DNA of 64,000 nucleotides from an uncultured Planctomycetales bacterium (GTDB taxonomy: Bacteria > Planctomycetota > Planctomycetia > Isosphaerales > Isosphaeraceae). Shown here in pieces: positions 1-64,000 of the stretch. The stretch spans positions 1-64,000 of the forward strand of contig CAIYJE010000112.1 in NCBI GenBank assembly GCA_903926465.1, written 5' to 3'. A program made the position numbers and the translations under genes. Every line of letters starts with the position of its first letter. The first letter of the stretch is position 1. Under the pieces are notes generated by a model. That model searched no databases and was not told where the DNA came from. It was given only the letters and a program-made list of their open reading frames with translations.

Positions 1-1
1 C

Positions 2-24
2 CTTCTCCCGCAGTGCGGGAGAAG
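2..24. repeat. Palindromic repeat, family A, copy 1
   Basis: CTTCTCCCGCA and TGCGGGAGAAG form a perfect 11-bp inverted repeat around one base. The same core recurs at 119-140 and, slightly degenerate, at 3836-3858. The tail after this copy differs from that of the other two copies. It resembles REP/BIME-type extragenic palindromes in being short, GC-rich and intergenic. Confidence 0.7.
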
Positions 25-118
25 CCAGGAGAGGGCTTGCCTGGTACGTGTCTTGGCATAAGATCTGACAAATGATCTCCTGTTCCATCGGCTTATATCG
101 AACCGGCGGTCTTAACCG

Positions 119-162
119 CTTCTCCCGCGTGCGGGAGAAGGTGGCCGAAGGCCGGATGAGGG
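119..162 (+). repeat. Palindromic repeat, family A, copy 2 with conserved tail
   Basis: CTTCTCCCGC (119-128) and GCGGGAGAAG (131-140) pair around two bases. They are followed by GTGGCCGAAGGCCGGATGAG, which contains its own small palindrome GGCCGAAGGCC. The copy at 3836-3880 has the same core plus tail, so this is a dispersed extragenic repeat rather than a gene-specific terminator. Confidence 0.75.
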
Positions 163-327
163 CGTTTTCTCTGGGATACAGTGGCGACAAGAAGCCACAC
201 GATCGATCATCTGAGCCCCTCCTTCATTTCGCCACCGTTTCTAAGTCACCGTGCATGGATCTGGAAAATCCAAGCAATCACTCAAGGGAAAGTTCTTGCC
301 GCGTCTTGTTGCCCAGAGGCACCAATC

Positions 328-3258
328 TCACCAGAAGGCACCGATGAAGAAGGTGAAGAGCCGGGTCTTGTCATCTTCAGACTTCACCACGGGGAAGCCC
401 AGGTCAAAGGCGAGCGGCAGCGGGCCGAACATCTGCTGGGGTAGGTAAACTCGGAACCCGGTACCCACCGTCACTCGCCAGTTTGAGATATCGTACCCGT
501 TCTGAACGGTGCCGAAGTCTGAGAACACGACCTGCTGGAAGCGGTCGTTGGCGGTCCAGGGGAACTGGAATTCGACCGAGCCGATCAGCGAAGAGAGGCC
601 ACCGATGTTGGAGCCGTAGACGTAAGGGCCAACACCGCGATAGGCAAAGCCACGCATACTTCGGAAGTCACCGGCGAAGAACTTTTCGTAGAGCGGGGTA
701 TCTTTACCAGTTGCTCCGTAGAAGCCACGCATGGTCAGGATTCGTTTGCCTGAACCGTCTGGTCGGCTACCCAGGGTGAAGTGGGTTCGCCCTTCAATGG
801 TGGCCTTGGGATAGGTGAACGTACCCCAGCCTTGTTCGAAGGCGGCTTCCACGTAGTAACCCTTGCTGGGCGAGAACGGGTCGTTCCGGTTGTCGAACCG
901 GAGGCTCGGTCTGAGCGTGGCCAGGGTGGTGTTATTGGAGACCGCCAGGTATTCGGCAGGCGCAGGGTACTTGAAGCCTGTGACGTTCACGTCTTCGATG
1001 CGGAACGCCACGTCGGCATAGGTCTGGGTGCCAAACTGCCGACCAAGCGAGAACCGACCACCGGCCCGCTTTTCATTCCAGTCTGGGTAATATCGGTTGA
1101 AGGCGTAACCCGAGGCTCCAAAGCCGATCGGCAGGTTGAACAGATAAGGGTCTCGGAAACTGACCGAGAACCGGTTCATGGCCGTACCGGGCGAAAGCTC
1201 AATGCGCAAATCTTGTCCGCGGCCACGGAACGCCCGGCCGCTGGTCAGTTCCGCAAAGCTCTTGGGAATATTGAAGGCATCGAAATTGGTTTCATGGATG
1301 ATGAGGTTGCCGCTTAGACCACCGTACGAGCTGGCACCCACGCCGAACATGAGTCGGCCGGTGGCAATTTCATCAACCGATGTGACAATGTCTGCATAAG
1401 ACCGATCCGGAAACGGTTCCTGGCGATCGGGCCCCACATCGGTCATGTTCATGCCGGGAATGCTGGGATATCCACCGGGCGGCACGTCGGTACCGTACGG
1501 AGGCGTTCTCACGCCTTTGCCAGACACAGGCCCGCCGGGCGGTACCTCGGTCACGATGGGGTCTGGCAGAACGTCAACAGGTGGGGCGGCGATGGTGCCG
1601 CCAACCGGCTCATCGATGGGTGGATCAAACGCGCGGCTACCGCTGCCATCAATTCCGCTACCATCAAGCTGTGCCACACGAGCTGGTCCATCGCCGGGTG
1701 CCAGCGGGTCGGCGGTCTGGCGGACCCGGGCGCCGCCGTTCTGCTGCGCGGCTTTATTTACGGCATTGGCAATGTCGGCCTCATCGGGGTCGAGGATGGC
1801 TGGATTATTGCCACCAGCGCGAGCCGTTGCGCCGGCGTTGATGGGTGCGGTACCGCTGGGCTCTTCAAACCCTGGGCTTTGCATCCGGGTACGAATGAGA
1901 TCGTCGGTGGGGGCAACGTCAAACTTTCCAAATGGCTCGCTGGAGGGCCGTTTGTTGACCATCTTGATGTCGATGGCCTTGCCCTGGTCGGGAGTCATGG
2001 AGAAGTAGCGAAGGTTTCCCAGCCGTTGCTTGAACTTGTCTACGCGCTGGAGGTCGATCGGTTCGCCGGGTACCAGGCCGGCCATGTTGGCTTCTCTGCG
2101 TAACACGGCGTCCATGGTGTGGTCATTGCCTTTGAACACAAGGCGTCCGAGCCTGTAAGGCGACCCTTCCTCGATCTTGTACACCAGGTCCACCACGCCC
2201 GGAGACGTTTCCGGATCGGCATAGCGCTTCTCAATGATGACCTGAGCGTCTATACAACCAATATTTCCATATTTGGATTGAATGGCTTTGAGGTCAGACT
2301 CTTTCACATCCTGTTTGAATGGTAGGTTGGAGTGGAGGACCAGCCCTTTGCGCAAGTCTTCTTGGGTCAGCAGCTTGTTGCCTTCAAAGCTGATATCCCG
2401 AACCTTGAACTGGGTTCCTTCCCAGATCACGAACTCGACCTTGAGGTCGCCCATGTTGGCTTCTGGGCGAACCACGGGCTTGATTTTGACCTCAAAGAAG
2501 CCCTGATCATGGTAGTAGTCATAAAGCTTGCGAACGTCTTCATCCAGGTCGTCGCGGCGGAAGGTGCCGCCAATTCCGAAGATGGCGGTCTTGCTGCCGA
2601 TCTTGGTTTGCAGCAGGGCGGCATTAACGTATGAGTTGCCGGTGAAGGTGATGGAGTTCACCTTGCACTTGGGCCCTTCGAAAATTTCAAAGATGGCGCG
2701 GGTATCTTCTGGCTTACCGCCTTCGACCAGCCGGACGTCGGCCCATTCGTAACCTTTGTCGGCGTATAACCGCTTGATGTGCTGGGCTTCAAGCTGGTTC
2801 TTGATATGGTCGGCTCGGCTGCCCGGCTTGAGGCCGGTGGAGTCTTCGATCTCTTTTTTCTTGAGCTTGGTCAGACCGCGGAACTCAACCTCGCGAAGGA
2901 TTGGCAGCTCCGAGATCCGGAAGGTCACAATGAACGCTTCGGGCTTTTCTGGATCTTTTTTCCAGAACGGCCGGACCTCACCAAACCATTTGGTGGCAAC
3001 CAGCCGCGCCACATCTTCTTCGATGGTGCGTTCATCATAGTCACGCCCTGCGCGGGTGTGGACCTTGGCCATGATGTCGTCGAGTGGAATCGACTTGTTG
3101 CCAACAATTTTGACTTCGCTCACCACGCCCTTGGGCCCGGATGTCTGGGCGCTTGCGGCACCCGGAGCAATGAGCCAGGCGAGCACTCCAAGACTAAGCA
3201 CGGCAAAGCCGAGCCGAAATCCCCGGTGGAGAGCCGTCACACAATGTTTTTGAACCAT
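328..3258 (-). CDS. bamA: BamA/Omp85 outer-membrane assembly factor
   Basis: This is the core subunit of the beta-barrel assembly machinery, which inserts outer-membrane proteins. The protein has about 976 residues from the chosen ATG. It starts with a signal peptide (hydrophobic stretch, cleavage near ASA-Q), followed by five POTRA-like repeats at roughly 45-120, 121-195, 196-280, 283-365 and 367-435. A C-terminal barrel runs from about 640 to 976 and ends in an aromatic (FFIGAFW). An upstream in-frame GTG at 3288 exists, but the signal peptide begins at MVQKH, so 3258 is preferred; neither start has a clear ribosome binding site. Between the last POTRA and the barrel lies a Pro/Gly/Asp-rich, probably disordered insert of about 200 residues that ordinary BamA lacks. 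Family assignment is firm; the role of the insert is unknown. Confidence 0.93.
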   Translation of the reverse strand: MVQKHCVTALHRGFRLGFAVLSLGVLAWLIAPGAASAQTSGPKGVVSEVKIVGNKSIPLDDIMAKVHTRAGRDYDERTIEEDVARLVATKWFGEVRPFWKKDPEKPEAFIVTFRISELPILREVEFRGLTKLKKKEIEDSTGLKPGSRADHIKNQLEAQHIKRLYADKGYEWADVRLVEGGKPEDTRAIFEIFEGPKCKVNSITFTGNSYVNAALLQTKIGSKTAIFGIGGTFRRDDLDEDVRKLYDYYHDQGFFEVKIKPVVRPEANMGDLKVEFVIWEGTQFKVRDISFEGNKLLTQEDLRKGLVLHSNLPFKQDVKESDLKAIQSKYGNIGCIDAQVIIEKRYADPETSPGVVDLVYKIEEGSPYRLGRLVFKGNDHTMDAVLRREANMAGLVPGEPIDLQRVDKFKQRLGNLRYFSMTPDQGKAIDIKMVNKRPSSEPFGKFDVAPTDDLIRTRMQSPGFEEPSGTAPINAGATARAGGNNPAILDPDEADIANAVNKAAQQNGGARVRQTADPLAPGDGPARVAQLDGSGIDGSGSRAFDPPIDEPVGGTIAAPPVDVLPDPIVTEVPPGGPVSGKGVRTPPYGTDVPPGGYPSIPGMNMTDVGPDRQEPFPDRSYADIVTSVDEIATGRLMFGVGASSYGGLSGNLIIHETNFDAFNIPKSFAELTSGRAFRGRGQDLRIELSPGTAMNRFSVSFRDPYLFNLPIGFGASGYAFNRYYPDWNEKRAGGRFSLGRQFGTQTYADVAFRIEDVNVTGFKYPAPAEYLAVSNNTTLATLRPSLRFDNRNDPFSPSKGYYVEAAFEQGWGTFTYPKATIEGRTHFTLGSRPDGSGKRILTMRGFYGATGKDTPLYEKFFAGDFRSMRGFAYRGVGPYVYGSNIGGLSSLIGSVEFQFPWTANDRFQQVVFSDFGTVQNGYDISNWRVTVGTGFRVYLPQQMFGPLPLAFDLGFPVVKSEDDKTRLFTFFIGAFW

Positions 3259-3835
3259 GATACCGAGTGGCATGTCGAACGATCCCACGGCAGGTCAATT
3301 GGGCCAACCCGCTCGAGTGCACCAGGCTTGGCACGGGCGACGGGTTGGACCTCCCAAATCCTGTCCGAGAAGGGCAGGGTCGAAAGGCCGAATCGGGTGT
3401 ACATCAGACGTGGCAAGGTCTGGGAAGACCGTTGGATCCGTGGGGAGCGGTTCCAAACAACACCGGAAAAACTCCATCCTTGGAGATTCGATTCCGATGG
3501 CCACGCAGGTTAGTGGGTCATGAGCGGGACTTCTACACGACCCATCAAACCTTGGCAAGTCCGGTTCAACCGGAACGATCGGCAAAGTCTACGGTTGCCG
3601 GCAGAGCCTGGACCTGGCAGACACCAGATCAAGTCCGATCTCTGGCCTGAATTGTGAATGAGATCGACTGCCGAGTTCAGCAGGCCAGCCATTTGCTAAG
3701 CCTTATTTCGGTCCAAACCTGGAGATTTGGTGCAGGTACGGGCTTCGACCAAATTCATAAAGGAAGGGGCGAGTGCGGCCCTGGGCGGCGAACCTCCCGG
3801 TGAGCCGGACAAACCTGTGGCGAGCGCATTGCTGG

Positions 3836-3880
3836 CTTCTCCCGCTTGCGGGAGTAAGTAGCCGAAGGCCGGATGAGGGG
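3836..3880 (+). repeat. Palindromic repeat, family A, copy 3 with conserved tail
   Basis: CTTCTCCCGC-TT-GCGGGAG is followed by TAGCCGAAGGCCGGATGAGG. It matches copy 2 through both the stem and the tail with a few substitutions, and it lies in the same orientation on the other side of bamA. Confidence 0.7.
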
Positions 3881-4024
3881 GGCCAGTCTTCTGTTTGTAA
3901 CCCAAACAAGGATAGATGGTTGCGCGTTTTGGTGGCCCTGGAGGGCGAACCCACTGGTGAGCAGTACAAGGCAAGTGCACCCGGTAACCCAGGCCATTGC
4001 CCGTACTGCCCCACGCTACACGAA

Positions 4025-4066
4025 AAAACCGCAAGGCCTGCCAGATGGGGCAAACCTTGCGGTTTT
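4025..4066 (-). terminator. Rho-independent terminator of the DUF1559 gene
   Basis: AAAACCGCAAGG (4025-4036) pairs perfectly with CCTTGCGGTTTT (4055-4066). Read on the minus strand, the stem is followed by a run of six T. It lies 45 bases beyond the stop of the DUF1559 gene that ends at 4111. Confidence 0.85.
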
Positions 4067-4110
4067 CAGGTCAAGTTGTGGCAACCTGCGTACAGGTTAT
4101 CCAACCGTTC

Positions 4111-5388
<1,278 letters not shown>

Positions 5389-5799
5389 AGGAAAGCTCCT
5401 GCAAACAAAAATGGGACTTGACTATACGAATGATATCGGACGTGCGAGGTCTCTGACAAGTGTCGGCGGGTGATTTCCGCAGATCCGAGGGGGGGAACTC
5501 GGTCAGGTCCAGGGAGCCTGCCACGGAAACAGTACGGCGGGGCGCGGTCAGTTGGGACAGCGGAAACCAAAAAAAGCCACCAGTAACAGGTTAGCACCTG
5601 TGCGGGGGGCGGGTCGGGAGGATTCGAGAGAGGTGGAATGCACTCCTGCGGGAAGGTGACGGTAAGGGGGGAGTTGGCTGATCATGGTGAAGGTTGGCCG
5701 GCTCCGCAACGTGTTGGCTTGGCTTGGAAGTGGTTGGGAATGGGAACAGACACCTGGTCTGAGCAGGAGTCTGTTCCCATCTCGTGGACCGAGCCCTGA
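5389..5799. other. Intergenic region between pseudopilin operon and DUF1559 gene
   Basis: About 410 bases with no supportable gene. It holds the upstream region of the DUF1559 gene and, near the end of the giant pseudopilin gene, the perfect inverted repeat at 5740-5780 (listed separately). Confidence 0.5.
5740..5780. repeat. Palindromic repeat, family B, copy 1
   Basis: ATGGGAACAGAC (5740-5751) and GTCTGTTCCCAT (5769-5780) form a perfect 12-bp inverted repeat. It lies 20 bases beyond the stop of the giant pseudopilin gene and could fold at the mRNA 3' end, but no T-run follows. A related element lies at 11535-11574. The layout (GGGaACAGACaCC ... GtCTGTtCCC) resembles REP elements associated with RAYT/Y1 transposases; no such transposase is in the window. 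Confidence 0.55.
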
Positions 5800-8700
5800 C
5801 TACTCTATGCGTTTTTGGTAGGTGATGATGTTCCGGAAATCGTCAGGATTTTGCGGATTGAATCCTGCGGCTTTGCTGCGGTCGATGACATAGAACATCC
5901 GGTACCGGGTGGCGGTGCCCTGGTCTTTACCCAGTTCTGGGCCAAGCCGATCAAAGGCGAGATCGGGGTTGCCAAGCTGGGCGGCCTTCTCGGCGTTCCC
6001 TTCTTGAACCACCTCAAACAGGCCCACCGTTACCCACACGCTGTACTGGTGGGTACGCACGGTGGTCAGGTTCATGAGCTTGGATAGCAACTCAATCCGG
6101 TAGGCAGGGTGCTGACGCAGGTCTGACTGGCCACTGTAGTTCTGGGCGTTTGGTGGGGCCACTCCGTAACGGTTGGCTCCCAGCATGTAGCGGTAAACCT
6201 TGGTGGCGTCGTAGGTAGGAGTGATTGCGCCGCCTTGCTGCGCAGGTGGAGCACCTAGATTCGCGAATAGGTCAGAAAGGACCGAGATATTTGAGACAGG
6301 GGTCTGGTCAAAAAGGTTAATCTCGGTTTGTGCAACCCGCATGTTGGGAATTCGAACCGTCTCGGCCATCTCCAGTGAGGGGATCTCCAACAACCGCCGT
6401 GGAGGAATCTGGGGCGGCAGAAGTACCGTTTGCAGTTTGCCTGTGACATCAACCGGATAGGTGAGCTTGACACCTAAAGGATTGTTATTGGAGTCGTTGA
6501 TCTGGTTGGTGGCATTCCTGCGCCCAGCAGGCCGGAATAGCGTGTAATTGATGTCTGGGTAACTAATATCGTGGAATGGCTGCTCGGCCGTTGCTGAGCC
6601 GAAAAGCAAGGGTGCGACCGATGTTCCGTTGGTAACGTATGCATTTCTAGCAGCCAGGAAGTCTAGCCAGGCCCCCTTGGGATTGGCGTGCGGCGGGGTT
6701 GGCGGATTGATCACGCTGGCCATGGGGTCAATGTAAGCGAATCCGCCCCGCGCATCGAGCGAAGTGACGACTGGTGTGGCCTGGGTGGCAACCTGAGAGG
6801 GGCCGACAACGGTTGCCGAGGTTTGCGCGTAGTTCATGCGTGGATCATCAATCCAGCCGAAAAACACCTCTTCGTCGACGAACAGGTTCGGGTTCAGCAG
6901 GCCTGGCCGAACGTCTTCTCGATACCAGTCTCGATTCACGCCCTGGGCCACCGGGCCAATGGCACCCATGGCCGACGATGGAACCTCAAAGAAGCCCAGG
7001 ATCTTGTGCCAGCCTGCGCCTGTAGGGCCATCAACAACAGCGTTGGGGTTGGGGGTGGGAACCACCCCGGTGCCATCGGTCGTGGACTGGCCATCGGCCG
7101 TGTAGAAGAAGGAGTCGGCCAGGAACGGATAGGCGTGAGGGCCATCAGCATCGACCAGCCGTTTGCCTTCCTCGTATTGACCAGGAGCGGTCAAAGCCGT
7201 GGATGGTGCCCGGTAGGGGAACTTGAGCGGGTCATTATTCTTGGTCGTCGCACCTGGTCCTGGGAGCCAGGGACCATTCGGATAGACCAGGGCGCTGGCG
7301 GTGCTTGGATCCTGGGGCGTAGTGTTTTCCACAAACTGCTTGGTGAACAGGCCGGGAGCCACCGTGGGTACAAGTAGGAGTTCCGCTACGCTCTCAAAGT
7401 CTCGATCCAGGAAGACCAGGGGATCCCACGTCTCACTGTTACGAGTGGCATCGCCCAGCGTGCTGTAGATTGGCTGGGTGATCAGGTTGCTGGTGTTGTA
7501 GCCGGTAGCCGGATCATAGAGGCCATAGGGCCGGTTGGCGGGATTACCACCGCTGGCGTTATCCATTTGCTCGGTGTAACCGTATGCCGTGGCGGGAGAA
7601 AACTCCGCAGACGGCTTGGTGGTAGCGTCATTCGGTACGGCCTGACCACCGCGATACGGTTGCAGGCGCTGGACTGACCAGATCCCTTGCTTGCCCTGGG
7701 TGACCTGGGGCTGGTTGTTGACCATCTGGCCGTCACCACCGGACTCTACATAGGGGAACCGGGCCGAGTCTACCACCACCAGTGGGTTGAAGTTTGGCTT
7801 GGTCGGGTCTTCCTGAACAATCAAGGCAGGATTGGCGGGGCGTCTGAGGTAGACCCAGTGGAACGCCCCCTTGGAGCCGGCCTCGGTGGCCGGTGTGGAG
7901 GGGAGCAGGTCGGTCTGGCCAATATCGCCCGTGTAATCAAATTTCTGGAGATTGGTCACGGCGGCATTGGTGGGGGGGAACGGTTGTCCTCCCTGGGTCA
8001 CTTCAATCGACTGGCCTGCCGCCGGGCTGGGCAAGCCGAACACGTCGTGGTCTACGGTGCCACCAGCGTCAATTCCCTTGAGCTTGTTGGCCGTGCCGGT
8101 AGTTGCGCTGGGAGAGAGTTTGGCAATCTTGGCGTACACGGTGCCGTTGGGCGTGTTTGATCCCGGCGTACTCCAGGTGAACGCGAGCTGGCCGGTGAGG
8201 GGGTTGGGCCGGGCGAATCCGGTTCCCTGGGAATCTTCGCGAGTCACCACGATGTCCCAGCCCTTGAAGTCCATATCACTAAGCGTATCTTGAGGGCTGT
8301 TGTTATTGGCCGCGTTGGGAGTGGCACCATTGCGGGTCAACAGATTCGCAAACTCAATGAAGAACCGTGGGGTTGGGGTGGAACTGTTCCCCGCCTTGCG
8401 TTTGAAGGAGTAAGCCAGAACTTCGGTGATGGCGATTGGCTGATATTCCATCCCAACGTGGATCAGCTTGCCGGCGTCACCCGTGGCGGCGGTTGCATCA
8501 TTGGCAAAGACCGCTTTGGGTGAGTGGGTGGCATCGGCGGCTGTCAGTTTGACGTCGGGGTTGGTCCAGATGGTCATGACCGGGTCGGCATCGCGAAAGT
8601 CCACAATGTTGACCACATACTGGCCAAGCCGGGCGAGTTCCTCGGGGTGATCCACCGCCTTGGGTGGCAGGATCCGCTTCAGGAGTTGATAAGTCGTGTT

Positions 8701-11412
8701 GATCCAGGCGAGGCGAACGGGCTCGTAAATGCTGTTCTGGGGCGAGAACGGGAAGTTGAGGTTGATCTTCCGGTCGCGCTGGAGGAGCTGAGGAGTCTGG
8801 ATGGCCGGTGGCAGCGAGAGGGTTGGGCTGTCGCTTGACTTCCAGCGGCTGTTATTGGGGAAGGCGTTGCCTGGGTTATCGGTGGGATAGGTAAAGGTGG
8901 TTGGATCCCAGGAATCGACGCTAAAGAGTCGGTTATGGGCGGGGGTGGTGGGGTCAAAGTAGCGCTTCAGGCCGTTGGCGCTATTGTAAGCGGGGCCCAG
9001 GTTTGCCAGCCGGCTGCTGAGCGAGGTGAAATCGGGGTCGTTGAAGCGGTAGAGCCATTCCAGATCGAGAGCGCTGAAGGGGGTATCGTGCGAGGTGGGC
9101 TTGTACAGGTTGAGCTGATCGGCTTCACCCCAGGCCAGGCTTCCGCCAGGCAGCATCGAGAGGGTGCTGGGAGCCGTGGGTGCCGCAGCGGGCACGGCAG
9201 GTAGAATCAGGCCGCTATTCGCATCCACAATTCCCGGGTATCCAATTCCCAGATTCTGGCCCACTGGAAATGGGTAGAAGGTTGGTACGGTCTGGCCTGA
9301 ATTCTCGTTGTACGGCATGCCACCGAACAGGATCCGGTTCCAGACCGGCGGGTAGGGGGCGGCTGTCTGGGCTGCGAATGTTGGCCCAATTGGGTCACGA
9401 TAGCTGTCAAACCCGTGGAAAATGTTGGGGCTGGCGTAGGGGTTGGTAACCAGGTCGGAAAGCTGGTTGATTCCGGGAATGAAACCAGGTGGGCGGTAGT
9501 GTAGGAAGAACCCAAGCCGTCCCTTGGAGTCGGCACCGCGGCCGTAATCGAACAGTGGACCAAACGGGTGGGTATTGTCTGGCAGTTCATTGAAGGCCAT
9601 CCGCCGGCCCACACCGAAGGGATCGGTGGGCAGTACACCATATCGAAGCCGTTCGGCGGCGAACTGCAGCCCGCCCACCGCATCCATCACGTCGGCATTT
9701 TCGGGATTCGCGTTATTGGCGATGGGTGCGAAGTCTGTGCTGTTGAAGTTGTCGTCGTAGTAGGGACCAACGGCGATCGGGGTCGAGCCGTAGGGCTGCA
9801 GGACGGGCGTTGTCCAGCCTGGGCGAACGGCATAACCAGGGAACGCAAGCGTGGTCGTGGCGACATCTCCCGCCTGGAGATTGGGTGGCTGGCGGAGTGT
9901 GTTGGAGAGGTAAGGAACGTTATTGCCTGGATTCGGATCCAGCAATCCTTCCTCACCGTAACGCCCGGGTGTGGGTCCAACTCCAACTCCAGCCCCCGTG
10001 CGTGAGGCAAAGTCGCCCGTGAGCAACTTCCGGTGCATTTCGAGGTCGTAGCTTGCTTGCTGGGCAATGATCGACGGAGAGCGGAACGCAAACTTGGGGT
10101 TCACCTCGCTGGGTGAAACGCCCTGGTGCGATGCGTGATCAAACAGGGGTGTGCCCAGTTCGCTCACGTCGGTGTTTGGGTCGTCGATGTAGCTGCGAGC
10201 GGCCAGGTTACCGGCGGTGTTCAGGGGCAGGCGACCGTTCAGGCCCAGCACCATGAAGGAAAAGAGCGGCTTGAACAGTTTGCCGTTCGGGGCGCGCTGG
10301 ACGGGAAAGCCAAGGTCGATCCAGACGGAATCGGTGGTGCCGTCGCCGTCGTTATCCACGTCGTAGGTGATGGAACCGGTGGTGGGGTCGGGAACGAGGT
10401 CGGGGAAGGTGGTTTGGCCAGCCGGATGATCGTCTCCACGGGGGCGAAGAAACTTGGATTTTGCCCGAAGTGCCTGTACGTTTGCAGGATCGTCGATTGA
10501 AAGGTTTGGGTTTAATTTCATCTTCCAATCGGTGAGAGAAACGATTCCCGGTCGGTGGAATGAGGGGAGCGTGATGCTTTTGCCATCAGCGCTCTGAACC
10601 CCCATGAACCAGTTTTCCAGGTCAGGGGCATCGTAATCTTCGTCCATTCCCAGCATGCGGGGACTGAGCCCGTTGAACAGGAAGTTGGGCATTGCGGGGT
10701 TGGCGGTGCCGGTGGGCGAGAGGGGCGAGGGAACCATCGAAGCGGCCACGCCAGGCCCGCTGAACGCGTGCAAGAACCGGCCGTCGAGCACAATGTTCAT
10801 GCCCTGGATTGGCTGGGTGAGCGCTGGGTCGCCACTGGGGGCACTGACCGTCAGAACATAAAAGCCATTATTATTTGTGGAGGCTGCGACTTCCATTGTC
10901 TGCGAGGCTGTGGCAGGCGAGGTATTGGGCACGGCCGGCATGTTCGGCAATCGAACGATCCAGCGGTTGAAGTTCTTCGCGAACAGGGTTGGGAAGTTCG
11001 GGTTGCCGTACGGAATATTCGTGCCCAGCAAAATAGTGCCAGGCTGGCCACCTGCCTGGACCGCGGTGATCAAAACCGGCATCCCGTTGGGGAGTGAGCC
11101 CAGGAAGCCGTTGTTGGTGGCGTCATTGCCGTAGGCGTCTCTCAGCAGGCTGTGGCCGCGCATGGCCGACTTGGGGTTGCTTGTGTCGTTCACAAGCTGA
11201 TTCATGGCAAAATCAAAGTAGGTCTCTGGCGTGGTGAAGTTTCGCCCGCTGGCGTAGTACCGGGCACCCACCTGGGCCTGACCGCTCAGGGTGGCAAACG
11301 TTACCCCCAGCAGGGCCATGATGCTGAGCATCGCCAGGATCAAAATCAGCACTATCCCCCGGCGCTCGGATCGCCGGTTGCCGGCCTGCGCTTTGGATGT
11401 GAGCATGAGCAT
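5800..11412 (-). CDS. Giant GspK-like minor pseudopilin
   Basis: An exported protein of about 1,870 residues at the end of the pseudopilin series. The start at 11412 is chosen because GGGAGG lies eight bases upstream; an upstream in-frame start at 11469 has no such site. After a short basic leader comes a hydrophobic helix (RRGIVLILILAMLSIMALLG). It looks like a prepilin helix but lacks the Glu at +5, as is typical of GspK, the tip pseudopilin. The remainder is low in Cys and rich in Asn, Pro, Gly and Thr, with a DNDGDG calcium-type loop near residue 350. Usual GspK is 300-350 residues, so this is about five times too long. Its place after H, I and J-like genes supports the assignment; the function of the extra mass (surface adhesin, tip module) is inference. 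Confidence 0.7.
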   Translation of the reverse strand: MLMLTSKAQAGNRRSERRGIVLILILAMLSIMALLGVTFATLSGQAQVGARYYASGRNFTTPETYFDFAMNQLVNDTSNPKSAMRGHSLLRDAYGNDATNNGFLGSLPNGMPVLITAVQAGGQPGTILLGTNIPYGNPNFPTLFAKNFNRWIVRLPNMPAVPNTSPATASQTMEVAASTNNNGFYVLTVSAPSGDPALTQPIQGMNIVLDGRFLHAFSGPGVAASMVPSPLSPTGTANPAMPNFLFNGLSPRMLGMDEDYDAPDLENWFMGVQSADGKSITLPSFHRPGIVSLTDWKMKLNPNLSIDDPANVQALRAKSKFLRPRGDDHPAGQTTFPDLVPDPTTGSITYDVDNDGDGTTDSVWIDLGFPVQRAPNGKLFKPLFSFMVLGLNGRLPLNTAGNLAARSYIDDPNTDVSELGTPLFDHASHQGVSPSEVNPKFAFRSPSIIAQQASYDLEMHRKLLTGDFASRTGAGVGVGPTPGRYGEEGLLDPNPGNNVPYLSNTLRQPPNLQAGDVATTTLAFPGYAVRPGWTTPVLQPYGSTPIAVGPYYDDNFNSTDFAPIANNANPENADVMDAVGGLQFAAERLRYGVLPTDPFGVGRRMAFNELPDNTHPFGPLFDYGRGADSKGRLGFFLHYRPPGFIPGINQLSDLVTNPYASPNIFHGFDSYRDPIGPTFAAQTAAPYPPVWNRILFGGMPYNENSGQTVPTFYPFPVGQNLGIGYPGIVDANSGLILPAVPAAAPTAPSTLSMLPGGSLAWGEADQLNLYKPTSHDTPFSALDLEWLYRFNDPDFTSLSSRLANLGPAYNSANGLKRYFDPTTPAHNRLFSVDSWDPTTFTYPTDNPGNAFPNNSRWKSSDSPTLSLPPAIQTPQLLQRDRKINLNFPFSPQNSIYEPVRLAWINTTYQLLKRILPPKAVDHPEELARLGQYVVNIVDFRDADPVMTIWTNPDVKLTAADATHSPKAVFANDATAATGDAGKLIHVGMEYQPIAITEVLAYSFKRKAGNSSTPTPRFFIEFANLLTRNGATPNAANNNSPQDTLSDMDFKGWDIVVTREDSQGTGFARPNPLTGQLAFTWSTPGSNTPNGTVYAKIAKLSPSATTGTANKLKGIDAGGTVDHDVFGLPSPAAGQSIEVTQGGQPFPPTNAAVTNLQKFDYTGDIGQTDLLPSTPATEAGSKGAFHWVYLRRPANPALIVQEDPTKPNFNPLVVVDSARFPYVESGGDGQMVNNQPQVTQGKQGIWSVQRLQPYRGGQAVPNDATTKPSAEFSPATAYGYTEQMDNASGGNPANRPYGLYDPATGYNTSNLITQPIYSTLGDATRNSETWDPLVFLDRDFESVAELLLVPTVAPGLFTKQFVENTTPQDPSTASALVYPNGPWLPGPGATTKNNDPLKFPYRAPSTALTAPGQYEEGKRLVDADGPHAYPFLADSFFYTADGQSTTDGTGVVPTPNPNAVVDGPTGAGWHKILGFFEVPSSAMGAIGPVAQGVNRDWYREDVRPGLLNPNLFVDEEVFFGWIDDPRMNYAQTSATVVGPSQVATQATPVVTSLDARGGFAYIDPMASVINPPTPPHANPKGAWLDFLAARNAYVTNGTSVAPLLFGSATAEQPFHDISYPDINYTLFRPAGRRNATNQINDSNNNPLGVKLTYPVDVTGKLQTVLLPPQIPPRRLLEIPSLEMAETVRIPNMRVAQTEINLFDQTPVSNISVLSDLFANLGAPPAQQGGAITPTYDATKVYRYMLGANRYGVAPPNAQNYSGQSDLRQHPAYRIELLSKLMNLTTVRTHQYSVWVTVGLFEVVQEGNAEKAAQLGNPDLAFDRLGPELGKDQGTATRYRMFYVIDRSKAAGFNPQNPDDFRNIITYQKRIE

Positions 11413-11534
11413 GAGTTGAGCCTCCCGATCATCAGCCGCTTGGGGGAACCTGTCGCAAGAACGCGACAATGCCTGGGGTTATTCCGGTCTTACACAGCCT
11501 GGTCTAGTCTTTGGCTGCGTTGCGATATTGAATC

Positions 11535-11574
11535 ATGGGGGCAGGCACCTCGCGGACTCGGAGCCAGTCCCCAT
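11535..11574. repeat. Palindromic repeat, family B, copy 2
   Basis: ATGGGGGCAGGC and GCCAGTCCCCAT can pair imperfectly (one wobble, one mismatch) around a GC-rich middle. It sits between the J-like and K-like pseudopilin genes. The layout matches copy 1 at 5740-5780, although the sequences have diverged. Confidence 0.4.
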
Positions 11575-11589
11575 TTTGAAATTGACGAG

Positions 11590-13512
11590 TCATAACTTGT
11601 CATTGAAATCCACATGAATGGTAAGTGTCTTGATGCGCTGGTTGTTGCCGTCGGAAACCCGGAGTTGGATCTGAATGCCTCGCAGTGGGGCTGGGTACGG
11701 GGCCGGGTACGAGGGGTAAACCGGCGGCAGTCCCATCAGCGGTCCGTTCATGGGGTTGGCTGGGAGTGCCGGTACGCTGGTGTACGTGGTGGACCAGCTA
11801 TCCCAAACCCGGCGAAGGCGGCGAACGCCTGTGTGATCATCACCGATGGGGGTGCCAAACTGAGGATCCATTCGGTAGTCCGTGCTCAGGGGCGGCATGC
11901 GACCTTCATGGCCGAAGGTACCGAGCGCAGCGGGCGGGGTATTGTTGGCCAGCGAGGCCGAGTAATAGCCCAGGTCGTAATATCCGGGAGGCAGTGAGTT
12001 ACCGTTTGCATCCAGGAAGAAGTACGCGTTAGGGTCATACGCCTTCACGTCGAAGCTGCGCACGTTGGTGGCCAGCAGGTCATCTTCATAGACGGCCCCA
12101 GGAGGCATAAAGAAATAACTAGCAGGAAGCGGAAAGTTGTTCGGGTCCTCAGTAAACAGTTGCGTTGGCTGAGGAGGCAAATACTGCGGGGCCACCCACG
12201 ACAGGCCGGGTGCCTGGTGGTAGGGAGCCTCAATGCCACGGACGCCGGTGCCTGGCAGGCTGCTGAAGTAGGAGGCTCCGGCTGGGTCGTTCAGCCGTTT
12301 GAACGGGGCCAGCCAGTTGGGCGAGGCAGTCTCTCGCCAGGTTGGAAAGCCCCACCACGTCTGAAGCTGATTGGCCTGGGTTCCATCGGGAATCGCCAGG
12401 CTATCACCGGTATCCAGCGGAGCGTGGTTAACCACCCCCGCGGTGACAGGTATGCCGTGCAACCAGCCAAGCGCACCCGATGTTGAGTCTGGAGCTGAGA
12501 ACGAGCCCGGGAAAATGTAGGGAAAGCCGAACACATCTAGGTTGGCCACTTGCCGCTGAGCGACCGGCTGCTCATTGATGTAGCCGGCGTTCAGGCCGCC
12601 ACCGCTGAGGTAAAGGGTGGGCACGTAGTCAGGCACGCCGTCCTGGTTGGTATCGTCGGGCAGGCCATCGGGGCCCAGGTTACCGGTAGCGTTGTTGACA
12701 TAATCATCGGCCCAGGTGGGGTTGAATGTCCGATGATGACGGTCGGTCAGGTCGCCCAGGGTGTTTGGGGTTGGCGAGTAGGTGAAGAGGCCAGAGAAGA
12801 CCGACGCGTCAATTTTCCTGGGCCGGACCGAGATATCGTTCATGCCCATGAAGCCAGTCATGGGCAGTCCGGCGGCCACAAGCGCGGTAGGAAAAGCGGA
12901 GACTGGCGTGAACATGCTGGTCACAAACGCCAGGGTTTGCGGCGGCGTGTTATTGAGGAAACTCCCCACGCCCAGGTTGCCGGCACGGTCGGGCAAGATC
13001 AGCAGGATTCGGCGGTACAGGTTACCGTTGCGCAGGAAGTAGATGATTTCGGCCGAGTCACTGCTGACGGTAATCGGTTGCAGGGCGTTCTGAATGGTCC
13101 CTTGTGCATTACTGGGGCTAAGTGGAACCCAAACGCGTCCAACGAATGGGCGACCTGCAGGTGCCCGCGCGGTGAACCGCAGGGTGTCATCGGTATCTTC
13201 GCCCTGGGGGTCGGCCGCAACGTTCTCTGCGTATTCGAAGTAACCCCGGTTCAGCTTGGGATCATTGGGCGGGGTCATCTTGGCGGTCACGCCGCCCAGA
13301 TCCTGGCGAATGATGGTATCGAGCCGGCGCAATTCGCGATCAATTTCCGCATAGGTGCGCTGGGTGGTGATCGAGCCGGTGGCCGCCTGGAAGACGTTGA
13401 CCAGGATCAACATCATCAGCACCAGCAGGCCGAGCGCCACCAGCATCTCAATGAGCGTGATGCCCCGGCGGGTCTGGTGCTGCGTCTGGTGGTTTTCAAG
13501 CGGCGGTCGCAT
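11590..13512 (-). CDS. GspJ-like minor pseudopilin, enlarged
   Basis: A prepilin-type exported protein of 640 residues. The N-terminus has a class III signal (RRGITLIEMLVALGLLVLMM) with Glu at +5. It is followed by an amphipathic stretch (EIDRELRRLDTIIRQDLGG) typical of GspJ/PilW-type minor pseudopilins. A GTG directly precedes the ATG at 13512, so the exact start is uncertain by one codon. GspJ is normally about 200 residues; the extra 400 are low-complexity, Pro/Asn/Gly rich, and contain a DTNQDGVPDYVP calcium-type loop near residue 295. It lies between the I-like and K-like genes, matching the GspG-H-I-J-K order of type II secretion operons. Confidence 0.75.
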   Translation of the reverse strand: MRPPLENHQTQHQTRRGITLIEMLVALGLLVLMMLILVNVFQAATGSITTQRTYAEIDRELRRLDTIIRQDLGGVTAKMTPPNDPKLNRGYFEYAENVAADPQGEDTDDTLRFTARAPAGRPFVGRVWVPLSPSNAQGTIQNALQPITVSSDSAEIIYFLRNGNLYRRILLILPDRAGNLGVGSFLNNTPPQTLAFVTSMFTPVSAFPTALVAAGLPMTGFMGMNDISVRPRKIDASVFSGLFTYSPTPNTLGDLTDRHHRTFNPTWADDYVNNATGNLGPDGLPDDTNQDGVPDYVPTLYLSGGGLNAGYINEQPVAQRQVANLDVFGFPYIFPGSFSAPDSTSGALGWLHGIPVTAGVVNHAPLDTGDSLAIPDGTQANQLQTWWGFPTWRETASPNWLAPFKRLNDPAGASYFSSLPGTGVRGIEAPYHQAPGLSWVAPQYLPPQPTQLFTEDPNNFPLPASYFFMPPGAVYEDDLLATNVRSFDVKAYDPNAYFFLDANGNSLPPGYYDLGYYSASLANNTPPAALGTFGHEGRMPPLSTDYRMDPQFGTPIGDDHTGVRRLRRVWDSWSTTYTSVPALPANPMNGPLMGLPPVYPSYPAPYPAPLRGIQIQLRVSDGNNQRIKTLTIHVDFNDKL

Positions 13513-13586
13513 CACGGAAAGGCTCCGGGGCTGAGTCGTGCAAAGAAGGGGAGTGGATCCCGATTCCTCTGGAAAATAAGCCCGGT

Positions 13587-14864
13587 TCAGTTGGTCTGGA
13601 TGGTGAATACCTTGGGAATGACATTGACCACGCTGGGCATGATCACGGCCGGTTCGATACCGAGCGGGACGGCTGGGTTCACGCCCGGCTGGAGCGGGGT
13701 CTGGGCTCGCAATGGTCGATCGATGGTCACGATCATTTCATTGATCCCGGTCCCAGGATCGTAACGGGGCTCGCTCCGCCGCGTGACGCGGTACCAGTAA
13801 CAGCGTTGCCCTGGGTATTTACTGAGCGCGGTGAAGTAGAACGGATCGTTGCTGTAGGTGGCATCACAGATCCACGCCCCCACAACAATGCCTGGGTCTG
13901 GCTGATTGGCGGGCCAGCGGAGCGACACGGTGGTGTTGTTCGCCGAGTACGCCACGTTTGGGCCATACGTCACCGGTGGGCCGTAGCCCCAGATCGCCTG
14001 CACGGTCATTTCGCCGGCCACACGCATGGTGCGGTTGGGCAGGTTGGCCACATCGAACTCGAACGCCCGGTTGTGACAGACCACGATATCGCCATCGAAG
14101 GTCAGACCGTTGCTCACGTCGGACTGTTTCCCGGTGAACAACCAGGTGTAGGAGAGGTCATTGATTGAGGTTGGGTATCCAGAAGCATTAGGCACCATCA
14201 CGGGCACCAGCATGCTCCCCTGGCCACCACCCGGACCGGTGTCTCCCTCATTCTGGTAAACCAGGTCATCAATGGACGCGTAACGCCGTTCAATCTCGGG
14301 GTTCGTGAGCCCAGGCAGGCTATGGCTGAGCCTTCGTAAGCCGTAGGCGTTGTTGGAACTGGAGAGCCAGCCCAGGCCCAGTCCGAAGCGGGTTTCGCTG
14401 GGTGTGCCCGGAGTATCGAACCGAAGCGCCTGGGCTTGCGGACCGTTGCCGGCCGCCATCATTTTTTGCTCGACCTCGTAGACCCAAAGTGGGTCAATAA
14501 CCACGGGCCAGCCGCCCGAGCTGCGGTCAAAGGTTTTTGAGAGCGGTGGCGAGCCGGAATTTGGATCACTCCAGGCCGGCTCGGAGATGAACGGGTCAAA
14601 CGGGCTGCCGTAGTAGTTCGAGTAAATTGCGGTGTAGAACGGCTTGTAGGTGATGCCGGTGGCAACCAGGTCACTGGATGCGCTTTCGGCCAGCAAGGTC
14701 GAGCGTGTGGCTCGGTTCGCCTCTCGCAACCGGATCAGACCCAGCGGAAAGAGCGTGGCCAGTGAGAGCAGCCCGATCCCCATGATGAGGATCGAGATCA
14801 GAATCTCGGTGAGGGTCAGACCGCGCCGGCCGGCCCCGAGCGGTGAAGAGACGGGTGCGATCAT
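13587..14864 (-). CDS. GspI/PilV-like minor pseudopilin
   Basis: A prepilin-type protein of 425 residues. The N-terminus (GRRGLTLTEILISILIMGIG) has the processing Gly and Glu at +5, followed by a LLSLATLFPLGLIRLREANR segment typical of GspI/PilV. Its ATG overlaps the TGA of the preceding gene (ATGA, 14861-14864), so translation is probably coupled. It is two to three times longer than classical GspI (about 120-150 residues). I saw no DxDxDG loop in it, unlike the neighbouring pseudopilins. Confidence 0.75.
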   Translation of the reverse strand: MIAPVSSPLGAGRRGLTLTEILISILIMGIGLLSLATLFPLGLIRLREANRATRSTLLAESASSDLVATGITYKPFYTAIYSNYYGSPFDPFISEPAWSDPNSGSPPLSKTFDRSSGGWPVVIDPLWVYEVEQKMMAAGNGPQAQALRFDTPGTPSETRFGLGLGWLSSSNNAYGLRRLSHSLPGLTNPEIERRYASIDDLVYQNEGDTGPGGGQGSMLVPVMVPNASGYPTSINDLSYTWLFTGKQSDVSNGLTFDGDIVVCHNRAFEFDVANLPNRTMRVAGEMTVQAIWGYGPPVTYGPNVAYSANNTTVSLRWPANQPDPGIVVGAWICDATYSNDPFYFTALSKYPGQRCYWYRVTRRSEPRYDPGTGINEMIVTIDRPLRAQTPLQPGVNPAVPLGIEPAVIMPSVVNVIPKVFTIQTN

Positions 14865-16432
14865 GGCTCTTCTTTTGCTCCGGCCTGGGCGGCCTCAAAG
14901 GGGCGGTTCAGGTCATTGAGGGAGAAGACCGGCGTGTTCGTGACAACCTGGCCGGTACGGGCGTTGATTGACACGATGCGCTGGTTTCCTTCAAGGGCGG
15001 GCAGGGCCGGTGGATAGGTGGCTGTCCCCATGTCGTCCGTGGTGCCTTTGGGCATGGGCAGTTGAGAGCCAATCCCGTTGTTCTGGATGGTGGTGTCATC
15101 AAAGGTAGACACGACGTCTTTATCTTCGGCCAGCCAGATATGATAGTAAGGCAGAGCTACCGAGGGGCCGGGGCTGGCATTGGCCGCCAGCGGAACAATT
15201 TCGCCACTGGGGTTGATCAGGATATCGACATATCCGGTATAAGGATCAACCGGTAGGCGAGACCGTTCGGGTACGAACGGGGTATTCATGGACCCGGTGG
15301 GAAAATGCCGCAGACCCGCGTTCCAGCCGGTGAGGTCAATCTTGACCCCTCTGGGCAGTGCCACTTCGCGAGCATCGGGCACCGGCACCGCGCGTCGGGT
15401 AATGCTGTAAGACAGCGGGATCAGCCCCGTGGCCCAGTTATGGCTGGTCAGGGTCTGTTCGCTTTCAAACTCGCCAAAGCTGGGAAACGACGCGTTTGGG
15501 CTGGCGCTAAAGAAAAGTTCGGCGGGCTCATCAACCGTGCCGTTATGGTTGTCGTCCAGGCCGTTGAAGCCTGGGTCAATCAGGCCATCACCGTCATTGT
15601 CGATCCCATCGAATTGCTCATCGACAAAGCCATCGCCGTCATTATCTCGGCCATCAAGTACGATCAGGAATTCCGAGGGACTGCCAGGGACCGGCAAGGA
15701 TTGGAAGGCGGTGGCCAGGCCGGCATTAATCTGCCGGTCGGGGTTGGTGGGCAGGGCCATCGAGTTCCCCACCGACATTGGGCCAGCGATGGGATAGCTT
15801 CGGCCGGTATTCCCAAACTGCAACCGTTCCCCCTGGCGGATGTTCCAGAACCAGGCGGTCGGAGTTTGCAGCACACCCGCATTGTCAAACTTGACTTCGG
15901 CAATCACCAGCCAGGTACGGAACAGGGGGCCGCCGGCCACAAACCTGGTTCCGTAAGAGAATGGCACGCTGTTGAGCGGGGCAAGGCTGTATCGAAAGTC
16001 GCCACTGCCCTGAGAGGTTTCGAAGTAGTAGAACGGCGGCGCGGGAATATTGCTGTTTTGAATGTCATAGAACGCAACCGCCGACAGGTCATAAACCTGG
16101 CCGTCGGCGTAGTCGGGGGCCTGTTCAATGGAAACGATCCGAGAGCTGGTGTAGGGCCCCGAGAAGGGATCGCCGTTGAGGGTGGTCAGAGGATCGGGCA
16201 GCAGGCGGATCCCGCGGGGAGCGTTATCGCGAATGGCACGGTCGCGGGCCTGGGCCAGTTCACCGTGAACGAACCGGGCACCATAGTTGATTTGTTGCTG
16301 GTTCAGGCTGGGTACAACCACGGGCAGCGTGCTTACGGCAAGCAGGCCAATGATCACAATCACCACCAGCAGTTCGACCAGCGTGAACCCGCGGCGGGTT
16401 GAGAGTCGCTGAAGACGAGGCAGGCTGCTCAT
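14861..16432 (-). CDS. GspH-like pseudopilin with DxDxDG loop array
   Basis: A prepilin-type protein of 523 residues. The class III signal is RRGFTLVELLVVIVIIGLL with Glu at +5. The next segment (ARFVHGELAQARDRAIRDN) matches the GspH/FimT helix. In the second half three calcium-type loops follow each other: DNDGDGFVDE, DNDGDGLIDP and DDNHNGTVDE (DNA about 15517-15660). Their spacing is that of thrombospondin type 3/dockerin-like repeats. It is joined to both neighbours by ATGA overlaps. Calcium binding is inferred from sequence and would parallel the calcium site known in GspG. Confidence 0.78.
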   Translation of the reverse strand: MSSLPRLQRLSTRRGFTLVELLVVIVIIGLLAVSTLPVVVPSLNQQQINYGARFVHGELAQARDRAIRDNAPRGIRLLPDPLTTLNGDPFSGPYTSSRIVSIEQAPDYADGQVYDLSAVAFYDIQNSNIPAPPFYYFETSQGSGDFRYSLAPLNSVPFSYGTRFVAGGPLFRTWLVIAEVKFDNAGVLQTPTAWFWNIRQGERLQFGNTGRSYPIAGPMSVGNSMALPTNPDRQINAGLATAFQSLPVPGSPSEFLIVLDGRDNDGDGFVDEQFDGIDNDGDGLIDPGFNGLDDNHNGTVDEPAELFFSASPNASFPSFGEFESEQTLTSHNWATGLIPLSYSITRRAVPVPDAREVALPRGVKIDLTGWNAGLRHFPTGSMNTPFVPERSRLPVDPYTGYVDILINPSGEIVPLAANASPGPSVALPYYHIWLAEDKDVVSTFDDTTIQNNGIGSQLPMPKGTTDDMGTATYPPALPALEGNQRIVSINARTGQVVTNTPVFSLNDLNRPFEAAQAGAKEEP

Positions 16433-17952
16433 CGCGCTCCTCCACCCTGGTTCAGGAGTTCATGGTTTGAGATATCGTCACCCGCTTCAACGGGCGGCAC
16501 GTCAGGCGGAGCCGGGATCGTCGGATCAAGATTGGCATGGATCAAGGGCAGGTTTGTGAGCGGGTAACCGTTCCTGAGGATGCCGTACCCTTCACCTATC
16601 ACGCCCAGTTGTGAACTGGCCCCGTTGGGATGGACCAGGCTCTGGGGCGGGTTGGGATACCCGTTGAGCCAGTGAGACAGCAGGTCTGGAGTTTGGCTTG
16701 CCGCTTGAATCTGTGTGTCTGTGAGCAAGGCTACGCCATATTCCTGGTCGGCCCCGGCCGAGAGAATCAGAAACTTGGTGGCAAACTCGCGTCTGGGGTA
16801 GATGCCGGCAAGATCCCAGGGAAGCTGACCGGCCGGGGTCGCGCCAAAGTTGGGGTCGGTCAGGCTGGTGAACAGCGGTTCGAACAATTGACCGGCCACC
16901 TGGCTAATCCGATAGGGCGGACCATTGGTATACGTGCTCCACCAAGCTGGCGACACCAGACGTCCGGCGGGATCAAGCTGGAACCGAGCCCGAGGCTCAT
17001 AGGCGGTGTAAGTACCGGCCCCCTTTTGTACGGCTGGGCTGGAGTAATAGATGGGCCACCGAAAGAACTGGATTGGCTTGCCCCAGGCATCGACGAACTC
17101 GGGTGCACCATCGTTGTCCGTATCTTTGACTTCCACACCGGTTCGGAACTCGCTCTCCTCAAACACCGAACCCAGTGGACCCGCCCCATTCACCAGCAGG
17201 GCGTACAGCAGCTCAGCGCGGGCAGTCTGGTGCGTGTGATTGGTCACGAAACGCGTCATGGCGGTAGCACCTTCGACGGTGAAGGTGCACTCGTCGAATT
17301 CATCAACCAACCCATCGCCATCATTGTCGGTGGCGTCGATCCCGGTAGGGGATAACCCAATCGACTTGTGAAGCGCGGCCCGCGCGTTGTAGCTGGCCCC
17401 CAGCATCCCCGTGCCAGGACCAATGGAACCTTGCCAGAGAACCTGATTTTGGGGGGCATACACCGTGGCCGTACCCAGGGGCAGGGCGTAGTTGGCGTAC
17501 GGGGCCGGCACCGATCCGGCGACCCCGAGGGCATTTCCTGGTACCGGCAGGCCTGCAAAATTGATCGGGTAATTTCCGTCGCTTTGCAGAAAGAAGACGT
17601 CGGGCAACTCGGCCCGAACCATGTCCACGGTGGCAATGACCTGGGCGCGGCTGGGGTTGGGAATACTAGGGAACAGGGCGTTATTCACGATTGCCTGATC
17701 GGCCGCCAGCCACTGGTGAGCACTGGTAGGAATGACCGACTGGGCCAGAATGGCGTTGAGCCGCTCATTCACGCCCAGTTCCAGCTTGGTGATCAGGGCC
17801 TGGGTGGCTCGCGACCGGGCCTGTTCAACCGACCCGTACGAGGCCGCCAGAATGAAGGCGAGCAGCACGCCAATGATCATCACGACGATTGCCAGCTCCA
17901 CCAGGGTGAAGCCGCGGCGGATCGAGCGTGTTGAGAGTGGAGCGAGCATCAT
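16429..17952 (-). CDS. Additional large pseudopilin between G and H
   Basis: A prepilin-type protein of 507 residues. The signal is RRGFTLVELAIVVMIIGVLL with Glu at +5, followed by SVEQARSRATQALITKLELG. Two acidic loops (DNDGDGLVDEFDE and DTDNDGAPEFVD; DNA about 17091-17131 and 17295-17340) look calcium-binding. It overlaps the next gene by ATGA. It has no obvious counterpart in the standard G-H-I-J-K order and could be a second major-type pseudopilin. A GTG/ATG choice of one codon exists at the start (17952 or 17949). Confidence 0.75.
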   Translation of the reverse strand: MMLAPLSTRSIRRGFTLVELAIVVMIIGVLLAFILAASYGSVEQARSRATQALITKLELGVNERLNAILAQSVIPTSAHQWLAADQAIVNNALFPSIPNPSRAQVIATVDMVRAELPDVFFLQSDGNYPINFAGLPVPGNALGVAGSVPAPYANYALPLGTATVYAPQNQVLWQGSIGPGTGMLGASYNARAALHKSIGLSPTGIDATDNDGDGLVDEFDECTFTVEGATAMTRFVTNHTHQTARAELLYALLVNGAGPLGSVFEESEFRTGVEVKDTDNDGAPEFVDAWGKPIQFFRWPIYYSSPAVQKGAGTYTAYEPRARFQLDPAGRLVSPAWWSTYTNGPPYRISQVAGQLFEPLFTSLTDPNFGATPAGQLPWDLAGIYPRREFATKFLILSAGADQEYGVALLTDTQIQAASQTPDLLSHWLNGYPNPPQSLVHPNGASSQLGVIGEGYGILRNGYPLTNLPLIHANLDPTIPAPPDVPPVEAGDDISNHELLNQGGGAR

Positions 17953-18036
17953 GGCCTGAGTTCTTTCGGTCGGTTGCCACGCCGGAAATGGGTAAGTACG
18001 AGCCCGATTGTCAGAGGACGATTTGCGAGCTCAACG

Positions 18037-19182
18037 TTAGTCCAGCCGCCCGTTGGAGAAGTTGGAAACGTTGTCGCGTTCGAGCTTGATCCAGTCGGCG
18101 GCCACGCCGTTGGCTGGCAGCTTGTCTCCCTGACCGCTGAGCGAGTACTGGCCGCCGGGGCCAAACCGGCCATCTGCGCCTGAGGAGAGAATCTGGAAGC
18201 CCTTGGCGTTCAGGAACGAGGATCGGGAACCGGTTGGCAAGGGAACACTGGAGGTGTATGGGTTCGGGGCCAGTGAAATGGTTCCCTGGGGAATCACGGC
18301 GGTGGAGAAGGGGATCATGATCGGGTGGTTCAGGTCATCCGCTTCGGCAAAATTGACGTCGTTGGGGTCGTAAGAGTCGCCACCGTAGCTGCTGAAGTAA
18401 ACGTAGTCATGAATGACGTTGAGGTCGTTCTTGCCCAGGGGGTCCAGGTATCCGGGAATCCCATCGCCGTCTTCATCCACAAGCCGGTCGGCCCGGAATT
18501 CAAAGCTTGAAGGGTTCTTGCGATTCGAGGCGGCGGTCTGGTTCAGGAACGGGTTGGCGGGGTTGGAGCTGAACCCGCTGAACCCGGTCTGGGCCCCGCT
18601 GCCGTTCTGGATCGGAATGCCACCCAGGAAGAAGGTGAGTGCCTCGTGCCCTTCCAGGTAAATGGGGGCCGTATCAAACACACCGTTGCCGTTGAAATCA
18701 TGCCAAACGCCGGGGGTCTGGCCACCGGGTCCGTAAAGCTGGGCCGTGGTGCTAAAGACCGCCTTGGGGAAGAATTTCCGCAGGTAGCGCAGCGACCGAT
18801 CGGCGAGCTGGCCCACCGTGAGGTCGGGGTTGCCATACTTCACCGCAGGGACGGAAGCCCCCAGCCAGGTGATGGAAGAGAGTGCCGAGGTGTTCGAAAC
18901 GGGGTAAAACCCACCCTCGTTGAGCATGATCCGGCTGGGCGGGTAATCACCAAAGGTGTTCTTGAACTCGGTGAGCGCGGTGCTGAGGTTGTTGATCTCG
19001 GAAGAAACGCGGGCCTCATTGGCTTTCCGCATCGCGGCGGTTACGGCCGGCAGGATGAGTGCCACCAGAATGCCGATCACCACGATCACCACCAGAAGCT
19101 CGACCAGCGTGAAACCGCTGCGGGCTGCGGTGGTCCGCGCGGTGGGAGTCGTTCGGGGGTTCGGGCACGGGCGGCGAATCAT
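18037..19182 (-). CDS. GspG-like major pseudopilin
   Basis: A prepilin-type protein of 381 residues, first in the pseudopilin series. The class III signal (RSGFTLVELLVVIVVIGILV) is followed by an ISSEINNLSTALTEFKNTFG-like helix and DYPPSRIML, the region where GspG has its conserved 'YP' segment. An acidic loop (DEDGDGIPGYLDP) lies about residue 245. A GGAG lies about nine bases upstream of the ATG. Classical GspG is 130-150 residues, so there is an extension of more than 200. It follows the GspF/PilC gene directly, as in type II secretion operons. Confidence 0.8.
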   Translation of the reverse strand: MIRRPCPNPRTTPTARTTAARSGFTLVELLVVIVVIGILVALILPAVTAAMRKANEARVSSEINNLSTALTEFKNTFGDYPPSRIMLNEGGFYPVSNTSALSSITWLGASVPAVKYGNPDLTVGQLADRSLRYLRKFFPKAVFSTTAQLYGPGGQTPGVWHDFNGNGVFDTAPIYLEGHEALTFFLGGIPIQNGSGAQTGFSGFSSNPANPFLNQTAASNRKNPSSFEFRADRLVDEDGDGIPGYLDPLGKNDLNVIHDYVYFSSYGGDSYDPNDVNFAEADDLNHPIMIPFSTAVIPQGTISLAPNPYTSSVPLPTGSRSSFLNAKGFQILSSGADGRFGPGGQYSLSGQGDKLPANGVAADWIKLERDNVSNFSNGRLD

Positions 19183-19363
19183 GGCTCAAGGCTCCTGCAG
19201 CGGTTTCACACGGAATCAGGCACTGCGTCTGGATACGGGGTTCTGGGGGTCTTACGAGCGGGCCGGCTTGCTGTGACTTCGGGATGTTTGAAATCGGCAA
19301 TCGGTCATGCGGACAGCGGCTGGGCCGGGAGGTGACCCCCGGCCCAGCGGTCGGTTTTGGGCA

Positions 19364-20635
19364 TCAACCAGAGAGCTTGGTGATGAGCTGGATCAAGGGC
19401 ATGAACAGGGCGATGACGATGAAGCCGATGACACCACCCAGCACCACGATCATGATCGGCTCAAGCAAACTCACAAGGCTGTCCACCAGCACTTCCACTT
19501 CTTCGTCGTAGTTGTCGGCAATCTTGTTGAGCATCGTGTCCAGGTCGCCGGTTTCTTCACCGACGTCGATCATGTTCACCACAATGTCGTCAACCACCCG
19601 GGCTTCCTTGAGCGGCTGGGCGATGGTTTCACCCTCACGAATGCTGTCATAAATCTTGGTGTAGGCCCGTTCGAACACGGCGTTCTCGGCGGTGTCTCGC
19701 ACAATCGAGATCGCTTCCAGAATGGGCACGCCAGATTGCACCAGGGTGCCCAGGGTTCGCATGGTACGGGCCACCACCGATTTCTCGATAATGCTGCCCA
19801 TCACGGGCACCATCAGCCAGATCTTGTCGAGCAGGAAGGCGCCTGTCTTGTTTCGGTAGATCAGCTTGATAATCAGCCAGATCGCAATGGGGGTCAGGGC
19901 CACCAGCCAGAATTTTTCAATAATCACGTCACTGGCCGTGATCAGGAACGTGGTCATGGGCGGCAGATCAACACCGAAGTCTGCGAAGATCAATTTGAAC
20001 TTGGGGATGATGTAATAAAGAATGAATCCCACAATGGCCACGGCCACGGAAATGACCACCAAGGGGTAGATCATGGCCCCCTTGACCCGGCGTTTCAGGG
20101 TCTGGCTCTTTTCCTTGAAGTCGGCCAGGCGCTGAAGAATGGCTTCCAGCGCACCGCCGGCCTCACCGGCCTTCACCATGTTGCAGTACAGCCGGTCAAA
20201 CGCCTTGGGGTGCTTGGACATGGCCTCGGAGAGGCTCGAGCCGCCTTCAATGTCTTCGACCACTTCAATCAGCGAGTTCTTGAGCACGCCCGGTTTGGAC
20301 TGACCTTCCAGAATTCTCAGGCTGCGCAGAATTGGCAGACCGGCATCCTGAAGAATGGAGAGCTGGCGGGTGAAGGTACAGAGCAGCTTGGGAGAGACCT
20401 TGCCAATGGTGAACGACTTCTTCTTTTTCCGTCCACCGGCCTTCTTGGCAACCGCCTTGCCCCCCTTCTTCTTCTTGGCCTTCTCTTTATCCTTGGTAGC
20501 GTTTTCGCTGATCTTGGTGACAAAGAACCCTTTTTGCCGGACAAGCTGCTGGGCTTCTTCCTGAGTCGAGGCCTCGATCTTATCCTTGACTTCCTTGCCC
20601 GTATGATCCATCGCCTCATACTGGAATGTTGGCAT
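19364..20635 (-). CDS. PilC/GspF inner-membrane platform protein
   Basis: The platform protein of type IV pili/type II secretion, which couples the ATPases to pilin movement in the inner membrane. It has 423 residues, normal for the family. The N-terminus (FQYEAMDHTGKEVKDKIEAS) is the classic start of GspF. Two T2SSF domains follow (about 110-235 and 315-420), each with hydrophobic helices. Between the N-terminal region and domain 1 lies a very Lys-rich segment (about residues 50-75). GGGGAG lies upstream of the ATG. It sits between a PilB/GspE gene and the GspG-like gene. Confidence 0.93.
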   Translation of the reverse strand: MPTFQYEAMDHTGKEVKDKIEASTQEEAQQLVRQKGFFVTKISENATKDKEKAKKKKGGKAVAKKAGGRKKKKSFTIGKVSPKLLCTFTRQLSILQDAGLPILRSLRILEGQSKPGVLKNSLIEVVEDIEGGSSLSEAMSKHPKAFDRLYCNMVKAGEAGGALEAILQRLADFKEKSQTLKRRVKGAMIYPLVVISVAVAIVGFILYYIIPKFKLIFADFGVDLPPMTTFLITASDVIIEKFWLVALTPIAIWLIIKLIYRNKTGAFLLDKIWLMVPVMGSIIEKSVVARTMRTLGTLVQSGVPILEAISIVRDTAENAVFERAYTKIYDSIREGETIAQPLKEARVVDDIVVNMIDVGEETGDLDTMLNKIADNYDEEVEVLVDSLVSLLEPIMIVVLGGVIGFIVIALFMPLIQLITKLSG

Positions 20636-20731
20636 GACTGGTGTCTCCCCGCGGGTGGATCAAGGTTCAGATCGAGAAAAATCTCAGGAATCCGGGTTTC
20701 GCAAACGGCACAGGTTGGTCAGGAACGAGGA

Positions 20732-22450
20732 TCATTCCTCGTTCAGGGTTTCTCGGGCCACTTCATCCACCGTAGACTGGCCGGTGTGGATGGCAATCAT
20801 GCCAGACTCACGCAGGGTGCGCATGCCATGCTTGCGGGCAACCTCACGAAATTCGTCGAGTGAGACTTCGGAGGTGATCAGTTCACGCAGTTCGTCGTTC
20901 ATGATCAGCATTTCAAACAGGCCCATACGGCCTTTGTAGCCGGTGTTGTTGCAGCGTTCGCACCCACGGCCATAGTAGAACTTTTTGGTCTTGGCCTGCT
21001 CCATGGTGTAGCCCAGTTGAAGCGCCACGTCTTCGGTGGGGGTGTATTCCGTGCGGCAGTTGGCACAAATTTTGCGCACCAACCGCTGGGCCAGCACGGC
21101 CTCCACGGTGGCGGTAATCAAGAACGTGGGCACCCCCATGTCGCGGAGCCGGGTCACTGCGCCTGGTGCATCGTTGGTGTGCAGGGTGGTGAATACAATG
21201 TGGCCGGTGAGGCTGGCCTGAATGGAAATTTCGGCCGTCTCCAGGTCGCGGGTCTCTCCCACCAGAATCTTGTCGGGATCCTGTCTGAGAATGGCACGCA
21301 GACAGGCTGCAAACGTCACGCCAATTTCCGGATTAATCGGCACCTGAATCAGGCCGTCGATGTCATATTCCACCGGTTCCTCGGTGGTAATAATCTTCTC
21401 AGAGATCTTGTTGAGTTCGTTGAGGGTGGCGTACAGCGTGGTGGTTTTGCCAGACGAGGTGGGCCCGGTGACCAAAATGACGCCGTTTGGCTTGTGGATA
21501 ATTTTTTTCCAGATGGCCAGCATGTCATCGGCCATGCCGATATTTCTGAGGTCCAGGTTCACCACGGTCCTGTCCAGAATCCGCAGCACCACGCTTTCAC
21601 CAAACAGGGTGGGCAGTGTGGAAACCCGGATATCCACCTGGTTACCACCAATGTTCAGTTCAATGCGACCGTCTTGCGGCAACCGCCGCTCGGCAATATC
21701 CAGGTTTGCCATAACCTTGATACGACTGGAAATGGCGGGTGCCAGGTGCCGGGGTGGCGGCACCAGTTCGTACAGAATGCCGTCCACGCGGTAGCGCATC
21801 TTGTATTCTTCTTCGAACGGCTCGAAGTGAATGTCGGATGCCTTGTCCTTGATCGCCAGCAGCAGCACCATGTTCAGCAGTTTACGGACCGGCGCGGCCT
21901 CGGCCATTTCCTCGATCGCTTCCAGGTCGATCGTGCTCTCTTTGCGGTGCGAAAACTGAGACAGGTCCGAGTCTTCCTCGATCTGCCGCACCACGTCGGC
22001 AATGGTCTCTTCCTTGCCGGCGTAAAGCTTCTTGATGGCGGCCGCAACGTCTTCCTCGTTGGAGATCGCCCCCTTGACCTCAACACCCAGGAACGACCGC
22101 AAGCTCTCAAGCGTGGACGGGTTCTGGGGCTCGGCCATGGCCACCGTGACCGATTTGTCTTTCTTGCCCACCGAGATTGGCACAATCTTGAAGGCGGCGG
22201 CCATGGACTCGTTCACCACCTCGGCAAGCTCGGGGGCCAGGTTCATCTCGGCAACCCGAACTACCTTCATTCCCAGCTGTTCGCTGAGCGCCTTGAGCAC
22301 CTTGTCTTCGGTCACCATCCCCAGGCGCACGGCCACGCGACCGATCAGCTCGGTGCCACCCGTCTGTTTCTGGGCTTCAAGAACCTTCCACAGACCGTCC
22401 TCATCCAGGAAGCCCATGTCGACCAGGATTGTGCCAAGCTTGCGTGCCAT
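20732..22450 (-). CDS. PilB/GspE-type assembly ATPase (copy 1)
   Basis: A hexameric ATPase that powers pilus or pseudopilus extension. It has 572 residues: an N-terminal T2SSE_N/MshEN domain (1-150), then the ATPase core with Walker A GPTSSGKTTT, Asp box, Walker B region ILVGETRDLETAE, His box (TTLHTNDAPGAVTRL), and a tetracysteine zinc motif (CxxC near KICANC, and CERC). GAGGAG lies upstream of the ATG. It shares its architecture with the 578-residue paralogue at 23932-25668; only 280 bp and pilT separate them. Confidence 0.93.
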   Translation of the reverse strand: MARKLGTILVDMGFLDEDGLWKVLEAQKQTGGTELIGRVAVRLGMVTEDKVLKALSEQLGMKVVRVAEMNLAPELAEVVNESMAAAFKIVPISVGKKDKSVTVAMAEPQNPSTLESLRSFLGVEVKGAISNEEDVAAAIKKLYAGKEETIADVVRQIEEDSDLSQFSHRKESTIDLEAIEEMAEAAPVRKLLNMVLLLAIKDKASDIHFEPFEEEYKMRYRVDGILYELVPPPRHLAPAISSRIKVMANLDIAERRLPQDGRIELNIGGNQVDIRVSTLPTLFGESVVLRILDRTVVNLDLRNIGMADDMLAIWKKIIHKPNGVILVTGPTSSGKTTTLYATLNELNKISEKIITTEEPVEYDIDGLIQVPINPEIGVTFAACLRAILRQDPDKILVGETRDLETAEISIQASLTGHIVFTTLHTNDAPGAVTRLRDMGVPTFLITATVEAVLAQRLVRKICANCRTEYTPTEDVALQLGYTMEQAKTKKFYYGRGCERCNNTGYKGRMGLFEMLIMNDELRELITSEVSLDEFREVARKHGMRTLRESGMIAIHTGQSTVDEVARETLNEE

Positions 22451-22602
22451 GCTCCGCGCTCCTCGAAATCCCGTTAAATCGACCTGATCGGCCCACCAAG
22501 CGGGCGTAGGAACCAGCGTCCTGGCCCCAGGTGCCCATCCCTACATTGTGAAAACCCGAAAGCCATGAGCCGAGCTCCCGGTTCATGGCTTTCGCCGCTG
22601 AA

Positions 22603-23709
22603 TCAACCTTCGTCGTTATCTTCCTTGTCGTCGAAGATCCCTTTCTTGGCGTTATCAATGCGTTCCTTGAGTTCGCCAACCTTGCGGGCCTTCAGCAGCA
22701 CTTCTTCCTCATCCACCAGCCCTTGCCGCCAGAGGTTGAACAAGGAGTCGTCCATCAGGATCATGCCGTGCTTTCGGCCGGTCTGAATGGTGGAGTCGAT
22801 GCGGTAGGTCTTGTTTTCTCGGATCAGGTTAGACACCGCCGGGGTGATCACCAGGCACTCATAAGCGGCCACCAGCCCCTTGGGTTTGCGTGGCAGCAGA
22901 GACTGGGCCAGAATGCCCACGATGGCCACCGAGAGCTGGGTGCGGATCTGATCTTGCTGCTCTTGGGGGAACACGTCGATGATTCGGTTGACGGTTCCTT
23001 CGGCCGAGTTGGTGTGCAGGGTGCCGAACACGATGTGTCCGGTTTCGGCGGCGGTGATGGCGGCCGAGATGGTGGGCAAGTCACGCATTTCGCCGACCAG
23101 GATACAGTCGGGGTCCATACGCAGGGCCCGCTTGATGGCCTCTGGGAAGTCTGGAACGTCAACCCCGATCTCGCGCTGGTTGATGAGAGACTTTTTGTGT
23201 TTGTGGTAATACTCGATCGGGTCTTCGATCGTGATGATGTGGCGGTCCATGTTGTCATTGAGCCAGTTGATCATGGACGCCAGGCTGGTGGTCTTGCCGG
23301 AGCCGGTGGGGCCGGTCACCAAAATCAGACCGCGGGGGCGCTGGATCAACTGTTCCATGACCGGGGGCAGGCCGAGTTGCTCGAAGGTGAGAAACTCATT
23401 GGGTACGCGCCGGAGGACCAGGCCCACGTTCCCTTTTTGTTTGAACACGGCCACGCGGAACCGGGCCATATCACCGAAGGCAAAACCGAAGTCGGTGCCG
23501 CCCACTTCCTGAAGTTCTTGCTGGCACCGCTCGGGGGTGATGCTCTTCATGAGCGCCACGGTGTCTGACGGTTCCAGAACTTTGGTGGCCAGCGGGCGCA
23601 TGTGGCCATGAAGCCGCAGTACGGGTGGAATGCCCACCGTGAGGTGAAGGTCACTGGCCTTCTGGGTGCAGACCGTCTGCAACAGCTTGTCGATCAGCAG
23701 CGTTCCCAT
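22603..23709 (-). CDS. pilT: PilT-type retraction ATPase
   Basis: A twitching-motility ATPase that depolymerises type IV pili. It has 368 residues, normal for PilT. It has a PAS-like N-terminal domain, Walker A (GPTGSGKTTSLASM), Walker B region (DCILVGEMRDLPTI), His box (GTLHTNSAEGTVNRIID), and the C-terminal region around LLPRKPKGLVAAYE. It lies between the two PilB/GspE genes. Its presence argues for a retractable pilus-like function rather than pure type II secretion. Confidence 0.93.
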   Translation of the reverse strand: MGTLLIDKLLQTVCTQKASDLHLTVGIPPVLRLHGHMRPLATKVLEPSDTVALMKSITPERCQQELQEVGGTDFGFAFGDMARFRVAVFKQKGNVGLVLRRVPNEFLTFEQLGLPPVMEQLIQRPRGLILVTGPTGSGKTTSLASMINWLNDNMDRHIITIEDPIEYYHKHKKSLINQREIGVDVPDFPEAIKRALRMDPDCILVGEMRDLPTISAAITAAETGHIVFGTLHTNSAEGTVNRIIDVFPQEQQDQIRTQLSVAIVGILAQSLLPRKPKGLVAAYECLVITPAVSNLIRENKTYRIDSTIQTGRKHGMILMDDSLFNLWRQGLVDEEEVLLKARKVGELKERIDNAKKGIFDDKEDNDEG

Positions 23710-23774
23710 GGTCCGGACGGCCTCCCAGCGGGCGGTATGTGATCAGGCGATCAGGATTGACTTTGTCTTATCGG

Positions 23775-23887
23775 CCAGGTGTCGTGTCTATCGTTCAAGC
23801 AGGATCAGGACTTCGGGCAACGCAAACTCATTAACCCAGCGCCTCATTATTCCTGGATCTGGCACCGAATCAAGTCACGACACCTGG
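23775..23887. repeat. Spaced inverted repeat between pilT and pilB
   Basis: CCAGGTGTCGTG (23775-23786) and CACGACACCTGG (23876-23887) are perfect reverse complements separated by 89 bases. They lie in the roughly 220-base gap between the upstream pilB-like gene and pilT. The element could be a structured mRNA segment or an extragenic repeat; its function is unknown. Confidence 0.4.
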
Positions 23888-23931
23888 ATTTCGGTACCAG
23901 AACCACAGGAAGGGAACTGGCTCAACGGGGG

Positions 23932-25668
23932 TCAGGGCTTCTTGGCAACGGGCATCTCAAGGGCACCGTCGGGTTTGGTGATGCGCAGCACCTCGTCGAT
24001 GGTGGTTAGCCCCTTGAGGGCCTTGATCATTCCGTCCTCGAACAGGGTTCGCATCCCTTGCCGCCGGGCCAGCCGGCGGATGGCCTCGGTGGACTCGCCT
24101 TTGAAGGTCATTTCCCGAATTTCCGTGGTCATGGTCATCAGTTCATAAATGCCCATGCGGCCTCGGTAACCGCTCTTGTTGCAGTTGCTGCAACCTTTCC
24201 CCTTCATGAAGTTGGCCTTCTTGGCAATCTCTGGCCGCAGCCCGATCCCTTTCAGAACGTTCTCGTCGGGCTCATACCGAGCCCGGCATTTGGGGCAAAC
24301 CTTGCGCACCAACCGCTGGGCCATGATGCCCATGACCGAACTTGCAACCAGAAACGGCTGTACACCAATGTCGACCAGTCGTGTAATAGCACTGGGCGCA
24401 TCGTTCGTATGCAGTGTACTGAAAACCAAGTGTCCAGTTAGTGAGGCCTGGATAGCGGTGTTGGCGGTCTCTTCATCGCGGATTTCCCCCACCAAGAGGA
24501 TATTGGGGTTTTGCCGCAACATGGCCCGGATGATCCGGGCGAAGGTCATGCCAATCTTGGCCTTCACCTCGCACTGGTTCACCCCCGGCAGGTAGTACTC
24601 AATGGGGTCTTCGGCCGTGATAATCTTCACGTCGGGCCGGTTCAGTTCATTGAGCGAGGCGTACAGGGTGGTGGTTTTGCCAGACCCGGTGGGGCCGGTC
24701 ACCAGCAAGATGCCGTTGGGGCGTTTGATCAGAACGCTGAATCGCTTCCAGTCTTCCTCACCGAACCCCAGGTCACGGATACCGACCTTGATGTTATCGC
24801 GGTCCAGGATACGCATGACCACCGACTGGCCGTGGTTGGTGGGCAGGATGCTGACGCGGAAGTCGATATCCTTGCCGGCCACGTGCATCTTGATACGGCC
24901 GTCCTGGGGGCGCCGGCGTTCGGCGATATCGATACCACCCATGATCTTGAGACGGCTGACGATGGGCGACAGCAGGCGGCGGGGTGGGCTATCTCGTTCG
25001 ACCAGCACACCGTCGATCCGGTACCGGACCCGCACCCGGTCCGAGAATGGTTCGATGTGAATATCCGAGGCACGACTGTTCACTGCTTCCTGGATGATCA
25101 GGTACACAAGCCGGATCACCGGGGCGTCGGAATCGTCCAGGCCAACCCCGGCCGATCCACCTCGCTCGGTGAGGTCGTCTGAGAAGTCGATGGCGGTGTC
25201 GGTGAACTCCTGGAGCATCGAGTCTACGGACTCGGTTTCCTGGGTGGTGCCGCCGTAGTACTTGTTGATGGCCTCGGTGATCGATTCCTTGGAGGCCAGG
25301 GCTACCTCGATCTCTCGGTTCAAGACGAACCGGAGCTTATCGATGGTTTCCAGGTCCATGGGGTCGTGCATGATGACCCTGATGAGCTGGCCTTCTTCGG
25401 CCAGGGGCAGCACCAGGTTCTCGCGGGCAAGGCTTTCGGGGACCAGGTCAATGATGGTGCTGGGGATCTCGACTTCGCGGAGGTCGACGAACGTCAGGCC
25501 AAACTGTTCGGCCTTGGCCTTGAGGATCTGGTCGGGCTCTGCGTATCCCAGCCTGACCAGCGACTCTTCGACTGGGCCGGCCATCTTGCGAGCCTCATCG
25601 AGCTGATCGGGGCCCACCATTCCGCGTTTTACGAGGATGTCTGTCCAGTCTCGCCCTTGCTTTGCCAT
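23932..25668 (-). CDS. PilB/GspE-type assembly ATPase (copy 2)
   Basis: A second extension ATPase of 578 residues and the first gene of the leftward pilus/secretion block. It has an MshEN-like N-terminal domain, Walker A GPTGSGKTTT, Walker B region NILLVGEIRDEETAN, His box STLHTNDAPSAITRL, and the zinc tetracysteine (KVCPKC ... CSNC). A GGAG lies upstream of the ATG. It resembles copy 1 throughout the core but differs in the linker (residues about 150-180). Two PilB-type motors plus PilT in one cluster is unusual; which motor drives which pilin set cannot be told from sequence. Confidence 0.93.
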   Translation of the reverse strand: MAKQGRDWTDILVKRGMVGPDQLDEARKMAGPVEESLVRLGYAEPDQILKAKAEQFGLTFVDLREVEIPSTIIDLVPESLARENLVLPLAEEGQLIRVIMHDPMDLETIDKLRFVLNREIEVALASKESITEAINKYYGGTTQETESVDSMLQEFTDTAIDFSDDLTERGGSAGVGLDDSDAPVIRLVYLIIQEAVNSRASDIHIEPFSDRVRVRYRIDGVLVERDSPPRRLLSPIVSRLKIMGGIDIAERRRPQDGRIKMHVAGKDIDFRVSILPTNHGQSVVMRILDRDNIKVGIRDLGFGEEDWKRFSVLIKRPNGILLVTGPTGSGKTTTLYASLNELNRPDVKIITAEDPIEYYLPGVNQCEVKAKIGMTFARIIRAMLRQNPNILLVGEIRDEETANTAIQASLTGHLVFSTLHTNDAPSAITRLVDIGVQPFLVASSVMGIMAQRLVRKVCPKCRARYEPDENVLKGIGLRPEIAKKANFMKGKGCSNCNKSGYRGRMGIYELMTMTTEIREMTFKGESTEAIRRLARRQGMRTLFEDGMIKALKGLTTIDEVLRITKPDGALEMPVAKKP

Positions 25669-25988
25669 GGTGAGGAGGCTCCTGCGGAAAGATGGGACGG
25701 CCAGCCCGAGCCCCGTGAACCTAGGGGCGGTCCGCGCGTCTCGCGAGTTGGTCTATCGTGGTATCGAATCAAAATCGGCCAAACGCGCGAAAAAACCGAC
25801 GAATATCGGTTCGCGTTGCGCCGGGGAAGCGGGATTGGGATTGCTGAAGGATTTGGGAAGGCTATATCAATTCTAGAGGTCGCGCCGGGCCGCGCCAATT
25901 GACCGCAAACCGAATTGTGCTGAGGAGTTCCCCAGATTCCCCAGCGCGGGCGGATCACGCTTCCAATTCCAGGTAATGGACCGGCCTT
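25669..25988. other. Intergenic region upstream of the pilus block
   Basis: About 320 bases without a supportable gene. It should contain the promoter of the large leftward pseudopilin block. A hairpin-capable segment lies at about 25783-25817, where AACCGA/TCGGTT form the inner stem and GCG-rich ends the outer one. It may terminate the upstream hydrolase gene or act in the pilB leader. Confidence 0.45.
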
Positions 25989-28355
25989 TTAGAGATTCTC
26001 AAACGGCGTGTTGAGGATTGGGAATTGGGTCCAGTCTTTGAAATCAAAGTGCCACCATTCGACCTCGTTCACGGTAAACCCTTCGGCTTCCATGGCGTGG
26101 CGCAGCAGGTCTCTGTGCCAGCGCTGAAGTGAGGTGCCGCCTGGGTAGTTGGGTCGTGAGCGGGGCGAGAACTCGTCATAGCCGCCAGCCATCTCAACCG
26201 GCAGGCCGGTCTTGCGATCGTACAGGGTCAGGTCCACGGCGCAGCCGCGGTTGTGGCGAGAGCCTTTCTCTGGGTCGGCCACAAAGGCGTGGAACTCGGT
26301 GGGGGTTGCCAGTCTGAACAGCTTGGTGATGGCCCAGGGGCGGTAGGCGTCGTGGACCAGCAAGCCGTACCCGCTGGCTTCCAGCGAGGTTTGCACACGC
26401 TTCAGGGCCTGCGCGGCTGGTTCTTGAAGCAAGGCGCGGGCGGCAGGGTAAACGGCCACACCCAGGAAGTTGTTGGTGGTGGCGTAGCGGATCTCCAGCT
26501 TGATGCTGGGGTCCAACGTGGCCAGGTCTACGAGCTTGGGGGCCAGAAATTTGCCGGTTTCGGCTGGGGGAACGGCTTTGCCGGCTTCGGCGCGGGCCTC
26601 CTCAATATTCTGGGCCGGCGTGATCCGGAAGGTCCGCCCGTCTTCGCCATCAAGCGGGCGGCGTGGGAACACCACCTCGGCCGCCCGCACGCTTTGGGCC
26701 TTTCCAGAACCATCCAGCTCAAACACAACGGCCTGGTTGTCATACATGCCGAAGTCTGGGAACCGGAACACGCCGGGCGAAACTTCGATGAGCGGATACT
26801 GAAAGAACCACTCGATCTGGGCGTGAAGAATTCCGTTCTTCTCAAAAATGTACAGAATATTATGGTCCCAGCCGTATTCACCAATCAGCCCCTTCCAGCG
26901 CTCGGGGGCGGGTGCGGGAACAGGCGGTTCGATCCTTGTGAACGCGCGTGGCCCAATTTTCAGTGCTCCGTCCGTGAACTCCAGGGTGGGACCGAAGCCG
27001 GTGATCGGGTCATCAACGGCCAGGCGGTCACCGGCGGCTCGGACCTCAAGCAGAATGCCCTGACGGCCAGAGATCAGGAACAGGCGGGCGTTGCGTTCGA
27101 CCAGTTCCACGGTCTCTGGACCGTTGGCGTACAGGCCGGCCATCCGTTTTGCCTGCGAGGGGTTGACCGGGGTTGTGGTTTCGGCGTGTGGGGTGCTGTC
27201 CAGGGTGCCGGCTTTGGCAGCGCGCATCAGACGCAAGGCTTCCTCGGCAATCCGTCGGGCGGTGCCGTTGGCGCAGTCTTTGGTCACGATGACGGCGGCC
27301 CCAAGTTTTTCCTCGGGCAGCGCCTGGAGATCGGTGGCAAATCCGTACACGGCCCCCGAGTGGCCGACTCGCCTGGTGCCGCCGAACTCATCAACCATGA
27401 AGCCGAGCCCGAACCCGTTCTTGGCGTCTGGGGCCGCGAACTGGGGCTGCCACATTGCGTCCAGGGTTTCTGGCTTGAGCACACGTTGCTGAGATCTCTG
27501 ACCGGCCGCAAAGAGCATGGCGAGAAATTTGCCCAGGTCGATGGGTGTGGCATAAAGGTCGCCCGCTGGAATCATTCCAAGCGCAAACGAAGGAGCCTCA
27601 AACGGGGCGCCGTCGGCCGACCACATCACACCTTTGGCTGAGGCTGCAAGCATGGCCGCGGTGGGGATGAAGCCAGAATCGGTCATACCAATCGGTCCCA
27701 GAACCGTTTGTTTCAGGCATTCGGCGAACGGCTTGCGTTGGACGGTCTCTACCAAGCGACCAACCACGGCCAGGCCGGCGTTCGAGTACTTGGTTCGTGT
27801 GGTCGGTGCGTGGACCAGGGGGATGCCGTTGAGGCTCTTGACCGTTTCCGCGAGTGAGGGGCCGTTGAGGTCGAAGTAATGTCCGGCCGGTGGTTCGCGC
27901 ACCAGGCCGGATCGGTGGCTCATCAACTGCCGCAAGGTGATCGGCTTATCGTGGGGGTTCGCGGGCTGGAAGTCGGGGAGGTACTGGGAGACAGGGGCAT
28001 CCAGGTTCAGCAGCCCTTGCTCAACCAGTTGCATGGCGGCCATGTCTGTGAACAGCTTGGAGACCGAGCCGACCCGGCCGGTGGTAAGTGCGGTGGCGGG
28101 CGCTTGGGTTCTGGGGTCTGCCACGCCAAAGCCCTGGGCCCAGACGGTTTCCTGGTCATCGACCAGCACAATGAGCACGGCCGGCAGTTGTTGTTGCGTC
28201 CGCTGGTTTTCAATGAATGTTCCCAGGCGCTCGGCTACGGCCGTGTATTGGGTGGCGGGCCCAACCGCCGGCGGCGCCTGGGCGTTGAGCCTGGCCCAAG
28301 GAACCAGTGTCTGGATGGCAAGCAGCAAACCAATGCGGAACGCGTGCGGATTCAT
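25989..28355 (-). CDS. Beta-lactamase-fold serine hydrolase fused to VanX-type D,D-dipeptidase
   Basis: An exported two-domain protein of 788 residues with a signal peptide (ARLNAQA cleavage region). Residues about 35-370 are a class C beta-lactamase/penicillin-binding family domain with SVSK (Ser97, Lys100), YSN (190-192) and HSG (332-334). Residues about 400-580 are a linker domain like those that follow such hydrolases. Residues about 600-788 are a D-Ala-D-Ala dipeptidase of the VanX/peptidase M15D type. SRHNRGCAVD supplies His701 and Asp708, and EWWHF supplies catalytic Glu766 and Zn ligand His769. These spacings match the VanX metal site (H-x6-D, E-x2-H). Both modules act on D-Ala peptides, so a role in peptidoglycan fragment turnover is likely. 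No van regulatory genes are nearby, so vancomycin resistance is not implied. Confidence 0.88.
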   Translation of the reverse strand: MNPHAFRIGLLLAIQTLVPWARLNAQAPPAVGPATQYTAVAERLGTFIENQRTQQQLPAVLIVLVDDQETVWAQGFGVADPRTQAPATALTTGRVGSVSKLFTDMAAMQLVEQGLLNLDAPVSQYLPDFQPANPHDKPITLRQLMSHRSGLVREPPAGHYFDLNGPSLAETVKSLNGIPLVHAPTTRTKYSNAGLAVVGRLVETVQRKPFAECLKQTVLGPIGMTDSGFIPTAAMLAASAKGVMWSADGAPFEAPSFALGMIPAGDLYATPIDLGKFLAMLFAAGQRSQQRVLKPETLDAMWQPQFAAPDAKNGFGLGFMVDEFGGTRRVGHSGAVYGFATDLQALPEEKLGAAVIVTKDCANGTARRIAEEALRLMRAAKAGTLDSTPHAETTTPVNPSQAKRMAGLYANGPETVELVERNARLFLISGRQGILLEVRAAGDRLAVDDPITGFGPTLEFTDGALKIGPRAFTRIEPPVPAPAPERWKGLIGEYGWDHNILYIFEKNGILHAQIEWFFQYPLIEVSPGVFRFPDFGMYDNQAVVFELDGSGKAQSVRAAEVVFPRRPLDGEDGRTFRITPAQNIEEARAEAGKAVPPAETGKFLAPKLVDLATLDPSIKLEIRYATTNNFLGVAVYPAARALLQEPAAQALKRVQTSLEASGYGLLVHDAYRPWAITKLFRLATPTEFHAFVADPEKGSRHNRGCAVDLTLYDRKTGLPVEMAGGYDEFSPRSRPNYPGGTSLQRWHRDLLRHAMEAEGFTVNEVEWWHFDFKDWTQFPILNTPFENL

Positions 28356-28529
28356 GGATGCCTCGGCAGTTCGGATTTCAGGCCCCAGCAGAGATCAGGT
28401 TACCCGGCCGATCATGGGCTGAACAGCAAGCTGGAAACGGTACGTGCGAGGGGTGAACGGGCAACGCTCCTGTGCGGCGAGCGCTGAGCGGGTAAGAGTT
28501 TTGTCTTGCGGTCATTCCTGCCACGAGGA

Positions 28530-28574
28530 AAAAAAGCAGCCGGCGCAACTTCGTGTGGAAGTTGCACCGGCTGC
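28530..28574 (-). terminator. Rho-independent terminator of ppdK
   Basis: GCAGCCGGCGCAACTTC pairs with GAAGTTGCACCGGCTGC with one mismatch around GTGTG. On the minus strand the stem is followed by a run of T (the A-run at 28529-28535). It lies about 57 bases beyond the ppdK stop. Confidence 0.88.
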
Positions 28575-28630
28575 TTGGGTTCAGGAAGGTTGGAAAGAGT
28601 CCAGCCTGTCAAGAAAGAACGACTGCGGCC

Positions 28631-31306
28631 TTACTTATCGCGGGTCACGCCCTTGCCGTCGGCCAGGGCGGCCTGTGCGGCGGCAAGCCGGGCAACAGGT
28701 ACGCGGAAGGGGGAGCAAGAAACGTAGTCCATGCCAATCTGGTGGCAGAACACCACCGAGTCAGGATCGCCACCGTGCTCACCGCAGATGCCGACCTTGA
28801 GGTGTTCGTTGTGCTTGGCCTTGCGAGCGGCCCGTCCCTTCTGAACACCCATCTGAATCAACTGGCCCACACCATCCACGTCAATCGACTGGAAGGGATC
28901 GACGGCCAGAATTTTCTCGCGGATGTAGGAGTTCATGAATGACTTGATGTCGTCACGGCTGAAGCCGAACGTCAACTGGGTCAGGTCATTGGTGCCGAAA
29001 GAGAAGAACTGGGCTTCTTCGGCGATCTTGTCGGCGGTCAGGGCGGCCCGAGGAATTTCGATCATGGTACCGATCTGGTACTCGACCTTGACCCCGGCGT
29101 GCTTCATAACTTCCTCAGCCACGGCGATGGCCCGTTTCTTGAGGATCACGAGTTCTTCGACCATGCCGACGAGCGGAATCATGATCTCTGGCAGCACGCT
29201 CTTGCCGCGCTTCTTGACTTCGCAGGCGGCTGCGATGATGGCCCGAACCTGCATGTCGCCGATTTCCGGGTAGACGATGGGCAGGCGGCAGCCGCGGAAG
29301 CCGAGCATGGGGTTGAACTCATGGAGCTGTTCGACCCGGTGCTTGACCTTGTCCAGAGGCACGCCGAGCTGCTTGGCGACTTCGGCTTGCCCTTCTTCGT
29401 CGTGGGGCAGGAACTCGTGCAGCGGTGGGTCCAGCAGGCGGATGGTCACGGGCAGGCCGTCCATCGCCTCGAAGATGCCGATGAAGTCATCACGCTGGTA
29501 GGGCTCGAGCGCGTCGAGTGCCTTCTTGCGGCCGGCCTCGTCGTCGGCCAGGATCATCTTACGCATGTCGATGATGCGCTGTTCGCCGAAGAACATGTGC
29601 TCGGTGCGGCAGAGGCCAATGCCCTCTGCGCCGAATTCACGGGCACGGCGGGCGTCTTCGGGGGCGTCGGCGTTGGTGCGAACTTTGAGGGTCCGCAGCT
29701 TGTCGGCCCAGCCCATCAGGGTGGCGAAGTGGCCTGAGATTGAGGGGGCGATGGTTTCGACATGGCCCACCATCACGTCACCGGTCGAGCCGTTGATGGT
29801 GAGGAAGTCGCCTTCCTTCAGAATCTGGCCAGACAGGTTGACGGTACCGGCCTTCTCGTTGATTTGCATGGCTTCGCAACCGACCACGCAGGGCTTGCCC
29901 CAGCCGCGTGCCACCACGGCCGCGTGGCTGGCCTTGCCGCCGGTGGAGGTCAGAATGCCCTTGGCCAGGTGCATGCCGGCCACGTCTTCAGGGCTGGTTT
30001 CCTTGCGGACCAGCATGATTGGCTCATGAGGGTGGCTTTCCGCGTATTCCACGGCCCGCTCTGCGCTCAGAATGATGCGGCCCGAGGCTGCGCCTGGGCT
30101 GGCGGCAATACCCTGTGCGACGGGACGGTTCTTGCTCTTGGGGTCGAGCTGGGGCAGCAGCAGGTGGTTCAAGCTTTCAGGGCTGACCCGCAGCACGGCC
30201 GTCTTCTGGTCGATCAGGCCTTGTTCAACCATTTCCACGGCAATACGGACGGCGGCGGTACCGGTTCGCTTGCCGGTCCGGGTCTGAAGCATGTACAGCT
30301 TCCCTTCCTGGACCGTGAACTCGATATCCTGCATTTCCTTGTAGTGCTGTTCGAGCTTCTCACGGATTCCCATGAGCTGCTTGTAGACGACCGGCATCTC
30401 TTTTTCGAGCTGGTCGATATGCTCTGGGGTCCGGATACCGGCCACCACGTCTTCGCCCTGGGCGTTGATGAGGTAGTCACCGTAGAACAGGTTTTCGCCG
30501 GTGTTCGGATCTCGGGTGAAGGCCACGCCGGTACCAGAACCATTGCCGGTGTTACCGAACACCATGGCCTGAACATTGACCGCGGTGCCTTTGAGTTCGC
30601 TGATCCGTTCGATCCGGCGATATTCAACGGCCTTCTTGCCCATCCAGCTATTGAAGACAGCGTTGATGGCTGCCCACAGTTGCTGCATGGCGTCTTGGGG
30701 GAAGTCACTGCCGACGTACTTCTTGTAAACGGCCTTGTACCGCTTGACCAGCTCCTTGAGGTCATCGGCAGAGAGGTCGGTGTCAAGCTTGACACCCTTC
30801 TCATGCTTGAGGTGCGAGAGTTCGTGCTCGAAGTGTTCGTGCTCCACGCCCATGGCGGTTGAGCCGAACATGTCGATGAGGCGGCGGTAGCCGTCATAAG
30901 CGAACCGGGGATTGCCGGTCTTCTTGGCCAGGCCTTCCACCGAAGCGTCGGTCAGGCCCAGGTTCAGGATGGTGTTCATCATGCCGGGCATGGAGAGCGC
31001 GGCACCCGAGCGAACGCTGACGAGCAGGGGGTCGGTTGGGTCGCCGAACTTGGCGCCGACTTCGGCTTCAACCTTCTTGAGGGCTTCTTCCACCTGAGGG
31101 CGAGTGGCCTCGGGGAGCTTCTTGCCCTTCTCGTAATACTCAGAGCAAACTTCGGTGGTAATGGTGAAGCCGGGTGGTACCGGGATACCGATGGTGCTCA
31201 TCTCGGCGAGGTTGGCCCCCTTGCCGCCGAGCAGTTCCTTCATCTTCGAAGTGCCATCCGCATTGCCGGCGCCGAAGGAGTAAACGTATTTGGTCGATTG
31301 AGACAT
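28631..31306 (-). CDS. ppdK: Pyruvate, phosphate dikinase
   Basis: Interconverts pyruvate + ATP + Pi and PEP + AMP + PPi in the cytoplasm. It has 891 residues, typical for the family. The start at 31306 (MSQSTKYVYSFG) is chosen because conservation begins there; the frame is open for 58 codons further upstream. The ATP-grasp domain begins with GGKGANLAEM. The phosphohistidine domain has GGKASHAAVVARGWG (catalytic His in ASHAA). The C-terminal PEP-binding barrel has GICGEHGGDPDSV with the catalytic Cys region and ends SPFRVPVARLAAAQ. It is monocistronic, with a strong terminator at 28530-28574. Confidence 0.96.
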   Translation of the reverse strand: MSQSTKYVYSFGAGNADGTSKMKELLGGKGANLAEMSTIGIPVPPGFTITTEVCSEYYEKGKKLPEATRPQVEEALKKVEAEVGAKFGDPTDPLLVSVRSGAALSMPGMMNTILNLGLTDASVEGLAKKTGNPRFAYDGYRRLIDMFGSTAMGVEHEHFEHELSHLKHEKGVKLDTDLSADDLKELVKRYKAVYKKYVGSDFPQDAMQQLWAAINAVFNSWMGKKAVEYRRIERISELKGTAVNVQAMVFGNTGNGSGTGVAFTRDPNTGENLFYGDYLINAQGEDVVAGIRTPEHIDQLEKEMPVVYKQLMGIREKLEQHYKEMQDIEFTVQEGKLYMLQTRTGKRTGTAAVRIAVEMVEQGLIDQKTAVLRVSPESLNHLLLPQLDPKSKNRPVAQGIAASPGAASGRIILSAERAVEYAESHPHEPIMLVRKETSPEDVAGMHLAKGILTSTGGKASHAAVVARGWGKPCVVGCEAMQINEKAGTVNLSGQILKEGDFLTINGSTGDVMVGHVETIAPSISGHFATLMGWADKLRTLKVRTNADAPEDARRAREFGAEGIGLCRTEHMFFGEQRIIDMRKMILADDEAGRKKALDALEPYQRDDFIGIFEAMDGLPVTIRLLDPPLHEFLPHDEEGQAEVAKQLGVPLDKVKHRVEQLHEFNPMLGFRGCRLPIVYPEIGDMQVRAIIAAACEVKKRGKSVLPEIMIPLVGMVEELVILKKRAIAVAEEVMKHAGVKVEYQIGTMIEIPRAALTADKIAEEAQFFSFGTNDLTQLTFGFSRDDIKSFMNSYIREKILAVDPFQSIDVDGVGQLIQMGVQKGRAARKAKHNEHLKVGICGEHGGDPDSVVFCHQIGMDYVSCSPFRVPVARLAAAQAALADGKGVTRDK

Positions 31307-31657
31307 GGAAAGTGTGCCTGCAAACAGAACGGTCGTGGTCGGGCCAACCCCACCAAAAGAGGCCAGGTCCGGACGCACATGGATGGGCTTGAGCCCTTGG
31401 GAATCCCTGAATGTAAGTTGGTGGCCAGCAAGCGTCAAGGGCGTTGCCCCGCCCAGCCCGTGCCTTGTGATCAAAAACAATGGCGATCACAGACCTCCCA
31501 GGTTGACATTTTGGTCAGGAGCGTTTCCTTTTATCGGATTTCCAGGTGCCAAAATCATGGACCAAGGCAAACCCCACCGGGTCCATTTCGTCCATGTTTT
31601 TCCATAAAAACCGCAAAATTCAGGTACAGGCCAGACCACGAAGGGAAACGATAATCC
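31307..31657. other. Divergent intergenic region upstream of ppdK
   Basis: About 350 bases between the leftward ppdK and a rightward hypothetical gene. It must carry both promoters. I see no tRNA, riboswitch-like fold or repeat that I can support. Confidence 0.45.
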
Positions 31658-32248
31658 ATGGAGCCACATCCCGTTGCCGCCTGCTTGACCACCTTCGAGC
31701 ACTTGCTGGCATTGCCGTGCGATTCCACCTGGCCAGTTGAATTCTGTACGCCTGTCCCTCCAAACTTCGATGCGTTACGCGTTGTTGATGTGCTCCGCGA
31801 GGCGCAGGTGCTTGATATCCGATGCGAATGCATCAGGATGACCGTTGGCATATTACTGGAGATGAGAACGGCCATCGATCTTGTGGGCTATGACGCTGCT
31901 TTGATCGTAGCGCGAGGCGTCCGCTTATGTAGCTGGGAAATCGGAGATCGCCAGGGAGATCATGGACCTCTTGAGGCGATCCATGGCGCAACCTGGTGGA
32001 TCGGTGGCTCTGAACTCGTCTCGCTCACTACGTCCCGGAGCAAATTCGAGTTCACCCTTGCCTGTTCCACGTCGGCCTGGTTGCGGATTCGCGCGGACAG
32101 GTTTGATTTTTTCCTTGCCAAAGTTCCGAACCTGCCCGAGATACCAGACTATAGTGCAGGCCCTTCCAGCCTGGTCCGCGCTTCCATTCCTGACTGGAAT
32201 AAACCCTGCATTCCTCTGGTGTACTCGCGGCTTGGTCCAGGCACATAA
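31658..32248 (+). CDS. Hypothetical protein, 196 residues
   Basis: I do not recognise a named family. The composition is protein-like, with alternating hydrophobic segments through residues 35-155, and the segment LAKVPNLPEIPDYSAGPSS near 155-173 reads as a conserved motif rather than a shadow frame. There is no signal peptide, and it has a few Cys and Trp residues (ATWWIGGSEL). An AAGGGA lies upstream of the ATG at 31658. It is followed 26 bases later by the YdeI-like gene on the same strand, with which it may be co-transcribed. No function is proposed. Confidence 0.6.
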   Translation: MEPHPVAACLTTFEHLLALPCDSTWPVEFCTPVPPNFDALRVVDVLREAQVLDIRCECIRMTVGILLEMRTAIDLVGYDAALIVARGVRLCSWEIGDRQGDHGPLEAIHGATWWIGGSELVSLTTSRSKFEFTLACSTSAWLRIRADRFDFFLAKVPNLPEIPDYSAGPSSLVRASIPDWNKPCIPLVYSRLGPGT

Positions 32249-32273
32249 CGCGGTCATTTTGTTTTGATGGCGG

Positions 32274-32867
32274 TTGTCGTCGAAACCCAGGTCTAGAAAC
32301 GACCCGTGTTCGATTCATGTCCAGGGGCGAGAAGTTTTGGACGCCAAGTTGACGGGTAAGAAAGACGGGTGTGCCTGCGAGCCCGCCCGCCTGGAAGTGC
32401 GCCGGCAGCCTGAAACGATCTTGCCCGGCCAGCCCTGGACGATGATCGTCTTGCCGGTGGAGACGATCACGCTTTTTCAGTCGAAGGCCAGGGTCAGCGT
32501 GCGGGTGCTGATCGGGGGTGAAGTGTTCGCAACCTCGATCTTCCCCACAGGTGATGGGCAGCACCAGGTGATGTTCAACAAGGCCATGCAAAAGGCCGCC
32601 GCCAAGATCGGCTGGCAGCCCGGCGACGAGCTTGTGTTCGCAATTGAGGAAGATGATGCCCCGCGGCATGAAGCGTCCATGCCAGGTGAGCTGGAATCGG
32701 CCCTGGATGCCAATGGTCAGGCGAAATCGCTCTTTGAAAAACTGGCCCCTTCGCACCGCAAGGAATTCGTCAGGTATGTCAGTGACGCGAAGCAGGCAGC
32801 CACACGCCAGCGCCGGGCAAGCCGCAGTGTTGAAATGATCCTGCAGGGCGGCAAGCCAGATTTTTGA
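32274..32867 (+). CDS. DUF1905/YdeI-OmpD-associated family protein
   Basis: A cytoplasmic protein of 197 residues. Residues about 20-125 are a DUF1905 beta-barrel domain (VSVRVLIGGEVFATSIFPTG, then FNKAMQKAAAKIGWQPGDEL). Residues about 135-195 are a YdeI/OmpD-associated helical domain (FEKLAPSHRKEFVRYVSDAK, then TRQRRASRSVEMI). The reading frame opens with TTG at 32274; no ATG precedes the conserved part, so the exact start is uncertain. YdeI-type proteins are linked by name to bacteriocin protection or stress in enterobacteria, but the biochemical function is unknown. Confidence 0.82.
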   Translation: MSSKPRSRNDPCSIHVQGREVLDAKLTGKKDGCACEPARLEVRRQPETILPGQPWTMIVLPVETITLFQSKARVSVRVLIGGEVFATSIFPTGDGQHQVMFNKAMQKAAAKIGWQPGDELVFAIEEDDAPRHEASMPGELESALDANGQAKSLFEKLAPSHRKEFVRYVSDAKQAATRQRRASRSVEMILQGGKPDF

Positions 32868-32892
32868 GGCTCGCAATTGAATCTTGACGGAA

Positions 32893-32939
32893 ATAACGGC
32901 AAAATAACGGCAGTAGTTGTTGCCGATAAACTGCCGTTA
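32893..32939. promoter_or_regulatory. Candidate operator: repeated TAACGGCA motif upstream of fic
   Basis: ATAACGGCA occurs twice in tandem (about 32893-32901 and 32904-32912). TAACGGCAG (32905-32913) has a perfect inverted partner CTGCCGTTA (32931-32939). The array ends 13 bases before the fic start codon. It could be the binding site of a winged-helix autoregulator, such as the C-terminal domain of the Fic protein itself; this is inference. Confidence 0.35.
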
Positions 32940-32952
32940 AATTGCCGACAAG

Positions 32953-34038
32953 ATGCCATTCAACCCGCGATACCAGATTACGACACAGCTTGCCGGTTGC
33001 CTGATGCGCATCGAGGCGGCCAGACAGGCGGTTTTTCATCTGCCGATCACCCCCGCCGTTCTGGCCAGTCTGCGCGAAACAGCAAGGCTTTGCACAACAT
33101 ATTATTCCACGATGATCGAGGGCAATCTACTGACTCAGCAAGAGGTGGGTCAGGTGGTTACCAGAAATGAGCATTTCCCTGGTAGAGAGCGTGACGAGAA
33201 AGAGATTCTTGGATATTACGCAGCGTTGGCGTACGTGGAACAGTTGGCTGCGATGGGTGGTCGATTGACTTTGATCCAGGTTAAAACGATTCACGCTCTG
33301 GTGATGTCGGATGGGAAGAAGAAAAAGCCCAAGGCGACGCCATTTCGAGGCGGGCAGAACGTGATCCGTGATAGCCGTAGTCGTGCCATTGTGTATATGC
33401 CGCCCGAAGCTACAGATGTACCAACTCTGATAAACGAACTGGTCGAGTGGGTGAATCAATCAATGCGGGACCAGGTGCCGTGTCCGATCGTTGCCGGGTT
33501 CGCGCATTATCAGTTCGCGACGATTCATCCTTATTTCGATGGAAATGGACGGACGTCGCGGCTGCTGACGACATTGATCCTGCACCTGGGCGGGTATGAC
33601 TTGAAAGGGCTATATTCACTGGAGGAATACTATGCCCGCAATCTCGGCGCGTATTACCAGGCGTTGACCGTCGGGCCGTCGCACAATTACTACCTGGGTC
33701 GAGAATCGGCCGATCTGACGGGATGGCTCGATTATTTTTGCCAGGGGATGGCCGAGAGTTTTGAAAGCGTTCGTAAGCAGGCAGAAGTGGCGGCCGGGCA
33801 GGGAGTTGATGATCAGTCAGAGAGGCTCCGTCGGCTTGACCCGCGTCAGCGAAAGGCACTCGAACTCTTCAGAGCAAGTAGTAAGATCACCAGCCGTGAT
33901 CTGGAATTACTTTTCGGGATCTCCCAGCGCATGGCCCGAGTGCTGCTTGCAAGCTGGGTGGCCGATGGCTTCATTGAGATTGTGGATACCGCAAAGAAAA
34001 GCCGAAAATATGAGCTATCCCCACAATTTCGATCTTGA
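32953..34038 (+). CDS. Fic family AMPylase-like protein
   Basis: Fic enzymes usually transfer AMP from ATP to target proteins. This one has 361 residues. The active-site motif HPYFDGNGR (192-200) is intact, with catalytic His192 and Asp196. An N-terminal inhibitory helix motif STMIEGN (52-58, S/T-x3-E-G/N) is present, marking a class II, autoinhibited Fic. The C-terminal 80 residues (from about 275) resemble a winged-helix DNA-binding domain (ITSRDLELLFGISQRMARVL). No obvious antitoxin gene precedes it, which agrees with built-in inhibition. It converges with the leftward acylation operon, whose last gene ends at 34156. Confidence 0.9.
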   Translation: MPFNPRYQITTQLAGCLMRIEAARQAVFHLPITPAVLASLRETARLCTTYYSTMIEGNLLTQQEVGQVVTRNEHFPGRERDEKEILGYYAALAYVEQLAAMGGRLTLIQVKTIHALVMSDGKKKKPKATPFRGGQNVIRDSRSRAIVYMPPEATDVPTLINELVEWVNQSMRDQVPCPIVAGFAHYQFATIHPYFDGNGRTSRLLTTLILHLGGYDLKGLYSLEEYYARNLGAYYQALTVGPSHNYYLGRESADLTGWLDYFCQGMAESFESVRKQAEVAAGQGVDDQSERLRRLDPRQRKALELFRASSKITSRDLELLFGISQRMARVLLASWVADGFIEIVDTAKKSRKYELSPQFRS

Positions 34039-34155
34039 GCCATCCACGTCGTTCTGCGCTATGCATCGCTCCGTAACTCGTGGAGTCTTTGGGCCAGTAG
34101 CTTCGCAACGGTAAGATGTCTGCGTATGTTAAACTCCAGCTCGCCCGTTCGACGG

Positions 34156-35238
34156 TTATTGCCCAATCGTAGGTATCACTTTCGATGCGAGATGGGTGCG
34201 CAGACGATTGGCAAGTTGGGTGCTGAACTCGAAACGGCCTGCGTCGTTCATGTGGAAATAGTCGGAGAACATTTCGTCGGGTATGGCATCAACGAATTTC
34301 CAGATCGGCAGTACGGTCCCGTCAACCTCCGTCGCGAGAGTCTGTTCCAGGAAGTTGCGGGCAACCGTGGGGATTTTGTTGCGAATCTCGGATTGCTCGG
34401 GCATCAAGACGATGACGACTTCCGATCCGCGTTTTTGCAGTTCCTGGATGATGTTACGCAATGCATCGCCCTGAGACTGTTGGTGGAGAGCGTAGGAGTT
34501 GGCATCGAACCACCCGTAACCTTGAAGATTATCAAGTTGGTAACGGAGAAAATCGGGCCGCGCGTATACGGGGAAACCATGGCGTTCGGGGGCTTCCCAG
34601 GGACCACGATCAGCCGGGATGATGTCGAGCCTGATGCGGAGGGCGAAGAGAAAGGTCCGGATCGCATGGTTGATCGATGTTCGGTTCTTGCAAATCCACG
34701 CGTGCCAGAAAAGGCGGCTCCGGAATTCGTGCACATTCCGTAATCGTATGGCTTCAAGCAGTGATAATGAGCTGGGGGGAGCCTTCGACGGGTGACCGAC
34801 GAGCCAAGCGGCATGTATGCAAAGCAGAGTGAGTTGGGGGCGGATGTTGTAGCGGAATAGAGGATCGGCCAGTGAGCGAAAACGGTCCATGCTGCCACCA
34901 GCACCGCAGAGTCCGACAACGCGATTGCCATAGAAACTCTCAGGGTCGGCGAGAAGCCTTGGTTCAATGCCTTCGCCCGCTGTTGACATGCCAAGGTAAA
35001 GGAGGAAAGGAAGATCTTCGCCCGTGGAACTATAAGTTGCCTGAGCGAGACCTTTTACCTTCGCTTCCGCGATCTCGATCTGCTGCCAGTACATAGGTAT
35101 TTGAACGGGAACGAGCCAAGCAGGAGAGGGGCCTGTCGTCATCAGCAGCAATTGATTGACCGCGCACGCCAGCAGTACCACCGGGATCCCGACGGCGGTC
35201 AGACCACGATAGCGACGAAAATCAACGAATGAGGACAC
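34156..35238 (-). CDS. SGNH/DltD-like membrane-anchored acyl-transfer protein
   Basis: Last gene of the acylation operon, 360 residues. It has an N-terminal signal-anchor helix (about 13-34), then an SGNH-type domain. The nucleophile block is LGMSTAGEG with Ser85, a Gly-block GLCGAGGS follows, and the final block is DYFHMNDAGR with Asp326 and His329. It starts with GTG three bases after the stop of the microprotein gene. In Dlt systems the equivalent DltD sits on the outer face of the membrane and moves the acyl group from the DltX carrier to the polymer. In alginate/cellulose systems related proteins (AlgX, AlgJ, WssE-type) play comparable roles. The final acceptor here is unknown. Confidence 0.82.
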   Translation of the reverse strand: MSSFVDFRRYRGLTAVGIPVVLLACAVNQLLLMTTGPSPAWLVPVQIPMYWQQIEIAEAKVKGLAQATYSSTGEDLPFLLYLGMSTAGEGIEPRLLADPESFYGNRVVGLCGAGGSMDRFRSLADPLFRYNIRPQLTLLCIHAAWLVGHPSKAPPSSLSLLEAIRLRNVHEFRSRLFWHAWICKNRTSINHAIRTFLFALRIRLDIIPADRGPWEAPERHGFPVYARPDFLRYQLDNLQGYGWFDANSYALHQQSQGDALRNIIQELQKRGSEVVIVLMPEQSEIRNKIPTVARNFLEQTLATEVDGTVLPIWKFVDAIPDEMFSDYFHMNDAGRFEFSTQLANRLRTHLASKVIPTIGQ

Positions 35239-35241
35239 GTT

Positions 35242-35391
35242 CTAGAACCCCTGGTAGAAAAAGAGTTCGCCTTGGGTGCCACACCAGTAAGCCAAGATCA
35301 GTTCGACGACAACGATGGTGATGCGAACTGGCCATTGCCACAGAGGGATCAATGGAACAACGGCAACAGGAGCCGCAGAATGTTTTTCCAT
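35242..35391 (-). CDS. DltX-like MBOAT partner microprotein (49 residues)
   Basis: A small open frame that fits exactly between the MBOAT and SGNH genes: its ATG is two bases after the MBOAT stop and its TAG three bases before the SGNH GTG. It encodes a polar N-terminus (MEKHSAAPVAVV), one membrane helix (about residues 20-37, VRITIVVVELILAYWC) and a C-terminus ending GELFFYQGF. DltX of the teichoic acid D-alanylation system is also about 50 residues, single-pass, and ends in an FIYNEF-type F-x-Y-x-x-F motif whose Tyr serves as acyl carrier. Here FFYQGF fits the same pattern at the same extreme C-terminal position. Size, topology, motif and gene position all agree; the carrier role of Tyr46 is inference. 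Confidence 0.8.
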   Translation of the reverse strand: MEKHSAAPVAVVPLIPLWQWPVRITIVVVELILAYWCGTQGELFFYQGF

Positions 35392-35393
35392 GG

Positions 35394-36572
35394 TCATGGG
35401 AATAACGCTTTGAATGGAATGGAAATGAAAGCAAGCGAGAATGCCACGAATTCAAATGTCAGAATTGTGGCAACACTGCGGATCCAGGGATTGGCAAGGT
35501 ACTTTTTCATTCCCTTGGAGCCAAGCCGCTTGGTGATAAGATCTCGGTAGATGTTGGTGACAACGAGTCCCAATGCATGGCCCAAGCCCCACAGAAGGTA
35601 GAGGTAGGTTGCTTGATGCCATAAGCCGCAAAGGGCAAATGCGGTGGTGAAAGCGATGCTGGCACACAAGATTGGGTGTGTTCCCCCCGTGCGACGGACC
35701 ATCCCGAGCTGGATGGGGAGAAAAATATTGCGCCTGATGAACTGAGAGAGAGTGATGTGCCAGCGTTCCCAGAAGTCGATGAGATTCCGTGCGAAGTAGG
35801 GACGGTTGAAGTTCTCTGGGGTGGCGATGCCAAGCAGAGTGCCGATGCCAACCGCGATGTCGCTGAGTGCGCTGAAATCAAGGTATAGCCAGATGTAGAA
35901 GATCTGGGCCTCCCAGACCATATACCACCCCGGGATGGTAAATCCCGTGAGGAAGAGCCGCTGAAGCAGCATTGCCAGTACGTACTTCTTGAACGCCCCG
36001 AAGGCAATGCGTTCGACGGCCAGCAGGGATTGGTTGGGGCTGAGTGGTGGGGAAGGTCCTGATAGCCGGATAAAATCACTGAAGGGCTGGATGGGTCCAG
36101 CGGCGAGCATGTGGAATGGAAGCAGGTAGCTGACGATCTCGGGTAATGACGGAGGAGTGGCGCGTTTTTCATAGACGGTGCGCATCAGGTCGATCATACG
36201 AAGGGCGACGTAGGAAAAACCGATCGTCGCCAGGACGTTCGTCACTTTATCAGCAGGTTCGAAGACCGCGAGCGTGGGGATTTTGTGGAGCACGAAGAGG
36301 GCCGCGGTCGGGAGGGCGAGCGCAATGCACGCCACAGTGCGGAAGCTGTTACGAACGAGAAGCTTTGATAAGAAGAACACCGCGACGGCGGCCGCGACGA
36401 CCCCGATCCATTCGAACTTGTTGACGTACATCTTCAAGAAAAGAAGATTCACAGCCGCTGCGACCCAGCAGCGGTACCGGCCTCCGGCTACGGGAACATA
36501 CACGAGCAGGGCAAAGAGCAGGAATACCCAGTATTTTTCTGCGGCGAGATCAATCATGTGATCATCCACCAT
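35394..36572 (-). CDS. MBOAT family membrane O-acyltransferase (DltB/AlgI-like)
   Basis: A polytopic inner-membrane protein of about 392 residues that moves an acyl group from a cytoplasmic donor to an outward-facing acceptor. Hallmarks, numbered from the chosen start, are FWERWHITLSQFIRRNIFLP (about 267-286) and the catalytic His319 in CGLWHQATYLYLLWGLGH, with a second His at 332. The start at 36572 is chosen because AGGA lies five bases upstream; 36587 and 36557 are alternatives. Under any choice except 36557 it overlaps the end of the FkbH gene. The partner genes (ACP, FkbH, microprotein, SGNH) make it the DltB counterpart of the operon. Confidence 0.92.
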   Translation of the reverse strand: MVDDHMIDLAAEKYWVFLLFALLVYVPVAGGRYRCWVAAAVNLLFLKMYVNKFEWIGVVAAAVAVFFLSKLLVRNSFRTVACIALALPTAALFVLHKIPTLAVFEPADKVTNVLATIGFSYVALRMIDLMRTVYEKRATPPSLPEIVSYLLPFHMLAAGPIQPFSDFIRLSGPSPPLSPNQSLLAVERIAFGAFKKYVLAMLLQRLFLTGFTIPGWYMVWEAQIFYIWLYLDFSALSDIAVGIGTLLGIATPENFNRPYFARNLIDFWERWHITLSQFIRRNIFLPIQLGMVRRTGGTHPILCASIAFTTAFALCGLWHQATYLYLLWGLGHALGLVVTNIYRDLITKRLGSKGMKKYLANPWIRSVATILTFEFVAFSLAFISIPFKALFP

Positions 36573-38445
36573 TCGGATCCTCACCATGAATCAAGGTTGG
36601 TGCCGCTCGAACAAACGCCAATGGTTGCCGGTAGAGGACGGTGGCTTCGGAACCCTGGGTCAGCCGCTCAAAGCCGAGGCTTTCGTAGAGTCCGGCAATG
36701 AGTTCGTTCTTTGGGGTGGGGATAAATTCCCCCTGGAGAGCTTCCCAGCCGGATTTGCTGGCACGATCGGCGAGAGCATTGAAGAAAAAGTGTTCGGCGG
36801 TGCGGGCGATGACTCGACAGCTCATGAGCCAGGTGTCGATCCGGAGTGTCTGGTGACCACAGGCGGCATCAGGAATCGCTATCAGAACGCTCACCAGGCC
36901 GTGATCGCCAAATCGATCGCGCAGACTGAGAGTGAGGCCGATTGTGCCCGGAAGACTCAACATCTCGCGGACTTCCTCAAGACTGTGGCGGCGGGTGGTG
37001 ACGTTGAACTGGTTTGTTTTGCTGAGGAGTTGGACAACGCGGTGGATGTTTGTCTCGTCGATGGGTTTGATGACACCCGTCATTGCGAGCGATTTCAGGT
37101 ACTCTTCCATGGAAGTGAATTGAATTTCTGAATCTCGCCGCTTGCACTCCTGCTGGTACTGCGAGGTGCGCTGGAGATCGGACTCAAGCAAGGCAACCGT
37201 TTCAAACCAGAGTTCTGACTGGAGGGCACGGGTGTAGTCGGCAGGGTCAACCGGGACGTCGACGACGGCCACTTCCGGCAAAGATTGCCTGACAAGTTCG
37301 CGTTCAGCGGGGTTGTCATCGAAAAAAACGAAGCTCTCCAGGCCGAGCCCGAGAGTTTGGGCGATCCGGCGGAGGGAGAGAACCTTGGAATCCCAGTGGG
37401 CTTCGATATGGGCGAAATGCTTGAGCCGAAGGAGCATTTCGGAATTCTGTTCGAAGGGGGACAACGCGTCGTCGCGATTGTTCTTGGAGGCGATGGCAAG
37501 AACCACACCACGTTCTGAAAGCTCTTTGACGTGTTTCTGGAACGCGCGAAAGGCTTCTCCGTCGGGTGTCTCTCCGAGAGCAATTCCATGGGGGCCGGTC
37601 TCGCCGACGATGCCTCCCCAAAGCGTGTTGTCGAGATCAAGGACCAGCACTTTCTTTGGTCCGTACATCAGGGCCCGAACACCGGACCAGAGGTGGCGGG
37701 CAAGTTCAGCAACGCCCAGTTCGCTAAACGGTTGCTTGGTCCAGAAGTAGCGGCGCGGATCGTAGAAGGAGTTGCGGCCGATTCCTCCAGAGACTTGTTC
37801 AAGGTCGACGAAGAAGGCTCCTGGTGGCAGGTTGTTCCGCAACGCGTCGTTCATCCGGCGAACGACCGCAACCTGCCCATCGCCGGTGGCGCTCAGGTGA
37901 TGTCCCAGTGGACCCGGTGATATCCAGTCATATCCCACTTGCAAGATTTTTGCCGCGTGATTCCTGGCGATCAAGTTCCAGGCTTGTTTCCAGAAGCCCA
38001 GTTCCTCATCAATCCGCTGCTGTGCAGAGCGATGATGAGGATCAAAGAACAATCGCTCGGTCCAGGGGACGAGGATGACGATCTTTGGAGCGGAATCTGG
38101 GCCGGGTGAAACCATCAGCTCCTGCATCACATTGTCGTACTCGCCATTTCGGACGCGGAGAAAAATCCCCTGTCCCCAGGCGATGGCGGGCAGGGCGGTG
38201 GCAATCCACGAAGTCGTGCATTGACCAAGAAGCAACACGTCGATCCGCTGGACGTTGACCGGGGGCGCAGCGGCAGTCCACTTGGCAAGGAGCTTGCCGG
38301 CCTTATCGAGTTCGTCTGGCGAAAGTGGGTGGTTGCGGATGATTTCGCCGAGTTGCCAAAGCGCTTCCGTGAAATGTTTCTGCTTTGCGCGGTCCGAGGC
38401 ATCTTTGAATAGTTGTGCGGGAGAATTGTTGTCAGAGGGCTTCAT
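36562..38445 (-). CDS. FkbH-like HAD-IIIC protein, probable glyceryl-ACP synthase
   Basis: FkbH-type enzymes take 1,3-bisphosphoglycerate, remove the phosphate and load a glyceryl group onto an acyl carrier protein. This one has 627 residues. Residues about 65-225 form the SGNH-like N-terminal part seen in many FkbH proteins. The HAD domain starts at VLVLDLDNTLWGG (catalytic Asp270 and Asp272) and has FFDDNPAER (Asp376-377). The C-terminal GNAT-like region carries LLSKTNQFNVTTRRH. A preceding 60-residue helical segment may be TPR-like. Its neighbours are an ACP and a methyltransferase upstream and an MBOAT downstream, so the likely product is a glyceryl (or modified glyceryl) thioester used for membrane acylation. 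The actual substrate is inferred. Confidence 0.88.
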   Translation of the reverse strand: MKPSDNNSPAQLFKDASDRAKQKHFTEALWQLGEIIRNHPLSPDELDKAGKLLAKWTAAAPPVNVQRIDVLLLGQCTTSWIATALPAIAWGQGIFLRVRNGEYDNVMQELMVSPGPDSAPKIVILVPWTERLFFDPHHRSAQQRIDEELGFWKQAWNLIARNHAAKILQVGYDWISPGPLGHHLSATGDGQVAVVRRMNDALRNNLPPGAFFVDLEQVSGGIGRNSFYDPRRYFWTKQPFSELGVAELARHLWSGVRALMYGPKKVLVLDLDNTLWGGIVGETGPHGIALGETPDGEAFRAFQKHVKELSERGVVLAIASKNNRDDALSPFEQNSEMLLRLKHFAHIEAHWDSKVLSLRRIAQTLGLGLESFVFFDDNPAERELVRQSLPEVAVVDVPVDPADYTRALQSELWFETVALLESDLQRTSQYQQECKRRDSEIQFTSMEEYLKSLAMTGVIKPIDETNIHRVVQLLSKTNQFNVTTRRHSLEEVREMLSLPGTIGLTLSLRDRFGDHGLVSVLIAIPDAACGHQTLRIDTWLMSCRVIARTAEHFFFNALADRASKSGWEALQGEFIPTPKNELIAGLYESLGFERLTQGSEATVLYRQPLAFVRAAPTLIHGEDPNGG

Positions 38446-38551
38446 GTCGGAACCGCAGGTTTGGATTCAGCGTACCGAGCCGTATGGCGGCGGCATCCAA
38501 ACGGCCAGGCCAGAGGGGTGACGTTAGTATATGCCGCAGCCGCGTGAAGAG

Positions 38552-39472
38552 TTAGTAGAACTCACCGCACCGCTTCTGGACAATAAGGGCCATCGAGCGG
38601 GGAAGGAACCGTGCCTGGGGTAGGGTTCGCGTAGGACCTACGGAAAGAGTTTGCAGCACGCGGAGGCCCTGCTCTTCGCACATTTTGACAAGCTCGGATT
38701 CGTAACGGAACTCGTAGATGTGATCAACCTGAGCGGCCGTAAGCGCGCCGGTGATGAAGCCGATGGCCCGGGGTTTGAGCAGATGGCTGACGACCGCGAA
38801 CAGCTTTTCCGGTCTTTCGAGGTGCTCGACGAGAAAATTGCAGATCAGACCGTCGGCAATGCTTTGCGGCATATGCGTGAGGTCCAGGGCGTCTCGCTCG
38901 GTGTAAGTTGCACGATCGGCCACGCCGGCGGCGCGTGTGACGCTACTGGCAATTTGAATGGCGGACGGGCTGATGTCGAAACCCTGGAGTTGTGCTTGCG
39001 GAAGCCGGGAAAGGGCCCAGGCGCCCCACCCTCCATGTCCGGGGGCGATTTCGACAATTTGCGACGTTGCGGGTAGCTTGGCGAGGAACGTGTCCGCGTA
39101 CAGGAGACTGATCTCGGTGTGATGCGCCCAGAGGAAATTGGTGAGATAAATACCCCACAGGTATTCATTCATCGTATCAATCTGGCTGTAGTGGTTTGCG
39201 TACACCTCCGCAAACGATTTGTTCTGGTAGCTGCCGTCTACCTCATACCGGGCCTGCGCGAGATTGACATCGGTGGAGAATTGGACGAACGCGTCGGCGG
39301 CGCGTTGGATTCCGTCGTCACCAAGTGCCTTCACGAGCCAGCCCAGAAACATCTCTGCGATTTCCGTGAATTTCTGCGGCGAGACCCGCATCGCTTCCTC
39401 GACACCACGTCTTGATCGGGGGTGCTTATCCGCGATGTATTCCAAGAGCTTCGGCAGGAGTTGGCGGTTCAT
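38552..39472 (-). CDS. SAM-dependent methyltransferase
   Basis: A class I methyltransferase of 306 residues. The SAM-binding motif I is IVEIAPGHGGWG (139-150), followed by acidic loop GFDISPSAIQIAS and motif III-like DGLICNFLVEHLE. The first 130 residues form a helical region of unknown function. Its ATG overlaps the TGA of the ACP gene (ATGA at 39469-39472), implying coupled translation. In methoxymalonyl-ACP pathways an FkbG-type O-methyltransferase works with FkbH on an ACP-bound glycerate. By analogy this enzyme may methylate the ACP-bound glyceryl group, but it could equally act on the sugar acceptor. Confidence 0.85.
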   Translation of the reverse strand: MNRQLLPKLLEYIADKHPRSRRGVEEAMRVSPQKFTEIAEMFLGWLVKALGDDGIQRAADAFVQFSTDVNLAQARYEVDGSYQNKSFAEVYANHYSQIDTMNEYLWGIYLTNFLWAHHTEISLLYADTFLAKLPATSQIVEIAPGHGGWGAWALSRLPQAQLQGFDISPSAIQIASSVTRAAGVADRATYTERDALDLTHMPQSIADGLICNFLVEHLERPEKLFAVVSHLLKPRAIGFITGALTAAQVDHIYEFRYESELVKMCEEQGLRVLQTLSVGPTRTLPQARFLPRSMALIVQKRCGEFY

Positions 39473-39708
39473 CGTCCCGCTTTCTGTTCAATCAGGTCGA
39501 TCAGTTCGCCAACATTCTGCAGGCCGGCAACTTGGGCGCTCGTGAAGCGAACTCCAAACTCTTTTTCCGCCTTGACGATCAGCGTTACATGGGTCAGCGA
39601 ATCCCAGTTTTCAATATTCTTGGCACTCGTATCGCGTGAGATCACCAATTCATCGTCGTTAAAAACATCATGAAAAACCGCTGTTAAACGCATGAGAGTG
39701 TCAGACAT
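39469..39708 (-). CDS. Acyl carrier protein (DltC-like role)
   Basis: A phosphopantetheine-binding carrier of 79 residues and the first gene of the acylation operon. The attachment motif is NWDSLTHV with Ser37. The fold length and acidic character are normal for ACP. It is dedicated to this operon rather than fatty-acid synthesis: no fab genes are nearby, and it overlaps the methyltransferase gene by four bases. Its expected cargo is a glyceryl-type group loaded by the FkbH-like enzyme. Confidence 0.92.
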   Translation of the reverse strand: MSDTLMRLTAVFHDVFNDDELVISRDTSAKNIENWDSLTHVTLIVKAEKEFGVRFTSAQVAGLQNVGELIDLIEQKAGR

Positions 39709-39977
39709 TTTATGGTTTCCAATCTAAAGCACTGGTTTTGCTTGATCTCAAATTAGCTGAGATAATTTCTGAGGAAAAGAGCGAAACCTTTTCACATCAA
39801 AACAAATTCAGTAAGAGTGTGATGTGAAAAAAAAGGGCATCCGTCATTCACTTGGTCGGCAAGGAGCAAATTTTCTTCAAGAGCAACCAAGTAGAGGCTT
39901 ACCATTCTTAGTCAAAGCCTAGCGTCTGAACAGTCAATTAACAAGATATTCGTATTATGAATTTGCTATCGAGCTCC
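39709..39977. other. AT-rich upstream region of the acylation operon
   Basis: About 270 bases, clearly more AT-rich than the surroundings, with no gene. It holds an 11-bp inverted repeat at 39789-39830 (listed separately). On the minus strand a weak -35-like TTGAGA followed 17 bases later by TTTAGA lies close to the ACP start; I regard that as too weak to list as a promoter. Confidence 0.5.
39789..39830. promoter_or_regulatory. Perfect inverted repeat upstream of the ACP gene, candidate operator
   Basis: TTTTCACATCA (39789-39799) and TGATGTGAAAA (39820-39830) are perfect reverse complements with a 20-base spacer, about 80-120 bases upstream of the first gene of the acylation operon. No T-run follows on the strand of any upstream gene, so it is not a good terminator. 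A regulator-binding site is the simplest reading. The half-site is TGATGTGA, not arranged like a CRP site. Confidence 0.4.
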
Positions 39978-40319
39978 TCAAGCAAGCATGGCCCTTATAT
40001 TACCGGTTCTTTTCCTCCTCTTTTTCATTTCCACCCTGGCATTGTCGAGGTCGAGTAGACGCCTGGTGAACCTGACCAGTTCGTAGCTTCGGAACGCATC
40101 ATTTGAGGATCCCTGGCCAGGGAACTCCGAGTTTTTTGTGACGAGAGCCGTGCCTGGGATCTTGTTGGGGTAGTCAGAGAGATCGAGGCTGCCAGCGCTT
40201 GCGTAAGAGCAGATCACGTGCATGACCATATCATCATCCTTGCCAAGCAACTTGTCCGTGATCGCTGATTTCCGGTCGTGCCATTCCGTTTCAGCTTCTT
40301 CGTTTGCATTAGTCATCAT
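39978..40319 (-). pseudogene. Truncated suppressor-of-fused (SUFU)-like gene
   Basis: The open frame reads MMTNANEEAETEWHDRK at the start, then SLDLSDYPNKIPGTALVTK and NDAFRSYELVRFTRRLLDLD. This resembles the N-terminal half of bacterial SUFU-domain proteins, which are about 180-200 residues and often act as immunity-type proteins. Here the frame stops after 113 residues at NIRAMLA, and the next codons soon meet a second stop. The missing C-terminal half suggests a decayed or truncated copy. The frame is open for another 96 codons upstream, but those lie partly inside the acyltransferase gene and look like random sequence. Confidence 0.5.
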
Positions 40320-40482
40320 TTGCTTCGTTATGGTCAAAGCAGGTGGTATGGGAGCTTTATTGCCCAAGAGTGGCCTTGATGAGACTCGAGAGGGTACCGT
40401 CGGCAGGTCGCCCAGGTTTTGCTTTGGTGGTACCGCCGTTTTCGCTTCTCGGACTTTGCGTCCTTGCGATAAGGGTCCGTCT

Positions 40483-41676
40483 TCAAACCCTGATCTCGGT
40501 TCGATCTGGCTTTGCTGCTGCCGCATGTGGCTTGGGTATGCGGCCCGCTTCCCCTGGACGATTTGGATAATTCCAGCGGTCTTTGAGCCGGAGCAGGGGG
40601 CGCTCAATGCAGACCCAGGAAACGGCTGCCATCCCTACACACAGGCCCAGAACTGCCAGCAACCGAGGCCAGGGCATGGCGATTGCAGAAGGAAGCCGCA
40701 GGCTGCCCACGGTGATGGCCAGCAACACCCCGTGGTAGAGGTACAGTCCATAGCTTAACTGCCCCAGAGCCTGAAGCGGACGCAGCCGGAGTGGGGCCAA
40801 CCAGCCGGCCCCCGCATGTTCCGTGATCAGCGCGATTCCACCAAACGCGGTCAGGTTTACCAGTAAGATCAGCAAGCCCGGCCAGGGGCCGGCGGCATGA
40901 AGATTCAGGTGCCCGGTTTGTTGCAGGGCGAACAGGCCCAGCAGTCCTGCCAGAAGCGACCCTTTGGAGAGCCTGTTGGTGAGCGGGCGTGGAGCTTGAG
41001 CCTGAAGGCCGGCCAGCAAGCCGCCCAGGGCCAGCCCGTCCAGGCGCCCGGCGAGCAGGTAGATTGAGCCGCCCGCCAGTCGGAAGCTACAGGTGATAGC
41101 CACGGTGGCCAGGGCCACGGGAATGACCCAGCGTCGCCCGACCAGCAGAATCAGGGCGGGCCAGATGCAGTAAAACTGCTCCTCGATGGCCAGAGTCCAG
41201 GTGTGGCGAATCGACGGGTGGAAGATCGGGTTCTTGCCGCCCCAGTAAACGGGCAGGTTCTGGGTGTAGGTCAGGGCGTACCACAGACCAGACCAGTTGC
41301 AGCGGCTGGGAAGCGCGTGGTTGAAGACCATCAAGGCCACCAGCGTCAGGTAATAAATCGGCCAGATTCGTATCCCACGCCGTAGATAAAAGCGGGCCAG
41401 GAACCGAGGTTCATGGCCGTTTTTCAGAATAATGCGCGTGATCAGAAAGCCAGAGAGCACAAAGAAAAGATCAACCGACGCCCAGCCCAGCGGCAGCCAG
41501 CGATCATTGACGTGGTAGAGCACCACGGCCAAGGCCGCCAGGCCGCGAATTCCATCGAGTTCACCGAGGCGGCTTGGGGTTTCGGTGGGTGTGGGCTGGG
41601 TGCGCGCGGCTTGGTGGCCCAGGTCTGCGCGAGAGCGGCCAGATAACCAGGTATTCCGGGTCGGTTCTGCCTGCAT
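40483..41676 (-). CDS. Acyltransferase-3 family membrane protein (OafA/YrhL-like)
   Basis: An integral-membrane O-acyltransferase with about ten membrane helices, about 397 residues from the chosen ATG. The domain starts at LGELDGIRGLAALAVVLYHV with the catalytic-type His in VVLYHV. SVDLFFVLSGFLITRIILKN and FYLRRGIRIWPIYYLTLVA follow, all hallmarks of the family. The frame extends upstream to a GTG at 41823, but that segment is polar and low-complexity; 41676 has a weak AGGG and is preferred. Such enzymes acetylate or otherwise acylate envelope sugars. It sits about 0.8 kb upstream of the MBOAT operon on the same strand and may modify the same or a related glycan (inference). Confidence 0.85.
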   Translation of the reverse strand: MQAEPTRNTWLSGRSRADLGHQAARTQPTPTETPSRLGELDGIRGLAALAVVLYHVNDRWLPLGWASVDLFFVLSGFLITRIILKNGHEPRFLARFYLRRGIRIWPIYYLTLVALMVFNHALPSRCNWSGLWYALTYTQNLPVYWGGKNPIFHPSIRHTWTLAIEEQFYCIWPALILLVGRRWVIPVALATVAITCSFRLAGGSIYLLAGRLDGLALGGLLAGLQAQAPRPLTNRLSKGSLLAGLLGLFALQQTGHLNLHAAGPWPGLLILLVNLTAFGGIALITEHAGAGWLAPLRLRPLQALGQLSYGLYLYHGVLLAITVGSLRLPSAIAMPWPRLLAVLGLCVGMAAVSWVCIERPLLRLKDRWNYPNRPGEAGRIPKPHAAAAKPDRTEIRV

Positions 41677-41840
41677 GCTTTGAGCCCTGGAATTGCCTGA
41701 GACGGGGTTCAAACCTGGGAACATCTTCGCCCAGATCGATTCTGGAGGAACGCCTGCCCGTGGAGATGGTTTCTGGTTCAGGCCCAGGCGGGGGGCGTTG
41801 AGTGCCGGTTCCTTGCCTAACACAGGGTCTGTGGGAAGAC

Positions 41841-43193
41841 TCAGGGTTTGAGTGACCCGTTCCGAAAGCGAGGGGTGAAGACGGGTCGATCAATGCGGGT
41901 TTGCAACATCGGCTGGGTGGTTGAATCTGGTGGATGTTGCCAGGCCACAGTTTTGGGAGCGTTTGCCGCCGTGGTTGTGGTTGGCGGTTCAGGATTGGAT
42001 TCGGTGAACGTTCGCCCGGCGGTATCCAGGAACGCCTCTGGGTGCAAGATGGCCCGCACCCACCGCCGCATCCGTCTGGGAGACGGACGTAAGAAGGCAA
42101 AGAGCCCGCCGACACCGATGAGGATGGCCATGGTGATAATGGAGGGGCTGACGAACGGAATCGGCAGACAGCAGATGGAGAGCACCAGAATGGGTAGCCA
42201 GCGGCAGTTCAAACGGAGCGAGTGAGCGATGGCGTCTGAGTTGGGGTGGGTGGCGCTATCCAGCATCTTGAGCGCAATACAAAGCAGCAGGGTGGAAAAA
42301 ACCGAGAGCTGGCACAGGACAAAGAGCAAATCGATGCGTGTCATGTAGGACAGGGGCGGCAGGGCGGAGTCGATGGAAATCTTGAACGCCACGATGGTGA
42401 GCAGCGAGGTGATGACCACGCCCACCTGGGTGCTGAACTCATTGGTTTCCATCCAGAACGTGGTCCAGGCGGTTGCCACAATCAGGATGAGGGGCAAGAC
42501 CACGGCCCATGAGTAGTAGTGGCTATCACGCAGGACCTCGATCTTGAACTCGGCTCGCGCGTAGGTTTCCTGGATTGAGGGGTAAATCTTGCTGCCACTG
42601 GAGGTCGACAAGCCTTTCAAATGCCAGCCGTTCGGAACCTGGTTCTCAACCTGGGTGTCGGTGAGACGAATCTCTTTGGCCAGAATTTCCACGTCGCTTT
42701 GTTCGTACAGGGGCGATTCAAAGACAATCGTTAGCTTGTGGGAATCAAGCGGGAAGGTGTGCAGGTCGAACCGAGTGGGGATGGAGGCCTTGAAGGCCTG
42801 GTGCAGGAGCACGCGTCCGTCCGGAAAAACGTGTGCGGCATCACCACTTTCAATGGTGGCATCAATTTTGTCTGTGAGCTGGATCTTGGGTGTCCAGATC
42901 TGGTCGATGGGCACAACCCGCTTGGCTTTCTTCTCAAGGGTGGCATCGAAGGCCAGCCGGGGATCGGTCCAGGTCTGGTTCAGGAAGAACTCGACCTCAA
43001 AGTTTTCAGAACGATCATCGATCTTGCTGACCTTGATCAGGTCTAGCTCGGCCGAGACCTTTACGGGGAACGCAGGTGGGGTAGGCTCTTCTTGTTTTTC
43101 GCCAGCGTGGCTGGCTGACGGTAAGAAAAACACCATCGCTGGCGCAAGCAAACACAGGATCACCCAGCGGGATCGGATCTGATACCGGTTCAT
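41841..43193 (-). CDS. Prokaryotic pentameric ligand-gated ion channel (ELIC/GLIC-like)
   Basis: A Cys-loop-receptor-type channel of 450 residues. The start at 43193 is chosen for its signal peptide and the AAGGAC just upstream. Residues about 45-222 form the extracellular beta-sandwich, with the conserved Pro-loop HTFPLDSHKLTIVFES (145-160) but no flanking Cys, as in bacterial members. Membrane helices lie at about 226-248 (M1), 254-276 (M2, pore) and 286-308 (M3). Two hydrophobic stretches then occupy about 331-368 where one M4 is expected. A basic segment and about 80 residues of Pro/Thr-rich tail follow, unlike ELIC or GLIC, which end after M4. The ligand is unknown. Confidence 0.88.
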   Translation of the reverse strand: MNRYQIRSRWVILCLLAPAMVFFLPSASHAGEKQEEPTPPAFPVKVSAELDLIKVSKIDDRSENFEVEFFLNQTWTDPRLAFDATLEKKAKRVVPIDQIWTPKIQLTDKIDATIESGDAAHVFPDGRVLLHQAFKASIPTRFDLHTFPLDSHKLTIVFESPLYEQSDVEILAKEIRLTDTQVENQVPNGWHLKGLSTSSGSKIYPSIQETYARAEFKIEVLRDSHYYSWAVVLPLILIVATAWTTFWMETNEFSTQVGVVITSLLTIVAFKISIDSALPPLSYMTRIDLLFVLCQLSVFSTLLLCIALKMLDSATHPNSDAIAHSLRLNCRWLPILVLSICCLPIPFVSPSIITMAILIGVGGLFAFLRPSPRRMRRWVRAILHPEAFLDTAGRTFTESNPEPPTTTTAANAPKTVAWQHPPDSTTQPMLQTRIDRPVFTPRFRNGSLKP

Positions 43194-43380
43194 CGTCCTT
43201 AACTCGCCTCTGGTGCTTTCCTTGGAATGGCCGGCTATTCGCAGAACCCTCAAGGGATCTCCACCGTTTTGCCTTATCGCAGTCGCGGTGAGATTGGTCA
43301 ATGCGGAGTGCCCCGGTCCACCCCTCTGAACGGCCTGATGAAGTGTGTGGGAGTGAACCTGAGCGGCATTACGGGTTGGG

Positions 43381-43425
43381 AAAAAAGAACGCCCGGTCCC
43401 CTCTTGCAAGAGTGAACCGGGCGTT
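43381..43425 (-). terminator. Rho-independent terminator of the EF-G gene
   Basis: AACGCCCGGT (43388-43397) pairs with ACCGGGCGTT (43416-43425). The A-run at 43381-43386 becomes the T-run on the minus strand. It lies 41 bases beyond the EF-G stop. Confidence 0.87.
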
Positions 43426-43465
43426 GGTAGTCAGTTTTGAGGACCAGGAAAGCTCAATTCGCAGG

Positions 43466-45553
43466 TCAGGCCTTGGCCTTGGCGTCTTCCTGAGCTTTCT
43501 TCACAGCCTCTTCCTGCAACCGGGAAGGCATCTTCTGGTACTTGAGGAACTCCATGCTGAATCCGGCTTTGCCCTGCGTCATGCTCCGGAGGTCATTGGA
43601 GTAGCCGAACATTTCCGAGAGAGGGACTTCCGCCAGGATGACGGCAAACCCTTCACGGCTTTCGGTGCCCAAAATCACACCGCGACGGCTGGAGACGTTA
43701 CCCGTGACAGGCCCCTGGAATTCCGTGGGGGTCTCAACTTCGACCTTCATGATAGGTTCCAGCAAGACAGGTTCAGCCTTGCGGAACGTTTCACGGAAGC
43801 AGTCTCGAGCACAGATCTGGAACGCCATGTCGGACGAGTCGACGTCGTGGTACGAACCGTCCTGGAGCACCATCTTGACGCCAAGCACTTCGAACCCAGC
43901 GAGCGGGCCCTTGTAGAGGGAGTCTCTGAACCCCTTCTCAACCGATGGAATGAATTCGTTGGGAATTCGACCGCCGGTGACCTTGTTCTCGAACACGAAT
44001 GGCTCTGGGGCGTCATCTGGCAGTGGTTCCATGAAGCCAACCACGTGGGCGTACTGACCAGAACCACCGGTTTGCTTCCGGTGCTTGTAGTTGTACTCGG
44101 TGTGCTTGGTGGGTGCTTCTCGGTAACTCACCTTGGGCATACCAACCTGGCATTCGACCTTGTACTCACGCTTGATGCGCTCGACATAGATTTCCAGGTG
44201 GAGTTCGCCCATGCCGCTGATGATCGTTTCGCTCGTTTCCTTGTCCTGGTGAACGCGGAACGTTGGGTCTTCACGCATGAAGCGGCTGAGCGCCTTGCCG
44301 AGCTTGTCTTGGTCGGCCCGCTTGGTGGGCGAGATGGCCAGGTCGATCACCGGTTCTGGAGCGAAGATCGATTCCAGAGAGAGGTTGATCGACTCATCGC
44401 AGTAGGTATCGCCTGTGGCCGGTTCAATACCCATCACGGCAACAATGTCGCCGGCGGTGGCGCTATCAATATCTTCTTTTTCGTCGGCATGAACGCGGAG
44501 GATCCGGCTGATCCGGCCCTTCTTCCGCATACGGCTGTTGTAGTAGAACTTACCTTTTTCAAGGGTTCCCTGGTAGATCCGCATGTAGGTGACCTGACCG
44601 AACGGCTCTTCGACCAGCTTGAACGCCATACCGACCAGGGGGTCGGTAGGATCGGTGCTCAGCGGGACCTCGGCCATGTGGTCGTTGTTGTCCTTGGCCA
44701 GCACGCGGCGGTCGAGAGGGCTGGGCAGGTACGAGGCCACGGCGTCCAGCAGGCACTGAACGGCCTTGTTTTTGTAGGCCGAGCCCATCAAGACCGGGCA
44801 GATCTTGTTGGCGACCGTGCCTTGGCGGAGGGCGCTGTGGATGAGCTCCAGGGGAACTTCTTGTTCTTCGAGCAAGAGGCCCATGATTTCGTCGGAAACC
44901 ATGGAGAGTGCCTCGAGCATGGTCTGACGGCCTTCGACGGCGGCGTCCTGGAGTTCGGCTGGAATTGGTTCGCGGCGAACGGTCTCACCCTTGGGGCCAT
45001 CAAAATAGACGGCCTCCATGTTGATCAGGTCAACCACGCCTTCGAAATTGCTTTCAGAACCAATCTGGATCTGAAGCGGAACCGTATTCAGGCCGAGTTT
45101 GCTTCCGAGCTGCTCAATGACCTTATTGGGGTTGGCCCCGGTGCGGTCCATCTTGTTGATGAAGGCAAGCCGTGGCACGTTGTACCGCTTCATCTGGCGG
45201 TCGACGGTGATGGACTGAGACTGCACGCCAGCCACGGCACAGAGAACGAGCACAGCGCCGTCGAGCACTCGGAGCGACCGTTCAACTTCAACGGTGAAGT
45301 CCACGTGGCCAGGCGTATCAATGATGTTGATGAGCGTATCACCCCAAGACACCGTGGTGGCGGCTGAGGTGATGGTAATTCCACGTTCTTTCTCAAGCTC
45401 CATATGGTCCATTTTGGCACCATCGTCGCTCTTGATTTCCTCGATCTTGTGGATTTTCCCGGAGTAGAACAGGACGCGCTCGGTCAGCGTGGTCTTACCC
45501 GAGTCGATGTGGGCCGAGATACCGATATTCCGGACGTTTCGAAGGTCCAACAT
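43466..45553 (-). CDS. fusA: Translation elongation factor G, EF-G1 (mitochondrial-like) type
   Basis: The GTPase that drives ribosomal translocation, 695 residues. The start at 45553 (MLDLRNVRNIG) fits the family; the frame is open for 77 further codons upstream. The G1 loop NIGISAHIDSGKTTLTERVL is the form found in mitochondrial EF-G1 and in the bacterial spdEFG1 group, rather than the AHIDAGKTT form of classical bacterial EF-G. DTPGHVDF (G3) and NKMDRTGANP (G4) are intact. Domain IV contains the SYREAPTKHTEYNYKHRKQT stretch. Organisms with spdEFG1 usually carry a partner EF-G2 elsewhere for ribosome recycling. No str-operon genes adjoin it. Confidence 0.95.
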   Translation of the reverse strand: MLDLRNVRNIGISAHIDSGKTTLTERVLFYSGKIHKIEEIKSDDGAKMDHMELEKERGITITSAATTVSWGDTLINIIDTPGHVDFTVEVERSLRVLDGAVLVLCAVAGVQSQSITVDRQMKRYNVPRLAFINKMDRTGANPNKVIEQLGSKLGLNTVPLQIQIGSESNFEGVVDLINMEAVYFDGPKGETVRREPIPAELQDAAVEGRQTMLEALSMVSDEIMGLLLEEQEVPLELIHSALRQGTVANKICPVLMGSAYKNKAVQCLLDAVASYLPSPLDRRVLAKDNNDHMAEVPLSTDPTDPLVGMAFKLVEEPFGQVTYMRIYQGTLEKGKFYYNSRMRKKGRISRILRVHADEKEDIDSATAGDIVAVMGIEPATGDTYCDESINLSLESIFAPEPVIDLAISPTKRADQDKLGKALSRFMREDPTFRVHQDKETSETIISGMGELHLEIYVERIKREYKVECQVGMPKVSYREAPTKHTEYNYKHRKQTGGSGQYAHVVGFMEPLPDDAPEPFVFENKVTGGRIPNEFIPSVEKGFRDSLYKGPLAGFEVLGVKMVLQDGSYHDVDSSDMAFQICARDCFRETFRKAEPVLLEPIMKVEVETPTEFQGPVTGNVSSRRGVILGTESREGFAVILAEVPLSEMFGYSNDLRSMTQGKAGFSMEFLKYQKMPSRLQEEAVKKAQEDAKAKA

Positions 45554-46078
45554 TGACTCAACGATCCCTGGAGGAACAGCAGGGAGCCTCTCCCTGCCTG
45601 AGCTTTCGATCATCCGTCGCTGTCCATGAGGCGTGGACCAGAAGTTCACCAAAATTGCTTGCACGGCAATGGCGACCCGCACGACGAAACGCGTGAAAAA
45701 GTGATTCTGTTCCGAAAACTCGCGAACGAACACCACAATGCGGAAAAACGCATCCGGCCGACTCACAACACGGAACACTTTCATTCTAAACTAAAAGCCC
45801 CGCCCGGGTCGAGTGGTCAAGCCAACTCTGTTTTCTGTTGACCCCTGTTGGGTCAGGAGTTCGATCAATTTTTGGCAGCTTTGCCCGGGATGGGTCCCTT
45901 GGCCTTACGACTTCGGCCGCCGTCTGAAAACCAGGTCGGGTTTGGAATGCTGGGGTAAGTCTGACGCGATGTTCAGCTTCTAAAGGGTGCCATTTTGCCA
46001 CGGGGTTTGGTATTCTTGGCGACCTAGGTTCCTTTGAATGGCCTACTTCTTGGTCCGGAATTAAGGACTGGGGAATCC
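45554..46078. other. Divergent intergenic region between EF-G and HIT genes
   Basis: About 525 bases that should hold the promoters of the leftward EF-G gene and the rightward HIT-PIN-thioredoxin group. I find no additional gene, repeat or RNA. Open frames here are antisense or N-terminal extensions of the neighbours with no conserved content. Confidence 0.5.
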
Positions 46079-46582
46079 ATGGATCAGATCTGGGCACCCT
46101 GGCGAGCGCAGTATATTCAGGACACGAGCAACCGGCCTCCGACCTCGGGTTGCTTTCTGTGTGACGGGATTGCTGCAGTCGAGCAAGACGACCGGACAAA
46201 TTTGCTGGTCTGGCGGCGGGCGAGATCGGCGGTTTTTCTGAATCGCTATCCCTACAACAATGGGCATTTGCTGGTGGCCCCGCTGGTCCATTGCGGGTCT
46301 TTGGTTGACCTGCATGGGGCCGATTTGCAGGAACCGCTTCAGACATTGCAGGCATGCCTGCCAATTCTGGACCGGTTGCTGAGCCCGGCTGGTTACAATA
46401 TCGGTTTGAATCTTGGGCATGCGGCGGGCGCTGGATTACCGGGGCATTTGCACTGGCACATTGTTCCTCGTTGGGATGGGGATACCAATTTCATGCCGGT
46501 GCTTGGTGGTGCCAAGGTGATTGTGGAGAGCCTGGAGGCGTTCTACGATCGCTTTATTAAGGAGACAGCGGGACTCAGTTGA
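46079..46582 (+). CDS. HIT family nucleotide hydrolase/phosphorylase
   Basis: A cytoplasmic nucleotide-binding protein of 167 residues. The start at 46079 (MDQIWAPWRAQYI) matches the usual N-terminus of this branch; the frame opens 15 codons earlier. A CFLCD zinc-type CxxC lies near residue 29. The histidine triad is GHLHWHIVPRW near residue 122. NRYPYNNGHLLVAP is the conserved substrate-binding segment. Close relatives act on Ap4A or related dinucleotides, but the substrate here is not shown by sequence. It starts a rightward group with the PIN-TRAM and TlpA-like genes. Confidence 0.92.
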   Translation: MDQIWAPWRAQYIQDTSNRPPTSGCFLCDGIAAVEQDDRTNLLVWRRARSAVFLNRYPYNNGHLLVAPLVHCGSLVDLHGADLQEPLQTLQACLPILDRLLSPAGYNIGLNLGHAAGAGLPGHLHWHIVPRWDGDTNFMPVLGGAKVIVESLEAFYDRFIKETAGLS

Positions 46583-46628
46583 GCCATTTTCCTCACCCTG
46601 ACCCCCTTTGTTGAAGGTTTCCGACTCC

Positions 46629-47768
46629 ATGTTGCTTGCGATTGTTCGTGCACTTTTCATTCTTGTTGCGGCTGGACTTGGGGCCAGGATCTACCAGGTC
46701 CTGAGCGCCTCTGGGCAGGCCTCATCGGTTGCCCTCTTTGTAGGGATTCTTCTGCTTGCGGTTGGGGTGGTCGTTATCGACCTCCTGACACCCAAGAAGA
46801 AGATCCAGACGATTTCCGCGGTTTATTTTGGTCTGGTGGTTGGTCTGATTCTGACAAGCCTGCTTCAAATTGCCCTGGAGCCAACGCTGCAAACGCTTGG
46901 GAGTGATCCCGGAATGAATATCCGGCCTCATATCCTTGGTTTGCTCACGATGACAACCTGTTACGCGTGTGTGAGTTTACTGCTGCAAACCAAGGATGAC
47001 TTTCGGTTCATCATCCCGTACGTGGAATTTGCCAGAGAGATCAAGGGGAACCGGCCATTGCTGCTGGATACCTCGGTAATTATTGACGGTCGAATTGCGG
47101 ACGTGGCGGAAGCGAAGGTCATGGATCAACCGATGATCGTCCCGCGGTTTGTGCTTCAAGAACTGCAAGCGGTTGCGGACAGCCAAGATAAACTGCGTCG
47201 CAACCGTGGTCGGCGGGGGCTGGACATTCTGAACCGGCTCCAAAATATGCCGGAAATCGAGGTTCGAATTGAAGACGGTGAGATTCCCGAGATGGCGGGT
47301 GTGCACGGCGTGGATCAGCGGTTGGTTGTGCTAGCCAAGCATCTGGGCGGCAAGGTTGTGACCAATGATTATAACCTGAACAAGATTGCCAAACTTCAGG
47401 GGGTGGATGTCATCAACCTGAATGATTTGGCCAATGCGCTCAAGCCGGTGGTGTTGCCTGGCGAAGCCCTGACCCTGAAGCTGATGAAGCGTGGTGAAGA
47501 GCCTGGGCAGGGGGTTGGCTATCTGGATGACGGCACGATGGTTGTGGTGGAGCAGGGGGGGAATCACCTGGGCGAGATGGTTCGTATGGTGGTGACCAGT
47601 GTGCTTCAAACCAGCGCCGGGCGGATGATCTTTGGTCGGCTAGACCTGCAGCAGGTGCCTGGTGGACCTGGGGGAAGTCGCACGAACATTTCTGGTCTTT
47701 CTGGTGATCAGCCACCCAGGCCCGCAGGCCCGTCCTCCTCGGGCGGCAACAGTTCGCGTTCCAGTTGA
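46629..47768 (+). CDS. PIN-TRAM membrane protein (YacL-like)
   Basis: A membrane-anchored putative RNase of 379 residues. Four hydrophobic helices span about residues 1-125. The PIN domain begins at LLLDTSVIIDGRIADV, whose Asp residues are the metal ligands, continues with PRFVLQELQAVADSQDKLRR and ends with VVTNDYNLNKIA. A TRAM domain (RGEEPGQGVGYLDDGTMVVV) follows. The last 40 residues are Pro/Gly/Ser-rich. ATG 46629 is preferred over upstream TTG codons at 46608. Homologues such as B. subtilis YacL are widespread; their RNA substrate is poorly defined. It follows the HIT gene by 46 bases. Confidence 0.92.
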   Translation: MLLAIVRALFILVAAGLGARIYQVLSASGQASSVALFVGILLLAVGVVVIDLLTPKKKIQTISAVYFGLVVGLILTSLLQIALEPTLQTLGSDPGMNIRPHILGLLTMTTCYACVSLLLQTKDDFRFIIPYVEFAREIKGNRPLLLDTSVIIDGRIADVAEAKVMDQPMIVPRFVLQELQAVADSQDKLRRNRGRRGLDILNRLQNMPEIEVRIEDGEIPEMAGVHGVDQRLVVLAKHLGGKVVTNDYNLNKIAKLQGVDVINLNDLANALKPVVLPGEALTLKLMKRGEEPGQGVGYLDDGTMVVVEQGGNHLGEMVRMVVTSVLQTSAGRMIFGRLDLQQVPGGPGGSRTNISGLSGDQPPRPAGPSSSGGNSSRSS

Positions 47769-47841
47769 TCGTGAGCGCACCGGTTTCCTTGACCCCAAAG
47801 ACTTGAGCCGCCACCCCTGTGGGTTTTTGGAGAAGCTTTTG

Positions 47842-49032
47842 ATGTTGCGCATCCGTTTGGCCGGCCTGATGTTGGTCCTGGTTTCCGCGGCCTGGGCCAC
47901 TCCGGGTCCTTTGCCTGTGGAGGCATGCGGGCTTGATCAGAGCTTTGAAGAGCTGAAGGCCGAGGCCGACGGGGCCCGCAAGAAACTGGTCGAGGATTAC
48001 CAGGAAAAAGTTCGTGCAATTCTGGAGGCCCACGAACGTGCCGTTCGTGAGGCAAAGACGGACGAGGAGAAAGCCCGAGCCGCGTCCATGCCGGCACTTC
48101 CAGCTTTTAGCATAACGCAGGGCCTGGAATCGTTCAGTCCTCGGTTCCTGGACTGGTCCAATAAACACATGGATGACCCCCAGTCATTCGATGCCGCGGT
48201 CATGGCCCTGGAGACAAGCGGCAGGTTAGGCGGAGATGTGCTGGCCTTTGACCGAGCCTTGGAGACATTGCGGACCCGGTTTGCGACCGACTCCCGAATT
48301 CGGCCGGTCTTGAAATCGCTGGGCCGTCAGCATGTGGCAGGTTCTGAGCAATTGCTGAGGGAGGTTGGGGCCCGTCATCCCGACCGGAAAACCCAGGCCC
48401 TGGCGTTCAAGTCACTGGCCAACAGTCTTCGAGCTGGCGTGGCGCTGGCGGAGTTCGCGCGTGGGCCTCATGGAAAATCGGCCATCAAGCAGCTTGGGCA
48501 GAAATATGTGGATGGCGAAATTGCCGGCGTAGACTGGAACCGCCAGGAGGCGGAGAATCTGGAAGCGCTGCTGAGCCGGTCTTATGCGGATGTGCTGCCG
48601 AATCTATCGGTTGGTCAACCGGCGCCAGAAGTGGTCAGTCGTACGGTGGATGGCCAACCGGCCCGTCTCAGTGAGCTCAGGGGCAAGGTGGTGGTTCTGG
48701 ACATCTGGGCCACCTGGTGTGGTCCCTGCGTGGCCATGATCCCTCACGAGCGAGCGATGGTCGAGCGGCTCAAAGACGATCCGTTTGTGCTGGTGAGCAT
48801 CAGTGCGGATGAGGAACTAGAGACGCTCAAGGAATTTCTGGGCAAAGAACCGATGCCCTGGCCTCAGTGGTGGAGCGGCCGGGACGGCGGCATTGTGGAA
48901 GACTGGGACGTGGAGCAGTTTCCTACAACCTACCTGATCGATGCCAAGGGGATCATCCGGTTCAAGGATCTGCGAGACGAGGAGCTGGAAACCGCCGTTC
49001 GCGGGCTCCTGAAGGAAGCCCGCGGCGGTTGA
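47842..49032 (+). CDS. Exported TlpA-like thioredoxin-domain protein
   Basis: An envelope thiol-disulfide protein of 396 residues. It has an N-terminal signal (RLAGLMLVLVSAAWATPGP), then a helical, charged region (about 30-250). The thioredoxin domain runs from about 255 to 392, with PAPEVVSRTVDGQPARLSEL and the active site DIWATWCGPCVAMIPHE. The cis-Pro region is QFPTTYLIDAKG. A GGAG lies 11 bases upstream of the ATG; the open frame begins 60 codons earlier, inside the previous gene. This domain layout is common in planctomycetes. The partner protein is unknown, although the WCGPC motif suggests reducing activity. Confidence 0.9.
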   Translation: MLRIRLAGLMLVLVSAAWATPGPLPVEACGLDQSFEELKAEADGARKKLVEDYQEKVRAILEAHERAVREAKTDEEKARAASMPALPAFSITQGLESFSPRFLDWSNKHMDDPQSFDAAVMALETSGRLGGDVLAFDRALETLRTRFATDSRIRPVLKSLGRQHVAGSEQLLREVGARHPDRKTQALAFKSLANSLRAGVALAEFARGPHGKSAIKQLGQKYVDGEIAGVDWNRQEAENLEALLSRSYADVLPNLSVGQPAPEVVSRTVDGQPARLSELRGKVVVLDIWATWCGPCVAMIPHERAMVERLKDDPFVLVSISADEELETLKEFLGKEPMPWPQWWSGRDGGIVEDWDVEQFPTTYLIDAKGIIRFKDLRDEELETAVRGLLKEARGG

Positions 49033-49117
49033 TGACTGCACGCTCACTTCGTTTTCGGCGGGGCCAGGGTCGGTCCAGTTCGTCCTGCTCTGGAGTTGCG
49101 TGGTTGCTCGTTAGGGC

Positions 49118-49342
49118 TCAGATTGGCCCTTCCCCGGTGGGGGTCGCTTCGTCGTGATTATCCTGCGGTTCGCCATCGTAGGGGGTCTTGCACCAGTGGC
49201 AGATAAGAACGGCCTCGCAGGCGGGACAGAGAACCGCTTCCTCGCACTGCGTGATGGCATCGTACAGTTCGGGCGTGGCCGCCACGAACTCTGCGCCACA
49301 GGCGTTGCAGATCAACGGATTCTCGCAATACGCACATTTCAT
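49118..49342 (-). CDS. Small zinc-ribbon protein (74 residues)
   Basis: The frame encodes four CxxC knuckles in two pairs: MKCAYC and CNACG at the N-terminus, then CPAC and CHWC near residues 48-62. This is the pattern of a double zinc ribbon. The tail is acidic (DNHDEATPTGEGP). The start at 49342 is chosen because the first knuckle begins there; the longer open frame has no meaningful upstream sequence. The function is unknown. It may be transcribed with the chaperone gene upstream (ppiC-like, ends at 49678), although a hairpin lies between them. Confidence 0.7.
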   Translation of the reverse strand: MKCAYCENPLICNACGAEFVAATPELYDAITQCEEAVLCPACEAVLICHWCKTPYDGEPQDNHDEATPTGEGPI

Positions 49343-49677
49343 GGGGTGGATCCGGCGTGAGAGGGTACTGGATCGGACGAAATTTGTTCCGATTTCCAAT
49401 TTTCGCCAAGTCCCCGCGTCTTGCAGGTCGATAAGTAATATACCACCAGCTCGAACGGCCGACTGGAACTCCTCCACCTGGGATTTTGAACCGCGAGCAC
49501 GGGTTTCGAGCGGATGATGGATATAAACCGAGGGGGGCACAACGATTCGCTCGTTACGCCCCCTCGGTTGTTTTTTCGAAGCAGTTTCAAAACCGGAACT
49601 GGCCTTATGTTGGCCGGGTACCAATTCCAGGTTTTGAATCGACCACTAGGTCAGAGTTTTCAAGCCTGTGAACTGGT
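49343..49677. other. Intergenic region between zinc-ribbon and ppiC-like genes
   Basis: 335 bases with no supportable gene. It contains the strong hairpin at 49527-49575 (listed separately), and its left part must hold the promoter of the zinc-ribbon gene if that gene is independently transcribed. Confidence 0.45.
49527..49575. terminator. Strong hairpin, probable bidirectional terminator
   Basis: AACCGAGGGGGGC (49527-49539) pairs with GCCCCCTCGGTT (49558-49569), with an inner ACGA/TCGT stem. On the plus strand a GTTTTTT follows; on the minus strand the tail is TTTATAT. It lies about 100 bases beyond the end of the ppiC-like gene and would also stop plus-strand readthrough from the TlpA-like gene. 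Confidence 0.7.
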
Positions 49678-50979
49678 TCACTTGGCCTGGGGATCCACCT
49701 TGGCCCGTTCGCGGGTTTCAAGGTCGGCTGGGTCCAAATTTCGGGGCGGGGCCACTTTCCCCTTGCTGGCGGCAGCCGTGCTGGCGGCCGTTGACACGCT
49801 TGGCTGAACCGTAGGGGTGCCGGTCTTCGCGGCCCGCTCGGCATCGGCCTTCTGGCCCATCAGCTTCACTTCGCCGTCGACGGGTGGCTTCAGCTCGTTG
49901 TCAGCGGTTTTCACGGAACCGGTCAGCTTGTTCTCAATGGCCGCGGTTCGGCTCATCTCGCTGAACAGCTCTTCCATGTGCTGCTGGATCTTGGATTCGA
50001 AGATCGACTCGCGAATTTGCTTGTCGATGGCTGGGTTGCTGGCGTCATAAGGCTTGGACGGGAGAACCGCTTCACGCTTGACAACCACCCACATCTGGTC
50101 GGTGACCTGGATCGGGCCGGAGATATCTCCATCTTTCGGCTTGTGTTCTGGGTTCTTGTCGTCTGGATCGCCATCGACAAGCTGGGCGAACACCCGGTCT
50201 GACACCTCGCGAGGGTAGCTATGACGAGCAAGCGGACCATTGGTCGGCTTTCCGCCTTCAGCGCGGGTCGCGGGATCGACCGAGTAAGGTGAGGTCCGCG
50301 CCAGGTTCTCGAATCCACCTGGATTTTTCTTGAGGTCTTCCCAGAGCAGCTTGGCATGATCCACGCTGTTGGACATGATCATCCGGTACACCAGCTTGTC
50401 ACCGTACTGCGATTCCAGGGCATCTTTGATGTCCTGATCGGTGATCTGGACCCGAGGCGCGGCCAGCTTGCGCAGGGCCATGGCGGGATAGATGATATCG
50501 CGAGAGTACTGGGCGGGGCTGATGTTCCGCTCCTTGGCCAGGGAGCGGAGCCATTGCTCCTTGCTCACGCCGGCCACAGTCTGAGCCACGCGCTCGATCT
50601 CGGCATCGACTTCGGCAGCGGTGACCTCAATCTTCTTGGCCCGCATCATCTGGTCGATGAGCTTGCGGTTGACCAGAGTTTCCAGGATCTCTTCGCCCTT
50701 GCGGGCAATGCATTCGTCGCTCAGTTGCTGACGGGTGATTGCCTCCCCATTGACCGTGGCCACGGAATCATTGGGGTTGGTGGGAATTCGGACCAGGCGC
50801 GAGCTGGGGGCAGCTTCGGTTTCCTGGGCCTTGGCCTGCGGGGCGGTGGCGGCACCTGCTTTTGCGGCCTGACGTCCAGCCTGGGCAAGAACCATTGGAC
50901 TACCGGCAAGCCCGGTGGTCAGTGCGAGTGCGAGCATGCTAGCCCGACCGCGGTACGCGCTCTGCGTGATTCGTCTCAT
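49678..50979 (-). CDS. SurA/PpiC-like periplasmic peptidyl-prolyl isomerase/chaperone
   Basis: An exported folding factor of 433 residues. It has a signal peptide (LALALTTGLAGSPMVLAQA). A SurA-type N-terminal helical domain (about 70-185) begins with DSVATVNGEAITRQQLSDEC. A parvulin-like region (about 190-310) includes EGGKPTNGPLARHSYPREVS and KDGDISGPIQVTDQMWVVVK. The C-terminal 100 residues are Ala/Lys/Pro-rich. AAGGAGG lies at good spacing upstream of the ATG. With BamA elsewhere in the window this fits outer-membrane protein biogenesis, though catalytic PPIase activity cannot be read from sequence. Confidence 0.87.
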   Translation of the reverse strand: MRRITQSAYRGRASMLALALTTGLAGSPMVLAQAGRQAAKAGAATAPQAKAQETEAAPSSRLVRIPTNPNDSVATVNGEAITRQQLSDECIARKGEEILETLVNRKLIDQMMRAKKIEVTAAEVDAEIERVAQTVAGVSKEQWLRSLAKERNISPAQYSRDIIYPAMALRKLAAPRVQITDQDIKDALESQYGDKLVYRMIMSNSVDHAKLLWEDLKKNPGGFENLARTSPYSVDPATRAEGGKPTNGPLARHSYPREVSDRVFAQLVDGDPDDKNPEHKPKDGDISGPIQVTDQMWVVVKREAVLPSKPYDASNPAIDKQIRESIFESKIQQHMEELFSEMSRTAAIENKLTGSVKTADNELKPPVDGEVKLMGQKADAERAAKTGTPTVQPSVSTAASTAAASKGKVAPPRNLDPADLETRERAKVDPQAK

Positions 50980-51936
50980 GGGTGGTAACCTCCTTGTTTC
51001 TCTTGATGAAAGGAAATTTCCTCAAGTTCCATCCAGAATTGGTCGAAACCTAAACGTTGTTTCAAAAATGGTCAATCTCAATCCGTGAAACCGGAGCAGA
51101 TATGATCTCCTGCGGCTTCATGGATGGGTCAGCGGGATAGGCTGAGCGTTGGAAGTTAAGCGAACCAGACGCTTATGGGATTTGCCCGAGTCATAGGTTT
51201 CTGGCCGCCAGTTGAGCCGGTTGGCCTGCCTTGTCACCTGGTTTGATGGGGTAACAGGTTCGCCTGGACATGCCGTAGCAAACCAGGTTTCTGGGCTGGA
51301 GCCGACTCCTGACCGGTGGGCGGTCATAGCGCAGACCTCAAACCGAGCCCCGAATATTGTGGCGGTTGGAACGGCCTGGGGCAGATGGATGTGAGTCGAT
51401 CCACGTGGACTTGGTAGCTGGAAATCCCTCGTAACCGCCTCTGGGAATGAGACCAGTTGACCGGATTCGGCCAGCTTTCGGGGCCGGCCCTGGCCGAGCT
51501 TGGATTCGTCTGGCGTGGTTTTCTCGCAATTTTCAGCACAAAAGAGTTCAGGGTCGGAAGAAATCTGGCAGGCACGCCGAAGAAGGGGGAATTTGCCGGG
51601 GTTCTGGCTCTGTAAAGGTTGACTTATGGGATGAGAAAGTTCCTGGAAAATAGGCGTATTTGCAAGATGGTTGGCTTTTGGGCTGGGCCCGTGAATTGAT
51701 CTGGAATTGGGGCTGTTTTCAGGCCGAAAAGCTTGCCTTACCACCAGATTTCACCAGTTCCTAGCCTGATTTCTGGGAAAAAATTTCCAGATACCCTGGA
51801 AAGTATCCAATTTTTTTGTATGTTTTGAACGCAATCGTCGATGAGGTTTGATCAAATCGCATCCACCGGTATCAGTGGAGATGCTGGGGATGATGGAAGA
51901 GACAGTCGCCTCAGGACGAGGGAGGGTTTCACGACC
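50980..51936. other. Long intergenic region between ppiC-like and HU genes
   Basis: About 950 bases between divergent genes. A 208-codon open frame on the minus strand (51118-51744) is rich in Pro, Ser, Arg and Thr, has no domain pattern and no ribosome binding site, so I do not call it. Near the HU side a small hairpin (TTCCAG/CTGGAA, 51785-51801) is followed by a T-run, and the area becomes AT-rich, which suits the HU promoter. Confidence 0.5.
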
Positions 51937-52305
51937 ATGGCCAAGAAAGCCGCACCCAAGGCTGCTGCTCCGAAAGTAGTCGTCGACAAATCGGTCAAGA
52001 CCAAGGCCGCAACCAAGGCGGAAATCTACACCGCTCTGGCCGACAAGACCAAGCTGACCAAGAAGCAGGTCGCTTCCGTATTCGACGCCTACGTCGAATG
52101 GACCAAGAAGCAGCTTGCCAAGAAGGGCCCAGGCGCTGCGCTGTTGCCCGGCCTCGGCAAGATCAAGGCGGTTTACAAGCCCGCTACCAAAGAGACCTTG
52201 AAGGACAACCCATTCAAGCCCGGCGAGAAGATGGTGGTGAAGGCCAAGCCTTCCCGCACCAACGTCAAGATCGTGGCGCTGAAGGCTTACAAGGAAGCCC
52301 TCTGA
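51937..52305 (+). CDS. HU-family DNA-binding protein with Ala/Lys/Pro N-terminal tail
   Basis: A nucleoid-associated protein of 122 residues. The first 25 residues (MAKKAAPKAAAPK onwards) form an Ala/Lys/Pro-rich tail not found in E. coli HU. The HU fold follows: helices from ATKAEIYTALADKTKLTKKQ, then LLPGLGKIKAVYKPATKE, with a modified beta-arm (NPFKPGEKMVVKAKPSRTNV) and closing helix IVALKAYKEAL. The arm is less basic than in classical HU. GGGAGGG lies upstream of the ATG at 51937. Planctomycetes often have such tailed HU proteins, which may contribute to their condensed nucleoids (inference). A terminator-like hairpin follows. Confidence 0.92.
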   Translation: MAKKAAPKAAAPKVVVDKSVKTKAATKAEIYTALADKTKLTKKQVASVFDAYVEWTKKQLAKKGPGAALLPGLGKIKAVYKPATKETLKDNPFKPGEKMVVKAKPSRTNVKIVALKAYKEAL

Positions 52306-52332
52306 GGGTTTCTGTCCGTGGATGAACCGAAC

Positions 52333-52373
52333 CAAGCAAGCGACCACGGGGCCTGGCCACGTGGTCGTTTGCT
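52333..52373 (+). terminator. Terminator-like hairpin after the HU gene
   Basis: AAGCAAGCGACCACG pairs with CGTGGTCGTTTGCTT with one mismatch across GGGCCTGGCCA. It starts 28 bases after the HU stop. Only a weak T-rich tail follows, so termination strength is uncertain. Confidence 0.65.
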
Positions 52374-52444
52374 TTCCCGGACGAACGGTTGCCTGGGTCC
52401 AAGGGCCCGACCTACCAGGCAGCCACTCGTCTGCAGATCGAGAT

Positions 52445-53728
52445 CTATGGAGTCCGGGTGGCCAGTTTGCGCCACTCACGCCCCAGCCGATCCCAGCCCA
52501 CCGTCTCGCAGATCGTGGCAAGCTCTTCCATGGCCTGAATCCGCTCTTCACGCTTGGCTGCTCCAGGCCGCTCGCGGTTGCGGAAAGTGACCAGCGCTTC
52601 AGGAATCGCCTGACGGGCCTTCCGGATTTTCTGGCTTTCCAAGCGATGAGCCTCTGCCTCTTCCGCCAGTCCTAGCCGCTGCTCTACACTCGCCAGCCGA
52701 TAGAGCGTATCGGGATTGAAGGGATCGGCTTTCAAGGCGGCTTCCAGAAACTCTTGAGCAGGCTTGAACTCGCCGGCATTGATGCGATCAATCCCCTGCG
52801 CTTCCAGAATCACACCATCACCGGCTTGGGCAATGCTGCCCGGCAATACGCGGATTGCCTCTGCCAGGGTCTCTGGCTGATTCCGATCCACCAGGATGCT
52901 AAGCCGCATCCGCCACGCATCGATCGAATCGGGCCGCTCTTTCAGGCACTGGGCTAGCAAGGCATCGGCGCTGGTGGTCCGCCCCAGAAGTTCTTCGGCC
53001 CGGGCAAGCCCCCGGCGCGCCTGCCAGTTGGTTGCATCGGCGGCAAGATAGCCACCCAGCACCTCAGAGACCTCTTTGGGCTCAATCCGCTCAACCAGGG
53101 CCCGCATTTGCATGTTCAAGATGGCCCCAAGTTCTTCCGGTAATGCTTGCGCGTAGGCTTGCCACAGGATATCCTGGGCCTCCGGGAGTCGTTCCTCCGT
53201 CATGTAAAGCGTGAGTAAAGACCTGGCTGCGCTTGAGACCCGGCCTGGATCGGCCGGGTGCAGGGGATCATCCTGCACGCACGTCAGGTAGGCCTGCTCG
53301 GCTTCCTGGGCGTGCTTCGAGTCTAGATACGATTGTCCCTCGATGAACGCTTCGTCCCGTTTACCGGGCCACCAGCGGGGGATTTTACTCAGTTCGCGGG
53401 CGCAGGCCAGTTTATCGCCCCTGCGGGCCAGCAACTGGGCCAGCAGCCTGCGTGCCGATCCGTACTCAGGGGATCGTCCAAGGATTGAGCGGAGCCCCGT
53501 CTCGACCTCGTCCAGCTTGCCACGACGAAAAAGACTCTCCATGGCGCCAAGCTCAGGCACCGGGCGCAGGTCGTCGATGATCCGCCAGATTCCAACCCCC
53601 ATGAGAATCAGGCCGATCAGGGTTCCCCCAAGCGTGAACCAGTTCCGCCCGCTCTGGGCAGGTGCACTGCTGGCAGCGGGGTGGCCAGTGCCGGCAACAG
53701 CAAGTGGGGACGCGGGATCCACGCTCAT
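52445..53728 (-). CDS. Membrane-anchored TPR protein (third in series)
   Basis: 427 residues. A single membrane helix at about 32-50 (GTLIGLILMGVGIWRI) follows a short cytoplasmic N-terminus. The rest is a chain of TPR-like helix pairs, for example ARRLLAQLLARRGDKLACAR, ARRGLARAEELLGRTTSADA and DTLYRLASVEQRLGLAEEAE. Its ATG overlaps the TGA of the previous TPR gene (53725-53728). TPR proteins act as protein-interaction scaffolds; the partner here is unknown. It is the last gene of a three-gene coupled set. Confidence 0.82.
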   Translation of the reverse strand: MSVDPASPLAVAGTGHPAASSAPAQSGRNWFTLGGTLIGLILMGVGIWRIIDDLRPVPELGAMESLFRRGKLDEVETGLRSILGRSPEYGSARRLLAQLLARRGDKLACARELSKIPRWWPGKRDEAFIEGQSYLDSKHAQEAEQAYLTCVQDDPLHPADPGRVSSAARSLLTLYMTEERLPEAQDILWQAYAQALPEELGAILNMQMRALVERIEPKEVSEVLGGYLAADATNWQARRGLARAEELLGRTTSADALLAQCLKERPDSIDAWRMRLSILVDRNQPETLAEAIRVLPGSIAQAGDGVILEAQGIDRINAGEFKPAQEFLEAALKADPFNPDTLYRLASVEQRLGLAEEAEAHRLESQKIRKARQAIPEALVTFRNRERPGAAKREERIQAMEELATICETVGWDRLGREWRKLATRTP

Positions 53729-55110
53729 GGTCGGTTGGCTTCAGTGAGAATTTGGCTGTTTTGTGAGAAGGAAAGGCCCTGCGAGAGTTTAGGGACCGGC
53801 CGGCCGGTTCCGGTCACTCCCCGGCCAATCTGGCGCCAGAGGGCCGCCTCGTCGGGTCTGCCCATGGCAATTCGCGAGCTTGCCAGTCGCTCACAGAGGT
53901 CTGTATGGGGGGCCACGCCCAGCGTTCTGGTGCCATTGGCTTCATCGTAGAGGTCTAGCAGGGCGGTGGAAGCCTCACGCCAGGCCGTAACCTGGTCATC
54001 GAGCAGCCGGGCCTGGTCTGGGTCTGCGAACTTCTGGGCACGCGCAAGCCGCACGAGTAGTCCGAAATCGGTGGGATCGAAGCTCTGGGCTTCTTTGTAA
54101 GACTCAGCGGCTTTCTTCCAGTCTTCGTCGATCTGAAACGCAAGACCCCGATGCCGTGCCATGACCGGGGTCATACGAAGGGCTTCGGGTACACGATCAT
54201 AAGCGGGCCGAAACAGGTCGAGGCGGCCAGCCAGGTCGAGCGCTTCTAGCCAGCCGTCCCAGGCGCGTGGGTCATTGGGATGTTCACTGGCCAGCTTTTC
54301 CAGTACGGCAATTCCTTCGTCGATCTGACTGCTTCGCACCAGCGCCAGCCCAAGCGCCTGGCGAACCGATACCGCCTCTGGTTCCGCAGCCACCACCGGC
54401 CCCATCAGCTTCACAATGGAGCCCGAGTCGGGATGAATGGCGTCTTCACGGATCAACTCCAGCAGCAACTGGGCCTGGTCACGCGGATCGGGCTCGGTTG
54501 GGAAGAGCCGAAGTGCTAGATCTCGGGCTTCACGGCGGCGGTTTTCCAGGTAATACAGGTCAAGCAGTGACCAGTTTGCCTCCGGTACACGGGCATCGCG
54601 TTTGATTGCTTCCAGCCAGGCGGTTTCAGCGGCCTCCCAGCGATTGAGCTGATAAAGCGCCTTGCCACGGTAGTAAAGTAGGGTCGCGGGCGTGGTCAAG
54701 CTCTCTAGCCCAGGGGCATCTTCACAACTGGTCATCAACTCCAGTGCTTCGGCTGTGCGGTCTGTTGGATTGATGCCTGCGGGGGTCTCGGTTTCTTCCA
54801 GAATCAGTTGGCCCAGCAAGAAGGCGGCTCGGGGATCTCGCGATGAGCGGCGGAGATGGGCCCGCAGTTCCGGTTCCGCCGTCTCGAACTGGCGATTCTT
54901 GAAAAGGTTGATGTAGCGTCTGGTGTCCAGCTCTGGGGCAGGAGCCAGCAAGAACCATGCAAGCGCAGCCAGAACCAGCACCCCCAGGACGAGGCCAAGC
55001 CCAACCAGTGAGCCACCGGTTCCGGCCAAACTGGTAGAAGGAGCACTTTCAGAACTGCCAAGCGGGGGTTCGGTAGCGCGGGGCACGGGTTGAGATTGAG
55101 GCTCTGTCAT
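53725..55110 (-). CDS. Membrane-anchored TPR protein (second in series)
   Basis: 461 residues. A Pro/Ser-rich N-terminus is followed by a membrane helix at about 33-54 (GGSLVGLGLVLGVLVLAALA). TPR-like repeats cover most of the remainder (FKNRQFETAEPELRAHLRRS, GKALYQLNRWEAAETAWLEA, KKAAESYKEAQSFDPTDFGL). ATGA overlaps join it to both neighbours. The layout of N-terminal anchor plus extracytoplasmic TPR is the same in all three genes, although sequence similarity between them looks low. Confidence 0.82.
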   Translation of the reverse strand: MTEPQSQPVPRATEPPLGSSESAPSTSLAGTGGSLVGLGLVLGVLVLAALAWFLLAPAPELDTRRYINLFKNRQFETAEPELRAHLRRSSRDPRAAFLLGQLILEETETPAGINPTDRTAEALELMTSCEDAPGLESLTTPATLLYYRGKALYQLNRWEAAETAWLEAIKRDARVPEANWSLLDLYYLENRRREARDLALRLFPTEPDPRDQAQLLLELIREDAIHPDSGSIVKLMGPVVAAEPEAVSVRQALGLALVRSSQIDEGIAVLEKLASEHPNDPRAWDGWLEALDLAGRLDLFRPAYDRVPEALRMTPVMARHRGLAFQIDEDWKKAAESYKEAQSFDPTDFGLLVRLARAQKFADPDQARLLDDQVTAWREASTALLDLYDEANGTRTLGVAPHTDLCERLASSRIAMGRPDEAALWRQIGRGVTGTGRPVPKLSQGLSFSQNSQILTEANRP

Positions 55111-56243
55111 GGCGTAGGCTTTCCAGGATCGGCAGGCATTGCCGGGCCGCTAGTTTCAGGGTTGGTAAGCTCGGCACGAACCCCCATCCCGCGTGGTGGG
55201 GCCGGTGATTCCTTTTGAACATTCTCAGAACGTAGTCGGATGGCCTCAGCTTCTTGCTGGAGCCCGAGTCGCTGGTACACCGAACGAAGACTGAAGAGGA
55301 CTTCACGTCCCTTCGGATCAAGTGAGACCGCCGTTTCCAGCGCGCTCCGGGCATCGGTCAGTCGGTTCTCGGCCAGCGCCAGTCGTCCGAGTTCTAGCCA
55401 GGCCAGGCCCAGGTCTGGTTGAACCTCTAGCGCCCGTTCCAGACATTCTCGGGCCAAGGAAAACTCGCCGCGCTGATAGTACGCCTTACCCAGCAAGGTG
55501 CGGAGAACAGGATCGCCACGGCGAGCCAGTTCGATCTGGAGCAAATCAACCACCCGGTCGGCCTGCCCCAAAGACAGCAGGTCGGTGGCAAAATTCATCC
55601 AGAGCGGAGTCCGAACTTCAACCGGTAAGGATTGCAGGTCGGGATCCAGTTTCAGAACCGCCTCATACTCGGCAACCGCAGCTTCAGGGCTCATCAGTAA
55701 GTGATGCGCATTGCCTGCCAGGCGATGTCCATCAATCTCGCCGCGTGAGATCTGGCTCAGCCGGTTTGCAACATCGAGCACATTTTCGTACTGCCGTTGG
55801 GTCAAATAAATTCCGCCCAGCACGCGCAGTCCACGGGGATCATTGGGCCACCGGTCTGCGATGGTCTGATAGGCCTCGGTTGCCTGATCTCTCTGGTTTG
55901 AGCGCAAGATGGCATAGGCGCGAACGTGAGAGTCTTCCAGATCGAGCGTACCAGCGTGCCGGTAGTAGGGCTCGGCGAGGTCCGGATAATCGAGCCGGCT
56001 CAAACAGAGGGCTGCCAGTCTCGACGCTGCTCGATCCCAGGGGCGACGGGCCAGGTGGTCCCTAGAGAATCGTAAGGCCTGTGCAAGCGCCTCAGGATCT
56101 TGGGCGTGCTGGTAAACCTTCTCGGCTCGCTCGAGCGCGGTCGATCTTGTAAAGGCCCAAAACGCGAACGATCCACCCGCCAGGATGGCCACCAAACCTA
56201 ACCAGATTCCCCCGTGTTTTCGAATCAGAATGGATGGGGTCAC
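55107..56243 (-). CDS. Membrane-anchored TPR protein (first in series)
   Basis: 378 residues starting with GTG. A signal-anchor helix lies at about 12-32 (GIWLGLVAILAGGSFAFWAF), followed by TPR repeats (AEKVYQHAQDPEALAQALRF, AEPYYRHAGTLDLEDSHVRA, ARECLERALEVQPDLGLAWL). The C-terminus is Pro-rich. It is the first of three genes linked by ATGA overlaps and follows, 165 bases downstream, the terminator-bearing DUF1559 gene, so it probably has its own promoter. Confidence 0.82.
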   Translation of the reverse strand: MTPSILIRKHGGIWLGLVAILAGGSFAFWAFTRSTALERAEKVYQHAQDPEALAQALRFSRDHLARRPWDRAASRLAALCLSRLDYPDLAEPYYRHAGTLDLEDSHVRAYAILRSNQRDQATEAYQTIADRWPNDPRGLRVLGGIYLTQRQYENVLDVANRLSQISRGEIDGHRLAGNAHHLLMSPEAAVAEYEAVLKLDPDLQSLPVEVRTPLWMNFATDLLSLGQADRVVDLLQIELARRGDPVLRTLLGKAYYQRGEFSLARECLERALEVQPDLGLAWLELGRLALAENRLTDARSALETAVSLDPKGREVLFSLRSVYQRLGLQQEAEAIRLRSENVQKESPAPPRGMGVRAELTNPETSGPAMPADPGKPTP

Positions 56244-56318
56244 ATGATCACGCGGATGAATGGAGAACTGAGAGTGGCTTCGTCATTTTCTTGACGGAAT
56301 TGTGCATCCATTCTACCC

Positions 56319-56357
56319 AAAAAAAACTCGGGGGCGAGGAGATCCCCGCCCCCGAGT
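56319..56357 (-). terminator. Rho-independent terminator of the downstream DUF1559 gene
   Basis: ACTCGGGGGCG (56327-56337) pairs perfectly with CGCCCCCGAGT (56347-56357). The A-run at 56319-56326 gives a T-run on the minus strand. It lies 51 bases beyond the stop at 56408. Confidence 0.9.
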
Positions 56358-56407
56358 CAGACTGAATTCCAGATGATCCGTACCTGCGTGGCCATATTCA
56401 GGCCAGA

Positions 56408-57493
56408 TCAAGGAGCGTAGTCGGCTGAGCTAACCACTTCGCCGCCATTGGGGGTGGCGATGGCGTACCAGGTCTGGTAGTTGATGTTGTTCTTGATGAA
56501 CTTGACCGAGCCATCACCAAACACTGCGTTCACGCCACCGGGGTGAAGTGAGCTGGCGCCGATCATGGTAATGCTGCCACGGCCATCCACGCCCACGTCG
56601 GCATAGTTGCAAGCGCGACGGTTGGGGGTTTGGGTATGGCTGTAGTTGTTACGGTCACCTTCAATCCACCATTCACCCTTCCAGAACCAGTCACGGGTCA
56701 GCCCCTTGTTCTGGCAGGCCTGGGCCTGGAGCCAGTCGGCGTACTGCTGGCCAGAGAAGGCGTCGGAGTTGAAGCCGGCCTTGTAGACCGTCATCAGTCC
56801 GTCCAGCATGGCGGCAGAGTCACCCTTGACCCATTCGGACATGACGACGGTATTGGAGGTACCGTCCTGGAAGGTCTGCATGCTAACGGTGGGCTTGAGT
56901 GCGCCGTCCCAGGTGGTGGCGATGTAGCCAGGGCCGTTCATACGCCAGTTGTTGAGGCGACGATTGAGGCCGATGTTGTTGGGGTAGTTGCTCACGCCAA
57001 CCCGTTTGCGGCTACCCTGCCAGCCCATGGCTTCAAGCTGGCCTGGGTTGGGGTCGGAAGGGCAGAGGAAGCTCTTGATCTCGTTGGTCAGAGCTGTCAT
57101 CTGGATAACACCCCAGAGACCGCCGGTACCGGAATCCACGTCTGGGGGATTGGAAACGCTTGGGCCCCACCGACTCGGTACGTTCCAGTTAATGGAGTTG
57201 TAAATGACGGTCTGCTCCATGTAGGGCAGAATCCGTGCCTGGAGAGACTGACTCTGGTTCAGGTTGCCGTTCCAGGGATCATCCACGAAGTGGGGCGGCA
57301 GCATACCGCCGTTGCCGTCGGCATAGCCGTGCAAGGCCAGACCGAGTTGCTTGAGATTGTTGACGCACTGGCTGCGTCGAGCGGCTTCACGCGCCGACTG
57401 AACGGCAGGAAGCAGCAGTGAGACCAAGACGCCGATGATCGAGATGACCACCAGCAGCTCGATCAGGGTAAAACCCTTACGAGATTTAGGCAT
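56408..57493 (-). CDS. DUF1559 prepilin-like protein, tandem copy A
   Basis: A prepilin-like exported protein of 361 residues. The signal [20 protein letters not shown] has the processing Gly and Glu at +5. The DUF1559 body ends with the H-X9-DG motif HPGGVNAVFGDGSVKF and a C-terminal SSADYAP. GAGGG lies upstream of the ATG. It is nearly identical over most of its length to the gene at 58204-59274, with differences concentrated at about residues 100-150 and 220-235. Each copy has its own terminator, so they are separate transcription units. Confidence 0.94.
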   Translation of the reverse strand: MPKSRKGFTLIELLVVISIIGVLVSLLLPAVQSAREAARRSQCVNNLKQLGLALHGYADGNGGMLPPHFVDDPWNGNLNQSQSLQARILPYMEQTVIYNSINWNVPSRWGPSVSNPPDVDSGTGGLWGVIQMTALTNEIKSFLCPSDPNPGQLEAMGWQGSRKRVGVSNYPNNIGLNRRLNNWRMNGPGYIATTWDGALKPTVSMQTFQDGTSNTVVMSEWVKGDSAAMLDGLMTVYKAGFNSDAFSGQQYADWLQAQACQNKGLTRDWFWKGEWWIEGDRNNYSHTQTPNRRACNYADVGVDGRGSITMIGASSLHPGGVNAVFGDGSVKFIKNNINYQTWYAIATPNGGEVVSSADYAP

Positions 57494-58091
57494 GAGTTGC
57501 CCTCAAAGAGAAAGAGAAAACCGAAACCGCAGAGACGCTCCGCGAATGAAGCCAAGGAAGCCGTTCAATGATCCAGAGAAACCTCGAATAAACGAGAGCC
57601 TTAACGTCTCCAGGAATCGAACTTTAATCTGAGATCCAAGATAAACCGTGTATCCGAATTCGAGGCATCTGGCTTACCGTGAATCTGCCCCGTGCCCAGT
57701 TTTATGTGTCGTTATGGATGGCAACAGAATCTTGCAGGTCACGAGATCAAAATCGTACGAGCGCAATGCGATCAGCGGGCGACATTCCGGTTTACGGAAT
57801 CTAGCTCCGAAGGGATGGCCCTTAGTCCGCGGTCTCGAGCGAACTCGATACCGGTTTGCCTGAATGATTCTCTGTTGGTCACGACCACCTTTGACTGGAG
57901 AATATGAAGAATAATTCTAAATCCATGAAAGTTCAAGGAAGTTGCCAGGAAAGTCATGATCAAGTGAGCCATGTGGGAAGTTTATTTAAACACCGTGCGT
58001 TCTGGTTTGTGGATGTCGTGAAGCGCGAATGTTGGGGTGGGTGTCAGCTTGAAATTCGAACCGATCTGCGCTGGAGCCACAGCACGAAGTC
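57494..58091. other. Intergenic region between the tandem DUF1559 genes
   Basis: About 600 bases without a supportable gene. It is AT-richer than average and should hold the promoter of copy A. The coding similarity of the two copies does not visibly extend into this region apart from the start region. Confidence 0.5.
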
Positions 58092-58135
58092 AAAAAAAAG
58101 CCTGAATTCGAGGGGTGAACCTCAAATTCAGGCTT
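58092..58135 (-). terminator. Rho-independent terminator of the upstream DUF1559 gene
   Basis: AAGCCTGAATTCGAGG (58099-58114) pairs with CCTCAAATTCAGGCTT (58120-58135) with one mismatch. The A-run at 58092-58099 gives the T-run on the minus strand. It lies about 70 bases beyond the stop at 58204. Confidence 0.87.
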
Positions 58136-58203
58136 TATGTAGATCTTGTGGAAGATGGCCGGCTGGAGAGTGCCGACCATCCACAAAACAGAGGGCGAAT
58201 TGA

Positions 58204-59274
58204 TCAGGGAGCGTAGTCGGCCGAGCTGACCACTTCGCCGCCGTTGGGGGTCGCAATGGCGTAGTAGGTCTTGTAGTTAATGGCGTTCTTGATGAACTTG
58301 ACCGAGCCGTCACCAAACACCATGTTCACGCCACCGGGGTGAAGTGAACTGGCACCCATCATGGTGATGGTGCCGCGGCCATCCACACCCACGTTGGCAT
58401 AGTTGCAGGCGCGGCGGTTGGGGGTTTGGGTGTGGCTGTAGTTGTTGCGGTCGCCTTCAATCCACCATTCCCCTTTCCAGTCCCAGTCTCGGGTCAGACC
58501 CTTGTTCTGACAGGCCTGGGCCTGCAGCCAGTCGGCGTACTGCTGGCCAGAGAAGGCGTCGGAGTTGAAGCCGGCCTGGTAAACCATGTGCAGTCCGTCG
58601 GCATCCATCGAGGTCCGGCCCTTGATCCATTCGGACATGACCACGGTGTTGGAGGTGCCGTCCTGGAAGGTCTGCAAGCTGACGGTAGGCTTGAGGGCGC
58701 CATCCCAGGTGGTGGCGATGTAGCCGGGGCCGTTCATGCGCCAGTTGTTGAGGTGGCGGTTGAGGCCGATGTTGTTGGGGTAGTTACTCACGCCAATGCG
58801 TTTGCCCTGGCCCCAGCCGATGTTGTCGATGCTGCCTGGGTTGGGGTCAGACGGGCAAAGGAAGCTCTTGATCTCGTTGGTCAGCGCGGTGGCCTGAATG
58901 GCGTCCCACAGACCATTGAACGAGCCGCCGCTGGGTGCGCTTGGGCCCCACCGGCTGGGGATATTCCAGTTGATGGCGTTGTAGATCACGGTCTGCTCCA
59001 TGTACGGCAGAATCCGTGCCTGAAGTGACTGGGTTTGGTTCAGGTTGCCGTTCCAGGGATCATCGACCAGGTGGGGCGGCAGCATACCGCCGTTGCCGTC
59101 GGCATAGCCGTGCAGGGCCAGACCGAGCTGCTTGAGATTGTTGACGCACTGGCTGCGTCGAGCGGCTTCACGAGCCGACTGCACGGCAGGAAGCAGCAGC
59201 GAGACCAAGACGCCAATGATCGAGATGACCACCAGCAGCTCGATCAGGGTAAAACCCTTGCGAGACTTGGACAT
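58204..59274 (-). CDS. DUF1559 prepilin-like protein, tandem copy B
   Basis: 356 residues from ATG 59274, where GGAG lies about nine bases upstream; an in-frame start 16 codons earlier would precede the prepilin signal. The signal is [20 protein letters not shown]. The H-X9-DG motif is HPGGVNMVFGDGSVKF. It is a tandem duplicate of the gene at 56408-57493. Such DUF1559 pairs and larger families are typical of planctomycetes, and their individual roles are not known. Confidence 0.94.
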   Translation of the reverse strand: MSKSRKGFTLIELLVVISIIGVLVSLLLPAVQSAREAARRSQCVNNLKQLGLALHGYADGNGGMLPPHLVDDPWNGNLNQTQSLQARILPYMEQTVIYNAINWNIPSRWGPSAPSGGSFNGLWDAIQATALTNEIKSFLCPSDPNPGSIDNIGWGQGKRIGVSNYPNNIGLNRHLNNWRMNGPGYIATTWDGALKPTVSLQTFQDGTSNTVVMSEWIKGRTSMDADGLHMVYQAGFNSDAFSGQQYADWLQAQACQNKGLTRDWDWKGEWWIEGDRNNYSHTQTPNRRACNYANVGVDGRGTITMMGASSLHPGGVNMVFGDGSVKFIKNAINYKTYYAIATPNGGEVVSSADYAP

Positions 59275-59465
59275 AGGATAAGAACTCCGGAACAAACGCC
59301 GAGGAAAAAAAGAATGAAACACGCAAACTACGGAACGAGCGAAAAAAAGAAAGCTCGTCCGTAGCTTGTACGTAGATTCCGGTCAGCTGTGACACGGAAA
59401 TTGATTCTTTTTGGATCGAGTGGAAGAGGAATATCTCGATCCGGGATACCAAGCAAGACTTCGAC

Positions 59466-59485
59466 AGGCCAGGATCTCCTGGCCT
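59466..59485. terminator. Palindrome after the small lipoprotein gene
   Basis: AGGCCAGGA and TCCTGGCCT form a perfect inverted repeat around TC, starting seven bases beyond the stop of the lipoprotein gene. No T-run follows on the minus strand, so it may only stabilise the mRNA end. Confidence 0.4.
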
Positions 59486-59491
59486 TTGAGA

Positions 59492-59728
59492 TCACTTCGG
59501 TGGGGCACCCTTGTCGTTTGGGTAACCGCCATCACCACCGCCGTAGCCAGATGGGCCATTTTTGGCCTTCTGAGCTTCCATGAACTCTTTCTGGCTCTTT
59601 GGTGGAGGAGCCTGGCTGCCAGCCGGCATGGAGGTGATGCTCTTGTTATTGTCTTCGGAGCAACCTGAGAGTCCCACAACCGCGGAACAAAGAACCGCAG
59701 CAGCCAGACTGAGTCGGAAAGAACGCAT
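59492..59728 (-). CDS. Small lipoprotein (78 residues)
   Basis: A short exported lipoprotein. The signal peptide ends in a lipobox (VVGLSGC), with lipidation expected on Cys23. The mature part is hydrophilic, Gly/Pro-rich (YGGGDGGYPNDKGAPPK) and probably unfolded. CAGGAG lies at good distance upstream of the ATG at 59728, which decides this start over the longer open frame. It lies directly upstream of DUF1559 copy B on the same strand and may belong with it. Small lipoproteins with similar tails commonly accompany DUF1559 genes in planctomycetes; the function is unknown. Confidence 0.85.
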   Translation of the reverse strand: MRSFRLSLAAAVLCSAVVGLSGCSEDNNKSITSMPAGSQAPPPKSQKEFMEAQKAKNGPSGYGGGDGGYPNDKGAPPK

Positions 59729-60223
59729 GATGCACTCCTGAATCATGTCAGAGGAGGAAAACGTGAGCGCACTGAGCAATCGCTGATCGTTTACCGGTGC
59801 CAACCTCACCAATGAAGGTAGTAGAACCGGACCACAAGATTGTGCAGAGCACAAACTTGTTTAAGTAAAGACGATTCAAACGATTCAAGAGAGACTAGCA
59901 CGACCACAGCACTTGAACGGCATGAATAACCTAATAGTGAGTGAGCCCAGAAAGTTTGTCAATAATATGCCGTGAACTTTTAGTGAATCTTTGATTGGGT
60001 TGGTTTTCCCCGTGGCGTTGAAGATTTTGAATGTCCACAAAACCGGTACATTTGGGCTTAATTAACAATTTGTGGCAAGAAATCTTATCCAGTTACCCAA
60101 CCCCTTCCTCTCAAAAAATAGATGCTGAGAATTTCTCGCTTAACGATTCAGTTCTAGTCGAGGCATAATGGTGCAATCGGGAATCGGAAGTTGAGTCGTA
60201 ATTTCATTCCTGAGCTTCAATAG
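59729..60223. other. AT-rich intergenic region upstream of the lipoprotein and tRNA
   Basis: About 500 bases between the leftward lipoprotein gene and the rightward tRNA. It is markedly AT-rich and holds no supportable gene. The tRNA promoter should lie in the last 60 bases, but I could not fix a -35/-10 pair. Confidence 0.5.
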
Positions 60224-60309
60224 GCCGGCGTGGCGGAACAGGCAGACGCAACGGATTTAAAATCCGTTTCTGGGTAACCAGAGTGTGGGTTCGATTCCCA
60301 CCGCCGGCA
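60224..60309 (+). tRNA. tRNA-Leu (UAA)
   Basis: An 86-base cloverleaf. Acceptor stem GCCGGCG (60224-60230) pairs with CGCCGGC (60302-60308), with discriminator A at 60309. The anticodon stem ACGGA/TCCGT encloses loop TTTAAAA with anticodon TAA at 60258-60260. A long variable arm, as expected for Leu, and the T-loop GGTTCGATTCC are present. CCA is not encoded. Confidence 0.96.
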
Positions 60310-60394
60310 TTTAGGATCCCAAGGATTGATTACTTCATCGGGCTGTTCAGCGGTGGCTCGTGTCTGGGTGGTGATTTTGGAGCGAGGATGATCT

Positions 60395-60910
60395 ATGGCC
60401 CGGCTGTTACCCAGGATTGGTCGCCTGAGCATACTCCTGGTGATTTCAGGCCAGCTCCTTGGCTCTGGGGGATCTGCCCAGGAGGTTGGGTCTCGGGGTT
60501 CGCTGGGTGGGTACGGGGGTTCGATCCTGAATATGGGAGAGGGTAAGGTTGGTGGCGGGCTGGTTCTGCCCTATGGCGGATCTTTCACCGGCTTCATGCC
60601 GTATCGCATAGCACGCGGCGGGAACCTTGGTTTTGAGGCTCGGTCGGGTGCATTCATGCCCCAAGCCCGGTCAAGTTTGAGTCTCGCCCCAATGGCAAGT
60701 GCCAGCATTTTGCCCCAGGCCAGCGGTATGGGCCGTGGTTCATCACCCCCCGCGGGAGGGGGGGTGGGGTCATCCATGAACGGGATTTCTCGCACACAAG
60801 GTTCGGCAGGTATGGGTTCTGGAGTGATGCCTCCCAACCTCGGTTACCCATTCCGGCCGCCAACCCGATTGCTTCGGCCTGGACGCCCCGGGGTTGGAAT
60901 GTCCATGTGA
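60395..60910 (+). CDS. Exported Gly/Met/Ser-rich hypothetical protein
   Basis: 171 residues with a signal peptide (RLSILLVISGQLLGSGGSAQ). The mature part is dominated by Gly, Ser, Met, Pro and Arg (GSSPPAGGGVGSSMNG, RLLRPGRPGVGMSM) with no Cys and no recognisable domain, so it is probably disordered. It lies 85 bases after the tRNA and converges with the TolC-family gene. The function is unknown. Confidence 0.65.
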   Translation: MARLLPRIGRLSILLVISGQLLGSGGSAQEVGSRGSLGGYGGSILNMGEGKVGGGLVLPYGGSFTGFMPYRIARGGNLGFEARSGAFMPQARSSLSLAPMASASILPQASGMGRGSSPPAGGGVGSSMNGISRTQGSAGMGSGVMPPNLGYPFRPPTRLLRPGRPGVGMSM

Positions 60911-60973
60911 TGTGGAGTGGCAGCGGTTCGGGCGTGGAGCAGGCTTGCCCGGGAACTTGCCTGGTCGTCGAGT

Positions 60974-62488
60974 TCAGTCTGGCTTGTCCTGGCGGATATT
61001 GATTGGGTCGGCATGGCCTGAAGCAGGCGGATGTTCGGGCTCTGGAGCCAGGGCCGGGAGATTGGTCAGGCTTCCCAGGGCGTCTGAGTTTGCCAGCTCG
61101 CAGCCCACCGCGCGTTCCAGCGTGGCGATCGCCCGACCGAGTTCTGCCTCGACCATCGCAATTTGAAGACTGACCTGAAGCTTCTCACGCAGGGCCGACT
61201 GAACGGTTCCGTAATCCACGTTTGCCTTGGCGTAGTCACTACGGGCAAGGTCAAACGCATCCAGGGTACGTGGGGCGATGCTGTCACGCAGCAGGGCCAG
61301 AACCCCTTGCTGGGTTTTCACTTGGACCAAGGCGTCCTGAATCTGGGCGGCGGTCTCGTCGCTTTGCGCCTCATAAAGCATGGAGTCGGCGAGCGAGCGT
61401 TCGCGAGCCTCGCAAACTCCTGCCTGGTACTTGGCCCGATGTACCGGCAGGTTAAACGCGACAACCAGACCGATATTGGGCATACCGGCGGCCGTTAGGG
61501 ACATGGCGTTGTTTTTTTCCATGTCCATATAGGTGAGTCCAAGAGTCAGGTTGGGGTAGAACCGCTTGCGGGCGAGTTCTACGGCGGCTGTATCTCGGTC
61601 CACGGCCGCAAACCGGCCGGTCAGTTCGGGGCGTGCGCGGACGGCCAGTTCATAGAGCCGATCAAACTCGGTTGGGGCTCCGGAGGCCGGCAGCTCTCCG
61701 AGGGTCCGAAACTCGGTAGCCGGATGGGCATGAACCTGTCTTGCCAGGGCGGCGCGTGCCGAGGCGACCGCTACCTGATTCTCGGCCCGGTTCCGATCCA
61801 GTTCGCTGATCATCGTCTCGGCTCGGATCACGTCTTGTTGCGTGCCCCCGGTAGAGAGTCGCTCTTGGGCAACCGCCAGGAAATCTTCCAGGATTTCTCG
61901 ATTCTCGCTTAGGATTTCGTCGGTCTTGAGCGCAGCGTAAAGCGTGAAATAGGCGCGCTTCACGGCCTCAATCGTATCAAGCTGGGCGGCCGCCAGTTCT
62001 GCAAGGGCCACCTTCACGTCGCCGCTGGCAACTTCTCCCTGCAGTGTGAGCGTGCCAAACCACGGGAATTGCTGAGCCAGAGTCAGGTTGTAGGGGTTGT
62101 ACCCCATCAGGGAATATTGCGGCCCAACACTGGGGATCGGAAACAAGGTGTTGGATGCCACCGGATCATCGAGCGTGGTGACCTGAGGGATGCGGTACTG
62201 CAGCGAGTTCACGTTGTGAACTGCGGCTCGGACGGTTCGGTTTTCATGCAGTGCCCGATCGATCAAAACTTCAACCGGAAGTGGGCCTGCAAGTTCAACC
62301 GGTTTTTCCAAGGGGAGCGGAGATTGGATTGGGAGGTTCGTTTCCGTGGAAAGCGTTTCCGACTCAAATTGCGCGAGTCTGAGGCCCTGGTCACGGGGCA
62401 CAGGCCGATCCCTGATTGGCAACTGGGCGCAGCCAGACAACACAATCAGGTGCGCTCCAACCAGATATTTCAAACTCCCTCGGACCAT
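60974..62488 (-). CDS. TolC-family outer-membrane efflux lipoprotein
   Basis: An outer-membrane channel component of tripartite efflux pumps, 504 residues. The lipobox is IVLSGC (Cys19), as in the NodT/OprM branch. Two OEP repeats follow, with long coiled coils (EILEDFLAVAQERLSTGGTQ and the QTSVQ-like region around IQDALVQVKTQQGVLALL). The segment LARKRFYPNLTLGLTYMDME is typical. The gene diverges from the CusB-like adaptor at 63137, suggesting one efflux system. The C-terminal 30 residues are Pro/Glu-rich. Confidence 0.92.
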   Translation of the reverse strand: MVRGSLKYLVGAHLIVLSGCAQLPIRDRPVPRDQGLRLAQFESETLSTETNLPIQSPLPLEKPVELAGPLPVEVLIDRALHENRTVRAAVHNVNSLQYRIPQVTTLDDPVASNTLFPIPSVGPQYSLMGYNPYNLTLAQQFPWFGTLTLQGEVASGDVKVALAELAAAQLDTIEAVKRAYFTLYAALKTDEILSENREILEDFLAVAQERLSTGGTQQDVIRAETMISELDRNRAENQVAVASARAALARQVHAHPATEFRTLGELPASGAPTEFDRLYELAVRARPELTGRFAAVDRDTAAVELARKRFYPNLTLGLTYMDMEKNNAMSLTAAGMPNIGLVVAFNLPVHRAKYQAGVCEARERSLADSMLYEAQSDETAAQIQDALVQVKTQQGVLALLRDSIAPRTLDAFDLARSDYAKANVDYGTVQSALREKLQVSLQIAMVEAELGRAIATLERAVGCELANSDALGSLTNLPALAPEPEHPPASGHADPINIRQDKPD

Positions 62489-63136
62489 AAACCACTTCTC
62501 CGGTTCGGCCGGTCACGTGTCTGGATACCTGCGTTGTAACCAGCAAGCGGAATGTAGACCTTTGCCAAACCCTTCCTTAAAATCGGCTCAGGACGGGCGG
62601 AGACTTTTCCGTTTTTGTGGCTTTTAGGGATTCGTCTTCCTACTTGGCTGGTTCGTCTATCTTTGTTATCTTGTTGATATTACGCAGGTTGCCTGGTTTT
62701 GTTGGCTTGAACGGCCTGGTTTGCATTCCGCTGTATGGGTGGCCGTGCTTTTTCGATCGGTACTTCTCCCTCGTGATTGGATCTGCAGAGAGCAGGCGAG
62801 GAAGGCCGGAATCGGATGTTTTGGTTACTTTGAAGCCAAAGTCCCAAGTTGTGCCCAGCTTCCTGCTTTTGCGCGGCTCTTTGTTCCTGACCGTGGTTTT
62901 GCCTGGTTTTCTGCATTTGCATGTCCTGCCCTTGCTGCTTGCCTGGGACTGAAGTGGTATTGGGGATTTTTCATGAGCTAGAACCCTTGGAAGAGCGTAT
63001 GGATGAACAGGATCAGGTGTGGGTGCGGACCGGAGTTGAACCTGTTGGCGTTGGCATCCTGTCCTTTTGATCTGGGTTTCAGGCGGACCTGGAGAACGGC
63101 ATTTTTTCGCTCGTTTAGTCATAGTGATGTGCGAAG
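62489..63136. other. Divergent intergenic region between TolC-like and CusB-like genes
   Basis: About 650 bases. Overlapping open frames on both strands (62617-62952 plus; 62640-63122 minus) have no domain pattern, and their hydrophobic or basic composition matches antisense translation of the same DNA, so I call neither. The promoters of both efflux genes should lie here. Confidence 0.5.
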
Positions 63137-64000
63137 ATGGATCTCATGAACAGAGCTGCAACTGGTTCGGAAGCCGCTGGCAATTATGTTGCGCCTCACG
63201 GCCGCTGGCACAATTTTCGACTGGTGCTGAAGGTTGTGGAGTTGCGAATTCGTTTCATCGCGCTGATGGCGGTGACGGGGCTGGTTTTTGCGTACTGGGA
63301 TGAAATCTGGAACCGATATGACAAGTGGAATCGGCCGAATGTGGTGATGGCCACTGCGGCTCCGGGGGTTGAGTTCTACTGCCCGATGCATCCACAGGTC
63401 AGGCAAAACGAGCCGGGTAGTTGTCCGATTTGTGGGATGCCGCTGGCCAAACGCAAGCCTGGGCAGAAGATCGGCCCCTCTGAGGGGGCTCTGTCACGCG
63501 TGGAATTAAGTCCGGCTCGGGTTGCCCAGGCGGGCGTCCGTACAGCGGAAGTTGCCTATGCGCCGTTGACCCAAACTTTCACCACGGTGGGCACGGTTGC
63601 GTTTGATGAGCGGAAGCTGTCGAACATCACGTCCAGGGTGCCCGGCAAGACGCGTGTTGAGAAGCTTTATGTGAACATCACGGGGCAGGGGGTTGAGGTT
63701 GGGCAGACCCTGGCCGAGCTGTACAGCCCTGAACTTTCCCAGGCAATTCAGGAGCTGTTGAACGCCGCCCGGCGGGCCAGTGGCGGGACTGTGCCGCAAA
63801 CGGACATCGCTCGATCGCTGGTGAGTGATCGGCAGGAGCTGGTCCGATCTTCGGCCGAGAAGCTGAGGCGCTGGGGCGTGACCGAGGAGCAAATTGACCA
63901 GATTCTCAAGAGTGGCAAGAACGACTTCAAGTTCCCGATTCTCTCACCCATTCGGGGGACCGTGGTCCGAAAGAATGTGGTTGAGGGGCAAGAAGTTCCC
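63137..64000 (+). CDS. CusB-like RND/metal efflux periplasmic adaptor, 5' part only
   Basis: The open frame continues past the window end; 288 codons are visible. A membrane-anchor helix lies at about 37-53 (IRFIALMAVTGLVFAYW). It is followed by a heavy-metal-binding domain EFYCPMHPQVRQNEPGSCPI then CGMPL (about 80-103), whose Cys and Met residues are the metal ligands. The membrane-fusion-protein barrel/lipoyl region (YAPLTQTFTTVGTVAFDERK, VEKLYVNITGQGVEVGQTLA) and alpha-hairpin come next. CusB-type adaptors link an RND pump (CusA) to a TolC-type channel and export Cu(I)/Ag(I) or other metals. The start could also be the ATG at 63146. Confidence 0.9.
   Translation, partial: MDLMNRAATGSEAAGNYVAPHGRWHNFRLVLKVVELRIRFIALMAVTGLVFAYWDEIWNRYDKWNRPNVVMATAAPGVEFYCPMHPQVRQNEPGSCPICGMPLAKRKPGQKIGPSEGALSRVELSPARVAQAGVRTAEVAYAPLTQTFTTVGTVAFDERKLSNITSRVPGKTRVEKLYVNITGQGVEVGQTLAELYSPELSQAIQELLNAARRASGGTVPQTDIARSLVSDRQELVRSSAEKLRRWGVTEEQIDQILKSGKNDFKFPILSPIRGTVVRKNVVEGQEVP

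What the first reader, a model, noticed from the sequence alone, without database searches (positions are those of the whole stretch)
34156..39708. Dlt-like envelope acylation operon in which FkbH replaces the amino-acid ligase
Six adjacent leftward genes encode an ACP, a methyltransferase, an FkbH-like HAD protein, an MBOAT, a 49-residue microprotein and an SGNH protein. Several are joined by overlaps or 2-3-base gaps (ACP/methyltransferase ATGA; FkbH/MBOAT overlap; MBOAT/microprotein 2 bases; microprotein/SGNH 3 bases). DltC, DltB, DltX and DltD all have a counterpart, but DltA does not. In its place is an FkbH-like enzyme with an intact DLDNT HAD motif. Known FkbH proteins load a glycerate-derived unit from 1,3-bisphosphoglycerate onto an ACP. 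The inference is a system that acylates a cell-envelope polymer with a glyceryl-type group drawn directly from glycolysis. I do not know of a described system with this exact set.
Basis: partly seen in the sequence, partly recalled or inferred. Interest (0 to 1): 0.92.

Follow-up and report, generated by a model that had tools for sequence, protein, structure and literature searches.

The report
Dlt-like envelope acylation fed by FkbH
A planctomycete carries a compact gene set that looks like the machinery Gram-positive bacteria use to attach D-alanine to their cell envelope, except that the enzyme picking the cargo is swapped for one known to take a glycerate unit straight from sugar breakdown; the same swap recurs in other planctomycetes and in alphaproteobacteria and seems undescribed.

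Summary
Six leftward genes (34156-39708) encode an ACP, a SAM methyltransferase, an FkbH, a short MBOAT, a 49-51-residue single-helix microprotein and an SGNH protein. The microprotein ends in FFYQGF, the DltX acyl-shuttle motif FXYXXF. The SGNH model's only significant PDB matches are DltD. The genome holds one MBOAT and one FkbH, both here, and no DltA over cut-off.

The set is co-conserved. A Schlesneria MAG has the identical six-gene order. In 392 planctomycete genomes, the seven best matches to this MBOAT subfamily all sit beside an FkbH. Every complete FkbH-linked MBOAT has the shuttle tyrosine, in a microprotein or fused to the MBOAT (alphaproteobacteria). Some genomes have one FkbH-ACP pair and two or three separate MBOAT-microprotein-SGNH cassettes. 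A true dltABC in the same bacterial family scores very differently, so this is not Dlt.

Most likely FkbH loads glyceryl (methylated here) on the ACP; MBOAT, microprotein Tyr and SGNH Ser pass it to an unknown outside acceptor. The relay is well supported; cargo and acceptor are inferred. New variant of a known kind: published work says non-Dlt MBOAT/SGNH pathways lack both carrier protein and microprotein.

The parts
39469..39708 (-). Acyl carrier protein (79 aa); predicted 4'-phosphopantetheine site Ser37 at 39598-39600
   Evidence: PF00550; W35-D36-S37 invariant in 14 FkbH-linked ACPs
38552..39472 (-). SAM-dependent methyltransferase (306 aa), probably tailoring the ACP-bound unit
   Evidence: PF13649; model pLDDT 91 with class I MT fold; homologues beside FkbH-ACP in other loci
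36562..38445 (-). FkbH-like loader (627 aa): FkbH_N, HAD core, C-terminal domain
   Evidence: TIGR01686 292 bits; PF21211; PDB 3slr; only FkbH in the genome
37612..37638 (-). HAD motif DLDNTLWGG of FkbH
   Evidence: invariant apart from position-flanking residues in nine homologues
36817..36819 (-). Invariant Cys543 in TWLMSCRV of FkbH C-terminal domain; possible acyl-transfer residue (inference)
   Evidence: alignment A2
35394..36587 (-). MBOAT acyltransferase (397 aa), DltB-size without the two extra C-terminal helices; His324 codon 35616-35618
   Evidence: PF03062; PDB DltB 8jem; only MBOAT in the genome; H277 and H324 invariant
35242..35397 (-). DltX-like membrane microprotein (51 or 49 aa), one hydrophobic helix
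   Evidence: counterparts in all complete microprotein-type loci
35245..35262 (-). Acyl-shuttle tail FFYQGF (FXYXXF) at the microprotein's C terminus
34156..35238 (-). DltD-like SGNH transferase (360 aa) with N-terminal membrane helix; Ser85, Asp326, His329 at 34984-34986, 34261-34263, 34252-34254
   Evidence: Foldseek best PDB matches all DltD; triad residues invariant

Best explanation
A transmembrane acylation pathway built like Dlt but with FkbH as cargo loader. Step 1 (inferred from family): FkbH takes a glyceryl unit from 1,3-bisphosphoglycerate, removes the phosphate and loads it as a thioester on the ACP at Ser37, so activation comes from a glycolytic acyl phosphate and not from an ATP-using adenylation enzyme. 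Step 2 (inferred, less sure): the methyltransferase O-methylates the ACP-bound glyceryl. Step 3 (inferred from conserved parts): the MBOAT moves the acyl group to the Tyr of the microprotein's FFYQGF tail at the outer face. Step 4: the tail hands it to Ser85 of the membrane-anchored DltD-like protein. Step 5: that protein esterifies an extracytoplasmic acceptor, probably an envelope glycan; the acceptor is unknown. Shown here: gene set, motifs, fold, co-conservation, no DltA over cut-off. Inferred: cargo chemistry, transfer steps, acceptor.
For: Shuttle motif in the microprotein and in every complete FkbH-linked MBOAT locus, as microprotein or fused tail, one with the first Phe lost. SGNH fold: only PDB matches with E<=0.001 are DltD. 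Same six-gene order in a Schlesneria MAG. FkbH-ACP-MBOAT linkage in at least nine of 30 FkbH genomes of an even phylum sample and in three alphaproteobacterial plasmids. MBOAT subfamily and FkbH co-occur in 7/7 genomes and 7/7 of the family. Sole FkbH and sole MBOAT of the genome are adjacent; no DltA over cut-off. FkbH-ACP adjacency in 23 of 33 stand-alone cases and FkbH-ACP fusions. Precedent: FkbH makes glyceryl-ACP (PMC7489565), stands in place of A domains in NRPSs (PMC8949500) and is paired with methyltransferase domains for methylated glycerate (PMC10143770).
Against: No biochemical test of loading, cargo or acceptor. MBOAT adjacency is scattered on the FkbH tree (about 10 changes, no better than shuffled labels). 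Some genomes have FkbH-ACP without this MBOAT (an acidobacterial MAG, G179, G024), so the glyceryl-ACP has other uses. FkbH could load another hydroxy acid. The methyltransferase's substrate is not identified. SGNH model confidence is moderate (pLDDT 72).
Confidence: 0.66

Rival explanations
1. Same relay, but FkbH loads a different small hydroxyacyl group (for example lactyl or another phosphorylated hydroxy acid), which the methyltransferase, and in relatives the VOC protein, then tailors.
For: The FkbH tree is deep; recurrent VOC partners of the epimerase/glyoxalase type suggest tailoring at the carbon next to the thioester.
Against: The FkbH proteins described in the papers read here are assigned glycerate; HAD motif and C-terminal MSCRV are intact.
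Confidence: 0.17
2. FkbH-ACP and the MBOAT set are neighbours but do different jobs: FkbH-ACP-MT makes a small methylated-glycerate metabolite, while the MBOAT relay uses acetyl-CoA like PatA.
For: FkbH-ACP occurs without MBOAT in some loci (L029, L039, L042, L043); most other MBOAT-SGNH pathways use acyl-CoA.
Against: MBOAT subfamily almost perfectly tracks FkbH even when unlinked in the genome; this genome's only MBOAT sits in the FkbH operon; the separate microprotein is a feature published only for the carrier-dependent Dlt.
Confidence: 0.1
3. A degenerate or divergent true Dlt pathway: D-alanine is loaded by an adenylation enzyme elsewhere and FkbH is a bystander phosphatase.
For: DltX-type motif, DltD fold, DltB-size MBOAT; 12 sub-threshold adenylation-type stretches exist elsewhere in the genome.
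Against: None reaches the DltA cut-off and most lie in long NRPS-like frames; MBOAT and ACP fail the DltB and DltC cut-offs while a relative's dltABC meets them, DltA meeting one model and missing the other by 0.5 bit; FkbH-MBOAT adjacency recurs over many genera.
Confidence: 0.04

Closest known systems
DltX-DltABCD, D-alanylation of teichoic acids
   Same: Carrier protein, short MBOAT, separate single-helix microprotein ending in FXYXXF, DltD-fold SGNH transferase
   Different: No DltA; FkbH as loader; methyltransferase; DltB and DltC model scores far below cut-off; no teichoic acid expected in planctomycetes (general knowledge)
PatA-PatB / AlgI-AlgJ type MBOAT-SGNH O-acetylation
   Same: MBOAT His, shuttle Tyr, SGNH Ser relay; the alphaproteobacterial FkbH-linked members have the motif fused to the MBOAT as in PatA
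   Different: Those use acetyl-CoA and lack carrier protein and microprotein (PMC12148441)
FkbH glyceryl-ACP modules of tetronate, methoxymalonyl-ACP and NRPS pathways
   Same: FkbH with a discrete ACP or PCP; FkbH standing where an adenylation domain would be; a methyltransferase beside it
   Different: No polyketide or peptide synthase and no dehydrogenases in the operon; the unit goes to a membrane acylation relay

Membership tests
Dlt D-alanylation operon | DltA ligase present | tested here: not met
   No match over the TIGR01734 cut-off in the genome; none in the operon
Dlt D-alanylation operon | MBOAT is a DltB equivalog | tested here: not met
   171.5 bits against cut-off 375; AlgI-type MBOATs score the same
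Dlt D-alanylation operon | Carrier protein is a DltC equivalog | tested here: not met
   13.1 bits against cut-off 68
Dlt D-alanylation operon | DltX microprotein with C-terminal FXYXXF | tested here: met
   FFYQGF
Dlt D-alanylation operon | SGNH protein of DltD fold | tested here: met
   Foldseek top hits all DltD
Dlt D-alanylation operon | Transfers D-alanine to teichoic acid | not testable with these tools
   needs biochemistry
MBOAT-SGNH acyltransferase pathways | Catalytic MBOAT His, shuttle Tyr, SGNH Ser/Asp/His | tested here: met
   H324 invariant; Tyr in FFYQGF; S85, D326, H329 invariant
FkbH glyceryl transferase/phosphatase | FkbH domain over curated cut-off, intact HAD motif | tested here: met
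   292 bits against 146.65; DLDNT and DDNPAER invariant
FkbH glyceryl transferase/phosphatase | Partner ACP | tested here: met
   ACP in the operon and within 400 bp in 23 of 33 stand-alone relatives
FkbH glyceryl transferase/phosphatase | Forms glyceryl-S-ACP from 1,3-bisphosphoglycerate | not testable with these tools
   needs an in vitro assay
Methoxymalonyl-ACP pathway (FkbG-K) | Two dehydrogenases oxidising glyceryl-ACP | tested here: not met
   None in the operon or among the flanking genes scanned

The most novel reading that the evidence does not exclude
A widespread second class of carrier-protein-dependent envelope acylation: FkbH diverts 1,3-bisphosphoglycerate into (O-methyl)glyceryl-ACP, and one loader can feed several MBOAT-microprotein-SGNH export cassettes, so a glycolytic intermediate is put on the cell surface without an ATP-using ligase. 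It exists in both the Dlt-like (separate microprotein) and the PatA-like (fused tail) architecture.
Probability: 0.5. Interest if true: 0.86.

Novelty: new variant of a known kind. Interest (0 to 1): 0.8.

Why it matters
The 2025 account of MBOAT-SGNH pathways says that, outside Dlt, they lack a carrier protein and a DltX-like microprotein (PMC12148441). These loci break that rule repeatedly and show a plug-in logic: the export relay is kept and the loader is exchanged, just as FkbH replaces adenylation domains in peptide synthetases. It predicts a specific ester (glycerate or methylglycerate) on planctomycete and rhizobial surfaces, testable in Sinorhizobium meliloti, whose pSymB carries the module. 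It also offers a candidate route for glycerate-type substituents of bacterial glycans, for which the searches here turned up no described transferase system.

Tried and rejected
True Dlt pathway: rejected on absence of DltA over cut-off and on sub-threshold DltB and DltC, with a true dltABC in the same family as positive control. Methoxymalonyl supply for a polyketide: no synthase or dehydrogenases in the operon. Taking the TIGR04091 (DltB) score as proof of DltB kinship: dropped, since AlgI-type MBOATs score the same; the DltB-like feature is size and the separate microprotein. Sinorhizobium ACP SMb20651 as prior work on this module: no, it pairs with an acyl-CoA ligase. A single origin of MBOAT linkage: not supported by the FkbH tree (10 changes), so I claim a modular association. 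The methyltransferase structure search named no substrate. Promoter and terminator scans were no better than shuffles. Literature searches for FkbH+MBOAT, HAD-IIIC+MBOAT, MBOAT+ACP+exopolysaccharide and FkbH+exopolysaccharide found no description; the library lacks most subscription papers.

Full report
OBSERVATION. The six ORFs are present as described. On the minus strand: ACP 39469-39708, methyltransferase (MT) 38552-39472, FkbH 36562-38445, MBOAT 35394-36587, microprotein 35242-35397 and SGNH protein 34156-35238. ACP and MT overlap by four bases; MT and FkbH are 106 bases apart; FkbH and MBOAT overlap; the microprotein is packed between MBOAT and SGNH. Family scans confirm ACP, MT, FkbH (TIGR01686, 292 bits against a cut-off of 147) and MBOAT. 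The microprotein and the SGNH protein match no Pfam family, so they were tested separately.

THE MICROPROTEIN. It has one hydrophobic helix and ends in LFFYQGF. The acyl-shuttle motif of DltX and of the MBOAT PatA is FXYXXF, with the Tyr carrying the acyl group (PMC12148441). In related loci a small ORF at the MBOAT's 3' end has the same tail: FFYQGF (L028, L032 twice, L110, L111, L113, L116 twice, L127), FFYQAF (L090, L093, L109, L112, L115), FLYQGF (L095), FVYTGF (L089), FVYRAF (L094), FIYAGF (L103). L036 keeps the Tyr and the last Phe (TAYRAF). In the alphaproteobacterial plasmids and in one planctomycete (L087) the tail is fused to the MBOAT: FLYQGF (S. meliloti), FIYFNF, FIYAGF, FVYQEF. 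Over all stop-to-stop frames of 30 or more residues in the larger loci only 27 of 14,362 end in F.Y..F, most of them these. Between two congeneric genomes the microprotein gene differs mainly at third codon positions (5, 5, 13), as a translated gene should.

THE SGNH PROTEIN. AlphaFold2 on ten homologues gave pLDDT 72. Foldseek against the PDB found five chains with E at or below 0.001, all DltD; more DltD chains and PatB follow. Ser85, Asp326 and His329 are invariant in the ten homologues. TM-scores are only about 0.4, so the fold assignment is sound but the model is not precise.

IS IT DLT? Not by membership. The MBOAT scores 171.5 bits on the DltB model (cut-off 375) and the ACP 13 on DltC (cut-off 68). 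No DltA passes cut-off in the whole genome; 12 sub-threshold adenylation stretches are mostly in long NRPS-like frames. A genome of the same family (G013, L114) carries a true DltA-DltB-DltC: DltB and DltC pass, and DltA passes one DltA model and misses the other by 0.5 bit. So the test can tell the two apart. Works like Dlt: yes. Is Dlt: no.

CO-CONSERVATION. A Schlesneria MAG has exactly ACP-MT-FkbH-MBOAT-microprotein-SGNH at 35-75% identity. G168 has ACP-VOC-MT-FkbH-MBOAT-microprotein-SGNH, and two congeneric genomes have ACP-VOC-FkbH-MBOAT-microprotein-SGNH. In an even sample of 392 planctomycete genomes 30 have FkbH over cut-off; at least nine of them, this one included, have an MBOAT within 5 kb. 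Searching the same genomes with a profile of this MBOAT subfamily, the seven best genomes all have the FkbH neighbour (P about 8e-9). Caveat: three of those genomes contributed to the profile and a fourth is a congener; the remaining three give P about 4e-4. In 45 genomes of the window's family the subfamily occurs in seven, all among the eight with a close FkbH (P about 2e-7), though several are congeneric and not independent. This genome has one FkbH and one MBOAT, adjacent. G019 and G023 have one FkbH-ACP pair and, elsewhere, three and two MBOAT-microprotein-SGNH cassettes; G436 likewise has the MBOAT and microprotein apart from its FkbH. Within the 14-member FkbH clade that holds the window (support 97/99), 11 genomes have the MBOAT; the three without are an acidobacterial MAG and two incomplete planctomycete genomes.

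LOADER. FkbH lies within 400 bp of an ACP in 23 of 33 stand-alone cases, and in other planctomycetes it is fused to an ACP domain plus a thioesterase or transferase. [quoted passage not shown] In the suomilide and varlaxin synthetases FkbH is paired with methyltransferase domains for methylated glycerate (PMC10143770). That is the precedent for FkbH replacing DltA here and for the MT. MT homologues occur beside FkbH even where no MBOAT is near (L029, L043), so the MT most likely acts on the carrier-bound unit. This is inference.

MECHANISM. 1,3-bisphosphoglycerate -> FkbH -> glyceryl-S-ACP -> MT -> O-methylglyceryl-S-ACP -> MBOAT -> Tyr of FFYQGF -> Ser85 of the SGNH protein -> outside acceptor. 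The middle relay is well supported by motifs, fold and linkage; the cargo is likely; the acceptor is unknown. A VOC (Glyoxalase_4) protein is a frequent partner elsewhere, which suggests that related systems tailor the unit differently, perhaps by epimerising it; that is speculation.

NOVELTY. PMC12148441 states that MBOAT/SGNH pathways other than Dlt lack a carrier protein and a DltX-like microprotein. The loci here speak against both points. Full-text searches found no description of FkbH feeding an MBOAT relay, within an open-licence library only. I rate it a new variant of a known kind, because every part has a known relative and the relay chemistry is expected to be the same.

Noticed in passing
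L037 4882-10770 (S. meliloti ml59 pSymB); L038 (strain 1021): pSymB carries VOC - MBOAT (tail FLYQGF) - SGNH-like protein annotated 'TonB-dependent receptor' - ACP - FkbH. In the 1021 reference the FkbH frame is split into two overlapping ORFs.
   Followed up: partly
L036, L037, L040, L043, L075, L090, L093, L095: A VOC/Glyoxalase_4 protein (methylmalonyl-CoA-epimerase-like) is a recurrent partner of FkbH-ACP(-MBOAT); it may act on the ACP-bound unit.
   Followed up: partly
L114 45-3149: A true DltA-DltB-DltC set in a planctomycete of the same family; no DltX-type tail was found near it by the motif scan.
   Followed up: partly
L081, L082, L088, L097, L102: FkbH fused to ACP plus thioesterase, or hexapeptide transferase-FkbH-ACP, or N-acetyltransferase-like-FkbH-ACP: alternative users of the same loaded unit.
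   Followed up: no
L109-L112, L115 (G019, G023): Two or three MBOAT-microprotein-SGNH cassettes in genomes with a single close FkbH-ACP pair: one loader, several acceptors?
   Followed up: partly
window 41841-43409 (-): Homologue of pentameric ligand-gated ion channels (PF02931, PF02932).
   Followed up: no
window 40483-41823 (-): AT3-type membrane acyltransferase (PF01757) just upstream of the operon; not present near the Schlesneria copy's ACP end in the ORFs examined.
   Followed up: no
window 25989-28355 (-): One frame joins a beta-lactamase-family domain and a D-Ala-D-Ala dipeptidase (M15) domain.
   Followed up: no
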